From contig NZ_WHOL01000065.1 of NCBI RefSeq assembly GCF_009745975.1, forward strand, positions 62,001-126,000: a DNA stretch of 64,000 nt, given 5' to 3'. Positions 1 to 64,000 of this stretch are shown piece after piece (the first letter of the stretch is position 1; each line of letters opens with the position of its first letter). A program made the position numbers and the translations under genes. Under the pieces are notes generated by a model that did not search any database, was not told the origin of the DNA, and worked only from the letters and a program-made list of their open reading frames with translations. The DNA comes from Actinokineospora pegani. Its GTDB lineage: Bacteria; Actinomycetota; Actinomycetes; Mycobacteriales; Pseudonocardiaceae.

Positions 1-2
1 TG

Positions 3-794
3 ACCGACGCGCTCGCCGACGCGGCCGACGCCCCGGCGGGGGCCGCGGGCCGGGTGCTCGCGGTCATCGGTGGTCGGGGTGGCGCGGGTGCTTCGGTGTT
101 CGCGGCGGCGGTCGCGCTGTCCGCGCTCGAACTGGGCAGCGGCGCCCTGCTGATCGACTGCGACCCGCTCGGCGGCGGGCTGGACCTCGTGCTCTGCACC
201 GAGGAACAGCCGGGTCTGCGCTGGCCCGACGTCCGGCTCCGCTCCGGCCGGGTGCCGGTCGCGAGCCTGCGCTCCGCACTGCCCGGACGGACCAGGGCCG
301 GTGCGCGGCTCACCCTCCTGTCCAGCGCCCGCGACGGTGACGGCCCGGCCCCGGAGGCGGTGGCGGCCGTCGTCGACGCGGGCCGCCGGGGCGGCGAGAC
401 CGTCGTCTGCGACCTGCCCAGGGCACCGGACCCGGCCGCGGACGCCGCTCTCGACCGGGCCGACCTGGTGGTCGTGGTGGCGCCCGCCGACCTGCGTTCC
501 GCCGCGGCGACCCGGCGGGTGGTCGCCCACCTCACCTCCCGGGGTGTCCGCCCGTCCCTCGTGGTCCGCACGCCCGGCACCGCGACCCTGCGACCGCAGG
601 CCATCGCCGAGGCCGTGGAACTGCCGCTGCTCACCACCATCCGCTCCGACGCGGCCCTGGCCCGTTCCATCGACACCGGGGAGTTCCGGCTCCGGCCGTC
701 CATCGCCCGCGCCGCCCGCGCCACGCTCAGGTCCCTGGCCGACCCACCGCTGGCAAAGGTCCCCCGCGCCCGGCCGTTCGCGATGCGGTTCTAG
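3..794 (+). CDS. ssd: Ssd/CpaE-like septum-site-determining protein (5' end outside window)
   Basis: The reading frame is open to the left edge, so only the C-terminal part is present; the GTG at 54 is probably an internal valine. It reads as a MinD/CpaE-type P-loop ATPase. A deviant Walker A (GGRGGAGAS, without the usual lysine) is followed by a DCDPLGGGLD stretch and a later LVVVVAPADLRS strand. Proteins of this type (Rv3660c in M. tuberculosis) head the Tad gene cluster and are linked to septum placement or to positioning the secretion ATPase. The tadA start lies 22 bp after the TAG, which fits an operon. The family call rests on the motifs and the context. Confidence 0.85.
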   Translation, partial: TDALADAADAPAGAAGRVLAVIGGRGGAGASVFAAAVALSALELGSGALLIDCDPLGGGLDLVLCTEEQPGLRWPDVRLRSGRVPVASLRSALPGRTRAGARLTLLSSARDGDGPAPEAVAAVVDAGRRGGETVVCDLPRAPDPAADAALDRADLVVVVAPADLRSAAATRRVVAHLTSRGVRPSLVVRTPGTATLRPQAIAEAVELPLLTTIRSDAALARSIDTGEFRLRPSIARAARATLRSLADPPLAKVPRARPFAMRF

Positions 795-816
795 AACGAT
801 CCACAGGAGACACAAG

Positions 817-1980
817 ATGTCCACATCAGATCTGGTCGACCGCGTCCGCGGCAGGCTCGCCGGTCTCGGGGCGGGGATCAGCCCGTCCGCCGTCGCCTCC
901 GCCGTCCGGGCCGAGGCGGGCGGCGTGGTCGGCGACGGCGACGTGCTGGCGGCGCTGACCCTGCTGGAGCAGGAGTTCGTCGGCGCGGGCCCGCTCGACC
1001 CGCTGCTGCGCGACCCGACCACGACCGACGTCCTCGTGACCGCGCCGGACGAGGTCTGGGTCGACGGCGCGGGCGGGCTGCGGCGGACCGCGGTCGCCTT
1101 CGCCGACGAGGACGCCGTCCGCAGGCTCGCGCAGCGGCTGGCGATGGCGGGCGGGCGCAGGCTCGACGACGCCCAGCCCTACGTCGACGGGTGGCTGCCC
1201 GCGGTCGCGGTCGGCAGCCGCGTCCGCCTGCACGCCGTCCTGCCGCCGATCGCGGAAGCGGGCACCTGCCTTTCGCTGCGGGTGCTGCGACCCGCGTCGC
1301 ACGGCCTGACCGACCTGCGCGACCTGGGGACGTTCGACGCCGAGGTGCACGACTTCCTCGCCGCCGTCGTCCGAGCCCGCTTGGCCTTCCTGGTCACCGG
1401 GGGCACGGGGTCCGGGAAGACCACGCTGCTCGCTGCCCTGCTCGGGCAGGTCCCAGCCGGGGAGCGGGTCGTCTGCGTCGAGGACGCGGGGGAGTTGCAA
1501 CCCGACCACCCCCAGTTCGTGCGCCTGCTCGCCCGGCCCGCGAACATCGAGGGGGCGGGCGAGGTCACCCTTCGCGACCTGGTCCGCCAAGCGCTGCGGA
1601 TGCGTCCCGACCGAATCGTCGTCGGCGAGGTCCGGGGGCCCGAGGTCTGCGACCTGCTCTCCGCGCTCAACACCGGACACGACGGTGGTGCCGGGACCGT
1701 CCACGCCAACGCCCCCTCGGAGGTCCCCGCCAGGCTGGAAGCCCTGGCCGCGCTGGGTGGCTTGTCCCGCGGCGCCCTGCACAGCCAACTGGCCGCCGCC
1801 ATCCACCTCATCCTCCACATGCGACGAACCCCCGACGGTCACCGCACCCTCACCGACATCGCAGCCTTGACGAGGACACCCACGTCGGTCACGACAACCC
1901 CCGTTTGGACCGCGGGTTGTTGGCAGCCCGGCCGGGTCCAGATCGATGGGCTTCTCGGGTCTCGGACTGCGCCATGCTGA
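817..1980 (+). CDS. tadA: TadA/CpaF family secretion ATPase
   Basis: This hexameric cytoplasmic ATPase would power Tad (type IVc) pilus or secretion machinery. The protein has 387 residues. Walker A (GGTGSGKTT) lies at about residues 195-203, followed by CVEDAGELQ (Asp box), a Walker B-type RIVVGEVRG and the His-box segment NTGHDGGAGTVHAN. I chose the ATG at 817 because ACAGGAGA lies 6 bp upstream and it follows the ssd stop closely, although the frame is open further upstream inside ssd. Its last codons overlap the tadB start, so the two are probably translationally coupled. Confidence 0.93.
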   Translation: MSTSDLVDRVRGRLAGLGAGISPSAVASAVRAEAGGVVGDGDVLAALTLLEQEFVGAGPLDPLLRDPTTTDVLVTAPDEVWVDGAGGLRRTAVAFADEDAVRRLAQRLAMAGGRRLDDAQPYVDGWLPAVAVGSRVRLHAVLPPIAEAGTCLSLRVLRPASHGLTDLRDLGTFDAEVHDFLAAVVRARLAFLVTGGTGSGKTTLLAALLGQVPAGERVVCVEDAGELQPDHPQFVRLLARPANIEGAGEVTLRDLVRQALRMRPDRIVVGEVRGPEVCDLLSALNTGHDGGAGTVHANAPSEVPARLEALAALGGLSRGALHSQLAAAIHLILHMRRTPDGHRTLTDIAALTRTPTSVTTTPVWTAGCWQPGRVQIDGLLGSRTAPC

Positions 1981-2768
1981 GCCTCTTGCTGCTCGCGGGG
2001 GCGATCGTCTCCTGGCCCGCCACCGCCTCCACCCGCCGCCTCCGCGCGCTGAACCCGCACCGGACCCCGCGCCGCGTCGCCCAACCCAAACCGGTGCTGC
2101 TGGCGCTGGCCGCGGCGATCACCGGCTGGTTCGCGCTCGGGCCTGCGGGCGCCATCGCCGCACTGCTCGCCGGGGGGACCTTCTTGCGGGCGCGTCGCGA
2201 GCGACGGCGGCACCACGACACGCTGTCCGGTGTCGAGGCGTTCACCGAGGCCATCGGGGCCTTCGTCACCGAGCTGTCCGCAGGCGCGCACCCGGCCTCG
2301 GCCGCCGAGCGGGTGGCGCTCGACGCCGACCCCGCTGCCGCGCGGGCGTTGCTGGCGACGGCCTCGGCGATCCGGCTCGGCGGGGACGTCGGGCAGGCGT
2401 CGGCGGGGGCGCGGCTCCCCGCCGCGCTGACGCCGGTCGCCGACCAGCTCGGCCGGGCGTGGGCGCTGGCGACCCGGCACGGGCTGCCGCTGGCGCCCAT
2501 CCTCGACGCCGTCCGCCGCGACCTCGACCACCGCGTCCGCTTCGCGCGCCAAGTCCAAGCCCGGATGGCGGGGCCGAGATCCAGCGCCGCCGTGCTGGCG
2601 GGGTTGCCTGTCGCGGGCGTCCTCATCGGCGCCGCGGTCGGGGCCGCACCGCTCGACGTGTTCAAGGGGAGCGCCTTCGGTCAGGGCTTGCTCGTGTTCG
2701 GCGTGCTGCTCGCTTGTGCGGGCACCGCGTGGACTGCCCGCCTCACCCACCAGGTGGTGCTCCGGTGA
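1974..2768 (+). CDS. tadB: TadB-like inner-membrane platform protein
   Basis: This 264-residue protein belongs to the type II secretion F (T2SSF/TadB) family and would form the membrane platform for the Tad pilus with TadC. Hydrophobic segments lie near the N-terminus (MLSLLLLAGAIVSW), at about residues 38-60 and in two C-terminal helices. The central soluble part carries the usual alpha-helical region. The ATG at 1974 overlaps the tadA stop by 7 bp. Length and position are typical of the short actinobacterial TadB proteins. Confidence 0.87.
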   Translation: MLSLLLLAGAIVSWPATASTRRLRALNPHRTPRRVAQPKPVLLALAAAITGWFALGPAGAIAALLAGGTFLRARRERRRHHDTLSGVEAFTEAIGAFVTELSAGAHPASAAERVALDADPAAARALLATASAIRLGGDVGQASAGARLPAALTPVADQLGRAWALATRHGLPLAPILDAVRRDLDHRVRFARQVQARMAGPRSSAAVLAGLPVAGVLIGAAVGAAPLDVFKGSAFGQGLLVFGVLLACAGTAWTARLTHQVVLR

Positions 2769-3349
2769 TGTCGCTGCTGCTCCTCGCCGCTGCCCTGCTC
2801 ATCGGGGGCAGGCCGAACCACGCCCGGCGCAGGCTTGTCGCGCTCGGCCGAGGGCCTGCGCGTGCGCGCGCCCGCCGACGGTTCCTCCCGGCCCGGTCGC
2901 CCCCGGTCGACCGGCTGGGGCTCGCCGGGGGGTGGGACCTGCTCGCGGCCGGCCTCGCGGCTGGGCTCCCGGTGCCGACCGCCGTGCGGGCGGTTGCCGC
3001 CGACCTGCCGGAGCGGGTCGGGGGCGTGCTCCGCGATGCCGCCGACCTCCTGGCGCTGGGGGCCGACCCGGGGCGGGCGTGGGCCGCGGCGCTGGCTTGC
3101 CCGGAGACGGCTGAGCTGGCCAGGGGCGCGCGGCGGAGCAGCCGGTCGGGGGCGGCGTTGGCCGGGATCGCCAGGGACCTGGCCGCCGGGGTGCGTGAGC
3201 GCGCCGTCGACCTCGCCGAGGAGCGGGCGCAGCGGGCGGCGGTCCGGGTGACCGCCCCGCTCGGGCTGTTCTTCCTGCCCGCCTTCCTGTGCCTCGGGGT
3301 CGTGCCCGTGGTCATCGGGTTGGTGACGCGGGTGTCCGCACAGCTCTAA
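2768..3349 (+). CDS. tadC: TadC-like type II secretion F family protein
   Basis: This 193-residue protein is the second T2SSF-type platform component. It has a hydrophobic N-terminus, a basic stretch and a strongly hydrophobic C-terminal hairpin (LGLFFLPAFLCLGVVPVVI). Its start overlaps the tadB stop as TGATG, which implies translational coupling. It is shorter than free-standing TadC proteins but normal for actinobacterial Tad loci, where tadB and tadC are both small. Confidence 0.83.
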   Translation: MSLLLLAAALLIGGRPNHARRRLVALGRGPARARARRRFLPARSPPVDRLGLAGGWDLLAAGLAAGLPVPTAVRAVAADLPERVGGVLRDAADLLALGADPGRAWAAALACPETAELARGARRSSRSGAALAGIARDLAAGVRERAVDLAEERAQRAAVRVTAPLGLFFLPAFLCLGVVPVVIGLVTRVSAQL

Positions 3350-3383
3350 CAGACCTGAACACCACCAGTGGAGAGGAACATCG

Positions 3384-3554
3384 GTGAACGACTTCATCGC
3401 AGGGCAGGACCGGGCCGCGATCACCGTGGAGTACGCGGTGCTGACCGTCGGGGCGGCGGCGATCGCCGCGGTGCTCGGGGTGGTGGCCAACGGGGAGTGG
3501 CTGCTCAACACCTTCAAGGACCTCGTTGACTCCGCCTTGGACGGGGCGACGTGA
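3384..3554 (+). CDS. DUF4244 / Flp pilin-like small protein
   Basis: This 56-codon gene encodes a small protein with a short polar N-terminus (MNDFIAGQDRAAITVEY) followed by one hydrophobic helix (AVLTVGAAAIAAVLGVVA). The glutamate five residues before the helix core and the following tyrosine resemble Flp/type IVb prepilins cleaved by prepilin peptidase. GGAGAGGAAC lies just upstream of the GTG start. In related actinobacteria a DUF4244 protein occupies this slot between tadC and the TadE-like gene. It is the likely major pilin subunit; that role is inferred from context and the N-terminal pattern. Confidence 0.8.
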   Translation: MNDFIAGQDRAAITVEYAVLTVGAAAIAAVLGVVANGEWLLNTFKDLVDSALDGAT

Positions 3555-3898
3555 GCGAGGACCGCGGGGCGGTGACCGTCGAGGCCGCCATCGCGCTGGC
3601 CTCGCTGGTCGCCGTCGCCGTGCTCGTTGTCGGCGGGGTGCTGGCGACGGTGTCGCAGGTGCGGTGCGTCGACGCCGCGCGGGAGGCGGCGCGGTTGGTC
3701 GCGCGGGGCGAGCCGGAGCGGGGGCGGGCGGTGGCGGTGGCACTCGCGCCGTCGGGCGCCGAGATCGAGTTGCGGCAGGTGGGAGATGAGGTGTCGGTGG
3801 TCGTGCGGGCGCCTGCGTCGGCTCTGGTGCCGGGGTGGGAGTTGAGCGCGGACGCCTACGCCGTCGCTGAGCCGGAGGGGGTGGGGATCAATCGATGA
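3551..3898 (+). CDS. TadE-like pseudopilin
   Basis: This 115-residue protein starts with a short polar segment (MSEDRGAVTVEAAIA) with a glutamate before a single hydrophobic helix, the TadE-like N-terminal pattern. The remainder is a small extracytoplasmic domain that includes CVDAAREAARLVARGE, a conserved TadE stretch. It is probably a minor pilin of the Tad apparatus. Its GTG overlaps the DUF4244 stop (GTGA), so the two genes are coupled. It corresponds in position to Rv3655c. Confidence 0.85.
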   Translation: MSEDRGAVTVEAAIALASLVAVAVLVVGGVLATVSQVRCVDAAREAARLVARGEPERGRAVAVALAPSGAEIELRQVGDEVSVVVRAPASALVPGWELSADAYAVAEPEGVGINR

Positions 3899-3929
3899 GT
3901 CGACGTGGCGGCGGGGGGACCGCGGGGCG

Positions 3930-4280
3930 GTGACGCTGTGGGCGGTCGGGGTCATGGCCCTGGTCGTCGGGGTGGGCGGGGCCGCGTCGGTGGTCGGGTC
4001 GGCGGTGGTGCAGCGACACCGGGCCGAGGCGGCGGCTGACCTGGCCGCGCTGGCGGGGGCCGTCGTCGTGGTGCGGGGCGGGGGTGACCCGTGCGAGCGG
4101 GTCGGGTGGGTGGTTTCGCGGATGCGGGTGCGGCTCAAGGACTGTCGGGTCGAGGGAGAGGAGGTGGGAGTAGAGGTCGAGGCGTCGGGTTCGGGGCCGC
4201 TTGCGCGGTTCGGCGGCGGACGTGCGGCTGGACGGGCGGGGCCGGTCGATCCGGGGCAAGCGGTCGTCGTGGAACGGTGA
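3930..4280 (+). CDS. Rv3654c-like TadE/TadG family protein, probably frameshifted at its 5' end
   Basis: The visible frame encodes about 116 residues: one N-terminal membrane helix (LWAVGVMALVVGVGGAASVV), then HRAEAAADLAALAGA, a typical TadE/TadG 'pilus assembly' stretch. Upstream of the GTG at 3930 the same frame reads DRGAVTLW, matching the DRGAVT start of the preceding TadE-like protein, but it has no start codon. An ATG at 3895 overlaps the previous stop (ATGA) in another frame. One extra G in the G6 run at 3913-3918 would join the two and give MSRRGGGGDRGAVTLW. I therefore suspect a real or sequencing frameshift; if it is real, translation may begin at 3930. Confidence 0.7.
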   Translation: MTLWAVGVMALVVGVGGAASVVGSAVVQRHRAEAAADLAALAGAVVVVRGGGDPCERVGWVVSRMRVRLKDCRVEGEEVGVEVEASGSGPLARFGGGRAAGRAGPVDPGQAVVVER

Positions 4281-4598
4281 GCGGCACCGAGATCGGGGCC
4301 GCCTCGGGTGGGGGATGCGCCTTCTCGACGGTGCTCGGGGCCGGGTTTTGCCTGGTCGGAGTGGCCTGGGCGGGGGTGACGAGGGTTGTTCGGGCGGGGT
4401 GGGTGCGCGGGGGTGGAGCGAGGGGTCGCCATCCGGTAACCGGTTGTGCGGATTTCGTTCGGCCGTCGAAAGTGTCTTCACTCACCCCGTCAAAACGACC
4501 AGTGGCCGACTCCGAGTTCCCCGGCGGCCGCTCATGCCGTTGAGTCATTTGCAGCGAGCCACACCGGCTCCGCCCCACTTGAGGAGGCACCGCCCGCG
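4281..4598. other. Intergenic region between the Tad cluster and the Prim-Pol-like gene
   Basis: I see no convincing gene in these 318 bases. A small palindrome with 5-bp arms (CCGGTAACCGG) lies near 4433, and the AT-richer stretch 4480-4560 may hold the promoter of the next gene. GAGGAGG at 4581-4587 is the ribosome binding site of the gene starting at 4599. Confidence 0.5.
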
Positions 4599-5231
4599 AT
4601 GATCGGTAGCGATAGGTCGGACACTTGGCGCAGGGCTTTCCAGGTCGAGCTGCGAGCTGAGGCCATCGGTCTCGCCTTCCGCGGCTGGGCTGTGCTGCCA
4701 GGGACCTATCCCGCCGGTGCGCAGTGGGCGGGCCGCCAGGACTTCGAGGCCACCGGGCCGGTTCCGGTGCACGACGACTGGCAGCAGCGGATCGGCACCC
4801 GGCCCGACCAGGTCGCCACCTGGTGGGCGGGGCAGCCCTACAGCCTGCTGTTGGCCACGGGGGCGGGTTTCGACGTGATCGAGGTCGACGCCGAGATCGG
4901 GCGGCGGGCGGCGATGGCGCTGCGGTCGGTCGGCATGCCCGTTCCGATCATCGCGACGCCCGACAGCCGGTGGCAGTTCCTGGTCACCTCCTCTGACCGG
5001 GAGTTGGACTCGGCGCTCGCCGAGCGGTCCGATGTGGTCCTGCGCGGCGGTGGAGAGTGGATCACCTTGCCGCCCAGCCCGTCGCAGCACGGTGTTGTGC
5101 ACTGGCGCGTCAAGCCGGAGGTGTGCGGTTGGCGCTTCCCGTCCTCGCGAGTCGTGCAGGACGCGCTGCTGGAAGCATTGGGCCTGCCGACTTTCGACAG
5201 TCTCGCGACCCAGTTGGTCACGGCGGACTAA
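4599..5231 (+). CDS. Small Prim-Pol-like (bifunctional primase/polymerase N-terminal domain) protein
   Basis: The 210-residue protein resembles the archaeo-eukaryotic-type primase/polymerase domain found at the N-terminus of many phage and plasmid replication proteins: LAFRGWAVLPGTYPAG at the start, then LLATGAGFDVIEVDAE and VPIIATPDSRWQFLV. The helicase half is absent. Where active enzymes have an Asp-x-Asp pair and a histidine in a GGxH-type strand, this protein reads E-V-D and W-Q. It may therefore be catalytically impaired. The ATG at 4599 is preferred because GAGGAGG lies 11 bp upstream. Its function here is unknown. Confidence 0.65.
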   Translation: MIGSDRSDTWRRAFQVELRAEAIGLAFRGWAVLPGTYPAGAQWAGRQDFEATGPVPVHDDWQQRIGTRPDQVATWWAGQPYSLLLATGAGFDVIEVDAEIGRRAAMALRSVGMPVPIIATPDSRWQFLVTSSDRELDSALAERSDVVLRGGGEWITLPPSPSQHGVVHWRVKPEVCGWRFPSSRVVQDALLEALGLPTFDSLATQLVTAD

Positions 5232-5621
5232 GACCGTCCATTTGGGACGAGAGCATGACCTGACAACTCCACAGTGACCACCGTGATCGGCTCGCCCTCG
5301 TCCGCCACGAGGCAACGCCGATCACCTCCGCCAGTCCGGCGCGCGGCGCGCAGCTCCCGCCCTGAGCGCGCGCCGCGCCCGGACCGGCAGCCAACCGAGT
5401 GACCGCTGGAGGCACGTCCTCCCGCAGCGCTAACGGATTTGGGACCCGCGGCATGGCCGCGGTCGGCGAACCCGCCTGGGGCCGCCACCCGCCCGACACC
5501 GACCGCCTCCCCGGTGTCGACAACGCGAGTGGCCGCTCCTCAGCCGACCGTCCCGAGCACAACTCACCGTGGCGCAGCGGTAGCAGGACAGTGCCGAGGA
5601 ACTCGGTGGCAGGCAGCACGC

Positions 5622-5655
5622 CGGGGGTGGGCGCTGGATTTCCAGCGCCCCCCGG
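5622..5655. terminator. Hairpin between convergent genes, probable bidirectional terminator
   Basis: A perfect 10-bp stem (GGGCGCTGGA at 5629-5638, TCCAGCGCCC at 5641-5650) with a 2-nt loop is extended by further CCGGGGG/CCCCGG pairing. There is no U-tract, which is usual for high-GC actinobacterial terminators. Confidence 0.55.
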
Positions 5656-5744
5656 CGTTGCTGCGTTTCAGGGGGCTGTGGTCACAAGCCGGGGGATTTG
5701 CGTTGGTGGCTCGTTGGGCGGGGCCCCTACGACGATCATGCGCT

Positions 5745-5784
5745 GTGGGAGGGAAAGGAGGGGCTGAAAAGATGCCCCTCCCAC
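5745..5784. terminator. Second hairpin between convergent genes
   Basis: GTGGGAGGG (5745-5753) can pair with CCCTCCCAC (5776-5784). Alternatively GGAGGGGC (5757-5764) pairs with GCCCCTCC (5774-5781). The two pairings exclude each other. It lies downstream of the helicase gene on the minus-strand side and could act as a terminator. Confidence 0.4.
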
Positions 5785-5880
5785 GCAGCCGGCTGAGCAC
5801 ATGATCGCCTTCCCCGGACAAACCGATCCACCCCAACGAGCAGTAGGCGTTGCCGGGCGGCGGTTTGTGGGGTGTGGGCG

Positions 5881-8256
5881 TTAGCGGCGCAGGGTGTTGA
5901 GGACCGTGGTCAGGACTGCGATGGCGCCTTGCTTGTCCAAGGGGTCGTTTCCGTTGCCGCACTTGGGGGATTGAACGCAGGAGGGGCAGCCTTCTGGGCA
6001 TTCGCAGGCGGCGATGGCTTTGCGGGTGGCGGTGAGCCAGGCCGTGAGGGCGGTGTGGCCTCGATCGGCGAAGCCGGCGCCGCCGGGGTGGCCGTCGTGG
6101 ACGAAGACGGTGGGGTGGGTGGTTTCCGGGTGCACGGCGGTGGAGACGCCGCCGATGTCCCAGCGGTCGCAGGTGGCGAACAGGGGGAGCAGGCCGATGG
6201 CGGCGTGTTCGGCGGCGTGCAGGGCGCCGGGGATGCGGGAGCGCTTGAGGTTGGCGCGGTCCAGGCCCTGGCCGGTGAGTAGGTCCTCGGTGATCGTGTA
6301 CCAGACCGCGCGGGTGTGCAGGGTGTGCTCGGGCAGGTCGAGGGGGACCTGGTCGAGGACCTGGCCGGTGGGCAGCTTGCGCAGGTAGGCCACGACCTGG
6401 GAGGTCACCGCGACCTTGCCCAGGCAGACCTCGACCGCGCCGCCGCCGAGGGCGGGGTGGACCGTGCGGGACTCCGTCTCCAGGATGGAGATGTCCACCT
6501 CCTCGCGCGGGGAGGTGGTCCAGTCCGGGGTCTCGGCGTGCACCATCGCCAGGCCCGCGTCCAGGTCGAGGTCGTCGACCACGTAGGACGAGCCCTGGTG
6601 CAGGTAGACCGCGCCGGGGTGGACGGTCGAGCAGGCGTTGCCCTGGTTGACCGTGCCCAGCATGCGGCCGGAGTCGGTCTCCACCAGCGCGATCTGCTCG
6701 CCGCCGGAGCCGCGGATGTCGACCGCGCCGTGCGGGCGGTCGCGCTGGGTCCAGTACCAGCCGCCGGGGCGCTTGCGCAGCGAGCCCTCGGCCACCAGGT
6801 CGTCGAGGACGGCGCGGGCGGCGTCGCCGCCGAAGTCGGGGAGGCAGTCGGGGGTCAGGGGGAGTTCGGCGGCGGCGCAGACCAGTTGCGGGGCCAGCAC
6901 GTAGGGGTTGCCGGGGTCGGTGACCGTGGACTCGACGGGCTTGTCCAGGATGGCCGCCGGGTGGTGCACCAGGTAGGTGTCCAGCGGGTCGTCGCGGGCG
7001 ATGAAGACCACCAGCGAGCCGTCGCCCGCCCGGCCCGCGCGCCCGGCCTGCTGCCAGAACGAGGCCAGGGTGCCCGGGTACCCGGCGACGATCACCGCGT
7101 CCAGGCCCGCGATGTCGACACCGAGCTCCAACGCGTTCGTGCTGGCGACACCGAGCAGCCGCCCGTCGCCGAGGGCGGCCTCCAGTTCGCGGCGCTCCTC
7201 GGGCAGGTACCCGGCGCGGTAGGCGGCGATCCGGTTCGGCAGGTCCGCGTCGACCTCGGCCAGGATGCGCTTGGCGCCCAGCGAGGTCAGCTCCGCGCCG
7301 ACCCTGGACCGGGTGAAGGCCAGCGTGCGCGCGCCACCGACGACCAGATCGGCCAGGACGCGCGCGGACTCCGCGCCCGCCGAGCGGCGGACCGGGGCGC
7401 CGTTGTCCCCGGTGACGTCGTCGAGCAGCGGGGGCTCCCACAGCGCCACCGTGCGCGCCCCGCGCGGCGAGCCGTCCTCGTCGACCGCCGCGCAGTCCAC
7501 TCCGGACAGCCGGGTGGCCGAGCCCGCCGGGTCCGACACGGTCGCCGAGGCCAGGACGAACACCGGGTCGGAGCCGTACCGGCGGCACACCCGGCGCAGC
7601 CGCCGCAGCAGCAGCGCCACGTGCGAGCCGAACACGCCCCGGTAGGAGTGGCACTCGTCGACGACGACGTAGCGCAGCCTGCGGAAGAACATCGACCAGC
7701 GGTCGTGCGCGGGCAGCACGCCGCGGTGGAGCATGTCCGGGTTGGTGAACACCCAGCGGGAGTGCGCGCGCACCCAGTCCCGCTCGGCCAGCGGCGTGTC
7801 GCCGTCGTAGGCGGCGGGGCGGAGGTCGGGCAGGTCGAGGTCGCGCAGGGCGCGGAGCTGGTCGGCGCCGAGGGCCTTGGTGGGGGAGAGGTAGAGCGCG
7901 GTGGCGCGCGGGTCCGCGGTGAGCGCGCTGAGCACGGGGAGCTGGTAGGCCAGCGACTTGCCGGACGCGGTGCCGGTCGCGATCACGGTGCTGCGCCCGG
8001 CGTGCGCGTGCTCGGCGGCCTCGACCTGGTGCGACCAGGGCAGCCGCACCCCGCGCGCGGCGAAGGCGGCGCGCACCGGCTCCGGGGTCCAGTCCGGCCA
8101 CTCGACGACGGCGGCCAGGCGCTCGGGCAGCTCGGTCACGTGCGTCAGCGGTTCCTCGCCGCTGGCGACCCCGGCCAGCACCCCGCGCAGCAGCCGCGCC
8201 CCGCGGTCGTGGTCGGCCGTGGTCCGGCCGGCCGCTGACGACAGATCGGCGCGCAT
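5881..8256 (-). CDS. DEAD/DEAH-box helicase of the MrfA/Hrq1 type with C-terminal DUF1998 zinc domain
   Basis: This is a superfamily 2 DNA helicase of about 791 residues, likely acting in repair of bulky or crosslinked DNA like Bacillus MrfA and fungal Hrq1. Visible motifs are ATGTASGKS (motif I), a DECH Walker B box in VVVDECHSYRG, LASAT (III), TNALELGVDIAG (V) and QQAGRAGR (VI). The C-terminus carries a four-cysteine cluster (CECPEGCPSCVQSPKCG), the MrfA signature. The ATG at 8256 gives the usual N-terminal length; a GTG at 8307 would add 17 residues. It corresponds in position to Rv3649. Confidence 0.9.
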   Translation of the reverse strand: MRADLSSAAGRTTADHDRGARLLRGVLAGVASGEEPLTHVTELPERLAAVVEWPDWTPEPVRAAFAARGVRLPWSHQVEAAEHAHAGRSTVIATGTASGKSLAYQLPVLSALTADPRATALYLSPTKALGADQLRALRDLDLPDLRPAAYDGDTPLAERDWVRAHSRWVFTNPDMLHRGVLPAHDRWSMFFRRLRYVVVDECHSYRGVFGSHVALLLRRLRRVCRRYGSDPVFVLASATVSDPAGSATRLSGVDCAAVDEDGSPRGARTVALWEPPLLDDVTGDNGAPVRRSAGAESARVLADLVVGGARTLAFTRSRVGAELTSLGAKRILAEVDADLPNRIAAYRAGYLPEERRELEAALGDGRLLGVASTNALELGVDIAGLDAVIVAGYPGTLASFWQQAGRAGRAGDGSLVVFIARDDPLDTYLVHHPAAILDKPVESTVTDPGNPYVLAPQLVCAAAELPLTPDCLPDFGGDAARAVLDDLVAEGSLRKRPGGWYWTQRDRPHGAVDIRGSGGEQIALVETDSGRMLGTVNQGNACSTVHPGAVYLHQGSSYVVDDLDLDAGLAMVHAETPDWTTSPREEVDISILETESRTVHPALGGGAVEVCLGKVAVTSQVVAYLRKLPTGQVLDQVPLDLPEHTLHTRAVWYTITEDLLTGQGLDRANLKRSRIPGALHAAEHAAIGLLPLFATCDRWDIGGVSTAVHPETTHPTVFVHDGHPGGAGFADRGHTALTAWLTATRKAIAACECPEGCPSCVQSPKCGNGNDPLDKQGAIAVLTTVLNTLRR

Positions 8257-8526
8257 CCGGCGATTTTCGCACACGTGAGCGAGAGAGCGGCCTGGTGGCG
8301 CGGACACGCGGAGATGATCGTGAGATCTCGATCACAAAACAGCGGAGTTGCATCACGGACGGTCAACGGTGTGGAACGAGTCGCGTGAAAGATCCGCTTT
8401 ACCAATACACTCCGTCGGTGGCCCACTGATTGTGGTGGCTAACACGTGAAAACGGGGTCGGTGCACGTCGTGTGCTAGTGGCGGGTCGCCGGCTGACCGA
8501 ACAGGCAGATCCTTCAGGGAGGCCGG

Positions 8527-10824
8527 ATGTCCGGGCAGTACCTCGCGGCAGAACTGACACTCACCGGCGGCGATCGCGGTGTCGTGGTGGTGGTCGCCGT
8601 GATCGCTCTCATCGCGCTGGCCGTCGGCTACGTCCTGCTCAAGGAGGTCCTGGCCGCGGGCCAGGGGACCGCCAAGATGCAGGAGATCGCCAAGGCGGTC
8701 CAAGAAGGCGCGGCGGCGTACCTCAAGCGGCAGCGCAACACCCTGCTGGTCTTCGGCACGGTGGTGTTCCTGCTGTTGTTCCTGCTACCGGCCGAGAGCG
8801 CGGGCGAGCGAATAGGCCGCTCGCTGTTCTTCTTGGTGGGCGCGGTGTTCTCGTTCGGCATCGGCTACCTGGGCATGTGGCTGTCCACCCAGGCCAACCT
8901 GCGGGTCGCCGCGGCGGCCAACGAGCAGGGCGGCCGGGAGAAGGCGACCAGGATCGCGTTCCGCACCGGCGGCGCGGTCGGCATGGCGACCGTGGGCCTG
9001 GGCCTGTTCGGCGCGGCGGTCGTGGTGCTGGTCTACACCGGCGCCGCGCCCAAGGTGCTGGAGGGCTTCGGCTTCGGCGCCGCGCTGATCGCGATGTTCA
9101 TGCGGGTCGGCGGCGGCATCTTCACCAAGGCCGCCGACGTCGGCGCGGACCTGGTCGGCAAGGTCGAGCAGGGCATCCCCGAGGACGACCCGCGCAACGC
9201 GGCGACCATCGCCGACAACGTGGGCGACAACGTCGGCGACTGCGCGGGCATGGCGGCCGACCTGTTCGAGTCCTACGCGGTCACCCTGGTCGCGGCGCTG
9301 ATCCTGGGCTCGACGGCGTTCGGCAGCGCGGGCCTGCTGTTCCCGCTGATCGTCCCCGCGCTCGGCGTGATCACGGCCATCCTCGGCGTCTACATCACCA
9401 AGGCCAAACCGGGAGAGAGCGGGCTGACCACCATCAACCGCTCGTTCTACGTCTCCGCGGTGGTCTCGGCGGTGCTGTGCACGGCGGCGGCGTTCATCTT
9501 CCTGCCGAACTCGTTCACGGAGCTGACCGACAGCACGCAGGCCAACACCCCGGGGAGCCCGGCGCTGATCGCGGCGGTCGCGGTGATCATCGGCATCGTG
9601 CTGGCGGGCGTCATCCTCTGGCTCACCGGCTACTACACCGGCACCGACCACAAGCCGGTCAAGGAGGTGGGCAAGACCTCGCTGACCGGCGCGGCCACGG
9701 TCGTGCTGTCCGGGATCTCGCTCGGCTTCGAGTCCGCCGTCTACACCGCGCTCGTCATCGGCGCGGCCGTCTACGGCGCGTTCCTGCTGTCCGGCTCTGT
9801 CGTGGTGGCGCTGTTCGCCATCGCGCTGGCGGGCTGCGGACTGCTCACGACGGTCGGCGTGATCGTCGCGATGGACACCTTCGGGCCGGTGTCGGACAAC
9901 GCGCAGGGCATCGCGGAGATGTCCGGCGACGTGACCGACGAGGGCGCGCGCATCCTCACCGAGCTCGACGCGGTCGGCAACACCACCAAGGCGATCACCA
10001 AGGGCATCGCGATCGCCACGGCCGTGCTGGCCGCGACCGCGCTGTTCGGGTCCTACCGGGACGCGATCGACAAGGCGTTCGCCAAGGTCGGCGAGGCCTC
10101 CGGGGAGGCGGGTTCGGCGTTCTCGTTCCTGGTGTCCGACCCGAACGTGCTCGTCGGCGTCGGCATCGGCGCCGCGGTGGTGTTCATGTTCTCCGGCCTG
10201 GCGATCAACGCGGTGACCCGGGCGGCGGGCGCGATCGTGTTCGAGGTGCGCCGCCAGTTCCGGGAGATCCCGGGGATCATGGAGGGCACCGGCAAGCCCG
10301 AGTACGGCAAGGTCGTCGACATCTGCACCCGCGACTCGCTGCGCGAGCTGGCCACCCCCGGCCTGCTCGCCGTGCTGGCCCCGATCACCGTCGGCTTCGG
10401 CCTCGGCGTCGGACCGCTGGCGGGCTACCTCGGCGGCGCCATCGCCACCGGCACGCTGATGGCGGTGTTCCTGGCCAACTCCGGTGGGGCGTGGGACAAC
10501 GCCAAGAAGCTGGTCGAGGACGGCAACCACGGCGGCAAGGGCTCCGACGCGCACGCGGCCACGGTCATCGGCGACACCGTCGGCGACCCGTTCAAGGACA
10601 CCGCGGGCCCGGCGATCAACCCGCTGATCAAGGTCATGAACCTGGTCTCGGTGCTGATCGCCCCGGCCATCGTGACCTGGTCGGTCGGGCCTGCCGCCTC
10701 GACCGGGCTGCGGATGACCATCGCGCTGGTCGCGCTGGCGCTGATCATCGTGGCCGTCGCGGTGTCCAAGCGGCGCGGCACGGCCATCTCCGACACCCCG
10801 TCGGGGGTTTCCGCGCAGGCGTGA
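8527..10824 (+). CDS. hppA: Membrane-bound proton-translocating pyrophosphatase, K+-independent type
   Basis: The 765-residue integral membrane enzyme couples pyrophosphate hydrolysis to proton export. It has about 16 hydrophobic segments, the catalytic loop DVGADLVGKVE at about residue 203, and the acidic motif DNVGDNVGDCAGMAADLFE. In GNTTKAITKG (about residue 483) a lysine takes the position held by alanine in K+-dependent enzymes, so the sequence predicts K+-independence. CAGGGAGG lies 6 bp before the ATG. The 270 bp upstream presumably hold its promoter. A soluble pyrophosphatase gene is also present at 33623. Confidence 0.95.
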   Translation: MSGQYLAAELTLTGGDRGVVVVVAVIALIALAVGYVLLKEVLAAGQGTAKMQEIAKAVQEGAAAYLKRQRNTLLVFGTVVFLLLFLLPAESAGERIGRSLFFLVGAVFSFGIGYLGMWLSTQANLRVAAAANEQGGREKATRIAFRTGGAVGMATVGLGLFGAAVVVLVYTGAAPKVLEGFGFGAALIAMFMRVGGGIFTKAADVGADLVGKVEQGIPEDDPRNAATIADNVGDNVGDCAGMAADLFESYAVTLVAALILGSTAFGSAGLLFPLIVPALGVITAILGVYITKAKPGESGLTTINRSFYVSAVVSAVLCTAAAFIFLPNSFTELTDSTQANTPGSPALIAAVAVIIGIVLAGVILWLTGYYTGTDHKPVKEVGKTSLTGAATVVLSGISLGFESAVYTALVIGAAVYGAFLLSGSVVVALFAIALAGCGLLTTVGVIVAMDTFGPVSDNAQGIAEMSGDVTDEGARILTELDAVGNTTKAITKGIAIATAVLAATALFGSYRDAIDKAFAKVGEASGEAGSAFSFLVSDPNVLVGVGIGAAVVFMFSGLAINAVTRAAGAIVFEVRRQFREIPGIMEGTGKPEYGKVVDICTRDSLRELATPGLLAVLAPITVGFGLGVGPLAGYLGGAIATGTLMAVFLANSGGAWDNAKKLVEDGNHGGKGSDAHAATVIGDTVGDPFKDTAGPAINPLIKVMNLVSVLIAPAIVTWSVGPAASTGLRMTIALVALALIIVAVAVSKRRGTAISDTPSGVSAQA

Positions 10825-10958
10825 GGCCGTTCTGCCGAGGCGGGTCCGGGGCACCCCGGGCCCGCCTCGACATCTGTAACGACCGCCCGGCGCGGCCGAT
10901 ATCTGCTTGGCAAGGGTCTCTCAGGCCCACTGGGGAAGTTCACGGCAGGAGAACACAC

Positions 10959-11537
10959 ATGAACCCTCGGCTGTCCGCGCTCGTCGCGATCGCCGCCGCC
11001 GCACTGCTCCTCGCGGGTTGCGGCTCGTCCGGTGACACCGGCAGCTCGCCCACGAGCCAAACCGCCACGGGGGCCACACCCACGCAGTGGGTCGAGTCAC
11101 TCTGCACCGCTCTGAACAACGTGGACAGGAGCCTGAGCACGGCGCCTGCGCCGGACCCCGCCGGGGACGGGCCGCCCTCGGCGAAGCTGCTCATGACCAC
11201 GCTGGTCAAGGCCATGGAGATGCGGTTCGACCAGGCGCTCACCAAGCTCACCGAGCTGGGGGCCCCGCCAGTGGCCGACGGGCAGCGGCTCTTCGACGAA
11301 AGCCTGCGGGAGATGCGCGAGGTCAAGGAGAGGGTGACCGAGCTGAACGCCGAGCTGGCCAAGCTCCAGGACCTCGACGAGGCGGCGTTCATGGCGGCGA
11401 GCGAGCCGCTCACGACCGTCCTCGCGGAGTCGGAGGGCGCGAACCCCGTCACCCCGTTGACCGAGAACCCGGAGCTCAAGGCCGTCCTGGAGTCCTCGCC
11501 GACCTGCAAGGGCGTTCTCGACCCCAGCGAATCCTGA
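10959..11537 (+). CDS. Putative secreted lipoprotein (first of three related lipoproteins)
   Basis: The 192-residue protein has a lipobox (LLLAGC) after a short basic-hydrophobic signal peptide, so it is predicted to be lipid-anchored outside the membrane. A Ser/Thr-rich linker leads into a helical domain beginning TPTQWVESLCTALNN, with a second cysteine near the C-terminus (SPTCKGVLD). This spacing recurs in the next two genes. AGGAGAAC precedes the ATG. The function is unknown. It lies 134 bp after hppA and ends in a strong terminator. Confidence 0.8.
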   Translation: MNPRLSALVAIAAAALLLAGCGSSGDTGSSPTSQTATGATPTQWVESLCTALNNVDRSLSTAPAPDPAGDGPPSAKLLMTTLVKAMEMRFDQALTKLTELGAPPVADGQRLFDESLREMREVKERVTELNAELAKLQDLDEAAFMAASEPLTTVLAESEGANPVTPLTENPELKAVLESSPTCKGVLDPSES

Positions 11538-11553
11538 GCGTCGCCACCACGCG

Positions 11554-11597
11554 GCCGAGCGGGGCCGGTCCCGCGCCAGGGACCGGCCCCGCTCGGC
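11554..11597 (+). terminator. Strong hairpin terminator after the first lipoprotein gene
   Basis: A perfect 19-bp inverted repeat at 11554-11572 and 11579-11597, with a 6-nt loop, lies 17 bp after the stop codon. It is the longest perfect stem noticed in the window. Confidence 0.85.
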
Positions 11598-11656
11598 GTC
11601 CACCCACCGGGCGTGCGAGCATCGATGGTCCACGGTCCCCAGTTGAGGAGTCCGGC

Positions 11657-12265
11657 ATGTCTGCTCGACACGCCGTTGTCGTCGCCGCCGTCCTGACGCT
11701 CTCCGCCTGTGTGACCGGCGACCCCGCCCAACCACCACCCGCCGCCGCCCCCGAGGCGGTGGACACGGCTGAGCCCACGACCGCCGACGCCGACCCGGAG
11801 GTCACCGCGTGGGCGCAGCGGGTGTGCGGGGGGCTCGTGGAGGGCATCGCCGCGCTGGAGCGGCTGCCCGACGCCGACCCGGCTGAGCCCGCCGCCTACC
11901 GCGATGCCATCGACGGCTACCTCACCGCGCTGGACGCGGGCTTCGACGACATGCGCGCCACCCTCGACGGCGCGGGCCCGCCCCCGGTCGACGGCGGCGA
12001 CCAACTGTTCAAGCAGGGCACGACGCAGGTCGACGGGGCCAAGACCGTCGTCGGCCTGGCCAAGGACAAGCTGGCCGAGGTCGACACCTCGAGCCAGGCG
12101 GCCTTCCAGACCGGCTTCGCCGCGGTGGCCGACGAGCTGCGCAAGCTGGTCAAGGCGGGCAACGTGGTCAACGTGCTGCGGGCCGACCCCGGCGTCGACG
12201 CCGCGTTCGCCGCCGCGCCGAGCTGCGCGCCGCTGAACGAGGCGCCCGCCCAGCCCACGTCATGA
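11657..12265 (+). CDS. Putative secreted lipoprotein (second of three)
   Basis: The 202-residue protein has a signal peptide with lipobox LSAC, a Pro/Ala-rich linker, and a helical domain starting VTAWAQRVCGGLVEGIAALE. It shares with its neighbours the layout W-x(3)-(L/V)C near the start, GPPPVDGGDQL in the middle (compare GAPPVADGQRL in the first copy) and a C-terminal SCAPL cysteine. The two cysteines probably form a disulfide. TTGAGGAG lies upstream of the ATG. The function is unknown. Confidence 0.75.
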   Translation: MSARHAVVVAAVLTLSACVTGDPAQPPPAAAPEAVDTAEPTTADADPEVTAWAQRVCGGLVEGIAALERLPDADPAEPAAYRDAIDGYLTALDAGFDDMRATLDGAGPPPVDGGDQLFKQGTTQVDGAKTVVGLAKDKLAEVDTSSQAAFQTGFAAVADELRKLVKAGNVVNVLRADPGVDAAFAAAPSCAPLNEAPAQPTS

Positions 12266-12272
12266 TGCCGGG

Positions 12273-12782
12273 GTGAGAACCACCCTGGCCGCCGTCGCGG
12301 TCGTCCTCGCCGTGGGCGGCTGCACCGCGACCGACGAGCCGGACGACGACGCCAAGGTGGCGTGGGCGGGCGAGCTGTGCGCGGCCGCCGGGACCGCCGC
12401 GCTCGACCGGCCGCCGCCCGCCGCCGACCCGGCCGACCCCGCCGCCGTGCGCTCGGCCGTCACGGCCTACCTCGAGTCCGTCACCGCCGGGCTGACCGCC
12501 GCCGTCGACGGGGTCGAGGCCCTGGGGCCGTCGCCCATCGACGGCGGCGACGCGCTCGCGGACCGCCTCGCTGCCGCCTACCGGGGGCTGCGGGAACCGT
12601 TCGACGCCCAACTGGCCGCCCTGCGCGCCGACCCCGGGCCGGGGGTGGCACTGACCGCTCTGGCGGCGGTGGTGCCGAGGATCACGTCGCTTGGTGAGCT
12701 GGCGGTCGGCCCAGGCTCCGAATTCACCCGATGGGCGGAACGCGCGCCGCGGTGCGCGGCTGTGCCGACGCTGCGGAGCTGA
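12273..12782 (+). CDS. Putative secreted lipoprotein (third of three)
   Basis: The 169-residue protein has signal peptide and lipobox VGGC, then a shorter version of the same helical domain: KVAWAGELCAAAG, GPSPIDGGDALADRLAAAYRGL and a C-terminal RCAAVP. It starts with GTG only 7 bp after the previous stop, so it is probably co-translated. Sequence similarity to copies one and two is moderate; the family relationship is inferred from shared motif order and adjacency. Confidence 0.7.
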   Translation: MRTTLAAVAVVLAVGGCTATDEPDDDAKVAWAGELCAAAGTAALDRPPPAADPADPAAVRSAVTAYLESVTAGLTAAVDGVEALGPSPIDGGDALADRLAAAYRGLREPFDAQLAALRADPGPGVALTALAAVVPRITSLGELAVGPGSEFTRWAERAPRCAAVPTLRS

Positions 12783-12843
12783 ACCGATCAGGGTGCTGAA
12801 CCGATTCGGTCCAGGGTTTCCCAGATCGAACTCCTGTTCTATC

Positions 12844-12859
12844 GTGCCACTTGTGGCAC
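12844..12859 (+). promoter_or_regulatory. Inverted repeat over a start codon
   Basis: GTGCCAC (12844-12850), TT, GTGGCAC (12853-12859) form a compact hairpin that includes both candidate GTG start codons of the following gene (12844 and 12853). It could be an operator half-site pair or an RNA hairpin that hides the start codon. Confidence 0.35.
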
Positions 12860-13458
12860 AGCAGTTGTCGATCTTCTCGGCGGAGGTCAGCAACCCCAGG
12901 CTGACCGACCTCGCCGGGCTGCTGTGCGGGCCGGGCCGGACGGTCGTGTTCGCCCGCGCCACGGCCAGGCTGATCCTCCCCGTTTCCGATCCTTGGCGGG
13001 CGAAAGCGCTGCTCAGGGCCTGTGCCGAGCGTGGGATCACCGCTGAGCCGCACGCCTGCGAAGAGACCGGCGAGACCCAGTTGCGCACCGCCTTCCGCCG
13101 CGACCTGGCGCCGTTGGCCGCCGCCTGGAGCAGCGCCGGGGACAAGGCCGTGCCGCCCGCGTTCCTGCCCGACGGCGCCGCGTTGCGGATGTGGGCGCTG
13201 TCCGCCGGACGGTGGACCGACGGCGGCTATCTGCTGCCCGTCGACCCCGACGCCCCCGGCACCCACGCCCCGCTCGCCGAAGCGCTCCTGCGCTGCGGCC
13301 TGCCGACGACCGCTCCGACGGCGAAAGCCGAGGTAGCCGGCCTGCGGGTGGTCGGCAGGCGCAGGCTGGCGCGGCTGCTGGAACTGGTCGGTCCCGCCCC
13401 CGGACCGGGCTGCGCCGACCACTGGCCCGCCGTTTCCCGGATGCGCGCCGTGTCCTGA
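12844..13458 (+). CDS. Conserved hypothetical protein, Rv3647c-like, upstream of topA
   Basis: The 204-residue protein has no membrane segment or recognised catalytic motif. It begins near QQLSIFSAEVSNPRLTDLAGLL and has a conserved LRMWALSAGRW stretch. Actinobacteria commonly carry a similar gene of unknown function directly before topA, which supports it being real. The start is uncertain: GTG at 12844 or 12853, both inside an inverted repeat. The frame is open upstream, but that part is antisense-like noise over the lipoprotein gene. Confidence 0.7.
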   Translation: MPLVAQQLSIFSAEVSNPRLTDLAGLLCGPGRTVVFARATARLILPVSDPWRAKALLRACAERGITAEPHACEETGETQLRTAFRRDLAPLAAAWSSAGDKAVPPAFLPDGAALRMWALSAGRWTDGGYLLPVDPDAPGTHAPLAEALLRCGLPTTAPTAKAEVAGLRVVGRRRLARLLELVGPAPGPGCADHWPAVSRMRAVS

Positions 13459-13600
13459 GCGTGCTACTGGTGGAAAGGGGGTCATACTTCGTCGGCCGAT
13501 CTCCAGCGCTGGGCAACCTGGAATAGGGCTTTTCCTACTCAGCGTGCACACTGACTGGCTGACGCAGGCACGGCACGGGGTAAACAGAGAGCGGGACAGC

Positions 13601-16411
13601 GTGGCAGCGACTAAGAAGACTGCGGGCGGCGGGGGCGCCGAACCCAAGCGGCTGGTGATCGTGGAGTCGCCTGCGAAGGCGCGCAAGATCGCCTCCTACC
13701 TCGGGCGCAACTTCGTCGTCGAGTCGTCCCGGGGCCACATCCGCGACCTGCCGCGCAAGGCGGCCGAGGTGCCGGAGAAGTACAAGGGCGAGACGTGGTC
13801 CAACCTGGGCGTCAACGTCGACCACGGCTTCGAGCCCATCTACATCGTCACCCCGGACAAGAAGTCCACCGTGACCGAGCTCAAGGGCCTGCTCAAGGAC
13901 GTCGACGAGCTCTACCTCGCCACAGACGGCGACCGCGAGGGCGAGGCCATCGCCTGGCACCTGCTCGAAGCGCTCAAGCCCAAGGTGCCGGTGCGCCGGA
14001 TGGTCTTCCACGAGATCACCGAGCTCGCCATCCGCGCCGCCGCGCAGAACACCCGCGAGCTCGACCGCGACCTGGTCGACGCGCAGGAGACCCGCCGCAT
14101 CCTCGACCGCCTCTACGGCTACGAGGTCAGCCCGGTCCTGTGGAAGAAGGTCATGCCGCGGCTGTCGGCCGGCCGCGTCCAGTCGGTCGCGACCCGCATC
14201 GTGGTCCAGCGCGAGCGCGAGCGGATGGCCTTCGTCGCCGCGAGCTACTGGGACCTCTCCGCGACCATGGACGCGGGCAAGGAGGCCGAGCCGCCCACCT
14301 TCGCCTCCCGGCTGCTCTCGGTCGACGGCACCCGCCTGGCCACCGGCCGCGACTTCGGCCAGGACGGCAAGCTCAAGGCCGGGACCGACGTGCTGCTGGT
14401 CGACGAGGCCGAGGCGGGCAGGCTCAAGGCCGCCCTCGACGGCGCGCAGCTCACCGTCACCAGCGTCGAGGAGAAGCCCTACACCCGGCGCCCCTACGCG
14501 CCCTTCATGACCTCCACGCTGCAGCAGGAGGCGGGCCGCAAGCTGCGGTTCAGCTCCGACCGCACGATGCGCACCGCCCAGCGCCTGTACGAGAACGGCT
14601 ACATCACCTACATGCGGACCGACAGCACCACGCTGTCGGAGACCGCCATCGAGGCCGCCCGCTCGCAGGCCACCGACCTCTACGGCGCGCAGTTCGTGCA
14701 CCCGACCCCGCGGCAGTACACCCGCAAGGTCAAGAACGCCCAGGAGGCGCACGAGGCCATCCGCCCCGCCGGTGAGGTGTTCCGCACCCCCGGCCAGGTC
14801 GCGGGCGAGCTGGAGACCGACGAGTTCCGCCTCTACGAGCTGATCTGGCAGCGCACCATCGCCTCCCAGATGGCCGACGTGCGCGGCACCACCATGACCG
14901 TGCGGATCACCGGCAACGCCTCCTCCGGCGAGGAGTGCGTGTTCTCCTCCTCCGGCCGCACCATCACCTTCCCCGGCTTCCTGCGCGCCTACGTCGAGGC
15001 CGTGGACTCCGAGGAGGGCGGCGAGGCCGACGACGCCGAGCGCAGGCTGCCGATCCTGACCAAGGGCCACGCGGTCACCGCGACCGACCTGTCCGCCGAC
15101 GGGCACAGCACCAGCCCGCCGCCGCGCTACTCCGAGCCCAGCCTGGTCAAGGCGCTGGAGGACCTGGGCATCGGCCGCCCGTCCACCTACGCCTCGATCA
15201 TCAACACCATCCAGGACCGCGGCTACGTGTGGAAGAAGGGCTCCGCCCTGGTCCCGTCGTGGATCGCGTTCTCGGTGATCGGCCTGCTCGAGCAGCACTT
15301 CGAGCGGCTGGTCGACTACGACTTCACCGCCGCGATGGAGGAGGAGCTCGACGGCATCGCCGCGGGCACCCAGCAGCGCACCGACTGGCTGTCCGGCTTC
15401 TACTTCGGCGGCCAGGTCGGCCCGGACGGCTCGGTCGGCCGCTCCGGCGGGCTCAAGCAGCTCGTCGGCTCCGGCGTGGACAACATCGACGCCAAGATCG
15501 TCAACTCCATCCCGGTGTTCGACGACGCCGAGGGCCGCTCGGTCGTGGTGCGCGTCGGCCGCTACGGGCCCTACCTCGAGCGCGAGGTCGACAACGCGCC
15601 GCAGCGGGCCAACCTGCCCGAGGACCTGCCGCCGGACGAGCTGACCCTGGCGCTGGCCGAGGAGCTGTTCGCCACCCCGATGGAGGGCCGCAGCCTGGGC
15701 ACCGACCCGGTCAGCGGGCACGAGATCGTGGCGAAGGAGGGGCGCTACGGCCCCTACGTCACCGAGGTCCTCCCCGAGGAGGAGCCCCCGGCCGACGGCG
15801 CGAAGAAGACCAAGGCCAAGACCGCCAAGCCCAAGCCGCGCACCGGCTCGCTGTTCAAGTCGATGGCGCTGGACACGATCACCCTCGACGACGCGCTCAT
15901 GCTGCTGTCGCTGCCCCGCGTCGTGGGCGCCGACCCGGCCTCGGGCGACGAGATCACCGCGCAGAACGGCCGGTACGGGCCCTACCTGAAGAAGGGCACC
16001 GACTCGCGCTCGCTGACCAGCGAGGACCAGATCTTCACCGTCACCCTGGAGGAGGCGCTCAAGATCTACGCCGAACCCAAGCGCCGGGGCCGCCAGGCCG
16101 CCGCCGCGGTCCCGCCGCTGCGCGAGATGGGCGAGGACCCGGTGTCGAAGAAGCCCATGGTGGTCAAGGACGGCCGGTTCGGGCCGTACGTCACCGACGG
16201 CGAGACGAACGCGTCGCTGCGCAAGGCCGACAGCGTGGAGGAGCTCACCGACGAGCGGGCTTCCGAGCTGCTCGCCGAGCGCCGCGCCAAGGGGCCCGCG
16301 CCCAAGCGCACGACCAAGGCGCGTACCACGACGGCGAAGTCGACCACCGCCAAGTCCACGGCGGCCAAGAAGCCCCCGGCGAAGCGCACGACCGCCAAGT
16401 CGAAGGGCTGA
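13601..16411 (+). CDS. topA: DNA topoisomerase I
   Basis: This type IA topoisomerase relaxes negative supercoils. In its 936 residues the Toprim strand IVESPAKA lies at about residue 19, the metal-binding DGDREGE at about 109, and the catalytic tyrosine in YMRTDSTTL at about 337. Actinobacterial TopA lacks zinc fingers. Here the C-terminus instead has repeated GRYGPY/GRFGPY modules and a Lys/Ala/Thr-rich tail (KSTTAKSTAAKKPPAKR). I chose the GTG at 13601, with GAGCGGGA upstream; an in-frame start at 13544 would add 19 atypical residues. Confidence 0.96.
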   Translation: MAATKKTAGGGGAEPKRLVIVESPAKARKIASYLGRNFVVESSRGHIRDLPRKAAEVPEKYKGETWSNLGVNVDHGFEPIYIVTPDKKSTVTELKGLLKDVDELYLATDGDREGEAIAWHLLEALKPKVPVRRMVFHEITELAIRAAAQNTRELDRDLVDAQETRRILDRLYGYEVSPVLWKKVMPRLSAGRVQSVATRIVVQRERERMAFVAASYWDLSATMDAGKEAEPPTFASRLLSVDGTRLATGRDFGQDGKLKAGTDVLLVDEAEAGRLKAALDGAQLTVTSVEEKPYTRRPYAPFMTSTLQQEAGRKLRFSSDRTMRTAQRLYENGYITYMRTDSTTLSETAIEAARSQATDLYGAQFVHPTPRQYTRKVKNAQEAHEAIRPAGEVFRTPGQVAGELETDEFRLYELIWQRTIASQMADVRGTTMTVRITGNASSGEECVFSSSGRTITFPGFLRAYVEAVDSEEGGEADDAERRLPILTKGHAVTATDLSADGHSTSPPPRYSEPSLVKALEDLGIGRPSTYASIINTIQDRGYVWKKGSALVPSWIAFSVIGLLEQHFERLVDYDFTAAMEEELDGIAAGTQQRTDWLSGFYFGGQVGPDGSVGRSGGLKQLVGSGVDNIDAKIVNSIPVFDDAEGRSVVVRVGRYGPYLEREVDNAPQRANLPEDLPPDELTLALAEELFATPMEGRSLGTDPVSGHEIVAKEGRYGPYVTEVLPEEEPPADGAKKTKAKTAKPKPRTGSLFKSMALDTITLDDALMLLSLPRVVGADPASGDEITAQNGRYGPYLKKGTDSRSLTSEDQIFTVTLEEALKIYAEPKRRGRQAAAAVPPLREMGEDPVSKKPMVVKDGRFGPYVTDGETNASLRKADSVEELTDERASELLAERRAKGPAPKRTTKARTTTAKSTTAKSTAAKKPPAKRTTAKSKG

Positions 16412-16449
16412 GTCAAAAGGCCGAGTCAAAGGCTGAGTCAAAGGTTGAG
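16407..16449 (+). repeat. Short tandem repeat overlapping the topA stop codon
   Basis: The 12-13-nt unit GCTGAGTCAAAG recurs at 16407, 16420 (as GCCGAGTCAAAG) and 16432, followed by a partial GTTGAG at 16444. The topA TGA lies inside the first unit. It looks like a local slippage duplication. Confidence 0.6.
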
Positions 16450-16543
16450 CCCGGGGTATCCCCCGTCATATCCATCCCCAGGATGACCTGCGCGCGGGGC
16501 GCGGGCGGATACGCTGGTGCCCGCTCTACGGCGTGGAAAGTGG

Positions 16544-18607
16544 GTGGGTGACATCAGCGGCGACGGGGAGACCGGGGGCTCGAGCGGGGACACGGCCGGG
16601 GGCTCGATGGCGGCCAGGGCGCGCAGCGTGTTGTCCATCCGACCGTTCCGCAGGCTGTGGGGCGTCACGTTCCTGTGCAGCATGGGCGACTGGATGACGC
16701 TGCTCGCGCTCAGCGGGTTCGTCACCAAGCTCACCGAGGACTACAAGGCGCAGAGCTTCGCCTTCGCGGGCGTCGTGCTGACCCAGTTGCTGCCCGGCCT
16801 GCTGTTCGCCCCGATCGGCGGCCTGTTCGCCGACCGGTTCGACCGGCGCAAGGTGATGGCGTTCGCCGACGTCGGCCGGGCGCTGCTGCTGGTGTCGATC
16901 GTCGTCGTCGGGTCGCCGATCTGGCTGTTCGCGGGCAACTTCCTGGTCGGCTGCTGCGCGCTGCTGTGGATCCCGTCCAAGGACGCCGCGGTGCCCAACC
17001 TGCTGCGCCGCCCCGACCAGGTGGAGACGGCCAACCAGCTCGGCCTGGTGATGACCTACGGCATCTCGGTCGTGTCCGGCGCAGGCCTCTACGCGCTGAT
17101 CACCGGCGTCAGCAACAACCTGAGCCTGTCCTTCGACGACACCGGCCTGGGCATCGTCAAGGTCATCCTGTTCTTGATCGCCGCGCTCTACCTGACCAGC
17201 GCCATCCTGATCGCCACCCGCATCCCGGAGCTGTCCGGGCGCGCGTCCGCGCCCAAGGCCGACGCCGAGGACGACAAGCCCGCGCACTCGGGCTTCCTGG
17301 CGATGATCCGCGACGCCGGCCGGTTCGTGCGCACCACCCCGATGGTCCGCGGCCTGCTCATCGGGATGCTCGGCGCGATCGCGGCGGCGGGCGCCCTTGT
17401 CGGCTCCGCACAGGCCTACGCCAACAGCATGCTCGGCGGCGACGCCACCTTCGGCCTGCTGTTCGTCGCGCTGTTCGTCGGCCTGGTGTCGGGGATGACC
17501 GGATCGCCCAAGCTGGTGCAGCGGTTGCCGCGCAACCGGATGTTCGGCATCGCCATCGTCGTGGCCGGGTTCTCGCTGTTCATGTTGGCACTGGCCCCGC
17601 ACCCGGTGGTGGCGCTGCCGTTCGTGCTGCTGCTCGGCGCCTGCGCCGGGGCGGCGTTCCTGACCGGTGTGACGATCATCGGCACCGAGATCGACGACTC
17701 GGTGCGCGGCCGGATCAACGCGATCTACCAGTCGATGATGAAGGTCGTGCTGGCCGGGGCGATGGCGCTGACCCCGGTGCTGGTCGGCCTGGTCCGCCCG
17801 CACTCGATCACGCTGTTCGGCCGCGAGATGATCGTCGACGGCACCCGGCCGGTGCTGCTCGGCGCGGGCGTGCTGGCGACCCTGGTCGGGATAGTGGCCT
17901 ACCGGCAGATGGACGACCGGCGCACCGAGAGCATCCTGGCCGACCTGCGCTCCGCGGTCCGCGGCAAGTCGCGCAGCGGCAGCGGCCTGCTCATCGCCGT
18001 CGAGGGCAACACCCACTTCGACACCGCCACCCAGGCCAACCGCCTCGCCGACTGGCTGCGCGGACCCGGTCGCAAAGAGGTCCTGCTGGCCACCGACCCG
18101 GTCCTCGACGACGCCAAGCTGCGCGCCGTGCTCAGCGGGGCGCAGCTATCCTCGGCCCGCGCGCACGCCCTGGTCGCCGCCGCCGTGCGCGCCGACCTGG
18201 TCGAACGCGAGATCCGACCCGCGCTGGACCGGGGCGCGCTGGTCGTCATGGAGCGCTTCGTCGACAGCCCGCTGGCGCACCTGTCCACCGCGGCCGACCT
18301 CGACGCCGCCGAGCTGGAGGGCCTGGCCAACTGGGCGACCTCCCGGCTGCGCCCGGACATCACCCTGCTGCTCGACCGCGACCCGGCCACCCTGCCGCCG
18401 CGGCCCGGCAGCGCCCGCCACCACTGGCACGTCCAGGGCGTCCTCGCCGACATGGCCGCCGCCGACCCCGACCGCTACGTCGTGGTCGACGGGGACGGCA
18501 CGGTCGAGGAGGTCGCGCACCGGGTCAGCGCCGCGGTCTACGTGGCCCTGGTGACCCGCGGGGTGCCGGGCTTCGCCGAGGACGAACCGGCCAAGGTCGA
18601 CGCCTGA
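16544..18607 (+). CDS. MFS transporter fused to a thymidylate-kinase-like domain lacking its P-loop
   Basis: The first 450 residues or so form a 12-helix major facilitator, with GGLFADRFDRRKVMAFADV as the loop 2-3 signature. A C-terminal domain from about residue 480 resembles dTMP kinase: LLIAVEGN, a TDP segment, ERFVDSPLAHL (the DRY-type motif) and PDITLLLDRDP. Where active TMP kinases have the GxxxxGKST P-loop, this reads GNTHFDTATQ, so ATP binding is doubtful. The gene directly precedes holB, the usual tmk neighbour. The start is uncertain (GTG 16517, GTG 16544 or ATG 16607). Automated annotation may call it a bifunctional MFS/dTMP kinase; I would call the kinase half degenerate. Confidence 0.85.
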   Translation: MGDISGDGETGGSSGDTAGGSMAARARSVLSIRPFRRLWGVTFLCSMGDWMTLLALSGFVTKLTEDYKAQSFAFAGVVLTQLLPGLLFAPIGGLFADRFDRRKVMAFADVGRALLLVSIVVVGSPIWLFAGNFLVGCCALLWIPSKDAAVPNLLRRPDQVETANQLGLVMTYGISVVSGAGLYALITGVSNNLSLSFDDTGLGIVKVILFLIAALYLTSAILIATRIPELSGRASAPKADAEDDKPAHSGFLAMIRDAGRFVRTTPMVRGLLIGMLGAIAAAGALVGSAQAYANSMLGGDATFGLLFVALFVGLVSGMTGSPKLVQRLPRNRMFGIAIVVAGFSLFMLALAPHPVVALPFVLLLGACAGAAFLTGVTIIGTEIDDSVRGRINAIYQSMMKVVLAGAMALTPVLVGLVRPHSITLFGREMIVDGTRPVLLGAGVLATLVGIVAYRQMDDRRTESILADLRSAVRGKSRSGSGLLIAVEGNTHFDTATQANRLADWLRGPGRKEVLLATDPVLDDAKLRAVLSGAQLSSARAHALVAAAVRADLVEREIRPALDRGALVVMERFVDSPLAHLSTAADLDAAELEGLANWATSRLRPDITLLLDRDPATLPPRPGSARHHWHVQGVLADMAAADPDRYVVVDGDGTVEEVAHRVSAAVYVALVTRGVPGFAEDEPAKVDA

Positions 18608-18629
18608 CCCGGCGTTAGGGTCTTTCGTT

Positions 18630-19820
18630 GTGAGCGTGTGGTCCCAGGTCGTCGGTCAGCCCGACGCTGTCGCTGTGCTCGAAGCCGCCTCGGCAGCCGC
18701 CCGCGCGGTGGTGGCGGGGGAGCCGGTGGCCTCGGGGATGACCCACGCCTGGCTGTTCACCGGCCCGCCCGGGTCCGGCCGGTCGACGGCGGCCAGGGCG
18801 TTCGCGGCCGCGTTGCAGTGCACGACGCCCGGCGAGCCGGGGTGCGGGCAGTGCCAGGGCTGCCACACGGCGCTGTCGGGCACGCACGCCGACGTGCGGC
18901 TGGTCGTGCCGGAGGGCTTGTCGATCTCGGTCGCCGAGATGCGCGCCCTCGTGCAGACCTCCGCGCGGCGCCCCACCGGCGGCCGCTGGCAGGTCGTGAT
19001 CATCGCCGACGCCGACCGGCTCACCGAGGGCGCGGCCAACGCCCTGCTCAAGGCGGTCGAGGAACCCCCGGAGCGGACCGTCTTCCTGCTCTGCGCCCCC
19101 TCCGACCACCCCGACGACGTGTCGGTCACCATCCGCTCCCGCTGCCGGGCCATCGGCCTGCGCACCCCGGCCCCCGCCGCCATCGCCGCCGTCCTGCGCC
19201 AGCGCGACGGCATGGACGAGGAAACCGCCACCTGGGCCGCCTCCGTCTGCGGCGGCCACGTCGGCCGGGCCCGCCGCCTCGCCACCGACCCCGAGGCCCG
19301 CGACCGCCGGGCCAAGGTCCTCCGCATCCCCCTCAACCTCCGCCGCCTCTCCGACGTCTTCGACGCAGCGGACGACCTGGTCAAAGCCGCCGAGACGGAC
19401 GCGGTGGCGGCAGGCGCGGGCCGGGACGAGGCGGAGAAGGACGCCCTCAAGACGGCCCTGGGCCACGGCGGCACCGGCAAGGGCGCGGGCACCGCCACCC
19501 GCGGCAGCGCGGGCGCCATCAAGGAACTGGAGAAGCGCCAGAAGTCCCGCGCCACCCGCACCCAGCGCGACGCCCTGGACCTGGCCCTGATCGACCTGGC
19601 CGCGTTCTACCGCGACGTCCTGGTGACCCAGGCGGGCGCGCCCGCGACGCTGAACCACCCGGACCAGGCCACCGCCTCGAGCCAGGCCGCGGCGATGTGG
19701 ACCCCGGAGTCGACCCTGCGCCGCCTCGAGGCCATCCTCGGCTGCCGGGAGGCCCTGGAACAGAACGTGAAACCCCGCATCGCCGTCGAGGCGATGATCA
19801 CCGCCCTCCACATGGGCTAG
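18630..19820 (+). CDS. holB: DNA polymerase III subunit delta' (clamp loader)
   Basis: The 396-residue protein is the delta' AAA+-fold clamp-loader subunit. It starts SVWSQVVGQPDAV and has a P-loop in which lysine is replaced by arginine (GPPGSGRST), as expected for a subunit that does not hydrolyse ATP. It also has a zinc cluster CGQCQGC, the sensor-like ALLKAVEEPP, and SRC. A Gly/Ala-rich insert near residues 275-295 is unremarkable. The GTG start lies 22 bp after the MFS-fusion gene, so the two probably form one transcript. Confidence 0.93.
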   Translation: MSVWSQVVGQPDAVAVLEAASAAARAVVAGEPVASGMTHAWLFTGPPGSGRSTAARAFAAALQCTTPGEPGCGQCQGCHTALSGTHADVRLVVPEGLSISVAEMRALVQTSARRPTGGRWQVVIIADADRLTEGAANALLKAVEEPPERTVFLLCAPSDHPDDVSVTIRSRCRAIGLRTPAPAAIAAVLRQRDGMDEETATWAASVCGGHVGRARRLATDPEARDRRAKVLRIPLNLRRLSDVFDAADDLVKAAETDAVAAGAGRDEAEKDALKTALGHGGTGKGAGTATRGSAGAIKELEKRQKSRATRTQRDALDLALIDLAAFYRDVLVTQAGAPATLNHPDQATASSQAAAMWTPESTLRRLEAILGCREALEQNVKPRIAVEAMITALHMG

Positions 19821-19856
19821 CCCCACCCCCGACGAGCGGGGCCTGCCAGGGGAGGG

Positions 19857-21479
19857 CTACTTGCGCTTGGGCCGACGGCTGGGCAGCGCGGCCACCAGGA
19901 CCACACCGACCAGCAGCATCGCCGTCCCGCTCCAGAACAGCGGAATCGACTGGTACGCCGCGTTCGTGTAAGCCAGCGGCGGCATCGGAGACCCCTGCGG
20001 CGCCGGAGCGGGCGGGGCCTCCGGGCTGACCGCCGCAGTGCCGCAGACAACGCCACCCTCGGGTGCATAGGCGCGGGCGACCTGCTCACCCAGGGAGACC
20101 TGGGCCAGCGCCGACGGGAGGTTCGGCAGCCCCAGGGCCTCGGTGGGCAGGACCTGCAGGTCGAGCATCCGGGCGGTGGCGCCGAGCTGGTAGCCCTGGA
20201 ACGGCTCGGTCGCGGCGGCGTCGGTCTGGTTGAGGCCCGCGACCGACAGCCGGATCACGCCGAGGTCGAGGGTCTTGAGGCCGTCGGCGATGGCGTCCCG
20301 CAGGGGCAGGCCGCCCGCGAGCAGGTCGCCGATGATCGGCAGGCCCTTGAGTCCGTCCTGGACCTGCTGGGGCAGCGCGAGGTCGGGCAGCGGCAGGGCC
20401 AGCGGGATGTCGAGCGCGGGGTTGGCCGCGTCCAGCCTGCCCAGGCTCTTGCCGCCCTGGACGACCTCCAGGACCGGCGCGCTGTACTGCACCGACGAGG
20501 TGGCCTTGTCGCCGGTGGAGGTGACGGTGAGGGTCGGCTGGCTCACGACGTTGATCGAGATCTCGAAGCCGGTGCCCGCCAGGAGCTGCACCGAGGCCAC
20601 CTGCAGCGTCGAGACCGACTGGACCGCCTTGTTCGGCGACCCGGGGATGTCGACGAGCTTGACCGTCGAGCGCGCCGAGAGCGTGTCGGGCAGGCGCAGC
20701 AGCGAGCCGCCCTCGGTGCTGCCCTGGCCGCCGAGGACGCCGCCGAGGGTGCTCAGCGGGCCGGTCAGCTTCTTGAGCTGGTCGACGACGGCGTTGTCAC
20801 CGGCCGCGTCGAGGCCGGGCACGTCGAACAGGCCGGTCAGGTCCTTGGCGCTGGGCAGCGTCGGGATGGCGTTGAGCGCCGACAGGCTGGCGATGCTGGT
20901 CCTGGCGTCGGAGATCGTCTCGACGCACGGGCCGAGGGTGTCGCTCCACTTGGCGTGCGCCGACCCGTCGAGCCCCTTGACCGTCAGCAGCGTGTCCAGC
21001 GGCGTCTTGGGCGGTGCGATCCCGCCGACCACCGGGTTCTCGTTGTTCGGCGGCGCCGTCTGCGCCAGCGACCCCGGCGACTGCGGGCTCGACCCCTGCA
21101 CCGCGATGCCACCGGGGGAGGCCTGGGCGATCGCCTTCTCGTAGGCCAGGAACGCCTCCGAGTTGACCTGCGCGCTGGCGAGCCCGAAGCCCACCTCCAC
21201 CGCCGACTGCTTGGGCAGCACGTCCTCGGCCCCCGGGATGACCGCCTTGGTCGGCGTCGAGTTCGGCAACACCCGGATCACCGCCAACCCCGTCCCCGCG
21301 TCCCCCACCGCGTGCCCGAGCGGCTGCGGCTGCGCGGGCGACGACGCGGGCGGCCCGCTGGGGTCCCGCAACGGCGGCACCGGCGTCGTCTGCACCTGCG
21401 CTGACGCGGGCGCGGCAGCGAGGGCCAGTACCGAAGCGGCGATGGGCAGTGCCAACACCACTGGCAGGCGACGACGCAT
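19857..21479 (-). CDS. Secreted, C-terminally membrane-anchored protein of unknown function
   Basis: The 540-residue protein has a clear signal peptide (MRRRLPVVLALPIAASVLAL... ending ASAQ), a Pro-rich linker, a long beta- and loop-rich region with many short Ser/Thr/Val strands (LTVTSTGDKATSSVQYSAPV), and a C-terminal helix (LFWSGTAMLLVGVVLVAAL) followed by the basic stop-transfer RRPKRK. It should be a surface protein facing the cell wall. Two cysteines (in LGPCVE and VVCGTA) may form a disulfide. I do not recognise a catalytic motif. It converges on holB, 36 bp apart. Confidence 0.8.
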   Translation of the reverse strand: MRRRLPVVLALPIAASVLALAAAPASAQVQTTPVPPLRDPSGPPASSPAQPQPLGHAVGDAGTGLAVIRVLPNSTPTKAVIPGAEDVLPKQSAVEVGFGLASAQVNSEAFLAYEKAIAQASPGGIAVQGSSPQSPGSLAQTAPPNNENPVVGGIAPPKTPLDTLLTVKGLDGSAHAKWSDTLGPCVETISDARTSIASLSALNAIPTLPSAKDLTGLFDVPGLDAAGDNAVVDQLKKLTGPLSTLGGVLGGQGSTEGGSLLRLPDTLSARSTVKLVDIPGSPNKAVQSVSTLQVASVQLLAGTGFEISINVVSQPTLTVTSTGDKATSSVQYSAPVLEVVQGGKSLGRLDAANPALDIPLALPLPDLALPQQVQDGLKGLPIIGDLLAGGLPLRDAIADGLKTLDLGVIRLSVAGLNQTDAAATEPFQGYQLGATARMLDLQVLPTEALGLPNLPSALAQVSLGEQVARAYAPEGGVVCGTAAVSPEAPPAPAPQGSPMPPLAYTNAAYQSIPLFWSGTAMLLVGVVLVAALPSRRPKRK

Positions 21480-21607
21480 GACCGGTTCCTCCTACGCGCG
21501 AACTCCTGACGCACCGGTGGTAACCGGCGTTCACCCAGTAGAACGACGCAGGCCCCCACTGGTGACGCTCAGGGTTACCGCTATAGTGGTGCACGGCAAC
21601 GAGCCAT

Positions 21608-21681
21608 GCCGCCTTAGCTCAGTCGGCTAGAGCGATTCACTCGTAATGAATAGGTCAAGGGTTCGACTCCCTTAGGCGGCT
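21608..21681 (+). tRNA. tRNA-Thr (anticodon CGT)
   Basis: A full cloverleaf can be drawn: acceptor stem GCCGCCT/AGGCGGC, D-arm GCTC...GAGC, anticodon arm ATTCA-CTCGTAA-TGAAT with anticodon CGT (reads ACG, threonine), and T-arm AAGGG-TTCGACT-CCCTT. CCA is not encoded; the gene ends with the discriminator T. A terminator hairpin follows 6 bp later. Confidence 0.96.
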
Positions 21682-21687
21682 CGCACC

Positions 21688-21725
21688 AGCAGGGCCCCTC
21701 CGCCATCCGGTGGAGGGGCCCTGCT
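21688..21725 (+). terminator. Terminator after tRNA-Thr
   Basis: AGCAGGGCCCCTCC (21688-21701) pairs perfectly with GGAGGGGCCCTGCT (21712-21725), with a few more inner pairs, directly downstream of the tRNA. Confidence 0.85.
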
Positions 21726-21772
21726 GCGTCCCCGGACGACACCGGCGACACCAGCGACACCTCGGGGTCGAG

Positions 21773-22060
21773 CTAGCTGCGCAGCACGATCGCCTTGACG
21801 AGGTCCGCGTCGACACCCAGGATCAGCAACCCGGTGACGACCGCGCTCAGCGTGACGAGCAGTCGAATGGTGCCTGACCAGGTGCGCAGGCTCTCGCCGA
21901 GGACCGTGACGACGTTTCGCGACGTCTCCCCGCTCCGTTCGCCGCAGCAGGGGGACTGCTCGTCCGGGTCTGCGATTTCGGTCCGGCTAATGCCCGCCGA
22001 GCAGACTTGCCGCTCAGCGCCTGCGGCTGGCCGGTGCGGGTCGGTGGGTTCTACCTTCAA
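21773..22060 (-). CDS. Small hypothetical membrane protein
   Basis: This frame encodes about 95 residues with a hydrophilic N-terminal half containing a CC pair (DEQSPCCGERSG) and one clear membrane helix near the C-terminus (LLVTLSAVVTGLLILGV). The start would be TTG at 22060, supported by GAAGGA nine bases upstream. I do not recognise a family. The good ribosome binding site and the membrane helix argue that it is real; the TTG start and lack of known relatives keep confidence moderate. Confidence 0.5.
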   Translation of the reverse strand: MKVEPTDPHRPAAGAERQVCSAGISRTEIADPDEQSPCCGERSGETSRNVVTVLGESLRTWSGTIRLLVTLSAVVTGLLILGVDADLVKAIVLRS

Positions 22061-22667
22061 GATGTCCAGTCCTTCGAGTAATTCGGTGCGAGAAGGGAGC
22101 GGCGGGCCGTACCTGTCCGGGAGCAGCCCACCGCTCCTGAGCGCCCGATCGAGGGTTGGCGCGGCGCCAGGGCCGTTGCATCGGTCCTCGGTGCCAGCGC
22201 GGGCGGTCCCCCGATTCGGGGGACCGCCCGCGGTGCTTCTGCTGCCTCGTGCGCACCGTCAAGGCTATGAGCGCAGGTCGGTGAAAAGGGTTGCACAACG
22301 CTGATCGGTGTCTGTTCGACGGCAAACGGGCCTGAGTGTTCAGCCCGGCCAATCAAGTTCGTCGCAGAGACCTTCCCAGAACGGGCTGGTCTGCTGTAGG
22401 GGCCACGTCGCGCTTGGGGTTTCCACCAGTGCGCACAGGCCCCTGATCTTGGGGCTGACCTGCGGTGGGGCGGCAAGGGTGTGGTGGGCGGCTGATCGCT
22501 GAGCAGTGCGGCTACCGCTGCGGGTAGAACCGTTGTTCGTGCCCGGCTGACTGCTGCGACGTGCCGTTCATCGTGCAGATCGGAGCTGGGTTGCGATCTC
22601 GGCGCCCGAAACGGGCCTTGCCGGTGTTCTGGCCCCAGCCTGTTTCGCCTCCTGAGACAGTGACCGG
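22061..22667. other. Intergenic region upstream of the HNH nuclease gene
   Basis: The 607 bases show no frame with a plausible start, ribosome binding site and sensible protein. The only structure noticed is the hairpin at 22199-22231. I looked for a repeat of the tRNA 3' end that would mark an integration site and saw none. Confidence 0.5.
22199..22231. terminator. Isolated strong hairpin
   Basis: A perfect 16-bp inverted repeat (GCGGGCGGTCCCCCGA / TCGGGGGACCGCCCGC) is separated by one base, so the tip must open. It stands alone in the intergenic region, not directly behind a recognised gene, so it could end an unannotated transcript. Confidence 0.55.
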
Positions 22668-23513
22668 GTGACTACCGGCGAACAGCTCCTGCACTGGCTC
22701 GGGCACCTGCGCCCGCACACCAAGCCCGACGGCGTGCGGAGCCTGCACAAGCCGTTGTCGGTCATCTGGGCCCTCGGGCGGGTGGCCGAGGGGGAGCGGC
22801 TGCACTCCTGGTCGCGCTTCGACGTCGAGGTCGGTGGGCTGCTCGACGCGTTCGGTGGGGACGGGTCTCGCCGGACGCCGGAGTACCCGTTCGGGCGGCT
22901 GCGGGGGGATCAGTGGGAGTTGGTCGGGTGGGCGGATGCGGCGCAGCCGGGGCGGGGGGAGCTGAACCGGCTCAACCCCTCTGGCGGGTTCACCGAGGCG
23001 ACCTTCGCCGCCCTGCTGGATGACGCCCTCCGGGCCAGGGCCATCGACGTGGTCCGCCGCGCCTACCTCAGCGAGCTCGACCAGGAGGGCGTCCTCGCCG
23101 CCGTCGGCCTCGAGGGCTGGGGGAGCGCGTCCGGCGCGCCCCGGCGGACGGTGACCCGCGCGGAGGTCGAGCGCAGCAGGCGCAACGCCGCGTGGGTCAA
23201 GCGGCACCACGAGGACACCTGCCAGCTCTGCGGCACCCGCCTGGCGCTCGTCGGCCGCCACTACAGCGAGGCCGCCCACATCCGGGGGCTCGGCGCCCCG
23301 CACGACGGTCCCGACGTGCCCGAGAACATGCTCTGCCTCTGCCCCAACTGCCACAAGCGCTTCGACGCCTTCGCCCTCTGCATCGACCCGGCAGGCCGGG
23401 TCCTCCAGGTCAGCGAGGGCTCGACAGCCGTTGTCGGTGCCTTGACGACCCGGGACGGCCACGAGGTCGATCAGGCGTGCGTCGCCTACCACCGGGAGCG
23501 GTGCCTGGCGTGA
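22668..23513 (+). CDS. Putative phosphorothioate-DNA-sensing HNH endonuclease (SBD-HNH, ScoMcrA-like type IV restriction enzyme)
   Basis: In this 281-residue protein, residues about 10-140 resemble the sulfur-binding domain of ScoMcrA-type enzymes: SLHKPLSVIWALGR, then RTPEYPFGRLRGDQWEL, and helices ending RRAYL. Residues about 185-255 form an HNH nuclease: CQLCG, EAAHIRGLG with the likely catalytic histidine, and NMLCLCPNCHKRFD carrying zinc cysteines and metal ligands. The family cuts phosphorothioate-modified (Dnd) or other modified foreign DNA. The start is a GTG. No dnd or ssp genes lie in the window, as expected for a stand-alone type IV enzyme. Exact specificity cannot be read from sequence. 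Confidence 0.75.
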   Translation: MTTGEQLLHWLGHLRPHTKPDGVRSLHKPLSVIWALGRVAEGERLHSWSRFDVEVGGLLDAFGGDGSRRTPEYPFGRLRGDQWELVGWADAAQPGRGELNRLNPSGGFTEATFAALLDDALRARAIDVVRRAYLSELDQEGVLAAVGLEGWGSASGAPRRTVTRAEVERSRRNAAWVKRHHEDTCQLCGTRLALVGRHYSEAAHIRGLGAPHDGPDVPENMLCLCPNCHKRFDAFALCIDPAGRVLQVSEGSTAVVGALTTRDGHEVDQACVAYHRERCLA

Positions 23514-23522
23514 CCCGGCAGG

Positions 23523-25238
23523 TCAGCGGGTCCGGACCGGGGAGTTCGCGCGCCTGGCCCGCCACGCCGTGGCGATGACCAGGGCGACCGCCGACACCAG
23601 GCCCGCCGCCGCCGTGCCCAGGGCGAACCCCGCCGACGGCTCGTGCCCCAGCAGCGTCGACGTCAACAACCACACCGCCGCCCCCAGCAGCGCGCCCAAC
23701 GGCGCGGCCGCATAAGGAGCCGAAGGCCGTCGGTGCCCCCGGCGCAGCGCGCGCATCAGGGACTCCACGGATGCCACCGCGAACAGGCCCAGCAGCAAGC
23801 TGCCCCCGCCCATCACGCTGGCCAGGGGGTGTTGCGGCGTGCGCACGGTGAACTCCTGTGGCGACCCGCCGTCGACGCTCAAGGAGCCGGTCACCGCCCC
23901 ACCCACCACCCAGCGCATCAGGGGCTGGGGCTCCACCTTCGCCTCGAAGGTGCCGTCTGGCGCCGGGGCGATCGGCACCCGGCCGGTCCAGAGCGACACC
24001 CCCGCCGTGGACAGGGAGAACTCGAGGACGAACGGCGCGCCTGACCCCACCGTCCCGCGCACCGGGACCGGTTTGCTCAAGTCCACCTGGACCGGGCCGG
24101 TGATCGGTTGGCCGCCGAGTTCCAGCCTGCCCGGTTGGTGGGCGATCGCGGTCGGGGCCAGGAAGGGGAGCACGACCATCGCGACCAGGGCCACGAGGCC
24201 GACCAGCAGTGGGACCACGAACGGTGGGCGGCTGAGGACCTCCTGCGCGGGACGCAGCTCAGCCGGTTCGAGCAGGTGGGTTCGCTCGTCGCGGTCGGTG
24301 CCCCGGACGGGTGCTGTCGTGGTGGTGGGGCCAGTGCCCGCGGACGTGGTGGCTGCGCTGACCACGCGGGGGCCGAGGTGGACGGGGGTGTTCGCGCGTT
24401 CGAGCCAGCCGGGGCCGAAGACGGCCGCCGCGGCGGCGGCGAGGTCGACGGCGAAGGCCTCGGCGTCGCGGTAGCGGTGGGCGGGGTCGCGGGCCAGGCT
24501 GCGCATGACCACTGTGGACAGCGGGGCCGGGACGGCGCGCAGCGGGGTCGGGTCGGTGAACATGCGCTGGCGCAGCATGGAGACGGCGCCGCGGGTGCGG
24601 TCGAACGGGAGGTCGCCGCTGAGCAGCTCGTAGAGGACCGTTCCGGCCGAGTAGAGGTCGGCGGCGGGGCTGAGCGGGTTGCCCATCGCCTGCTCGGGGG
24701 CGATGTAGGCGGGGGTGCCGAGCACCTCGCCGCCGTGGGTCATCAGGGTGGCGCCCTCGCTGATCACCCTGGCGATGCCGAAGTCGGCGACCTTGACCAC
24801 ACCGGAGGTGGTGAACAGCAGGTTCTTCGGCTTGATGTCCAGGTGCAGCACGCCCGCGGTGTGCGCGGCGTGCAGCCCGGCCAGCATCGCCAGGGTCAGC
24901 GCGCACGACTGCTCGCCGGTCAGGCCGCGGCCGGTGAACGCGTCCCACACGGTGCCGCCGTCGAGGCGCTCCATCACGAGCAGGTTGTCCGAGCCGGTCT
25001 GCACGTAGTCGTAGACCGGGACGATGTGCGGGTGGTCGAGGCTGGCCAGCACCCGCGCCTCCCGGTCGAAGCGCGCGTTGACCTCGGGGTCGCCCGCCAC
25101 CGAGCCGGGCAGCCGCTTGATCGCGACCTGCCTGCCCAGCGACCGGTGCACGCCCGCGAACACCACGCCCATGCCGCCCGAGCCGATCTCCGAGCCCACC
25201 TCGTACTGCGGCAGCGCCGCCGACAGCGCGGTCGTCAT
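23523..25238 (-). CDS. Membrane serine/threonine protein kinase with extracytoplasmic domain and four-helix C-terminus
   Basis: In this 571-residue protein the cytoplasmic kinase occupies residues about 1-275: glycine loop IGSGGMGVVF, VAIKRLP lysine, catalytic loop HLDIKPKN, ADFGIARV and APEQ. The usual HRD arginine is leucine, making it a non-RD kinase. A membrane helix near residue 325 leads to a beta-rich extracytoplasmic domain of about 110 residues, then three more helices. There are no PASTA repeats. The ATG overlaps the stop of the upstream partner gene (ATGA). That partner has the same beta-domain-plus-three-helices layout, which suggests a membrane complex. Confidence 0.88.
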   Translation of the reverse strand: MTTALSAALPQYEVGSEIGSGGMGVVFAGVHRSLGRQVAIKRLPGSVAGDPEVNARFDREARVLASLDHPHIVPVYDYVQTGSDNLLVMERLDGGTVWDAFTGRGLTGEQSCALTLAMLAGLHAAHTAGVLHLDIKPKNLLFTTSGVVKVADFGIARVISEGATLMTHGGEVLGTPAYIAPEQAMGNPLSPAADLYSAGTVLYELLSGDLPFDRTRGAVSMLRQRMFTDPTPLRAVPAPLSTVVMRSLARDPAHRYRDAEAFAVDLAAAAAAVFGPGWLERANTPVHLGPRVVSAATTSAGTGPTTTTAPVRGTDRDERTHLLEPAELRPAQEVLSRPPFVVPLLVGLVALVAMVVLPFLAPTAIAHQPGRLELGGQPITGPVQVDLSKPVPVRGTVGSGAPFVLEFSLSTAGVSLWTGRVPIAPAPDGTFEAKVEPQPLMRWVVGGAVTGSLSVDGGSPQEFTVRTPQHPLASVMGGGSLLLGLFAVASVESLMRALRRGHRRPSAPYAAAPLGALLGAAVWLLTSTLLGHEPSAGFALGTAAAGLVSAVALVIATAWRARRANSPVRTR

Positions 25239-26020
25239 GGCACCGGCCTGGGCAGGGCGGCGGTGGCGTCTTCGCGCACCGTGGCGGGCCCGGCGGGGTG
25301 CGGGGTGAAGAAGCCGAGCAGCATGGCCACCACCGCCGCGCCGAGCACGAGCGGGATCTCGACCTCCGGTTCGGGCGCGACCAGCCGCAGCACCGACAGC
25401 GACACCACCGCGACCAGCCCGGTCGCCACCCCGGCGGGCAGGAACCGCAGGGCCCGGCGGAAGCGGTTGCCCGGCAGCCGGTGCCGGGCGAGGGCGACCA
25501 GGGTGCTCGACCACAGCACGACCGCCAGCGCGAGCATGGCGATCCCGAACGCCCCGTAGACCGACCACAGCGACCCGCGCACGTCCACCACCGTCTCCGC
25601 CGACCCGAGCGCCACCCGGTCCTCGGTGAGCAGTTCGACCGACGTCGGCAGCAGCCCGATGGCCTGCCCGTCGAGGTCGCGCACGTCCAGCGGGAACGAC
25701 CGGGTGACCTGCGAGCGCGGCGGCACGGTGAACGGCAGCGTGGTGTCGAAGGTGAAGAAGTCCAGCGCCAGCGCCTCCCCGGACACCCGCACCAGCCGCA
25801 CGCTGCGCGTCGTCGAACCGGTGTTGGTGATCGTCAGGTCCAGGTCGACCGCGCGGACGGGGTCGAGGGTGACCGTGCGGTCGGTGATGTCCTGACCCGC
25901 CACGGCCACCACGACCGCGAGCGGATCATCCGACGACGGCGTGGTCTGCGCGGCGGCGGGCGCGGTGCCCGTGCACAGCAGTGTCACGAGGGCAACCGCG
26001 GTACCGATTACACGTCCCAC
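25235..26020 (-). CDS. Secreted/membrane partner protein of the kinase (beta-rich domain plus three helices)
   Basis: The 261-residue protein has a signal peptide (GTAVALVTLLCTG...PAAAQ), then an Ig-like beta-rich domain (VTLDPVRAVDLDLTITNTGS), then three membrane helices starting near LWSVYGAFGIAML and ending FFTPHPAGP. Start choice: GTG at 26020 with GGGAG seven bases upstream. It is translationally coupled to the kinase gene. The layout mirrors the kinase's extracytoplasmic half. The function is unknown; a sensor or adaptor for the kinase is an inference. Confidence 0.75.
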   Translation of the reverse strand: MGRVIGTAVALVTLLCTGTAPAAAQTTPSSDDPLAVVVAVAGQDITDRTVTLDPVRAVDLDLTITNTGSTTRSVRLVRVSGEALALDFFTFDTTLPFTVPPRSQVTRSFPLDVRDLDGQAIGLLPTSVELLTEDRVALGSAETVVDVRGSLWSVYGAFGIAMLALAVVLWSSTLVALARHRLPGNRFRRALRFLPAGVATGLVAVVSLSVLRLVAPEPEVEIPLVLGAAVVAMLLGFFTPHPAGPATVREDATAALPRPVP

Positions 26021-26106
26021 AGGGAAACTCCCGGGATGGGTTGACCCGACTGGCGCGGATGCTACAGCGCGCGGGCGGGTCGACCCGCGGATTCGAGGTG
26101 GACAGG
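26021..26106. promoter_or_regulatory. Divergent promoter region of the kinase operon and a secreted protein gene
   Basis: Only 86 bp separate the two divergent GTG starts, so both promoters must lie here. No obvious operator palindrome was seen. GAGG at 26095-26098 serves the plus-strand gene and GGGAG at 26028-26032 (minus strand) serves the other. Confidence 0.45.
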
Positions 26107-26991
26107 GTGCGCACTGTGGGCATCGTCGCGGCGGGCCTCGCCGTGCTGCTCGGCTGGCTGGCTGTGGGATCGGTCGCGCCCGCCCGGGCGCAGGCGCTGT
26201 TCGGGGCATCGGTGTCGCCGAGCAGCGGACCGGCGGGTTCCCCGTTCACGATCTCCTGGTACACCGACGCCTCGGCCTGGCCGTGCAAGACCGTGTCGTT
26301 CAGCAGCCAACTGACCGCGCTGCCCACGACGTCCTGGGACCAGCTCTCGCTGTCGTCAACGGTCCCGCCGTCCACCGCGCCGGGCTCCTACGCGATCACC
26401 GCCCGCTGCGGCGAGTCCCGGCGCGACCTCACCTTCACCGTCACCAGGTCGGTCCCGACGACGCCCCCGCCACCGTCCACGACCACCGTCTCCCCCGACA
26501 TCCCGCCACCCACGACGACCACCCCGCCGCGAGTCACCCCGACGCGGACAGCGGCGCCGAGCGCCACCACGCCCACGACGGCGCCACCGAGCACCACCCC
26601 GACCGCCCCGCCGCCGACGACGAGCCAGCCGCCGATCACCAGCGGCGACCTGCCGCGCGGGGACCTGCGCCTCGACCGGGCGAGCATCAACCCCGGCGAC
26701 GAGCTCACCGCCGAGGGCGAGGGCTGCGCGCCCGGCTCGGACGTCGTGCTCAGCTCCGGGGGCGAGCGCGTCGGGACGGCCCGGGCCGACGACAAGGGGG
26801 AGTTCACCGCCGGGGTCGAGTTCACCCGGGTCGAACCGGGGCGGCACCTGGTCACCGCCGACTGCGGGGTGCGGCTCAGCGGCTCCGTCGACCAGGTCGT
26901 CACCAGCTCGGTGGGCGGCGGGGCGTCCTCGACCCTGGTCGTGCTGGTGTTCTTCGTCCTAGCCTGCGGCGCTGTCGCCCGCTTCGCGTAG
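26107..26991 (+). CDS. Secreted Thr/Pro-rich protein with Ig-like domains and C-terminal anchor
   Basis: The 294-residue protein has a signal peptide (VGIVAAGLAVLLGWL...ARAQA), an N-terminal Ig-like domain with two cysteines (SAWPCKTVSF, TARCGES), a Thr/Pro linker of about 70 residues (TTTTPPRVTPTRT), a second Ig-like domain with cysteines in EGCAPGSDV and TADCGVRL, and a C-terminal membrane helix. The linker would span the cell wall. It is divergent from the kinase operon and may share its regulation. Its 3' end overlaps the convergent oxidoreductase gene by 33 bp. Function is unknown. Confidence 0.78.
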   Translation: MRTVGIVAAGLAVLLGWLAVGSVAPARAQALFGASVSPSSGPAGSPFTISWYTDASAWPCKTVSFSSQLTALPTTSWDQLSLSSTVPPSTAPGSYAITARCGESRRDLTFTVTRSVPTTPPPPSTTTVSPDIPPPTTTTPPRVTPTRTAAPSATTPTTAPPSTTPTAPPPTTSQPPITSGDLPRGDLRLDRASINPGDELTAEGEGCAPGSDVVLSSGGERVGTARADDKGEFTAGVEFTRVEPGRHLVTADCGVRLSGSVDQVVTSSVGGGASSTLVVLVFFVLACGAVARFA

Positions 26992-27990
26992 GGCCGCGTA
27001 GACCTCGGTCCAGCGCGCCGGGTCGGGCGCGTCGGCGGTGGTCAGGCTGACCCGGTCCACGACATCGGCGTAGCGGCGCCGGATCTCCGCCGCCGCCTCG
27101 GTGGGCGAGCCGACGACGGCGAAGGTGTTCAGCACGTCGTCGGGAATCCGGTCGGCCATCTCGTCCCACTCGCCGCGCTTGGACAACGCGTAGAGGTCGT
27201 CCTGCAGCTCGCCCCACCCGTGCAGCTCAAGAACCGGCCGGTACGCGGGGGTGGACCCGTAGAAGGCGATCTGCTTGCGCACCGAGGCGATCGACGCGGC
27301 CAGTTGCTCGTCCGTGCTGCCGGTCGCGACGAAGGACGGCCCGCTGATCTCGAACCCGGCCAGCGGCTTGCCAGCCTTGGCCCGCCCGCGCTCCAGCGCC
27401 GGGATGGTCACCTCGCGCAGGTACCGCTCGGTGGTGAAGCTGTGGCACAGCATCCCGTCGGCCACTTCGCCCGCCACCTCGGTCATCCGCTCCCCGACGG
27501 CGGCCAGGTAGACCTTGGGGTTGCCGTGCGGGTTGGGCCCCGGGTCGAAGAACGGGGTCATCAGCGTGTGCTGGTAGTGCTCGCCGTGGAACGCCAGCCG
27601 CTCGCCGGTCTCGAACGCCGACCAGATCGCCCGCACGGCCAGCACGAACTCGCGCATCCGCGCGGCCGGGGCCGTCCACGGCATGCTGAACCGCTTGGTG
27701 ATGTGCGGCTTGATCTGCGCGCCCAGCCCCAGGACGAACCGCCCGCCGGAGAGCAGGTGCAGGTCGTTGGCCGCCACCGCCACGGTCATCGGGTTGCGCG
27801 CGAAGGCCACCGCGATGGCCGTCACCAGCTCGATGCGCTCGGTCCGCTCCGCGGCCACCGCCAGCGCGACGAACGGGTCCAGTTGCGTCTCGGCCACCCA
27901 GGCGCCGTCGTACCCGGCCCGCTCGGCCGCGACGACGGCGTCGGCCGCCTGGGACACCGTGCTCGCGTAACCACCCGAATCCAGCCTCAT
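26959..27990 (-). CDS. LLM class F420-dependent oxidoreductase
   Basis: The 343-residue TIM-barrel protein is of the luciferase-like monooxygenase superfamily. Typical stretches are YDGAWVAETQLDP, LVTAIAVAFARNPM, LGLGAQIKPHI and VYLAAVGERMTEVAGEVADG. Actinobacterial members mostly use deazaflavin F420 to reduce small molecules; the substrate cannot be inferred. The ATG at 27990 is preferred over a GTG at 27999. Only 23 bp separate it from the divergent carbonic anhydrase gene. Confidence 0.88.
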   Translation of the reverse strand: MRLDSGGYASTVSQAADAVVAAERAGYDGAWVAETQLDPFVALAVAAERTERIELVTAIAVAFARNPMTVAVAANDLHLLSGGRFVLGLGAQIKPHITKRFSMPWTAPAARMREFVLAVRAIWSAFETGERLAFHGEHYQHTLMTPFFDPGPNPHGNPKVYLAAVGERMTEVAGEVADGMLCHSFTTERYLREVTIPALERGRAKAGKPLAGFEISGPSFVATGSTDEQLAASIASVRKQIAFYGSTPAYRPVLELHGWGELQDDLYALSKRGEWDEMADRIPDDVLNTFAVVGSPTEAAAEIRRRYADVVDRVSLTTADAPDPARWTEVYAALREAGDSAAG

Positions 27991-28013
27991 GGCGGCCACA
28001 TTAATCTGCCCCC
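27991..28013. promoter_or_regulatory. Very short divergent gap, probable leaderless transcript
   Basis: The 23-bp gap between two divergent ATG codons contains the AT-rich TTAATCT near 28001, placed like a -10 element for a transcript beginning at or next to the ATG at 28014. No Shine-Dalgarno sequence is visible before that ATG. Confidence 0.4.
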
Positions 28014-28532
28014 ATGCCCCTCTACTCGTTTGAAGGCAAGGCGCCGCAGGTGGACCCCACCGCCTGGATCGCCCCCACCGCCACCCTCGTCGGCGACGTG
28101 ACGGTCGAGGCGGGGGTGTCGGTCTGGTACGGCGTGGTGATCCGCGCCGACCTCGGCCCGGTCGTGCTGCGCGAGGGCTGCAACATCCAGGACAACTCGG
28201 TCATCCACTGCAACAACGAGGGCTGCGAGGTCGGCGCCAACGCCACCATCGGCCACCTCTGCGTCGTGCACGACTGCACGATCGGCGCGGGCGCCCTCAT
28301 CGGCAACGGCGCGACGATCCAGGACCGCGCCGTGATCGGCGAGCGCACCCTGATCGCGGCGGGCGCGATGGTCGGCCCCGGCACGCACGTGCCCGGCGAG
28401 GTCGTGGCCATGGGCGTCCCCGCCAAGCGGCAGGTGCCGCTGGACGGGGTCGCCAAGCTCATGGTCGACCACAACGCGGCGGTCTACCACCACCTCGCCC
28501 GCAGGCACGCCGACGGGATCAAGGAGCTCTAA
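28014..28532 (+). CDS. Gamma carbonic anhydrase family protein
   Basis: This 172-residue left-handed beta-helix protein has hexapeptide repeats (IGAGALIGNGATIQDRAVIG). Zinc-ligand positions are visible as the histidine in NSVIHCN and the pair in IGHLCVVHDC. Such trimers hydrate carbon dioxide or, in some relatives, have lost the activity. The length is normal for the family. Its stop overlaps the convergent thioesterase gene by 4 bp. Confidence 0.9.
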   Translation: MPLYSFEGKAPQVDPTAWIAPTATLVGDVTVEAGVSVWYGVVIRADLGPVVLREGCNIQDNSVIHCNNEGCEVGANATIGHLCVVHDCTIGAGALIGNGATIQDRAVIGERTLIAAGAMVGPGTHVPGEVVAMGVPAKRQVPLDGVAKLMVDHNAAVYHHLARRHADGIKEL

Positions 28533-28987
28533 GCCTTCTTGATCGGCTTCAGCGTCCACACCACCGACATCTCGGCGGTGGTCACGCCCTCGCCGTTGGA
28601 GATCGTGCAGTCCACCTGGAACTCGGGGCGCTTGCCGGACTCGAGTTCGGCGACGACCTCGTCGGCGGGGCGGGTCAGGACGGCCTCGACCGTGAGGTCG
28701 CCCAGCGCCAGCTTCTTGTAGCGGATCTCGGAGCTGACCACCAGCGGCGTCGCCTTCGACATCACGTGGTTGATGGCCGCCAGGCCCACCGCGCCGGAAG
28801 CGGTCTCGGCGAGGCCGAACATGACGGCGGCGTGCGGGCCGCCGACGTGGTTGCGCTGGGACTCGACGTCGGTGAGGGCGCAGACCACGCGGGTGGCGCT
28901 GACCTCGGTGAACTCCACGCCCGCGGTGCTGACCCAGGGGACGGACTGCTTCATCGCGTCGGCGACCCAGGAGAAGTCGGTGCTCAT
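28529..28987 (-). CDS. Hotdog-fold thioesterase (PaaI/DUF4442-like)
   Basis: In this 152-residue single hotdog domain, HVGGPHAAVMFGLAETASGA carries the conserved active-site region of PaaI/DUF4442 proteins, which hydrolyse acyl-CoA thioesters, and strands such as VEAVLTRPADEVVAEL follow. The ATG at 28987 is chosen because the longer frame upstream runs antisense across the glyA riboswitch and has no family-like residues. The substrate is unknown. Confidence 0.8.
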   Translation of the reverse strand: MSTDFSWVADAMKQSVPWVSTAGVEFTEVSATRVVCALTDVESQRNHVGGPHAAVMFGLAETASGAVGLAAINHVMSKATPLVVSSEIRYKKLALGDLTVEAVLTRPADEVVAELESGKRPEFQVDCTISNGEGVTTAEMSVVWTLKPIKKA

Positions 28988-29039
28988 GGGCGCGACATTA
29001 CTCGCCGGTAACTTGGTCGCGCCACTGTTAGGCTCACCG

Positions 29040-29125
29040 GTGACCGCTACTGGCGTGCATGGGTGGAAGTGACCACCGGGGAGCGGTCGAGGCGGAGTTC
29101 GGCGCCGAACGCCTGGGCGCCCCGC
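29040..29125 (+). ncRNA. ZTP (pfl-motif) riboswitch
   Basis: The leader of glyA matches the ZTP riboswitch layout. An outer stem forms from GACCGCT (29042-29048) and AGCGGTC (29082-29088). CTGGCG follows at 29050-29055. An inner hairpin is GGTGG/CCACC (29062-29066, 29073-29077), followed by the conserved GGGGAGC. Then come a spacer hairpin (GTTC...GAAC, 29097-29110) and GCCTGGGC. GGCG (29052-29055) can pair with CGCC (29110-29113), the family pseudoknot. ZTP/ZMP signals 10-formyl-tetrahydrofolate shortage, and this class commonly controls one-carbon genes such as glyA. The downstream GGGCG and CGCCC near the start codon suggest translational control. Confidence 0.85.
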
Positions 29126-29156
29126 GCGACCCAGCCGCGCGCAGAAGGGCCCGCCC

Positions 29157-30419
<1,263 letters not shown>

Positions 30420-30535
30420 TCCGCGAACACTGCGACCGGAGTCACAGCTTATTGGTTTGCCCGGAGCGGCCCCCGAGGTTCATGCTTGTATCTACCATCT
30501 AATTGGGTGCTGCAAGCAACTCGGGGGTCGCAACC
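30420..30535 (+). promoter_or_regulatory. Promoter/operator region of the marR-efflux operon
   Basis: The 116-bp AT-richer gap contains TGCTTG (30483-30488) and its inverse CAAGCA (30513-30518), flanking an AT-rich core that includes TCTAATT. MarR repressors usually bind a palindrome over their own promoter, so this is a candidate autoregulatory site. The evidence is weak. Confidence 0.35.
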
Positions 30536-31069
30536 ATGGTCACGCCGAAGCCCGACGCGCCATCCGCCGAACTGTCCTCGACCGAGGTCGAGCGGGGCGA
30601 GCGGCTGGCGAACGCCATCATGGGCTTCGGCAAGCAGCAAGGCGCCTTCATCGCCAGGATGAACCGGACGACTGGGATCGACCGCTCCGCGTTCATCCTG
30701 CTCAAGAACCTCCTCCACCTCGGCCCGAGTCGTTCGCGGGCGCTCGCCGAGGCGGTGCACTCCGACCCCTCCACGGTCAGCCGCCAGGTGGCGACGCTGG
30801 TCAAGGACGGTCTCGTCGAGCGCCGCGCCGACCCGGAGGACGGACGCGCCAGCCTGCTGGCCGTCACCGCCGCGGGCGTGCGGCTGCTCGAGGAGCAGCG
30901 CGCCCGGTTCGCGCTCTCCCTCACCCGCATGGTCCGGCACTGGGAGCCCGCCGACCTCGACCACTTCATCGAGTTGTTCGAGCGCTTCCTCGGCGACCAC
31001 CAGGACTACCTACCCATCATGATCAACGAGTGCGCCGGACCGGTGCGTTCGGAAGGGGAATCCCGATGA
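30536..31069 (+). CDS. MarR family transcriptional regulator
   Basis: The 177-residue winged-helix protein has the recognition region SRALAEAVHSDPSTVSRQV, the wing VERRADPEDGRASLLAVTAAG and long flanking dimerisation helices, typical of MarR proteins that respond to small hydrophobic or phenolic compounds. The stop overlaps the efflux-pump start (ATGA), so it probably represses its own two-gene operon. The ATG at 30536 gives the usual N-terminus. Confidence 0.9.
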   Translation: MVTPKPDAPSAELSSTEVERGERLANAIMGFGKQQGAFIARMNRTTGIDRSAFILLKNLLHLGPSRSRALAEAVHSDPSTVSRQVATLVKDGLVERRADPEDGRASLLAVTAAGVRLLEEQRARFALSLTRMVRHWEPADLDHFIELFERFLGDHQDYLPIMINECAGPVRSEGESR

Positions 31070-32691
31070 GCACTCCGGTTTCGGATGCCGCGCCGGGGCA
31101 ACTGAGCCACCGGCAGATCTTGACCGTCCTGTCCGGACTCATGCTCGGCATGCTGCTGGCCGCGCTGGACCAGACGATCATGGCATCGGCGATGAAGACC
31201 ATCGCCGACCAGCTCCACGGCCAGACGATCCAGGCCTGGGCCACCACCGCCTACCTGATCACCGCCACCATCTCCACCCCGCTCTACGGCAAGCTGTCCG
31301 ACATCTACGGCCGCAAGCCGCTCTACCTGGTCGCGATCTCCGTCTTCCTGCTCGGCTCGGTGCTCTCGGGCATCGCGGACTCGATGTACGAGCTCGCCGC
31401 GTTCCGCGCGGTGCAGGGCCTCGGCGCGGGCGGCCTGATGTCGCTGGCGCTGGCGATCATCGCCGACATGGTCTCGCCGCGCGAGCGCTCCAAGTACCAG
31501 GGCTACTTCATGGGCATCTGGGGTCTGTCCTCAGTGGCCGGACCGGTCGTCGGCGGCTTCTTCGCGGACATGCCCACCTTCGCGGGCTTCGACGGGTGGC
31601 GCTGGGTCTTCCTGATCAACATCCCGATCGCGCTCGTCGCGCTGGTCGTCGTCGCCCGCTACCTCAACGTCCCGCACAAGCGCGTGCCGCAGCGGGTCGA
31701 CTACTGGGGCGCGGTCACCCTGACCGTCGGCCTGGTGCCGCTGCTGATCGTCGCCGAGCAGGGCCGGGAGTGGGGCTGGGCCTCCGGCCGCGCGCTGCTG
31801 GCCTACGCCCTCGGCGTCGTGGGCGTCGCCGCGTTCGTGGTCGTCGAGAGGCGCATGGGCGACGCCGCGCTGCTGCCGCTGCGCCTGTTCCGCCGCCGGA
31901 CGTTCGCCCTGGCCAACGCCATCAACTTCATCATGGGCGTGGGCATGTTCGGCATGATGATGTCGCTGCCGCTCTACCTGCAGATCGTCAAGGGCGCGAC
32001 CCCGACCGAGTCGGGCCTGATGACCCTGCCGATGACCGTCGGCATCCTCGCCGCCGCCCTGGGCTCGGGCGCGCTCATCTCCAAGACCGGCCGCTACCTG
32101 CGGTACCCCATCATCGGCCTGGGCGCCCTGGCCGCGGCGCTGTTCCTGTTCGCCACCATCGGCGTCGACACCCCGATCTGGCAGACCATGGGCATCATGC
32201 TGCTCGCGGGCGTCGGCCTCGGCCTGAACATGCAGACCCTCATCCTGATCATCCAGAGCGACGCCCCGGTGAAGGACATGGGCGTGGCCACCTCCTCGGC
32301 GGCCTTCTTCCGCTCCATCGGCGGCACCGTGGGGACGGCGGTGTTCCTGTCGATCCTGTTCAGCGTCGTCGGGGACCGCATCACCTCCGCCTTCGCCGCC
32401 GTCCGGACCGACCCGGCGTTCTTGGCGGCCGCGGGGCAGAACCCGCAGTTCACCCCCGGGGCGGGCATCGACCTGAACAACACCGAGTTCCTGGCCACCC
32501 TCGACCCGGTTCTGGCACGGCCGGTGCTGTCCGGGTTCGCCAGCGCGCTCGACACGGTGTTCCTGGTCGGCGGGGTCGTGGTGATGGTGGCTTTCGCGCT
32601 GGTCTGGTTCCTCAAGGAGGCACCGCTGTCGACCAAGTCGGGGATCGAGCGGGCCGCGGATGAGGAGCCTGCGCCGGTGGCCATGCACTGA
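31066..32691 (+). CDS. DHA2 family (EmrB/QacA-like, 14-helix) MFS multidrug exporter
   Basis: The 541-residue membrane protein has 14 predicted helices. Motif D1 (LAALDQTIMASAMKTIA) lies in helix 1, motif A is GKLSDIYGRKP, and a proline-rich helix 5 has the motif C-like GPVVGGFF. A periplasmic loop of about 60 residues precedes the last helix, as in QacA/EmrB drug-proton antiporters. It is translationally coupled to marR and followed by a terminator. Drug specificity cannot be inferred. Confidence 0.92.
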   Translation: MSTPVSDAAPGQLSHRQILTVLSGLMLGMLLAALDQTIMASAMKTIADQLHGQTIQAWATTAYLITATISTPLYGKLSDIYGRKPLYLVAISVFLLGSVLSGIADSMYELAAFRAVQGLGAGGLMSLALAIIADMVSPRERSKYQGYFMGIWGLSSVAGPVVGGFFADMPTFAGFDGWRWVFLINIPIALVALVVVARYLNVPHKRVPQRVDYWGAVTLTVGLVPLLIVAEQGREWGWASGRALLAYALGVVGVAAFVVVERRMGDAALLPLRLFRRRTFALANAINFIMGVGMFGMMMSLPLYLQIVKGATPTESGLMTLPMTVGILAAALGSGALISKTGRYLRYPIIGLGALAAALFLFATIGVDTPIWQTMGIMLLAGVGLGLNMQTLILIIQSDAPVKDMGVATSSAAFFRSIGGTVGTAVFLSILFSVVGDRITSAFAAVRTDPAFLAAAGQNPQFTPGAGIDLNNTEFLATLDPVLARPVLSGFASALDTVFLVGGVVVMVAFALVWFLKEAPLSTKSGIERAADEEPAPVAMH

Positions 32692-32707
32692 GTCTTGACG
32701 TTGTCGC

Positions 32708-32738
32708 GGAAGGACCCCTGCGCTTGCGGGGGTCCTTC
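32708..32738 (+). terminator. Terminator of the marR-efflux operon
   Basis: GAAGGACCCC (32709-32718) pairs with GGGGTCCTTC (32729-32738) and is followed by TT, 17 bp after the stop codon. Confidence 0.85.
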
Positions 32739-32883
32739 TTGCTATCTGCGAGGACCGCACGCCTGCTCCCCCGCGACGGCGAGGGTCTTGACGCCCGCTT
32801 GATCGTCGGTGGTGACGGCGTGGCGGAAAGTGTTGAGCGTTGCTTGTGACCCCGTCGTGCGCGGGGGTGGGGTACCTTTCGCC

Positions 32884-33573
32884 GTGCGCGTCGTGCTGTC
32901 GATCTTCCTGGTTGGGGGGTTGATCATTGCCGGGGCGTGGGGGCTGGGCGTTGCGCGCGACCGGGGGGCTCCTCCGGCGGCGCCTGCCACCACTACGAAG
33001 AACCGCTGCGAACTCGGCGCCGGTGGCCCCGTGGTGTCCGAGCCCGCCGCCGCTGCCCGAGGTCGCGTGGAGGCGGCGTGGCAGCGCATCGATGAGTGGT
33101 TGCGGGACTTCGCGCCCGCGACGGCGGAGCGGTGGAACGCGCCCGCGACGCCGGAGCAGATCGCGGAGTTGCAGCGCGAGCTCGGGGTGCAACTGCCCGG
33201 CGACCTCGTGGTCAGCCTGGGCGTGCACAACGGGGCCAGGGTCGGCGGCTTCACGCTGCCGCCGCTCTACGCGCCGCTGTCGACCACGGAGATCAGCCGC
33301 AAGGCGCGTGAGCTGTGTGCGCGGGTCGCCGAGTGGGACGGGCAGTTCGTGCCGTTCGCCTCCGGTGGCGCGGGGAGCGTGCTCTACCTCGACCAACGCG
33401 GTGCGGCCAGGTTGGCGGAGCACTCCGGCGCGGGGCGGGGCGGGTGGCCACCGACCCTGCCCGACCTGCTGGAGCAGACCGCCGAGCTGCTCAGCTCCGG
33501 CACTGGCCCACTGGCCGCGCGCTACCGGCCGACTGTCGACGGCGACGGTGCGCTGGGGTGGGTCGTCCGCTGA
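32884..33573 (+). CDS. SMI1/KNR4 domain protein with N-terminal membrane anchor
   Basis: This 229-residue protein begins with a signal-anchor helix (VVLSIFLVGGLIIAGAWGL). Residues about 60-215 resemble the SMI1/KNR4 (SUKH) fold: WQRIDEWLRDFAP, TPEQIAELQRELGVQLPGDL, GVHNGARVGGF and VPFASGGAGSVLYLD. SUKH proteins often serve as immunity proteins against toxins, but many are stand-alone with unknown roles, and no toxin gene is adjacent here. The GTG at 32884 puts the membrane helix at the start; a GTG at 32809 would add 25 residues. Confidence 0.7.
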   Translation: MRVVLSIFLVGGLIIAGAWGLGVARDRGAPPAAPATTTKNRCELGAGGPVVSEPAAAARGRVEAAWQRIDEWLRDFAPATAERWNAPATPEQIAELQRELGVQLPGDLVVSLGVHNGARVGGFTLPPLYAPLSTTEISRKARELCARVAEWDGQFVPFASGGAGSVLYLDQRGAARLAEHSGAGRGGWPPTLPDLLEQTAELLSSGTGPLAARYRPTVDGDGALGWVVR

Positions 33574-33578
33574 TCACG

Positions 33579-33607
33579 GGCCCCGCGCCTGGCGTGCGCG
33601 CGGGGCC
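33579..33607. terminator. Bidirectional terminator between convergent genes
   Basis: GGCCCCGCGC (33579-33588) and GCGCGGGGCC (33598-33607) form a 10-bp stem in the 49-bp gap between the SMI1/KNR4 gene and ppa. Confidence 0.7.
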
Positions 33608-33622
33608 TGGTCCGCGACGGCG

Positions 33623-34120
33623 TCAGTGCAGGGTGAGACCCGACTCCTTGAGCCGCTTGTACGAGCGCTCGATCTCGGCCTCCGCCTCGGTCCGGCCGAC
33701 CCAGCTCGCGCCCTCGACGCTCTTGCCCGGCTCGAGGTCCTTGTAGACCTCGAAGAAGTGCTGGATCTCCAGGCGGTGGTACTCGGCCAGGTGGTGGATG
33801 TCGCGCAGGTGCTCGGTGCGCGGATCGTTGGCCGGGACGCACAGGACCTTGTCGTCGCCGCCCTTCTCATCGGTCATGCGGAACATGCCGATGGTCCTGG
33901 CCTTGATCAGGCAGCCGGGGAAAGTCGGCTCCTGGACCAGCACCAGCGCGTCCAACGGGTCGCCGTCCTCGCCGAGCGTGTTCTCGATGAACCCGTAGTC
34001 GGCTGGGTACTGCGTGGCGGTGAACAGCGTGCGGTCGAGACGGATGCGGCCCGTCTCGTGGTCCACCTCGTACTTGTTTCGGTTCCCCTTGGGGATCTCG
34101 ATGGTGACGTCGAACTCCAC
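33623..34120 (-). CDS. ppa: Soluble inorganic pyrophosphatase (family I)
   Basis: This 165-residue cytoplasmic hexameric-type enzyme hydrolyses pyrophosphate from biosynthesis. Signatures are [38 protein letters not shown] (metal-binding aspartates) and [11 protein letters not shown]. The start is a GTG preceded by GAGGGAC. It is divergent from dacB, the same arrangement as Rv3628/Rv3627c. The cell therefore has both a soluble enzyme and the membrane pump HppA. Confidence 0.96.
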
Positions 34121-34161
34121 GCCGTCCCTCGCTCGTCTCGGCTGCTTCTGCTACTTCACTA

Positions 34162-34174
34162 GTGTGGACCACAC
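34162..34174. promoter_or_regulatory. Perfect palindrome between divergent ppa and dacB
   Basis: GTGTGG, A, CCACAC is a 13-base perfect inverted repeat centred in the 126-bp gap between the two divergent genes. It has the size and symmetry of an operator for a dimeric regulator; the regulator is unknown. Confidence 0.4.
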
Positions 34175-34246
34175 CGTGCGGGCGTCCCGCACCGATACCG
34201 GCGGACGTGGTGCGACCGTTCACAGGCCACCAGGGGAGGACTCAGC

Positions 34247-37231
<2,985 letters not shown>

Positions 37232-37255
37232 GGGGTTTTCAGCTCGGGTAGCGTC

Positions 37256-38344
37256 GTGGGGGTGAACGCGACCAGGACGGATGCCGCCGTGCACGCGGGG
37301 CACGACGCGAGCCCCGGGGTCCCGCCGATCGATTGGGACGTCGCCGTCTCGACCGCGAGCAGACTCGTCCGCCCCGGTCCGTCCGTGCCCGTGGCCGAGG
37401 CCGAGGCGTCGGTGGCCCGGCTGCGGTCGATCACCGCCGAGGCCGAGGGGCACGTGCGCGAGCTGACCGGGCTCGGCGGCGGGCCGCTGCTCGACGGGGT
37501 CGTGGTCGACCGCGCGTCGTGGCTGCGCAGCGCCGCGGACGGCATCGCCGCGATGACCGACGGCGCGCTGCCCACCCGCACCGGCAAGGCCGCCGCGGTC
37601 ATGGCCGGGACCGCCGGGGTGCAGGCGGGCGTGGTGCTGGCCTACCTGGGCAGCCGGGTGCTCGGCCAGTACGACCCGTTCGCGGGCGAGTCCGGGAAGC
37701 TGCTGCTGGTCGCGCCGAACATCGTCGCCGCGCGCCGGGCGCTGGAGGTCGACGCCGCCGACTTCGACATGTGGGTCTGCCTGCACGAGTGCACCCACCG
37801 GCTGCAGTTCACCGCCGTGCCGTGGCTGCGCGGGTACTTCCGCGACCAGGTCGCGGGCTTCGTCGGCGGGCTCGAGGACTCGGCGGAGAGCCTGAGCACC
37901 CGGCTGCCGGAGCTGCTCAAGGCGGCCAGGGGCAAGCCGGACCCGACGTCGTCGTCCGGTCCGATGGGCGTGGTCGAGTTGATGCAGTCGCCCGCCCAGC
38001 GGGCGGTGTTCGACCGGCTGATCGCGATGTCGACGCTGCTGGAGGGGCACGCCGACCACGTCATGGACGCCGTCGGCCCGGTGGTCGTGCCCAGCGTGAC
38101 CACCATCCGCAAGCGCTTCACCGAGCGGCGCAAGGGCGGCGGGCTGCTCGACCGCGTGCTGCGCAGCCTGCTCGGCGTCGACGCCAAGATGAAGCAGTAC
38201 GCGGTCGGCGCGAAGTTCACCACCGAGGTGGTCGACACCGTCGGCATGACCGCGTTCAACGCGATCTGGACCTCGCCGGAGACGCTGCCGCTGCGCTCCG
38301 AGCTGAGCGACCCGCAGGCCTGGGTCCGCCGCGTCTGCCCATGA
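37256..38344 (+). CDS. Zinc-dependent metalloprotease-like DUF2342 protein (F420-biosynthesis-associated family)
   Basis: The 362-residue protein starts after IDWDVAVSTASRLV. It carries the metallopeptidase-like CLHECTHRLQF (HExxH) near residue 178 and a downstream LEGHADHVMDAVG that supplies a third ligand. The family is conserved in actinobacteria next to dacB and tilS (Rv3626c). It is called 'coenzyme F420 biosynthesis associated' in databases, although no biochemical link is established. The start is GTG 37256 or 37262. Its stop overlaps the tilS ATG. Confidence 0.88.
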   Translation: MGVNATRTDAAVHAGHDASPGVPPIDWDVAVSTASRLVRPGPSVPVAEAEASVARLRSITAEAEGHVRELTGLGGGPLLDGVVVDRASWLRSAADGIAAMTDGALPTRTGKAAAVMAGTAGVQAGVVLAYLGSRVLGQYDPFAGESGKLLLVAPNIVAARRALEVDAADFDMWVCLHECTHRLQFTAVPWLRGYFRDQVAGFVGGLEDSAESLSTRLPELLKAARGKPDPTSSSGPMGVVELMQSPAQRAVFDRLIAMSTLLEGHADHVMDAVGPVVVPSVTTIRKRFTERRKGGGLLDRVLRSLLGVDAKMKQYAVGAKFTTEVVDTVGMTAFNAIWTSPETLPLRSELSDPQAWVRRVCP

Positions 38345-39264
38345 GCCGCAAACCGCACCCAGCGGTCGCCGAGACCAGGGTCGCGGTGCGCAGGCTCTTC
38401 GGTGGTCGGGACGCGGACGTGTGCGTCGCCGTGTCCGGTGGCGCCGACTCGCTGGCCCTGGCCGCCGCCGCCCGCCACGAGTGCGACCGCGTCGAGGGCC
38501 TGGTCGTCGACCACGGCCTGCAGGCAGGCTCCGCCGAGGTCGCGGCCAGGGCCGCCGAGCAGCTCGACGGGCTCGGCTTCGACGCCGTGCGGGTGCTGAC
38601 CGTCGTCGTCGACGGCCCCGGCGGTCCGGAGGCCGCCGCCCGCCGCGCCCGCCACACCGCGCTGCGCTCAGCGGCCGGGGCCCGCCTCATCCTGCTCGGC
38701 CACACCCGCGACGACCAGGCCGAGACCGTGCTGCTCGGCCTCGGCCGCGGGTCCGGGCCGCGCTCCATCGCCGGGATGCGCCCGCTCGACCCGCCCTGGG
38801 CCCGCCCGCTGCTGGGCGTCGCGCGGGCCACCACCCGCCGGGCGTGCGCCGCGCTCGGCCTCGAGCCGTGGGACGACCCGCACAACACCGACCCCCGCTT
38901 CACCCGCGTCCGGCTGCGCGGCGAGGTGCTGCCGCTCCTCGAGGACGTCCTGCAGGGCGGGGTCGCGGCCGCGCTGGCGCGCACCGCCGCCCAGTTGCAG
39001 GACGATCTCGCCGCCCTCGACGAACTCGCCGAGGGGCTCGAACCCGACCCGGCCACCCTCGCCACCGTGCCCGCCGCGCTGCGCCGCCGGGCGCTGCGCC
39101 GCTGGTTGGCGGGGTGCGGGGTCTCCGGGTTGACCGACGCGCACCTGCGCTCGGTGGAGGAACTCGTCACGCGGTGGCGAGGTCAGGGGGGTGTGGCGCT
39201 GCCCGGTGGCTTGGTGGCGCGCCGCGCGCATGGCAGGCTCACCTGTGGAAGGCCGGAAACCTGA
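38341..39264 (+). CDS. tilS: tRNA(Ile)-lysidine synthetase
   Basis: This 307-residue ATP-dependent enzyme modifies cytidine 34 of the AUA-reading tRNA-Ile to lysidine. The PP-loop is [10 protein letters not shown] near residue 33, and [21 protein letters not shown] and [18 protein letters not shown] are family signatures. Like other actinobacterial forms it lacks the long C-terminal domain of E. coli TilS. It is coupled to the upstream protease-like gene (ATGA) and followed 10 bp later by hpt. Confidence 0.93.
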
Positions 39265-39274
39265 GAGGGGTGCC

Positions 39275-39823
39275 GTGTACGACGGCGATATCGCGTCCGT
39301 GCTCATCTCCAAGCAGGAGATCGACGAGAAGATCACGGAGCTGGCCACCAAGGTGGCCGCCGACTACCCGGAGAGCGGCTCGGACCTGGTCCTCGTCGGG
39401 GTCCTCAAGGGCGCGGTCATGTTCATGACCGACTTCGCCCGCGCCCTGCCGGTGCCGGTCCAGTTGGAGTTCATGGCGGTGAGCTCGTACGGCTCGGCCA
39501 CGTCGTCGTCGGGGGTGGTCCGCATCCTCAAGGACCTCGACCGCGACATCGCGGGCCGTGACGTGGTGATCGTCGAGGACATCATCGACTCCGGGCTGAC
39601 GCTGTCCTGGCTGCTCAAGAACCTGGCCTCGCGCAACCCGCGCTCGCTGGAGGTGGTGACGCTGCTGCGCAAGCCGGACGCGATCAAGGTCGAGGTGCCG
39701 GTCAAGTACGTGGGCTTCGAGATCCCCAACGAGTTCGTCGTCGGCTACGGCCTGGACTACGCCGAGCGCTACCGGGACCTGCCCTACATCGGCACGCTCG
39801 ATCCCAAGGTGTACTCGGGGTAG
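39275..39823 (+). CDS. hpt: Hypoxanthine phosphoribosyltransferase
   Basis: This 182-residue purine-salvage enzyme transfers phosphoribose from PRPP to hypoxanthine or guanine. Signatures are [10 protein letters not shown], the SSYGS flexible loop, the PRPP-binding [14 protein letters not shown] and [19 protein letters not shown] chose the GTG at 39275, with GAGAGGGG upstream, which gives the usual length. The tilS-hpt-ftsH order is conserved in actinobacteria. Confidence 0.95.
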
Positions 39824-40041
39824 CGGTCGGACCCGGCGCGGATGGGCTGTGACCGGCGGGAACCCGGCCGGCCGGTCGCGCGTTGACCCCTCTGTGGCGC
39901 CCCTCCGGGCTTCGTCCGGTGAGGGCGCCCACGCGGACGGTACTCTGGTGGGACCGGAGGCCCCGTCCGGTCGGGCAATGGTCGTCATTGCCCCCAGGGC
40001 AAGTCAGGGAGGGTGGAGGCCGCCGCCGCGGCCGTAAGCGC

Positions 40042-42381
40042 ATGGATCGCAAGCGCCTGCTTCGCAACCCGCTGCTGTGGATCTTGGCTGCGGTGTTGAT
40101 CTATTTGGTCTTCAGCCAGCTCTTCGACGACACGCGCGGGTATACGAACGTGTCCACGTCGAAGGCTGTGGCCCAGATCACCGCCGGCAACGTCAAGGAA
40201 GCCGAACTCGGTGACAAGGAGCAGCAGCTCAAGCTCACCCTCAACAACGCCATCGAGCAGGACGGGCAGCAGGTCACCCAGATCCTGACGCAGTTCCCGG
40301 CCAGGGCGACGCCGTCGATCTACGACCAGCTGATCGACTCGGGCCAGACCGACTTCAAGACCGAGGTCACCCAGGAGTCCTTCCTCACCCAGATCCTGAT
40401 CTTCCTCATCCCGCTCGGCCTGCTCCTGCTGCTGCTGATGTGGATGATGAACAACGTCCAGGGCGGCGGGAACCGGGTGATGAACTTCGGCAAGTCCAAG
40501 GCCAAGCAGTTGTCCAAGGACATGCCCAAGACGACGTTCGCCGACGTCGCGGGCGCCGACGAGGCCGTCGAAGAGCTCTACGAGATCAAGGACTTCCTGC
40601 AGAACCCGGGCCGCTACCAGGCCCTGGGCGCGAAGATCCCCAAGGGCGTGCTGCTCTACGGGCCCCCCGGGACCGGCAAGACCCTGCTCGCCCGCGCCGT
40701 CGCGGGTGAGGCCGGGGTGCCGTTCTACTCGATCTCCGGCTCCGACTTCGTCGAGATGTTCGTCGGTGTCGGCGCCTCCCGGGTGCGCGACCTGTTCGAG
40801 CAGGCCAAGCAGAACTCCCCGTGCATCATCTTCGTCGACGAGATCGACGCGGTCGGCCGCCAGCGCGGCGCGGGCCTCGGCGGCGGCCACGACGAGCGCG
40901 AGCAGACGCTGAACCAGTTGCTGGTCGAGATGGACGGCTTCGACGCGCGCGGCGGAATCATCCTCATCGCGGCCACCAACCGGCCCGACATCCTGGACCC
41001 GGCGCTGCTGCGCCCCGGCCGGTTCGACCGGCAGATCCCGGTGTCGGCCCCGGACATGTCCGGCCGCAAGAAGATCCTGCAGGTGCACGGCAGCGGCAAG
41101 CCGATGGGCGACGACGTCGACCTCGACGGCTTGGCCAAGCGCACCGTCGGCATGTCCGGCGCCGACCTGGCCAACGTGCTCAACGAGGCGGCGCTGCTCA
41201 CCGCGCGCCAGGGCGGCACGCTGATCACCGGCGCGGCGCTGGAGGAGTCGGTCGACCGCGTCGTCGGCGGCCCGGCCCGAAAGAGCCGGATCATCTCCGA
41301 GAAGGAGAAGAAGATCACGGCCTACCACGAGGGCGGGCACGCGCTCGCCGCGTGGGCCATGCCCGACCTGGAGCCGGTCTACAAGCTCACGATCCTGCCG
41401 CGCGGGCGCACCGGCGGGCACGCGCTGGTCGTCCCCGAGGACGACAAGCAGATCATGACCCGCTCGGAGATGATCGCCCGCCTGGTGTTCGCCCTCGGCG
41501 GCCGCTCGGCCGAGGAGCTGGTGTTCCACGAGCCGACGACCGGCGCGTCCAGCGACATCGACCAGGCGACCAAGATCGCCAAGGCGATGGTGACCGAGTA
41601 CGGGATGAGCGCCAAGCTCGGCGCCGTCCGCTACGGCCAGGAGCAGGGCGACCCGTTCCTGGGCCGGTCGATGGGCCACGGGGCGGACTACTCCCTCGAG
41701 GTCGCGCACGGCATCGACGAGGAGGTGCGCAAGCTCATCGAGGCCGCGCACACCGAGGCGTGGGAGGTGCTCAACACCTACCGCGACGTGCTCGACAGCC
41801 TCGTCGAGGAGCTGCTCGAGCGGGAGACGCTCAACCGCAGCGACCTCGAGCGCATCTTCTCCGGCGTCGAGAAGCGGCCGCGCATCACCGCGTTCAACGA
41901 CTTCGGCGACCGCACCCCGTCGGACAAGCCGCCGATCAAGACCCGGCGCGAGCTGGCGATCGAGCGCGGCGAGCCGTGGCCGGACGAGCAGGAGAAGGCC
42001 CGGCTCGAGGAGAAGGCCAGGCGGGAGACCCCGGTCGCGGTCGCGCCCGGTGGTGGCGACCTGCCCGGCGGCCCGCCGCACAGCACCCCGGAACTGCCGC
42101 CCGGCACCAACGGCAAGGGCGCTCCGCCGCCCTACGGCAACCCCGGCGCCAACGGCACGCCGCCCTACGGGCAGACCTACCAGCCCGGTCGCAGCTCGGG
42201 CCCGCCGCACTACGGCGCGCCCCCCGGCTGGACCCCGGGCACGGCACCGCGCAACAACGGTCCGCAGTGGAACCCGGCCCCGCAGCCGCCCCAGGGCAAC
42301 GGCCACCAGGCCGAGCAGCCCAAGGGTGACGAGGCCAACGGTGGTGAACGGGACGCTGACGGGCGCGGCAGCGGTTCCTGA
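40042..42381 (+). CDS. ftsH: ATP-dependent zinc metalloprotease FtsH
   Basis: This 779-residue membrane AAA+ protease degrades misfolded and regulatory membrane proteins. Helices lie near residues 8-28 and 113-135, flanking a small external domain. Then come Walker A GPPGTGKT (about 207), Walker [10 protein letters not shown], the second region of homology, and the zinc site HEGGH (about 430). The last 130 residues are a Gly/Pro/Asn-rich tail ([13 protein letters not shown]), common in actinobacterial FtsH. The ATG at 40042 starts [10 protein letters not shown]; the upstream frame is non-family sequence. Confidence 0.96.
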
Positions 42382-42426
42382 TGCGATGGTGGCGGCGTGT
42401 GGCCGCCGCGATCGACGGAGGTGCCG

Positions 42427-43047
42427 ATGACGACCACGACAGACGGGGCTGGGACGACAGCAGTCCCAGCCCCGGCGTTCAACCAGGAGCGCGCCCAGCG
42501 CGCGGTCCGCGAACTGCTGCTCGCCTGCGGTGAGGACCCCGATCGCGAGGGCCTGCGCGAGACGCCCGCGCGGGTCGCGCGCGCCTACGCGGAGCTGTTC
42601 GCCGGTCTCTACACCGACCCCGAGCACGTCCTCGACAAGACCTTCGACGTCGACCACGAGGAACTGGTCCTGGTCACCGACATCCCCATGTACTCCACCT
42701 GCGAGCACCACCTGGTGCCCTTCCACGGGGTGGCGCACGTCGGCTACATCCCCGCCCTCACCGGCCGGGTGACGGGGCTGTCCAAGCTGGCCAGGCTCGT
42801 CGACCTGTTCGCCAAGCGCCCGCAGGTGCAGGAGCGGCTGACCTCGCAGATCGCCGACGCGGTGATGCGCAAGCTCGACGCGCGCGGGGCCATCGTCGTC
42901 ATCGAGGCCGAGCACCTGTGCATGGCGATGCGCGGCATCCGCAAACCCGGGGCGCGCACCACCACCTCCGCGCTGCGCGGGCAGTTCAAGACCTCCCCCT
43001 CCTCGCGCGCCGAGGCCATGCAGCTCATCAACGGGCGCACCAGGTGA
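42427..43047 (+). CDS. folE: GTP cyclohydrolase I
   Basis: The 206-residue enzyme makes dihydroneopterin triphosphate from GTP, the first step of folate synthesis. Zinc ligands and catalytic residues are visible in [12 protein letters not shown] and [10 protein letters not shown], and the [10 protein letters not shown] stretch is typical. GGAGG lies before the ATG. It heads a tightly overlapped operon (folE-folP-folB-folK-DUF3180). Confidence 0.97.
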
Positions 43048-43874
43048 CGCTGCCCGCCCCCGGCCGCTGCGCGGTGATGGGGGTCCTCAACGTCACCCCC
43101 GACTCGTTCTCCGACGGTGGCCGCTTCCTCGACCTCGACGACGCGATCGCGCACGGCCTGGCGCTGTGGCGGCGCGGCGCGGACCTGGTCGACGTCGGCG
43201 GTGAGTCGACCCGGCCCGGCGCCGAGCGCGTTGCCCCGGGGGTCGAGGTCGAGCGGGTCGTGCCCGTCGTGCGCGCGCTGGCCGCCGCGGGCGTCGCGGT
43301 CAGCGTCGACACCACCCGCGCGGCCGTCGCCGAGGCGGCGCTGGACGCGGGCGCGCAAGTGATCAACGACGTCTCCGGCGGGCGGGCCGACCCGGCGATG
43401 GCCGGGGTCGCCGCCGCGAGCGGGGCGCCGTGGGTGCTGATGCACTGGCGCGGGCACAGCGCCGACATGGCGGCCCTGGCCACCTACGGCGACGTGGTCG
43501 CCGACGTCCGCGCCGAACTGCTGACCCAGGTGGACGCGGCGCTGGCCGCGGGCGTCGCGCCGGAGCGGATCGTGCTCGACCCCGGCCTGGGCTTCGCCAA
43601 GCGCGCCGAGCACAACTGGGCGCTGCTGCGCGGGCTCGACGTGCTGATCGACACCGGGTTCCCGGTGCTGGTCGGCGCCTCGCGCAAGCGCTTCCTGGGC
43701 ACCCTGCTCCCCGGTCCCGGTGGGTCGCCGCGGCCCCCGGACGGGCGGGAGGACGCCACCGCCGCGATCACCGCCCTCGCCGCCGCCGCCGGGGTGTGGG
43801 GCGTGCGGGTGCACGACGTGGACCGCTCGCTGGACGCGGTCGCCGTGGTGGCCGCCATGAGGGGAGTCCGATGA
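43044..43874 (+). CDS. folP: Dihydropteroate synthase
   Basis: The 276-residue TIM-barrel enzyme joins p-aminobenzoate to the pterin; it is the sulfonamide target. Signatures are [34 protein letters not shown] and [11 protein letters not shown]. The GTG start overlaps the folE stop (GTGA). Its length and motifs look fully functional. Confidence 0.96.
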
Positions 43875-44251
43875 CCGACCGGATCACGCTGACCGGGCTG
43901 ACCGTGCGCGGCCACCACGGGGTGTTCGAGCACGAGAAGCGCGACGGCCAGGACTTCGTCGTCGACATCACGCTGTGGATCGACCTCGCCGAGGCCGCGG
44001 CGACCGACGACCTGACCAAGACCGTGCACTACGGCGAGCTGGCCGAGCGCGCCGCCGCCGTGGTCGCGGGCGAGCCGCACGACCTGATCGAGACGGTCGC
44101 CACCCGCATCGCCGATGGCGAGATGGGCGACGACCGCGTGCACGCCGTCGAGGTCACCGTGCACAAACCCGCCGCGCCCATCCCGCTGTCGTTCGCCGAC
44201 GTCGCCGTCACGGTCCGCCGGTCGCGGCGGTCGCGGGGCGGGGCGCGGTGA
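43871..44251 (+). CDS. folB: Dihydroneopterin aldolase
   Basis: This 126-residue tunnel-fold enzyme cleaves dihydroneopterin to hydroxymethyl-dihydropterin. Family stretches are [28 protein letters not shown] and a [11 protein letters not shown] strand containing the conserved lysine. It overlaps both neighbours by 4 bp. Confidence 0.95.
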
Positions 44252-44733
44252 GCCGGGCCGTGCTGTCCCTGGGGTCGAACCTGGGGGACCGGCTGGCGCA
44301 CCTGCGCTCGGCCGTCGCCGCGTTCGCCGATGAGGTCGTCGCTGTCTCACCGGTGTACGAGACCGCGGCGTGGGGTGTGGCTGACCAGCCGGACTTCCTC
44401 AACGCCGTCTTGGTGGTCGAGTCACCGTCGGTGGACGAGTGGGGCTGGCTGCGGCGCGGCCAGGCGGCGGAGGACGCCAGCGGCCGGGTCCGCGAGGTCC
44501 GCTGGGGGCCCCGGACGCTGGACGTGGACGTGGTCACCGTCGACGGGGTGCGCAGCGACGACCCCGAGCTGCTGCTGCCGCACCCGGGCACGGCCGAGCG
44601 GGCGACGGTCCTGGTGCCGTGGCTGGACGTCGAGCCGGACGCGGTCGTGCCGGGCGCGGGTCGGGCGCGGGACCTGCTGGCCGGGCTGGACACCGCCGGG
44701 GTGCGCAGGCGCGACGACTTGGAGCTGCGGTGA
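44248..44733 (+). CDS. folK: Hydroxymethyl-dihydropterin pyrophosphokinase
   Basis: The 161-residue HPPK phosphorylates the pterin before folP acts. [10 protein letters not shown] at the start and the catalytic metal site in [12 protein letters not shown] are intact. The usual HPR-x(3)-R-(A/G)F segment reads [10 protein letters not shown], so the first arginine is replaced by glycine; this may alter loop chemistry but not necessarily activity. It overlaps folB and the next gene. Confidence 0.93.
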
Positions 44734-45194
44734 AGCCGACGAACAAGCAGGACCTGCTGCTGGTGGCGATCGCGGGGGCCGTGATCGGTCTGGGCGGGTT
44801 CTCCCTGTTCTACGCAGAGCTGCCGGGGGTTCCGCTGGCCGCCGGGGTTCCGCTGGCGGCGCTGGCCGTGGTCGAGGCGCTGTTCGGGTACGGGCTGCGC
44901 TCGCGCGTCCAGGGCAGGCCGGGCAAGCCCGTGCAGGCGCTGTCGGCCGCGCGGGCGCTGGCGCTGGCCAAGGCGTCGTCGGTGCTCGGGTCGCTGATGA
45001 CCGGTGTGTGGGTCGGGGCGCTGGTCTACCTGCTGCCCAAGCGCGACCGGATCACCGCGGCGGCCGACGACGTGCCGGGCGCGGTGATCGCGGCGGTGAG
45101 CGCCGCCCTGCTGGTCGCCGCCGCGCTGTGGCTCGAGCACTGCTGCCGGACCCCGGACGACCCCTACACGGATGAAGAACGATCAACAACGTGA
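44730..45194 (+). CDS. DUF3180 membrane protein
   Basis: This 154-residue protein has four predicted membrane helices, starting LLLVAIAGAVIGLGGF. A conserved stretch AARALALAKASSVLGSL lies between helices two and three. It sits at the end of the folate operon in actinobacteria (Rv3605c) and its function is unknown. It begins with GTG overlapping the folK stop. Confidence 0.9.
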   Translation: MKPTNKQDLLLVAIAGAVIGLGGFSLFYAELPGVPLAAGVPLAALAVVEALFGYGLRSRVQGRPGKPVQALSAARALALAKASSVLGSLMTGVWVGALVYLLPKRDRITAAADDVPGAVIAAVSAALLVAAALWLEHCCRTPDDPYTDEERSTT

Positions 45195-45240
45195 GATCCG
45201 TTTGGTCTCGGCCGGGTAACAGGCCGGTACGGTAGGGCGC

Positions 45241-47133
45241 ATGACCGATTCGTCCGGCGAGCGTGACGACCGCGCCCCGATGGCGCGGCTGCTGCTCGTG
45301 GCGGGTTTGGTCCTGGCGGCGGGGGCCACCGCGGTCCTGGTCTTCGGCGAGTCGTTGAAGTGGATGCGGCTGGGTGTCGTCGCCGCGCTGTGGGCCGCGC
45401 TGGCAGGCACGTTCGTCGCCGCCCGGTACCGCAAGCAGGCGGCCGACCGCGCCGCGTCGACGGCCGAGCTGCGCAAGGTCTACGAGCTCGAGCTCGAGCG
45501 CGAGGTCGCCGCCCGCCGCGAGTTCGAGCTGGAGACCGCGGCCGAGGCCAAGCGCACCGCCGAGGAGAAGTCCGCCGCCGACCTGCACGCGCTGCGCTCC
45601 GAGCTCAAGGACATGCGCGACTACCTGCAGTCGCTGCTCGGCGGCGAGGTCCTCGTCGAGCGCATCGCCCTGCACGCCGAGGCGATCCGGATGCGCGGCC
45701 TGGCCGAGTCGGGCACGGGCGGGCCGGGCAACCTGCGCAGGCTGACCGTCGACCAGCACGCCATCGACCCGCACGACGACGGCTGGTTCGACCGCGACAA
45801 CGTCGAGCAGGAGTGGAAGCCGTCCTGGGACGCCAACCGCCGCCCGGCCGCCGCCCAGTCCACGCGTTCCCAGCCGCAGCGCCAACCGGACTCCCCGCAC
45901 GCCGCCCCCACCCGCTCCACCCCGAACAGGCCCGGCGCCGCTCGCCCCGGTCAGGCCGACCCCAAGCGCACCGCGGCCCAGCCCGCCCCGTCCGCGCCGC
46001 ACGGCCCCGGCCACACCACCCCCGGCCAGCCCGAGCCGCAGCGCGCCCCCGGCCAGGCCCCCTCGCGCGCCGCCGCCCCCCTGACCGCCCGCCGCAGGCC
46101 CATCGCCGACGCCCGCCACCCCTCCGACGCCTTCCCCGCGGTCGCCAACCCCGGCGGCGGGCGCCCCCTGCGCACCGACGAGGTGGCCAACCGCCACGTC
46201 CCCGCGGAGCCCGAGACCAGCACCTTCCCCGCTGTCGCCCCGGAGTCCCGCCCCGCCCAGGCCCCCGCCGACCGCCGCCCGGTCCGCCGCTCCACCGCCA
46301 CCGGCGCCTATCCCGCGCCCCAGGCAGACGCCCCCCGGCGCACCCCGACGGGGTCCTTCCCCCCCGTCCAGCCCCCGGCTCGCTCCTCGGCCACCACCGC
46401 CCGCACCCAGTCCGCGGATTTCGACGAGCCCCGCCGCGCCCCGCAGGACGCGGCCGACCGCCGCCGCTCCGCGACGGCCCCGCAGGACGCGGCCGACCGC
46501 CGCCGCTCCGCGACGGCCCCGCAGGACGCGGCCGAGCCCCGCCGTGCTCCCGCGAACGCCCACTCCGCCCCGCAGGGCCCGGCCGACCCCCGCCCCGCCA
46601 CGACCGGCGCCTACCCGGCCCCGCAGAACCCCGTCGAGCCGCGCCGCGCTCCCACCGGGACCGCCGAGCCCCGCCGCACCCCCACGGGCGCCTTCCCCCC
46701 CGTCGAGCGCAGGCCGGTCCAGGACCCAGGCGAGGGCCGCCGCCGAACCCACACCGGCCAGGAGCAGCCCGAGGGCCGCCGCCGAGCCCCGACCGGCACC
46801 TTCCCCGCCGTCCCGGCGGGCGGCGACGTCAGGCAGGAGTCCGGCAGGCACGCCCCGGTCGAACCGGCCGAGGGCCGCCGCCGCGCGCAGACCGGCACCT
46901 TCCCCGCGGTCGGGGACCCCGGCCGCCGCAGGCCCGAGTCCGACGACGGCCGCCGCAGGCCGACCGCCGACCAGGACGAGGGCCGCCGCCGCGCCGACAC
47001 CGGCTCGCACGCGACCCCGCCCGCCGAACAGGGCGGCTCCCACGCCCAGGGCAAGTCCGTGGAGGAACTCCTCGCCGCCCACGGCGCCACCACCGCCATC
47101 CCCCGCAGGCACCGCCGCCGCGCCGAGGACTGA
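45241..47133 (+). CDS. DUF6779-like membrane protein with coiled coil and long Pro/Ala/Arg-rich tail
   Basis: In this 630-residue protein, two membrane helices near residues 15-60 are followed by a probable coiled coil (ELRKVYELELEREVAARREF) up to about residue 125 and the conserved VERIALHAEAIRMR. The remaining 430 residues are low-complexity, rich in Pro, Ala, Arg and Thr, with recurring motifs such as TGxFPxV (TGSFPPV, TGAFPPV, TGTFPAV) and a 13-residue tandem repeat. It is the positional counterpart of Rv3604c. The recurring TG(A/S/T)(F/Y)P motifs may be phosphorylation or FHA-binding sites; that is inference. Confidence 0.82.
   Translation: MTDSSGERDDRAPMARLLLVAGLVLAAGATAVLVFGESLKWMRLGVVAALWAALAGTFVAARYRKQAADRAASTAELRKVYELELEREVAARREFELETAAEAKRTAEEKSAADLHALRSELKDMRDYLQSLLGGEVLVERIALHAEAIRMRGLAESGTGGPGNLRRLTVDQHAIDPHDDGWFDRDNVEQEWKPSWDANRRPAAAQSTRSQPQRQPDSPHAAPTRSTPNRPGAARPGQADPKRTAAQPAPSAPHGPGHTTPGQPEPQRAPGQAPSRAAAPLTARRRPIADARHPSDAFPAVANPGGGRPLRTDEVANRHVPAEPETSTFPAVAPESRPAQAPADRRPVRRSTATGAYPAPQADAPRRTPTGSFPPVQPPARSSATTARTQSADFDEPRRAPQDAADRRRSATAPQDAADRRRSATAPQDAAEPRRAPANAHSAPQGPADPRPATTGAYPAPQNPVEPRRAPTGTAEPRRTPTGAFPPVERRPVQDPGEGRRRTHTGQEQPEGRRRAPTGTFPAVPAGGDVRQESGRHAPVEPAEGRRRAQTGTFPAVGDPGRRRPESDDGRRRPTADQDEGRRRADTGSHATPPAEQGGSHAQGKSVEELLAAHGATTAIPRRHRRRAED
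46441..46534 (+). repeat. 39-bp in-frame tandem repeat
   Basis: Two perfect copies (46441-46479, 46480-46518) and the first 16 bases of a third encode PQDAADRRRSATA repeated in frame. Identity at the DNA level suggests recent slippage or a variable tandem repeat. Confidence 0.85.
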
Positions 47134-47167
47134 CCGGGCGACCACCAACCCCCGAGCCTGCCCGGTC
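47132..47167 (+). terminator. Possible terminator after the DUF6779-like gene
   Basis: GACCGGGC (47132-47139) can pair with GCCCGGTC (47160-47167), with a 20-nt loop; the stem begins within the stop codon. The second half is partly repeated just downstream (GCCCGGTCGA twice). Confidence 0.4.
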
Positions 47168-47198
47168 GAGCCCGGTCGATCCCCTAAGATCACCGCCC

Positions 47199-48356
47199 GT
47201 GTCCGACGCGAAGTTGCACCGGCATACCCCGCGCAGGCTCACGGTGCTCCTCCCGGTGCTCGCGCTCCTCGCGCTGGCCGCGTGCGGGCTGGTCTTGCTC
47301 GCGATCAGCACGGCCCGGGTCGGGCTGGCGGCCGAACTGGTCGGCGTCGGGGCCGCGCTGCTGCCCGTCGGGCCGGTGGTGGCCGCCTTCCTGTGGGTCG
47401 ACCGGTGGGAGCCCGAGCCCGCGAGGCTGCTGTGGACGGCGTTCGCGTGGGGGGCGTGCGGGGCGACGATCACCGCGCTGCTGATCAACAACACCGCCGA
47501 GGCCGTCGGCGACCTGGTGCTGGGGGAGGGGCAGGGCGACAAGCTCAGCGCGATCGTGTCCGCGCCGATCTTCGAGGAGGCGGCCAAGGGCGTGTTCCTC
47601 CTGGGCATCTACCTGTTCCTGCGGTCGGAGTTCGACGGGGTGGTCGACGGCATCGTCTACGCCGGGTTCACCGCGGCCGGGTTCGCCTTCACCGAGAACA
47701 TCTACTACTTCGGCCGCGCGTTCAGCGACTACGGCATCGGCGACAGCTCCTCGCCGGGGGTCGTCGCCGCGTTCATCCTGCGCGGGGTGTTCTCGCCGTT
47801 CACGCACCCGCTGTTCACGGTGATGATCGGCATCGGGATCGGGCTGGCGGCCAGGACCGCCTCGACCAAGGTGCGGGTCCTCGCGCCGCTCGGCGGCTAC
47901 CTGGTGGCGGTGGCGCTGCACGCGGCCTGGAACGCCTCGGCGACGCTGGGCAGCGCGTCGACCTTCTTCGCCGTCTACTTCATCGTGATGGTCCCGCTGT
48001 TCGGGGCGGTGGTCTGGCTGATCAGCTGGCACCGCAAGCGCGAGCAGGGGGTGATCGCCGCGGCCCTGCCCGCGATGGTCGAATCCGGGTGGATCCTGCC
48101 CGCCGAGGTGGAGCCGCTGGCCGACCTCGATGCCCGCAGGCACTGGCGCAGGCGGGTGCGCAAGCGCAGGGGCAGGGCGGCGGCCGCGGCGGTCGAGGAG
48201 TACCAGGCCTCGGTGAGCGAGTTGGCGTTCCTCTGGCACGCCATGGCCGTGGGCACGGCCGGGCCGCAGGGGCCCGCGCACGAGACCAAGCTGATCGCCG
48301 TCCTGCGCGAGTCCCGCAGGGCGGCGGCCGCGGCGAGCCGGGAAGCGACCACCTGA
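47199..48356 (+). CDS. PrsW family intramembrane metalloprotease
   Basis: This 385-residue protein has about eight membrane helices in its first 290 residues and PrsW/CAAX-like protease motifs: FEEAAKGVFL, AGFAFTENIYYF, FTHPLFTVM and LHAAWNASA. In Bacillus, PrsW cuts an anti-sigma factor, but targets in actinobacteria are unknown. A cytoplasmic tail of about 90 residues is basic and helical. The GTG start lies 65 bp after the previous gene. Confidence 0.92.
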   Translation: MSDAKLHRHTPRRLTVLLPVLALLALAACGLVLLAISTARVGLAAELVGVGAALLPVGPVVAAFLWVDRWEPEPARLLWTAFAWGACGATITALLINNTAEAVGDLVLGEGQGDKLSAIVSAPIFEEAAKGVFLLGIYLFLRSEFDGVVDGIVYAGFTAAGFAFTENIYYFGRAFSDYGIGDSSSPGVVAAFILRGVFSPFTHPLFTVMIGIGIGLAARTASTKVRVLAPLGGYLVAVALHAAWNASATLGSASTFFAVYFIVMVPLFGAVVWLISWHRKREQGVIAAALPAMVESGWILPAEVEPLADLDARRHWRRRVRKRRGRAAAAAVEEYQASVSELAFLWHAMAVGTAGPQGPAHETKLIAVLRESRRAAAAASREATT

Positions 48357-48370
48357 CCTGTGGCGCAGCG

Positions 48371-48410
48371 GACAACGTGGTGGCGGTCACCTGACGGCCA
48401 CCACGTCCGC
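48371..48410 (+). terminator. Terminator after the PrsW gene
   Basis: ACGTGGTGGC (48375-48384) pairs with GCCACCACGT (48397-48406), extended outward by GGAC/GTCC with a bulge. It lies 18 bp after the stop codon. Confidence 0.65.
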
Positions 48411-48485
48411 GTCGGGCGGCTACTCTCGCGGCCGTCGTCCGGTACCCGCGCCGTTGCGGGACTGGAACGAGGAGGAGTCACAACG

Positions 48486-48521
48486 ATGTCGTGCAGTGCC
48501 GTTCCCGGGGCCGCGTCGTGA
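48486..48521 (+). CDS. Possible 11-codon leader peptide coupled to the pantothenate operon
   Basis: GGAGGAG lies upstream of the ATG at 48486, which opens an 11-codon frame ([11 protein letters not shown]). Its TGA overlaps the GTG start of the next gene (GTGA). The downstream GTG lacks its own clear ribosome binding site, so the short frame may exist to load ribosomes by translational coupling. The peptide has no recognisable attenuation codons apart from one cysteine. It could equally be a chance frame. Confidence 0.4.
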   Translation: MSCSAVPGAAS

Positions 48522-49432
48522 GCAGGCCCGCTCGGTTGTCCGTCGGTGTCGTCTCGGCGGGTCGGGTGGGGGCCGTGCTCGGCGCCGCGCTCGCCCGCGC
48601 CGGGCACACCGTGGCCGCCGCGGCCGCCGTGTCCCGCGCCTCGCTGCGCCGGGCCGAGGACCTGCTGCCGGACGTGCCGATCCTGCCGCCGGACCAGGTG
48701 GTCGCCTGCGCCGACCTGGTCCTGCTCGCCCTCCCCGACGACGTCCTCCCCGGCACCGTGCGCGGCCTGGTCGCCGCGGGCGCCATCCGGCCGGGCCAAC
48801 TGGTCGTGCACACCTCCGGGGCCAACGGCGTCGCCGTGCTCGGACCCGCCGCCGAGGCCGGGGCGATGACCCTGGCGCTGCACCCGGTGATGACCTTCAC
48901 CGGCCGCGGCGAGGACCTCCAGCGCATCGCCGCCTGCTCCTTCGGCGTGACCGCGGCAGACGGCGACGAGATCGGGTGGAGCGTGGCCGAGGCGCTGGTC
49001 GTGGAGATCGGCGCCGAGCCGGTGCGCGTGCCCGAGGCCGCCCGGCCGCTCTACCACGCCGCCCTCGCCCACGGCGCCAACCACCTGATGACCCTGGTCT
49101 CCGACTGCGCCGACCTGCTGCGCGCCGCCGGGATCACCGCCGACGGGGCGGCCGAGAAGGTCATCGGCCCGCTGCTGTCCGCCGCCCTCGACAACGCCCT
49201 GCGCCACGGCGACCGCGCCCTCACCGGCCCGGCCGCGCGCGGTGACAGCGGCACCTTGACCACGCACGTCACCGTCCTGGCCGAGAACGCCCCCGAGTTG
49301 CTGCCCGCCTACCGCGCGCTGGGCGCCCGCGCCGCGGGCCGAGCCGAGGCGGCCGGGCTGCTGCCCGCCGACCGGGTGCCCGACGTGCTCGCCGCCCTCA
49401 GCGAACCCCCAACCCCGGGAGACCCACGATGA
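48518..49432 (+). CDS. Rossmann-like/DUF2520 protein (Rv3603c-like)
   Basis: The 304-residue protein has an N-terminal NAD(P)-binding-like fold ([20 protein letters not shown]) and a C-terminal helical domain containing [24 protein letters not shown] and [11 protein letters not shown], typical of DUF2520 proteins. The fold resembles ketopantoate and pyrroline-carboxylate reductases. Its place before panC suggests a role in pantothenate supply, for example ketopantoate reduction; that is inference. The start is uncertain. Its stop overlaps panC (ATGA). Confidence 0.85.
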
Positions 49433-50337
49433 CACCGGCGACGACGTCCGCCGCCCCCCGCTTCACCCCGGGGAAGCTGCACGTGCACAGCGACGTGGCC
49501 ACGCTGTCGCGGACCACCCGCGCGCTGCGCGCCACCGGGCGCAAGATCGCGCTGGTGCCCACCATGGGCGCGCTGCACGAGGGCCACCGGGAGCTGATGA
49601 GCCGCGCCCGGCGCATCCCGAACACCGTGCTGGTCGTGTCGATCTTCGTCAACCCGCTGCAGTTCGGCGCGGGCGAGGACTTCGACCGCTACCCGCGCCC
49701 GCTCGACGCCGACCTGGCCGTGTGCGAGGCCGAGCGCGCCGAGCTGGTCCTCACCCCGTCCGCCGAGGCGCTGTACCCGCCGGGCGCGCAGGTGACCGTC
49801 CACCCGGGACCGCTGGGCGACGAGCTGGAGGGCGCCGCCCGGCCCGGGCACTTCGCCGGGGTGCTGACCGTGGTGGCCAAGCTGCTCAACATCGTCCGGC
49901 CGGACTTCGCGATGTTCGGGGAGAAGGACTACCAGCAGCTCACGCTGATCAAGCGGATGGTGCGCGACCTGGACATGGAGACCCAGGTCGTCGGGATCCC
50001 CACCATCCGCGAGCCCGACGGGCTGGCCATGAGCTCGCGCAACGCCTTCCTCGACGACGACCAGCGCGCGGCGGCGGTCACCCTGTCCGCCGCGCTGACC
50101 GCCGGGGCGCACGCCGCCCAGCAGGGCGCCGAGGCCGCCCTGTCCACCGCGCGGTCGGTGCTCGACGAGGCCGACGGGGTCTCGGTCGACTACCTGGAGC
50201 TGCGCGCGCCCGACCTGGGCCCCGCCCCGGACGGCGGCGAGGCCCGGCTGCTGGTGGCCGCCAGGCTCGGCGCCACCCGCTTGATCGACAACGTCGCCGT
50301 GCACCTGGGCGCGGGCAGCGTTGGGACCTACGTCTGA
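49429..50337 (+). CDS. panC: Pantoate-beta-alanine ligase (pantothenate synthetase)
   Basis: The 302-residue enzyme joins pantoate and beta-alanine using ATP. The nucleotide-binding HIGH-type motif is in [29 protein letters not shown] and [10 protein letters not shown] are family signatures. It overlaps the preceding gene and is followed by panD and coaX. Confidence 0.97.
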
Positions 50338-50371
50338 GGGCGCCGCCCGAGACCGCTTGAGAGGAAATGCC

Positions 50372-50824
50372 GTGTTCCGCACCATGCTCAAGTCCAAGAT
50401 CCACCGTGCCACCGTCACCCAGGCCGACCTGCACTACGTCGGCTCGGTCACCGTCGACCCGGTGCTCATGGAGGCGGCCGACCTGCTGCCCGGCGAGCAG
50501 GTGGCGATCGTCGACGTGACCAACGGCGCCCGCCTGGAGACCTACGTGATCGCGGGCGAGCGCGGCAGCGGCGTCATCGGGATCAACGGCGCGGCCGCGC
50601 ACCTGGTCCACCCCGGCGACATCGTCATCCTCATCGCCTACGCGATGATGGACAGCGCCGAGGCCGCCGCCTTCGACCCCAAGGTCGTCTTCGTCGACGC
50701 GGACAACGAGGTGGTCCACCTCGGCGCCGACGCCGCGCACGTGCCGGACGGGACCGACCTGGTCAGCGGCGCGGAGACCGCGGACGCGGCCAGGCTGGAC
50801 GCCCTGCTGACCGCCGAGCGCTGA
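50372..50824 (+). CDS. panD: Aspartate 1-decarboxylase precursor
   Basis: The 150-residue proenzyme cleaves itself between Gly24 and Ser25 (YVGS) to create the pyruvoyl cofactor that decarboxylates aspartate to beta-alanine, the co-substrate of Pan[20 protein letters not shown] is a conserved stretch. GAGAGGAAA precedes the GTG start. It has a normal C-terminal extension for actinobacteria. Confidence 0.96.
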
Positions 50825-50827
50825 CCG

Positions 50828-51595
50828 GTGCTGCTCACCGTCGACGTCGGCAACACCAACACCGCGTTCGGCCTGCACAACGGCGCGGACCTGCTGCGCG
50901 ACTGGCGGGTCCGCACCGACCCGCGCACCACCGCCGACGAGCTGGCGATGACCCTGCGCGGCCTGCTCGGCGAGCACGCCGACCGGGTCTCGGGGGTGGC
51001 CGCGCTGTCGACGGTGCCGGTCGTGCTGCGCGAGGTCCGCGCCATGCTGGCCAAGTACTACAAACGCGTCCCCAGCGTCATCGTCGAGCCCGGCGTGCGC
51101 ACCGGCGTGCCGCTGCTGGTCGACAACCCCAAGGAGGTCGGCTCCGACCGGGTCGCCAACACCCTCGCCGCCCACGACGCCTTCCAGACCCCCTGCGTCG
51201 TCATCGACTTCGGCACCATCACCAACGTCGACGTCATCTCCGCCAAGGGCGAACTCCTCGGCGGCGTCTTCATGCCCGGCATCGAGATCTCCGTCGACGC
51301 CCTGGCCGCCCGCGCCGCCGCCCTGCGCAAGGTCGAGGTCGTCCGCCCCAGGTCCGTCATCGGCAAGAGCACCGTCGAGTGCCTGCAATCGGGCATCGTC
51401 TACGGCTACGCCAGCCAGATCGACGGCCTGGTCGCCCGCATCGCCAAGGAGCTCGACCACCCCGACGACCTCGAGGTCATCGCCACCGGCGGCCTGGCCA
51501 CCCTGGTCCTCGGCGAGGCCGGGACCATCACTCACCACCGCCCCGACCTGACCTTGCAGGGCCTGCGCCTCATCTACGAACGCAACCAGCGCTAG
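50828..51595 (+). CDS. coaX: Type III pantothenate kinase
   Basis: The 255-residue ASKHA-fold kinase phosphorylates pantothenate in CoA synthesis. The phosphate loop is VDVGNTNTAFGL at the start. GSDRVANTLAAHD and VIDFGTITNVDVIS are family motifs. It completes the operon DUF2520-panC-panD-coaX. It ends in a shared CTAG that is also the stop region of the convergent methyltransferase gene. Confidence 0.95.
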   Translation: MLLTVDVGNTNTAFGLHNGADLLRDWRVRTDPRTTADELAMTLRGLLGEHADRVSGVAALSTVPVVLREVRAMLAKYYKRVPSVIVEPGVRTGVPLLVDNPKEVGSDRVANTLAAHDAFQTPCVVIDFGTITNVDVISAKGELLGGVFMPGIEISVDALAARAAALRKVEVVRPRSVIGKSTVECLQSGIVYGYASQIDGLVARIAKELDHPDDLEVIATGGLATLVLGEAGTITHHRPDLTLQGLRLIYERNQR

Positions 51596-52332
51596 CGGCG
51601 CACAGCCCGCACAACCGTGGTGATCAGCGGCCGGTCGAACTCGCCGTCGGCGGTCTCCGAGTGGGACTTGAGGTAGCTCAAGGCCCGCGCCAGCACGGTC
51701 TCCCGCTCCTGCTCCGAAGCCTGGCTGATGTGGCTGTGTGTCAGCAGGGTGCCCAGCATCGAGTCGACGGTCCGCCGCTGCGCGTGGTGGACCTGGACCT
51801 GCTCCGGCGGCTTGAGGTCGCGGTGCTCCGGGACCCGGCCGGGGCGGCTGCGGCCCGCGCCGACGGAGGTCTGGGTGACCTCCAGCAGGCCGGAGACCCA
51901 CGGGACCGAGTCGTCGTCGTGGTTCCAGAAGACGCCGAGGACGCCGCCCGGTCGCAGCACGCGGGTGATCTCCGGGAGGGCCGTGGCCGGGTCGAACCAG
52001 TGGTAGGCCTGGCCGACGAGCACGGCCTCGACCGACGCGTCGCGCAGCGGGATGGACTCGGCGGTGCCGTCGCGCATCGGGACGTCGGGGAACCGGCGGG
52101 TGAACTCGGCGCGCATGAGCGGGTCGGGCTCGACGGCGGTGACCTCGGCGCCGAGGTCGAGCAGGCCCTCGGTGAGCTTGCCGGTGCCCGCGGCGAGGTC
52201 CAGGACCCGGTCGCGGTCGCCCAGCGCCCACTCGATCGCGCCTGCCGGGTACCCGGGGCGGTGGCGGTGGTAATCGGCCGCAGTGGCGCCGAAAGAGGCG
52301 GCCCGCTTCGAGAACAGGTCCTCGGACTCCAT
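51592..52332 (-). CDS. Class I SAM-dependent methyltransferase
   Basis: In this 246-residue protein the SAM-binding motif I is [12 protein letters not shown], followed by AVEPDPLM and the post-motif region [12 protein letters not shown], characteristic of small-molecule methyltransferases (Methyltransf_11 type). The substrate is unknown. The ATG at 52332 is chosen because the longer frame upstream runs antisense to the lysS start. It converges on coaX with a 4-bp overlap and is divergent from lysS with a 64-bp gap. Confidence 0.88.
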
Positions 52333-52396
52333 GCCCGATACGGTAGTCGCGCCCCCACAGGAGGAGGCCCCCGGCGTTCTCCGTACCATTTCGGCC

Positions 52397-53923
52397 GTGA
52401 ACGACACCCCGCAGCCCCCTGAGTCGACCGAGCCCACCGCGTCCATCTCAGACGAGCTTCCCGAGCAGATGCGCGTGCGCAAGGAGAAGCGGGAGCGGAT
52501 GCTGGCCGCGGGGATCGAGCCCTACCCCGTCGAACTCCCGCGCACCCACTCGCTGGCCCAGGTGCGCGCGGCGCATTCCGGTTTGGCCGCCGACACCAAG
52601 ACCGGTGAAAAGGTCGCGGTCACCGGTCGGGTGATGTTCATCCGCAACACCGGCAAGCTGTGCTTCGCGACGTTGCGGGAAGGCGACGGAAGCGAACTGC
52701 AGGCGATGCTCAGCCTCGACGCGGTGGGCGCCGACGCGCTTTCGGCGTGGAAGTCCGACGTCGACCTCGGCGACCACGTATTCGTCTCCGGTGAGGTCAT
52801 CACCTCCCGGCGCGGGGAACTGTCGGTGTTCGCCGATGAGTGGGCAATGGCGGCCAAGGCGCTGCGGCCGCTGCCGGTCGCGCACAAGGAACTCGCCGAG
52901 GAAACCCGCATTCGGCAGCGCTATGTCGACCTGATCCTGCGCCCGCGCGCGGGCGAGACCGTGCGCAAGCGCGCCGAGGTGGTTCGCGCGCTGCGGGACA
53001 GTTTCCACCGTCGAGGTTTCCTCGAGGTGGAGACGCCGATGCTGCAAACCCTGCACGGCGGCGCGGCGGCGCGGCCGTTCGTCACCCGCTCGAACGCCTT
53101 CGACATGGACTTGTACCTGCGGATCGCCCCCGAGCTGTTCCTCAAGCGCTGCGTTGTCGGCGGCCTGGACAAGGTCTTCGAGATCAACCGCAACTTCCGC
53201 AACGAGGGCAGTGATTCCTCGCACTCGCCGGAATTCGCGATGCTCGAGTTCTACGAGGCGTGGGCGACTTACGACACCAACGCGGTGATGATCCGCGAGG
53301 TCATCCAGGAGGCCGCGCAGGCGGTGACCGGCTCGCACGTGGTGACCCTGGCCGACGGCAGCGAGTACGACCTGTCCGGCGACTGGACGACGCTGCGCAT
53401 GTACGAGTCGCTCTCCGGCGCCCTCGGCGAGGAGGTCACCTGGGAGACCCCGGCCGAGGCGCTGCGCGAGCACGTCGACCGGCTCGACCTCAAGCTCGAC
53501 CCCGCGTACGGCCACGGCAAGCTGGTCGAGGAGCTGTGGGAGCACCTGGTCGGCGACCACCTGGTGGCCCCGACGTTCGTCCGCGACTTCCCGCTGGAGA
53601 CCTCCCCGCTGACCCGCCAGCACCGCTCGGAGCCGGGTGTGGCCGAGAAGTGGGACCTCTACGTGCGCGGCTTCGAGCTGGGCACCGGCTACTCCGAGCT
53701 GGTCGACCCGGTCATCGAGCGGGAGCGGCTGGAGGCGCAGTCGCGGCTGGGCAAGTCCGGCGACGACGAGGCCATGCAGCTCGACGAGGACTTCCTGCGC
53801 GCGCTCGAGTACGGAATGCCACCGTCGGGCGGAGTCGGAATGGGCATCGACCGGCTGTTGATGGCACTCACCGGCCTGGGCATCCGGGAAACGATCCTCT
53901 TCCCCTTGACCCGGCCGGAGTGA
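52397..53923 (+). CDS. lysS: Lysyl-tRNA synthetase (class II)
   Basis: The 508-residue enzyme has an OB-fold anticodon-binding domain ([21 protein letters not shown]), class II motif 2 ([11 protein letters not shown] then [15 protein letters not shown]) and motif 3 ([15 protein letters not shown]). [20 protein letters not shown] matches the actinobacterial LysS subtype near Rv3598c. The start is probably the GTG at 52397; the frame is open upstream. The lysS-lsr2 order is conserved in mycobacteria. Confidence 0.94.
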
Positions 53924-54049
53924 CCCGTTCGGGTATCGCGGAAGCACGCAATCCGGAGGATTTGCGCTAACCTGCTTCTCGAGAGCAATTCAGCACGTGG
54001 TGGCCGAGTGCTCAATGAGCCAGCAGATTGCCAGCCCGAGGAGGCCCAT

Positions 54050-54397
54050 ATGGCGCAGAAGGTCACGGTTTCACTCGTCGACGACCTCGATGGTTCCGTT
54101 GCCGAGGAGACTGTCGAGTTCGGGTTGGACGGCGCGTCTTACCAGATCGATCTCTCCTCCGACAATGCCGAGAAACTGCGTGAGGCGCTCGCCGACTTCG
54201 TGGAGAGCGCGCGCCGCGCGGGGGGCCGCAAGCGGGCCCTGGCCAAGGCGGTGCCAGGACGCGCCCCGCGCACCGCGTCCGCCGACCGGGAGCAGAACCA
54301 GGCAATTCGCGAGTGGGCGCGCAAGCAGGGCATGAACGTCTCCGACCGGGGTCGAATCCCGTCGGAAGTCCTCGACGCGTACAACGGGCAGGCCTGA
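54050..54397 (+). CDS. lsr2: Lsr2 nucleoid-associated protein
   Basis: The 115-residue H-NS-like protein silences AT-rich, often acquired genes. The N-terminal dimerisation domain starts [16 protein letters not shown]. The C-terminal DNA-binding domain holds [19 protein letters not shown], with the RGR minor-groove hook. GAGGAGG precedes the ATG. The 126-bp gap after lysS implies its own promoter. This is the copy in the conserved lysS-clpC position. Confidence 0.97.
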
Positions 54398-54587
54398 GCG
54401 CGGATCAGCGTTCGGCGAGGGCGTCGGTCCACCGGATCGGCGCCCTTGGCGCGTCCGCTGTCCTGACCCGGTGAGTCGTCCGGGCGATCCGCGTGTCCGG
54501 TGATCCCTGTGTCAGGTGATCCGATGTGCCCGCTATTCGGCGGTCGCCTCCGGATTGCGCGGCCAATGCGGTGGGGAATTCCCGCGC

Positions 54588-55481
54588 TCACTCGTCCCGT
54601 GCGCCACACGGGTCACCGGAGTTCTTCCGGGACAGGCGCGGGCAGGTCGAACACGTTCCCTGGCCGTTGTCGAGCAGGTAGTGGAAACAGCAGCTCTCCC
54701 GGCGCCGGGTCCACTCCACCGGGCCGCCGTCGCCGCCCACCGGGCGCAGCGTCGACGCCGAGGTGAACGGGGCTGGCCCGCCTTCGAGCACCAGGCCCGC
54801 GTCGAGCACGCCCGCGCCCTCGTCGCCGCTGTAGCGCCCGGACAGCCACAGCGCGTTGTCCAGCGCGTCGGTCGCCGCCGCCCAGAGCATCCGCTTGCCC
54901 ATCCGCACCGTCTTGCCGTAGGCGTCGACGAAGCGGGCGGCGTGTCCGGCGAACCGGCCGCGCAGCACCGCGGCCAGCGCGCGCTCGTCGGCCACCACGT
55001 CCGCCCCCGGTGTCCCCGCGGCGGGGTCGTCGGGCAGGCAGGCGAAGCCGGGGGACAGCACGGCCATCGCGTCCGGGTGCGGTCGGGGCCGGGCCATCCG
55101 GAAGGCGAGGTCGGCCGGGCCCAGCGCGGGCACCCGGCGCTCGTGGTGGAACAGCAGCCCGCCGACGTAGGCGGGGACCCACAGGTACCAGGACATGACG
55201 TACCCGGCGGTGGTCCGCTCGTGCGACTCGCCGTACTGCTGGCGCAGCCAGCCGCCCAACCCGGCCCGCCACCGGTCGAAGCGCTCCGGCTCGGCCAGCA
55301 GCTCCGCGCAGGTCGCCCAGCCCGGCTCGGCGGGGCGACCGTAGCGCAGGTCGAACCGGCCCTGGCGCTCGCTCACCCTGGTCAGCGACTCGCCGAGCGG
55401 CCCGGGGGGCAGCTCGCGCAGCCGGGTCGCCGCCGTCACGACGCCTGGGCGCGGTCGGGGCCGGTGCTCGCACTGGTCCAC
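54588..55481 (-). CDS. FhuF-like (2Fe-2S) ferric siderophore reductase
   Basis: This 297-residue protein resembles FhuF family iron reductases. A C-terminal cysteine cluster, CCFHYLL then GTCSTCPRL, is the C-C-x(10)-C-x(2)-C iron-sulfur site characteristic of FhuF, which releases iron from siderophores in the cytoplasm. The start is a GTG at 55481. An iron-box-like palindrome lies about 33 bp upstream, which agrees with iron-dependent repression. It lies between lsr2 and clpC, an insertion relative to mycobacteria. Confidence 0.85.
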   Translation of the reverse strand: MDQCEHRPRPRPGVVTAATRLRELPPGPLGESLTRVSERQGRFDLRYGRPAEPGWATCAELLAEPERFDRWRAGLGGWLRQQYGESHERTTAGYVMSWYLWVPAYVGGLLFHHERRVPALGPADLAFRMARPRPHPDAMAVLSPGFACLPDDPAAGTPGADVVADERALAAVLRGRFAGHAARFVDAYGKTVRMGKRMLWAAATDALDNALWLSGRYSGDEGAGVLDAGLVLEGGPAPFTSASTLRPVGGDGGPVEWTRRRESCCFHYLLDNGQGTCSTCPRLSRKNSGDPCGARDE

Positions 55482-55513
55482 ATGGGGTGCTCTCTCTGCT
55501 CCGCTCGGGCAAC

Positions 55514-55532
55514 TGAGGTATGGCTTACCTTA
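55514..55532 (-). promoter_or_regulatory. Candidate IdeR/DmdR iron box
   Basis: TGAGGTATGGCTTACCTTA matches the 19-bp IdeR/DmdR consensus TTAGGTTAGGCTAACCTAA at 14 positions, including the AGGT and ACCT half-site cores. It sits just upstream of the FhuF-like gene, where binding of the Fe-loaded repressor would block transcription. Confidence 0.7.
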
Positions 55533-55621
55533 CTAGATACCGGCGTCATCCGACCATGCGAGGCCGCCGACCGGGCGAAAACCGGCGTGTCGAACCACAC
55601 GCACGGGTGTGTCAGCCTGCT

Positions 55622-55635
55622 GTTCGCGCTCAGCG
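55622..55635 (+). promoter_or_regulatory. Candidate ClgR box upstream of clpC
   Basis: GTTCGC, five bases, GCG matches the GTTCGC-N5-GCG pattern described for ClgR activator sites in front of clp genes. It is about 200 bp before the clpC ATG. The rest of the 353-bp gap between the FhuF-like gene and clpC holds no plausible gene. Confidence 0.45.
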
Positions 55636-55836
55636 GAAAGGGGGGCGCTTGCGGAATCCCTCCCGGTCATCGCACGTTGGAGGGGACGAAGGGATCACCG
55701 GGCAACGGCGTCACGGGGGTTCGGCCGCGAGTGGCACTGAACACCGCGGTCGGGCCTACTACAGTGGTCCCACGGTGCTGAATCCGTGCCGAGGGGTGCG
55801 GAGAAGGGCCGCCGGCGCAGCAGTCAGGGAGTGCGA

Positions 55837-58398
<2,562 letters not shown>

Positions 58399-58410
58399 GA
58401 CTGATCGGAT

Positions 58411-58446
58411 CAAGGGCGGTCTTCCCTCCGGGGGAGGCCGCCCTTG
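58411..58446 (+). terminator. Terminator after clpC
   Basis: CAAGGGCGG (58411-58419) pairs with CCGCCCTTG (58438-58446), with a further inner CCTCC/GGAGG stem. It lies 12 bp after the stop codon. Confidence 0.8.
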
Positions 58447-58562
58447 TGGCTTTGTGGGGTGGTTCTGCCCTTGAAGCAGCGCGCCCGCCCACCCCAGCGA
58501 GCGAACGCCCGCAGACCCCCGGCTTCTCACGGGCCAGCGCTCGCACTCAGTACCCTGGACCC

Positions 58563-58874
58563 ATGGCCGTTGTGAAGATCAATGCGATCGAGGTTCCCGA
58601 GGGCGCTGGCCCCGAGCTGGAGAAGCGCTTCGCCGCTCGTCTCGGGGCGGTGGACAACGAGCCCGGGTTCCTCGGCTTCGAGCTGCTGCGCCCGGTCGCT
58701 GGTGAGACGCGGTACTTCGTGTTGACCCGGTGGGAGAGCGACGAGCACTTCAAGGCGTGGATGTCCGGCTCGGCCAAGGAGGCGCACGCGGGGGAGCGGG
58801 CCAAGCCGGTCGGCACCGGGTCCTCGGTGCTGGAGTTCGAGGTGGTCCAGAGCTCGTCGCCGACCAAGGGCTGA
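58563..58874 (+). CDS. mhuD: MhuD-like haem-degrading monooxygenase
   Basis: The 103-residue ferredoxin-fold (ABM) protein closely resembles M. tuberculosis MhuD (Rv3592). It shares VVKINAIEVP at the start and PGFLGF-LLRPV in the middle, and retains the residues important for haem binding and ruffling: Asn7, Trp66 and His75. It would release iron from host or environmental haem. It lies close to clpC, as in mycobacteria. Its TGA is in the same frame as the sirtuin gene that follows directly. Confidence 0.92.
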   Translation: MAVVKINAIEVPEGAGPELEKRFAARLGAVDNEPGFLGFELLRPVAGETRYFVLTRWESDEHFKAWMSGSAKEAHAGERAKPVGTGSSVLEFEVVQSSSPTKG

Positions 58875-58928
58875 GCCATCAGCGATCCCATCGGCGCGGC
58901 CGCTGACCTGGTCAGGGCCGCGCGGGCG

Positions 58929-59672
58929 GTGCTCGTCTGCGCCGGGGCGGGGATGGGGGTCGACTCCGGCCTGCCCGACTTCCGGGGGACCGAGGGCTTC
59001 TGGCGCGCCTACCCGCCGTACCAGCGGTTGGGGTTGGCGTTCGAGGAGCTCGCGGACCCGGTGCACTTCGCCGACGACCCCGAGCTGGCCTGGGGCTTCT
59101 ACGGGCACCGCCTCCACCTCTACCGCGACACCGTTCCGCACGCGGGCTTCGACATCCTGGCCGGGTGGGGTGCGCGGGTCTTCACCTCCAACGTCGACGG
59201 GCAGTTCCAGAAGGCGGGGTTCGAGCACGTCGCGGAGGTGCACGGGTCGATCCACCACCTGCAGTGCTCCCTGCCCTGCAGGAGCGACGTCTGGTCCGCC
59301 CACGACGTCGGCGTTCCGATCGACCCGGAGACGATGCGCGCGACCGGGCCCCTCCCCACCTGCCCCACCTGCGGCAGCCTCGCCCGGCCCAACATCCTGA
59401 TGTTCGGTGACGCCGATTGGGTTCCGGACCGCAGCCAGGCGGGGTTGGACGCTCTCTCCGACTGGCGCCGCGCGCAGCGGGACCTGGTGGTCATCGAGAT
59501 CGGCGCAGGCCAAGCCGTTCCCACGGTTCGCCGCTATGCCGAGCTCTCCAGTGCCGCGACCGGTGCGCTGATCCGCATCAACCCCCGGGAGCCCGGGATT
59601 CGCCACGGTCGAGGGGTGTCTCTCCCCCTCAACGCCGCAGAAGCCCTCCAGCAGATCCAGGACCGTCTCTGA
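58929..59672 (+). CDS. Sir2 family NAD-dependent protein deacylase, start codon unusual
   Basis: This sirtuin fold carries GAGMGVDSGLPDFRG (NAD site), TSNVDGQFQKAG, the catalytic histidine in EVHGSIHHLQC and a zinc ribbon (CSLPC, CPTCG), followed by ARPNILMFGD. The earliest canonical start is the GTG at 58929, which leaves almost no sequence before the first beta strand. In-frame codons from 58875 read A-I-S-D-P-I-G-A-A-A-D-L-V-R, a typical N-terminus for this family, with ATC (58878) standing where ATG is expected and AAGGG seven bases before it. The true start may be ATC, or the sequence may have mutated. Confidence 0.85.
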   Translation: MLVCAGAGMGVDSGLPDFRGTEGFWRAYPPYQRLGLAFEELADPVHFADDPELAWGFYGHRLHLYRDTVPHAGFDILAGWGARVFTSNVDGQFQKAGFEHVAEVHGSIHHLQCSLPCRSDVWSAHDVGVPIDPETMRATGPLPTCPTCGSLARPNILMFGDADWVPDRSQAGLDALSDWRRAQRDLVVIEIGAGQAVPTVRRYAELSSAATGALIRINPREPGIRHGRGVSLPLNAAEALQQIQDRL

Positions 59673-59676
59673 AGCA

Positions 59677-60687
59677 CTACCGGGGAAGCACCAGTTCGGT
59701 CAGCACAGCGTTGTGATCGGTGCCGGGCACGTCGTACACCGCTGTCATCTGGGCCCCGACCCGCCGGTCGTACAGCACGTGGTCGATGGTGATTGGCGGC
59801 ACCCAGTTCTCCTGCCACGTCGGCCGCAGGGCCTCCCCGGTCGACTCCGCCGCGTCCGAGTACCCCCGGTCGAGCAGCCGGTTGAACGCCCCGTGGTCGA
59901 GGGTCGCGTTGAAGTCGCCCGCCAGCACCCGGGGGCGTCCGCGGGAGTCCGGGTTCGGCATCGCGTTGAGCTCCCGCTCCCACTGGACCCGGTTCTCCTC
60001 TGCCCCCACCGGCGGCATCACGTGCACCGACAGCACCTCGAGGTCGTGCCGACCGGACAGGTCGAGAACGGCCGCGGGCATCTCGAACGAGGTCGGGTGC
60101 TGGTTCAGCACGATCTGGCGCAGCGGGACCTTGGCCAGGATGCCGCCGCCCGCGCCGCCCGGCTTGGGGCGCAGGACGCGGTGGGGCAGCAGGTCGGCCA
60201 AGCCCTCCTGGTCCAGGGCGGTCACCGCCGCCGGGGTCAGCTCCTGCAGGACCAGCACGTCGGCCTGGGCGTCGCGGACCAGGCGGACGACGGTGGCCGG
60301 GTCGGCGAAGCCCAGGCGGAGGTTGACCGACATCAGCCGCACGTGCTGACCGTCGGGGAGGGGGCCGCCGTCGGCGAGGACGCGTGGGGTGATGACGACG
60401 CCCAGCGACGCCGACAGCACCAGGGCGACCATGGCCAGCCAGCGCCTGCCGACGAGCAGCGCGAAGATCACCCACACGACGCCCGCCGCGCCCGCGTACG
60501 GGGTCAGCGCCAGCGCGGCGACGGTAAAGCGGTTGCCATCGATGCCGACGAGCCGCAACGCTGCCAGCACGCCCAAGCCCAGCACCGGCACCAGGACCAG
60601 CACCGTGACCCACCGCCTGCGCCGCCGCCTGGGCGGGGGCTCGTCGAGCAGGTGCTCGCCCGCGGTGGGGGACTGTCGCAGCGCCAT
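59677..60687 (-). CDS. Membrane-anchored endonuclease/exonuclease/phosphatase family protein
   Basis: In this 336-residue protein, three membrane helices in the first 110 residues precede an external EEP (DNase I-like) domain. Its metal and catalytic residues are visible in MSVNLRLG, VLQELTP, LAGDFNATLDH, IDHVLYDR and GTDHNAVL. Such proteins hydrolyse phosphodiesters or phosphate esters of nucleic acids, phospholipids or nucleotides outside the cell. The start is ATG 60687 or 60699. It converges on the sirtuin gene (4-bp gap). Confidence 0.88.
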   Translation of the reverse strand: MALRQSPTAGEHLLDEPPPRRRRRRWVTVLVLVPVLGLGVLAALRLVGIDGNRFTVAALALTPYAGAAGVVWVIFALLVGRRWLAMVALVLSASLGVVITPRVLADGGPLPDGQHVRLMSVNLRLGFADPATVVRLVRDAQADVLVLQELTPAAVTALDQEGLADLLPHRVLRPKPGGAGGGILAKVPLRQIVLNQHPTSFEMPAAVLDLSGRHDLEVLSVHVMPPVGAEENRVQWERELNAMPNPDSRGRPRVLAGDFNATLDHGAFNRLLDRGYSDAAESTGEALRPTWQENWVPPITIDHVLYDRRVGAQMTAVYDVPGTDHNAVLTELVLPR

Positions 60688-60785
60688 GGCACCCAGCATG
60701 CCCGAAGCCGGCGCGGTGACAGCGCCCTGTGCCCGGTGTGACAGCGCCCGGGTGCAGGCTGGGCGCACGAGAGAAGGGGGACGCC

Positions 60786-61757
60786 ATGTCCGAGCTGGCC
60801 ATCGAGGCCGAGGGGTTGGTGAAGCGGTTCGGCGAGACGGTCGCCCTCGACGGGGTCGACCTGGCCGTGCCGAGGGGGAAGGTGCTCGGCGTGCTGGGCC
60901 CGAACGGGGCGGGCAAGACCACCGCCGTGCGGGTGCTGGCGACGCTGCTGCGCGCCGACGAGGGCCGGGCCGTGGTCGGCGGGTTCGACGTGGTCGAGCA
61001 GGCCACGGCGGTGCGCGGGCTGGTCGGGCTCACCGGCCAGTACGCCTCCGTCGACGAGGACCTGTCCGGCGCCGAGAACCTGGTGCTCATCGGCAAGCTG
61101 CTCGGCCTGTCCAAGGCCGAGGCCAAGGCCCGCGCCGCCGAGCTGCTCGAGCGGTTCGAGCTGACCGAGGCCGCCACCCGGTCGGTCAAGACCTACTCCG
61201 GGGGCATGCGCCGCCGGGCCGACCTGGCCGCCAGCCTGGTCGGGCGGCCCGAGGTGCTCTACCTCGACGAGCCGACCACCGGCCTGGACCCGCACAGCCG
61301 CAACGAGGTGTGGGCGACGGTCCGCGGCCTGGTCGACGAGGGGGTGACGGTGCTGCTGACCACGCAGTACCTGGAGGAGGCCGACCAGTTGGCCGACCTG
61401 ATCACCGTCATCGACCACGGCAAGGTCATCGCCAACGGCACCCCGAACGACCTCAAGCGCCGCACCGGCAGCCAGACCCTGCAGGTCCGCCCGTCGCTGG
61501 CCGCCGACCTCGCGGCGGTCGCGGAGATCCTGCGCCAGCTCACCGGGGTGGAGCCGATCACCAACACGGAGTCCGGCCTGCTCAGCACGCCCGTGGACAA
61601 CCCCGTCCTGCTGTCCACGGTCGTCCGCCGCCTCGACGAGGCGGGCATCACCGCCGACGAGCTGGCGCTGCGCCTGCCCAGCCTCGACGAGGTGTTCCTC
61701 ACCCTCACCGGCAAGACCGCCAAGGTCGACAAGGTCACAGAAGGGAGCCCCGCGTGA
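60786..61757 (+). CDS. DrrA-type ABC transporter ATP-binding protein
   Basis: This 323-residue protein has Walker A GPNGAGKTT near residue 40, the signature YSGGMRRR, Walker B VLYLDEPTTGLDP and a QYLEEAD switch region. The C-terminal extension of about 90 residues (LPSLDEVFLTLTGKTA) is typical of DrrA, the ATPase of drug and antibiotic exporters. GAGAAGGGGGA precedes the ATG. The stop overlaps the permease gene. Confidence 0.94.
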   Translation: MSELAIEAEGLVKRFGETVALDGVDLAVPRGKVLGVLGPNGAGKTTAVRVLATLLRADEGRAVVGGFDVVEQATAVRGLVGLTGQYASVDEDLSGAENLVLIGKLLGLSKAEAKARAAELLERFELTEAATRSVKTYSGGMRRRADLAASLVGRPEVLYLDEPTTGLDPHSRNEVWATVRGLVDEGVTVLLTTQYLEEADQLADLITVIDHGKVIANGTPNDLKRRTGSQTLQVRPSLAADLAAVAEILRQLTGVEPITNTESGLLSTPVDNPVLLSTVVRRLDEAGITADELALRLPSLDEVFLTLTGKTAKVDKVTEGSPA

Positions 61758-62545
61758 CCGCCCCCGCCGCGCACACCATCGGCCCGGTCCAGGCCGTGCG
61801 CCACGGCCTGGTCCTCGCGGGCCGCTCCATCACCAAGATCCGCAAGACCCCGGCGTCGCTGCTGGACGTCACCCTGCAGCCGATCATGTTCCTGCTGCTG
61901 TTCGTCTACCTGTTCGGCGGCGCGATCGCGGGCAGCTCCGACGAGTACCTGCAGATGCTGCTGCCCGGCCTGATGGTGCAGAACATCGCCTTCGCCAGCC
62001 TGGGCACCGGCATGGCGCTGAGCACCGACATCTCCAAGGGCGTGTTCGACCGCTTCCGCGCCATGCCCATCGCCCGGTCCGCCCCGCTGGTCGGCGCGGT
62101 GCTCGGTGACGTGGTCCGGTTCGTGGTCACGTTGGCCGTGCTGATCACCTTCGCGGTCGTCCTGGGCTTCCGCGTGCAGACGGACCCGGTCCGGTTCCTC
62201 ATCGCCGTCGCGCTGATGATCCTGTTCGGGCTCTGCCTGTGCTGGGTGTCGGTCTTCGTCGGCATGCTGGTGAAGAGCCCGCAGGCCGTGCCGGGCACGC
62301 TGACCGCGTTCATCCTCCCGCTCACCTTCGGCAGCAACGTCTTCGTGCCCGCCGACACCCTGCCCGGCTGGCTGCGGGTGTGGGTGGACGTCAACCCGGT
62401 CACCCACCTGACGACCGCCGCCCGGGGACTGCTGCTGGGCGGCGAGTGGGCGGGCAACGCGGCCATCGCGTTCGTGTGGGGGCTGGGCATCGTCGCGGTG
62501 TTCTTCCCGCTGGCGCTGCGCGCCTACCGCCGCCGCGTCGGCTGA
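61754..62545 (+). CDS. DrrB-type ABC-2 transporter permease
   Basis: The 263-residue membrane protein has six helices and ABC-2 family features: PIMFLLLFVYLFGG, FDRFRAMPIARSAPLVG and VNPVTHLTTAARGLL. It forms the exporter channel with the ATPase encoded directly upstream (GTGA overlap). The substrate is unknown; the neighbouring regulator may control it. Confidence 0.93.
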   Translation: MTAPAAHTIGPVQAVRHGLVLAGRSITKIRKTPASLLDVTLQPIMFLLLFVYLFGGAIAGSSDEYLQMLLPGLMVQNIAFASLGTGMALSTDISKGVFDRFRAMPIARSAPLVGAVLGDVVRFVVTLAVLITFAVVLGFRVQTDPVRFLIAVALMILFGLCLCWVSVFVGMLVKSPQAVPGTLTAFILPLTFGSNVFVPADTLPGWLRVWVDVNPVTHLTTAARGLLLGGEWAGNAAIAFVWGLGIVAVFFPLALRAYRRRVG

Positions 62546-62553
62546 CCCGACCG

Positions 62554-62592
62554 AGGCCGACCACCGCGCCGCTCAGGTGCGGTGGTCGGCCT
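62554..62592. terminator. Bidirectional terminator between the ABC operon and the regulator gene
   Basis: AGGCCGACCACCGC (62554-62567) and GCGGTGGTCGGCCT (62579-62592) form a 14-bp stem, followed by TTT on the plus strand. The convergent regulator's stop codon lies inside the loop. Confidence 0.85.
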
Positions 62593-64000
62593 TTTCGGCC
62601 ACAGTGGACAGTACTTTGAGGAGTTCCGTGAGCGCTTCGGCGCGGGGCAGCTCGCTGGCGGCCGTGTAGACCTCGTGGCGCCGCTCCTGGCCCAGCGCGG
62701 CGTCCAGCTCCGCGGTGAGCGCGGACAGCTCGGGGTTGCCCAGGTCAGGGGCGCCGCGGGTGGCCGTGGTCAGGCCGAGCAGGCGGGCGGCGGTCTCGGG
62801 GTCGCCCTCGGCCCGGCACAGCACGGCGACCGCCTCGGCCACGCCGCTGAGGATGGGCGTGTCGGTAACGGGCACCTGGTCGCCGGTGGCCTCGGTCAGC
62901 CAGCGTCGGGCCCGGGGGAAGTCCTCGGCGGCGGTGGCGATCTGGATGCCGACGGTGGCGAACATGACGCGGAGCTGCGCGGCGCGGTCGCCGAGCTGGG
63001 CCAGGTGCGGCAGGCCGGTGGCGAACTCGGCCTCGGCGCCCGCCAGGTCGCCGCGCAGCCGCAGCACCGTGGCCAGCCAGGCGCGCACCAGCAGCGACAG
63101 GTCGTCCGCGCCCCGGTCGGCGACCAGGACGAGAGCCTCGCGGAGCTGCTGCTCGCCGCCCGCCAGGTCGCCCGCCCTGGCGCGCTGCACGCCCATCCTG
63201 GCGATCACGCCGGGCAGCTCGTCGGCCGCGCCCAGCTCGCTGGCCAGGCGCACGGCCTCCTCGGTCGCGGCGATGGACGCGGCGTGGTCGCCGAGCAGGG
63301 ACCGGCGCTCGGCGACCTGGCCGACGGCCATCGCCTGCCCCCACCGGTCGCCCAGGTCGCGGAAGCGGGCCAGCGCGCCGGTGGCGGCGGCCTCCGCGCC
63401 GAGCAGGTCGCCCGCGTTCTCCAGCAGGAACGCCCGGCTCAACTCGGCCATCCCGCGCGCCCACGGGTCCGGGTGCGCCTCGGCCCGGCCCACCGCGGTC
63501 CACGCGCCCGCCACGTCGCCGGTGAAGGCGGCCAGCATCGGCTCCATCACGGCCAGCAGCGGGTAGCCGCTCATCGCGTCGACGGCGGCCAGCTCGGCGC
63601 GCAGCGCGATCGTGACCGCGCGGTCGGGGAGGCCGTGGCTGTCGTTGAACAGGGACAGCGCGCGCAGGGTCACCCTGGCCGCGTCGGGCATGTCGCCGGG
63701 CATGGCCGCGACGGCGGAGATCAGGTTCGTGGCCTCGCGGTGGTGGCCGCCGATCATCCAGTACCACATGGCGCCCAGGGCCAGCGCCGCCGCGGCCTCG
63801 GTGTCGCCCGCGCCGACGGCCGCGCGCAGGGCGCCGAGCACGTTGCCGTGGTCGGCCTCGATGCGGCGCAGCCAGTGCACCTGCTCGTGCCCGCGCAGGT
63901 GCGGCTCGGCGGCTCGCAGCAGCGTCAACACGCACCGGCCGAACGCGACCCGCACGCTCTCGGCCTCGCCCGACTCGCCCAGCCGCTCGGCCGCGTACGC
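62573..64000 (-). CDS. C-terminal part of a large TPR-containing regulator (AfsR/SARP or LuxR-ATPase type), truncated by window edge
   Basis: The frame is open to the right edge, so the N-terminal DNA-binding and ATPase domains are not visible. About 475 residues remain: at the start AYAAERLGESGEAESVRVAF, a stretch typically found after the NB-ARC/ATPase domain of AfsR-like or BTAD regulators, then HEQVHWLRRIEADHGNVLGAL and a series of TPR-like helical repeats (AMAVGQVAERRSLLGDHAAS, AWLATVLRLRGDLAGAEAEF). The DNA-binding type cannot be decided. It may regulate the adjacent DrrAB-type exporter. Confidence 0.8.
   Translation of the reverse strand, partial: AYAAERLGESGEAESVRVAFGRCVLTLLRAAEPHLRGHEQVHWLRRIEADHGNVLGALRAAVGAGDTEAAAALALGAMWYWMIGGHHREATNLISAVAAMPGDMPDAARVTLRALSLFNDSHGLPDRAVTIALRAELAAVDAMSGYPLLAVMEPMLAAFTGDVAGAWTAVGRAEAHPDPWARGMAELSRAFLLENAGDLLGAEAAATGALARFRDLGDRWGQAMAVGQVAERRSLLGDHAASIAATEEAVRLASELGAADELPGVIARMGVQRARAGDLAGGEQQLREALVLVADRGADDLSLLVRAWLATVLRLRGDLAGAEAEFATGLPHLAQLGDRAAQLRVMFATVGIQIATAAEDFPRARRWLTEATGDQVPVTDTPILSGVAEAVAVLCRAEGDPETAARLLGLTTATRGAPDLGNPELSALTAELDAALGQERRHEVYTAASELPRAEALTELLKVLSTVAEKADHRT

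What the first reader, a model, noticed from the sequence alone, without database searches (positions are those of the whole stretch)
16544..19820. MFS transporter fused to a thymidylate-kinase domain with a destroyed P-loop, in the tmk position before holB
Many bacteria have tmk next to holB. Here a TMPK-like domain is fused to a 12-helix MFS transporter just upstream of holB, and its ATP loop reads GNTHFDTATQ instead of GxxxxGKST. Other TMPK strands are kept. This suggests a former kinase turned into a nucleotide-binding or scaffolding domain on a transporter. Automated labels such as 'bifunctional MFS/dTMP kinase' would then mislead.
Basis: partly seen in the sequence, partly recalled or inferred. 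Interest (0 to 1): 0.6.

Follow-up and report, generated by a model that had tools for sequence, protein, structure and literature searches.

The report
Transporter carrying a dead thymidylate-kinase domain
In one bacterial family a membrane transporter still carries a former DNA-building-block enzyme that has lost its active site yet is preserved by selection, while a second, intact enzyme elsewhere in the genome can do the original job.

Summary
Window 16607-18604 (+) encodes a 12-helix MFS transporter fused to a thymidylate-kinase (TMPK) fold, between topA and holB, with GNTHFDTATQ where the P-loop should be. The genome (genus Actinokineospora, Pseudonocardiaceae) has an intact stand-alone dTMP kinase between sahH and mtrA, orthologous to the M. 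tuberculosis enzyme. Of 105 distinct family sequences with the domain, none has the P-loop lysine, the base-stacking aromatic or the LID motif; in 37 related fusions the lysine is always present (20 of these were picked from strong TMPK matches). At least two independent losses are inferred; in the genomes checked, another intact tmk accompanies them. In Pseudonocardiaceae the dead domain is under purifying selection like that on active kinases (median dN/dS 0.20 vs 0.25); in another family (f4) the dead domain is decaying (0.76), a built-in control. Best reading: a pseudoenzyme domain kept as a cytoplasmic structural, perhaps dimerising or regulatory, part of the transporter. Loss of kinase function is very likely; the present role is inferred. 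The gene is dispensable: 3 of 37 family genomes lack it and 2 keep only the transporter half.

The parts
13544..16411 (+). topA, DNA topoisomerase I (upstream neighbour)
   Evidence: TIGR01051 816.4 bits
16607..18604 (+). MFS transporter / pseudo-thymidylate-kinase fusion, 666 aa
16634..17911 (+). MFS domain, residues 10-435, 12 long predicted helices; motif ADRFDRRK near-invariant in the family
   Evidence: Pfam MFS_3/MFS_1; helices in the AF2 model; conserved columns
17978..18526 (+). pseudo-TMPK domain, residues 458-640
   Evidence: Pfam; domain model matches solved TMPKs at Z up to 17.8
18005..18034 (+). destroyed P-loop, residues 467-476 GNTHFDTATQ; family pattern EG-x-T-x-x-[DNE]-T-x-x-Q
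18089..18100 (+). residues 495-498 ATDP where intact relatives have TREP(G) (dTMP-site loop changed)
18155..18229 (+). helix alpha3, residues 517-541, among the most conserved stretches; Arg528 kept, aromatic of intact relatives replaced by Ala524, Asp527 replaced by Val
18251..18259 (+). residues 549-551 ERF in place of DRY/DRF; Arg550 kept
18377..18430 (+). LID region, residues 591-608, DR(L/I/M/V)E motif absent
18630..19820 (+). holB, DNA polymerase III delta prime (downstream neighbour, 22 bases after the fusion's stop codon)
   Evidence: NF005926 547.6 bits

Best explanation
The ancestor of this gene was an MFS-dTMP kinase fusion with an intact kinase in the topA-holB slot, as still seen in many Actinomycetota. 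In the Pseudonocardiaceae lineage a second dTMP kinase (the M. tuberculosis type, beside sahH and mtrA) is present and presumably took over. The fused kinase then lost ATP- and dTMP-site residues, and the remaining fold was kept and re-optimised as a cytoplasmic structural part of the transporter. Most likely it packs or dimerises through the retained core helices, with an Asp/Asn-Thr-x-x-Gln cap in place of the ATP phosphate at the start of the first helix, and so stabilises or regulates the MFS part. Shown by computation: loss of active-site residues, retention of the predicted fold, a second intact kinase gene, purifying selection, at least two losses. Inferred: loss of catalysis, order of events, scaffold or dimer role. 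Unknown: the transported substrate.
For: P-loop Lys in 0 of 105 distinct f1 sequences against 37 of 37 intact relatives (17 of these unselected, 20 picked from strong TMPK matches). At the last P-loop Gly, Asp/Glu/Asn in 103 of 105; Thr for Lys in 99; Gln476 in 104. Aromatic at 524 in 0 of 105 vs 37 of 37; Tyr-Gln 558-559 in 0 vs 37; LID DR[LIMV]E in 0 vs 35; EPG string in 5 vs 37. Fold kept in the model: Z 17.8, 3.3 A over 181 residues to Aquifex TMPK 2pbr; pLDDT 80.8, pTM 0.80. Own genome has an intact tmk, E 5.9e-57 to M. tuberculosis Tmk chain 1g3u, 268.7 bits vs cut-off 193 for NF005923. Mtb-type tmk in 36 of 37 f1 genomes. In one search NF005923 passes its cut-off in 10 of 39 genomes, all f1, f4 or f8, and in 0 of the 21 with an intact fused kinase. 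Disjoint close pairs: f1 median dN/dS TMPK 0.198, MFS 0.230 (50 pairs); intact TMPK 0.253 (15); f4 dead TMPK 0.760 (5). Newly conserved residues in f1 include E533 (103 of 105), R534 (101), R639 (105). The MFS tree needs 2 changes of state.
Against: No assay. R528 and R550, which align with conserved arginines of intact TMPKs, are each kept in 103 of 105 sequences, which a pure scaffold need not keep. The loss is not uniform at every site: Asp549 remains in 15 of 105 and Ser/Thr474 in 39 of 105. At MFS identity 45-55% the dead domain is less conserved than intact ones (50.9 vs 61.7% identity). Two f1 genomes (G017, G034) keep the MFS without the TMPK domain and three (G020, G027, G028) have no match to the gene, so the domain is not essential. 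NG86 dN/dS is biased at over 70% GC; only comparisons between groups are used. G026 (74% complete) has a dead fusion and no Mtb-type tmk found. The dimer role rests on recalled knowledge of TMPK dimers.
Confidence: 0.6

Rival explanations
1. The dead kinase domain is a ligand sensor: it still binds a small anion or nucleotide through Arg528 and Arg550 and gates the transporter, without ATP chemistry.
For: R528 and R550 are each kept in 103 of 105 f1 sequences; in the decaying f4 domains R528 is Leu in 11 of 11 and R550 remains in 1 of 11. New conserved charged residues appear in f1.
Against: The aromatic at 524 and the Tyr-Gln pair are gone in 105 of 105 and the EPG string in 100 of 105, so dTMP itself is a poor candidate. 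R528 is also kept in f3 (5 of 5), where R550 remains in 1 of 5. The arginines could be structural.
Confidence: 0.25
2. The domain is a decaying relic with no function.
For: Lost in 2 of the 34 f1 genomes that have the gene, and the gene unmatched in 3 of 37. In family f4 the same domain is decaying, and 5 of 16 genomes had no match to the fusion.
Against: In f1 the domain is about as conserved as the transporter half, median dN/dS 0.198, and new conserved positions have arisen.
Confidence: 0.08
3. The fused domain still makes dTDP by unusual chemistry, without a P-loop lysine.
For: The Arg of the DR motif is kept, and some intact-looking fused kinases tolerate P-loop variation (GKGT in f27).
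Against: f27 keeps the lysine; here Lys, P-loop glycines, aromatic, base contacts and LID motif are lost together, and another intact dTMP kinase gene is present.
Confidence: 0.03

Closest known systems
Fused MFS transporter / dTMP kinase of other Actinomycetota (Streptomyces SCO3542 recalled as an example)
   Same: Same domain order; topA and holB beside it in most loci whose flanks reach that far. P-loop Lys in 37 of 37 order-level relatives (20 of them picked) and in 36 of 36 further phylum rows aligned
   Different: There P-loop, EPG and base-contact residues are present and the fused kinase is the main or only TMPK found; here these are lost and a second tmk exists
Mycobacterium tuberculosis-type dTMP kinase (NF005923; PDB 1g3u)
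   Same: Present in this genome at C98 between sahH and mtrA
   Different: It is the intact enzyme and a separate gene; the fused domain is nearer to Thermus/Aquifex-type TMPKs
Pseudoenzymes in general (recalled)
   Same: Fold retained, catalytic residues lost, own conservation pattern
   Different: A pseudo-TMPK fused to a transporter did not turn up in the listings of the papers searched

Membership tests
Thymidylate kinase (active enzyme) | TMPK fold | tested here: met
   The 50 PDB entries listed by VIA-align are all TMPKs, Z 16.2-17.8 (predicted model)
Thymidylate kinase (active enzyme) | P-loop GxxxxGK[ST] | tested here: not met
   GNTHFDTATQ in the window; Lys in 0 of 105 family members
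Thymidylate kinase (active enzyme) | DR[YF] motif and EPG dTMP-site loop (motif roles recalled) | tested here: not met
   ERF and ATDP in the window; in the family Arg550 is kept in 103 of 105, Asp549 in 15, the EPG string in 5
Thymidylate kinase (active enzyme) | LID arginine motif DR[LIMV]E (recalled) | tested here: not met
   0 of 105 f1, 35 of 37 intact relatives
Thymidylate kinase (active enzyme) | NCBI equivalog score TIGR00041 >= 83.25 bits | tested here: not met
   41.7 bits for the window; two intact fused relatives score 176.9 and 173.4
Thymidylate kinase (active enzyme) | dTMP phosphorylation | not testable with these tools
   needs an assay
MFS transporter (MFS_3/DHA3-like) | 12 transmembrane helices in two six-helix halves, MFS profile | tested here: met
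   Pfam MFS_3 78 bits; AF2 helices and MFS matches in PDB
MFS transporter (MFS_3/DHA3-like) | Known substrate or subfamily | tested here: inconclusive
   The window's NCBIfam transporter matches are all far under their cut-offs
M. tuberculosis-type dTMP kinase (second gene, C98) | NF005923 over its cut-off of 193 bits; intact P-loop | tested here: met
   268.7 bits; EGVDGAGKRT

The most novel reading that the evidence does not exclude
A transporter gated by a repurposed, catalytically dead nucleotide-kinase domain that senses a metabolite through the former dTMP pocket (Arg528/Arg550). It would have arisen in Pseudonocardiaceae after a second dTMP kinase freed the fused one, with an independent parallel loss in the f3/f4 lineage.
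Probability: 0.2. Interest if true: 0.65.

Novelty: new variant of a known kind. Interest (0 to 1): 0.46.

Why it matters
It is a natural experiment in gene displacement: an essential enzyme fused to a transporter loses its active site more than once, in genomes where another copy of the enzyme is present. One lineage then keeps and reshapes the dead domain while another lets it decay. It warns that domain-based labels (Pfam Thymidylate_kin) would credit these genomes with a dTMP kinase that the fusion probably is not. It offers a testable way to learn what the topA-holB MFS transporter, widespread in Actinomycetota, does and why it was fused to dTMP kinase.

Tried and rejected
Sequencing error or frameshift: rejected, 105 distinct sequences agree. 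One shared ancestral loss: the MFS tree of 67 chosen rows (15 of 34 f1, 5 of 5 f3, 7 of 11 f4) needs 2 changes, with a 99* branch that sets f1 and 19 intact rows apart from f3+f4 (quick method, SH-aLRT only; the AU test was not run). The TMPK-domain tree is poorly resolved, with long branches, and was not used for the number of losses. A first regex suggested that five f27 members also lack the P-loop; alignment showed GKGT with the lysine kept, and each has that kinase as its only TMPK match. dN/dS over all pairs was set aside as saturated and GC-biased; disjoint close pairs were used. Substrate by homology: no NCBIfam transporter model passes its cut-off for the window; Foldseek's best are Spns2, NupG and other MFS at 10-18% identity, not informative. 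Literature: seven searches for the fusion or a pseudo-TMPK showed nothing on it (listings only). SCO3542 occurs once, as the table entry 'Putative thymidine kinase' in PMC3897704 (one passage seen). PMC3711429 lists a thymidylate kinase translational-coupling cluster (two passages seen) with no link to MFS in those passages.

Rows dropped or unresolved: G049's contig ends inside the TMPK domain and is left out of the 37. Of those 37, 20 were picked from strong TMPK matches with long open frames, so only the 17 are an unselected sample. Loci repeat some G-handle genomes, so counts use 107 distinct sequences (105 with at least 121 of 183 domain columns filled); the identity comparison was made before that clean-up (114 rows). 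L195, L196 and L207 had neither topA nor holB in the held flanks; L207 holds masked bases. The match list was cut. Of f4, only G039 and G054 had their second tmk typed. Of one search's 37 foreign fusion-spanning rows, 36 were aligned (G362 not fetched).

Full report
What is there. Window 16607-18604 (+) is one open frame of 666 aa from ATG 16607. Residues 9-397 match MFS_3; residues 475-596 match Thymidylate_kin with 42.6 bits, the match starting at profile position 11, after the P-loop. AlphaFold2 (A2, 62 sequences, pLDDT 81.7) gives two groups of six long helices and then an alpha/beta domain. The domain alone (pLDDT 80.8, pTM 0.80) matches thymidylate kinases in all 50 PDB entries listed, Z up to 17.8, 3.3 A over 181 residues. 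topA lies before it and holB after it, 22 bases from the stop codon.

Second kinase. The window's genome (6.44 Mb, 128 contigs, 99% complete) has three TMPK matches: the window's; a 239-aa stand-alone gene between sahH and mtrA with P-loop EGVDGAGKRT, orthologous to M. tuberculosis Tmk (1g3u, E 5.9e-57; NF005923 268.7 bits, cut-off 193); and a third TMPK-like gene on C104 beside a radical-SAM-like ORF (name inferred from its sequence), whose role was not studied. So dTMP phosphorylation need not depend on the fusion.

How general. Among 61 genomes, family f1 (37 genomes) has the gene in 34; 32 have the TMPK domain, all without a P-loop lysine. Eighty named loci (Actinokineospora, Amycolatopsis, Lentzea, Saccharothrix, Pseudonocardia and others; Pseudonocardiaceae by recalled taxonomy, but for one record titled Rhodococcus rhodnii) also have no lysine, 80 of 80. 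Pooled and de-duplicated: 107 distinct sequences, 105 with the domain, 0 with the lysine; 37 of 37 complete relatives outside f1, f3 and f4 have it, 17 of them an unselected sample and 20 picked from strong TMPK matches. holB was found in 77 of 80 named loci and topA in 55 of 80; flanks were at most 4 kb. Across the phylum 103 of 148 genomes match an intact fusion query, many only in the TMPK part; 36 of 36 fusion rows aligned keep the lysine. In two f55 loci the MFS and tmk are separate neighbouring matches between topA and holB, in two f26 loci the MFS stands there alone, and nine f16 loci (genera g58, g60, g70) have a stand-alone tmk before holB with no MFS match in the held DNA.

Dead kinases and second kinases go together. 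Mtb-type tmk was found in 36 of 37 f1 genomes; the exception G026 is 74% complete and has another TMPK-like gene with an intact P-loop. In one search NF005923 passes its cut-off in 10 of 39 genomes: 6 of 7 f1, 2 of 2 f4, 2 of 2 f8 (no fusion matched there), 0 of 21 with an intact fused kinase, 0 of 5 f3 and 0 of 2 with the stand-alone f16 gene. In f3 the dead fusion is followed by an intact tmk and then holB in 5 of 5 genomes. In f4, 11 of 16 genomes matched the dead fusion; 16 of 16 f3/f4 fusions lack the lysine. The MFS tree of 67 chosen rows puts f1 in one clade and f3+f4 in another, so two losses are the fewest.

What was lost and kept. Comparing 105 f1 with 37 intact sequences: lost are the P-loop glycines and Lys, the aromatic at 524 (now Ala in 101), Asp527, the Tyr558-Gln559 pair, Arg563 and the LID motif; the EPG string remains in 5, Asp549 in 15 and Ser/Thr474 in 39. 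Kept are Glu466-Gly467, Gln476, most of helix alpha3, Arg528, Arg550, Trp576 and core-strand residues. Gained at 90% or more are, among others, Glu533, Arg534, Glu569, Glu571, Arg582 and Arg639. Roles given to single residues are recalled from known TMPK structures.

Selection. At similar transporter divergence (MFS identity 55-65%) the dead f1 domain shows 59.8% identity against 64.9% for intact ones; at 45-55% it is 50.9 against 61.7, so some relaxation relative to active kinases is visible. The dead f4 domain has only 40.8% at MFS identity 65-75%, where f1 has 68.1. Over disjoint close pairs, median dN/dS for the TMPK part is 0.198 in f1 (50 pairs), 0.253 in intact (15), 0.760 in f4 (5); f3 has one pair only (0.240). 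So the f1 domain is maintained while f4's decays.

How it most likely works. A fused kinase that was displaced lost catalysis; in Pseudonocardiaceae the fold was kept as a cytoplasmic domain of the transporter. The Asp/Asn-Thr-x-x-Gln motif at the start of helix 1 reads like a helix cap in place of the bound ATP phosphate, and the model starts that helix at residue 470. The conserved alpha3 helix is where I recall TMPK dimers pack, hence the dimer/scaffold proposal. These steps are inference. A sensor using Arg528/Arg550 is the main rival. The transporter's substrate is unknown.

Novelty. MFS-dTMP kinase fusions are widespread; a family-wide dead version under selection did not turn up in the papers searched. 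I rate it a new variant of a known kind, of moderate interest.

Noticed in passing
L001 (G000:C104:7784-11233): A third TMPK-like gene with an intact P-loop lies beside a B12/radical-SAM-like ORF (name inferred from sequence); extra high-scoring TMPK matches occur in several relatives. Possibly part of a biosynthetic cluster.
   Followed up: no
L146 (JOAA01000018.1, titled Rhodococcus rhodnii NRRL B-16535): Carries a dead fusion with motifs like those of the Actinocrispum and Actinosynnema loci, while the two f8 genomes (taken to be Mycobacteriaceae) had no fusion match; the record's name may be wrong.
   Followed up: no
L074 (G024:C4): A second, TMPK-less copy of the MFS half exists in one f1 genome.
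   Followed up: no
L301, L302 (f55) and L303, L304 (f26): Same topA-holB slot with MFS and tmk as separate neighbouring genes, or with the MFS alone: states before or after fusion.
   Followed up: partly
L086, L088, L227-L231 (f3): Arrangement MFS-dead TMPK fusion, intact tmk, holB.
   Followed up: partly
L195 (Kibdelosporangium philippinense): A copy without topA or holB in the held flanks has a further decayed motif (EGRDPYAVNLQ, Arg550 lost), perhaps a relocated paralogue.
   Followed up: no
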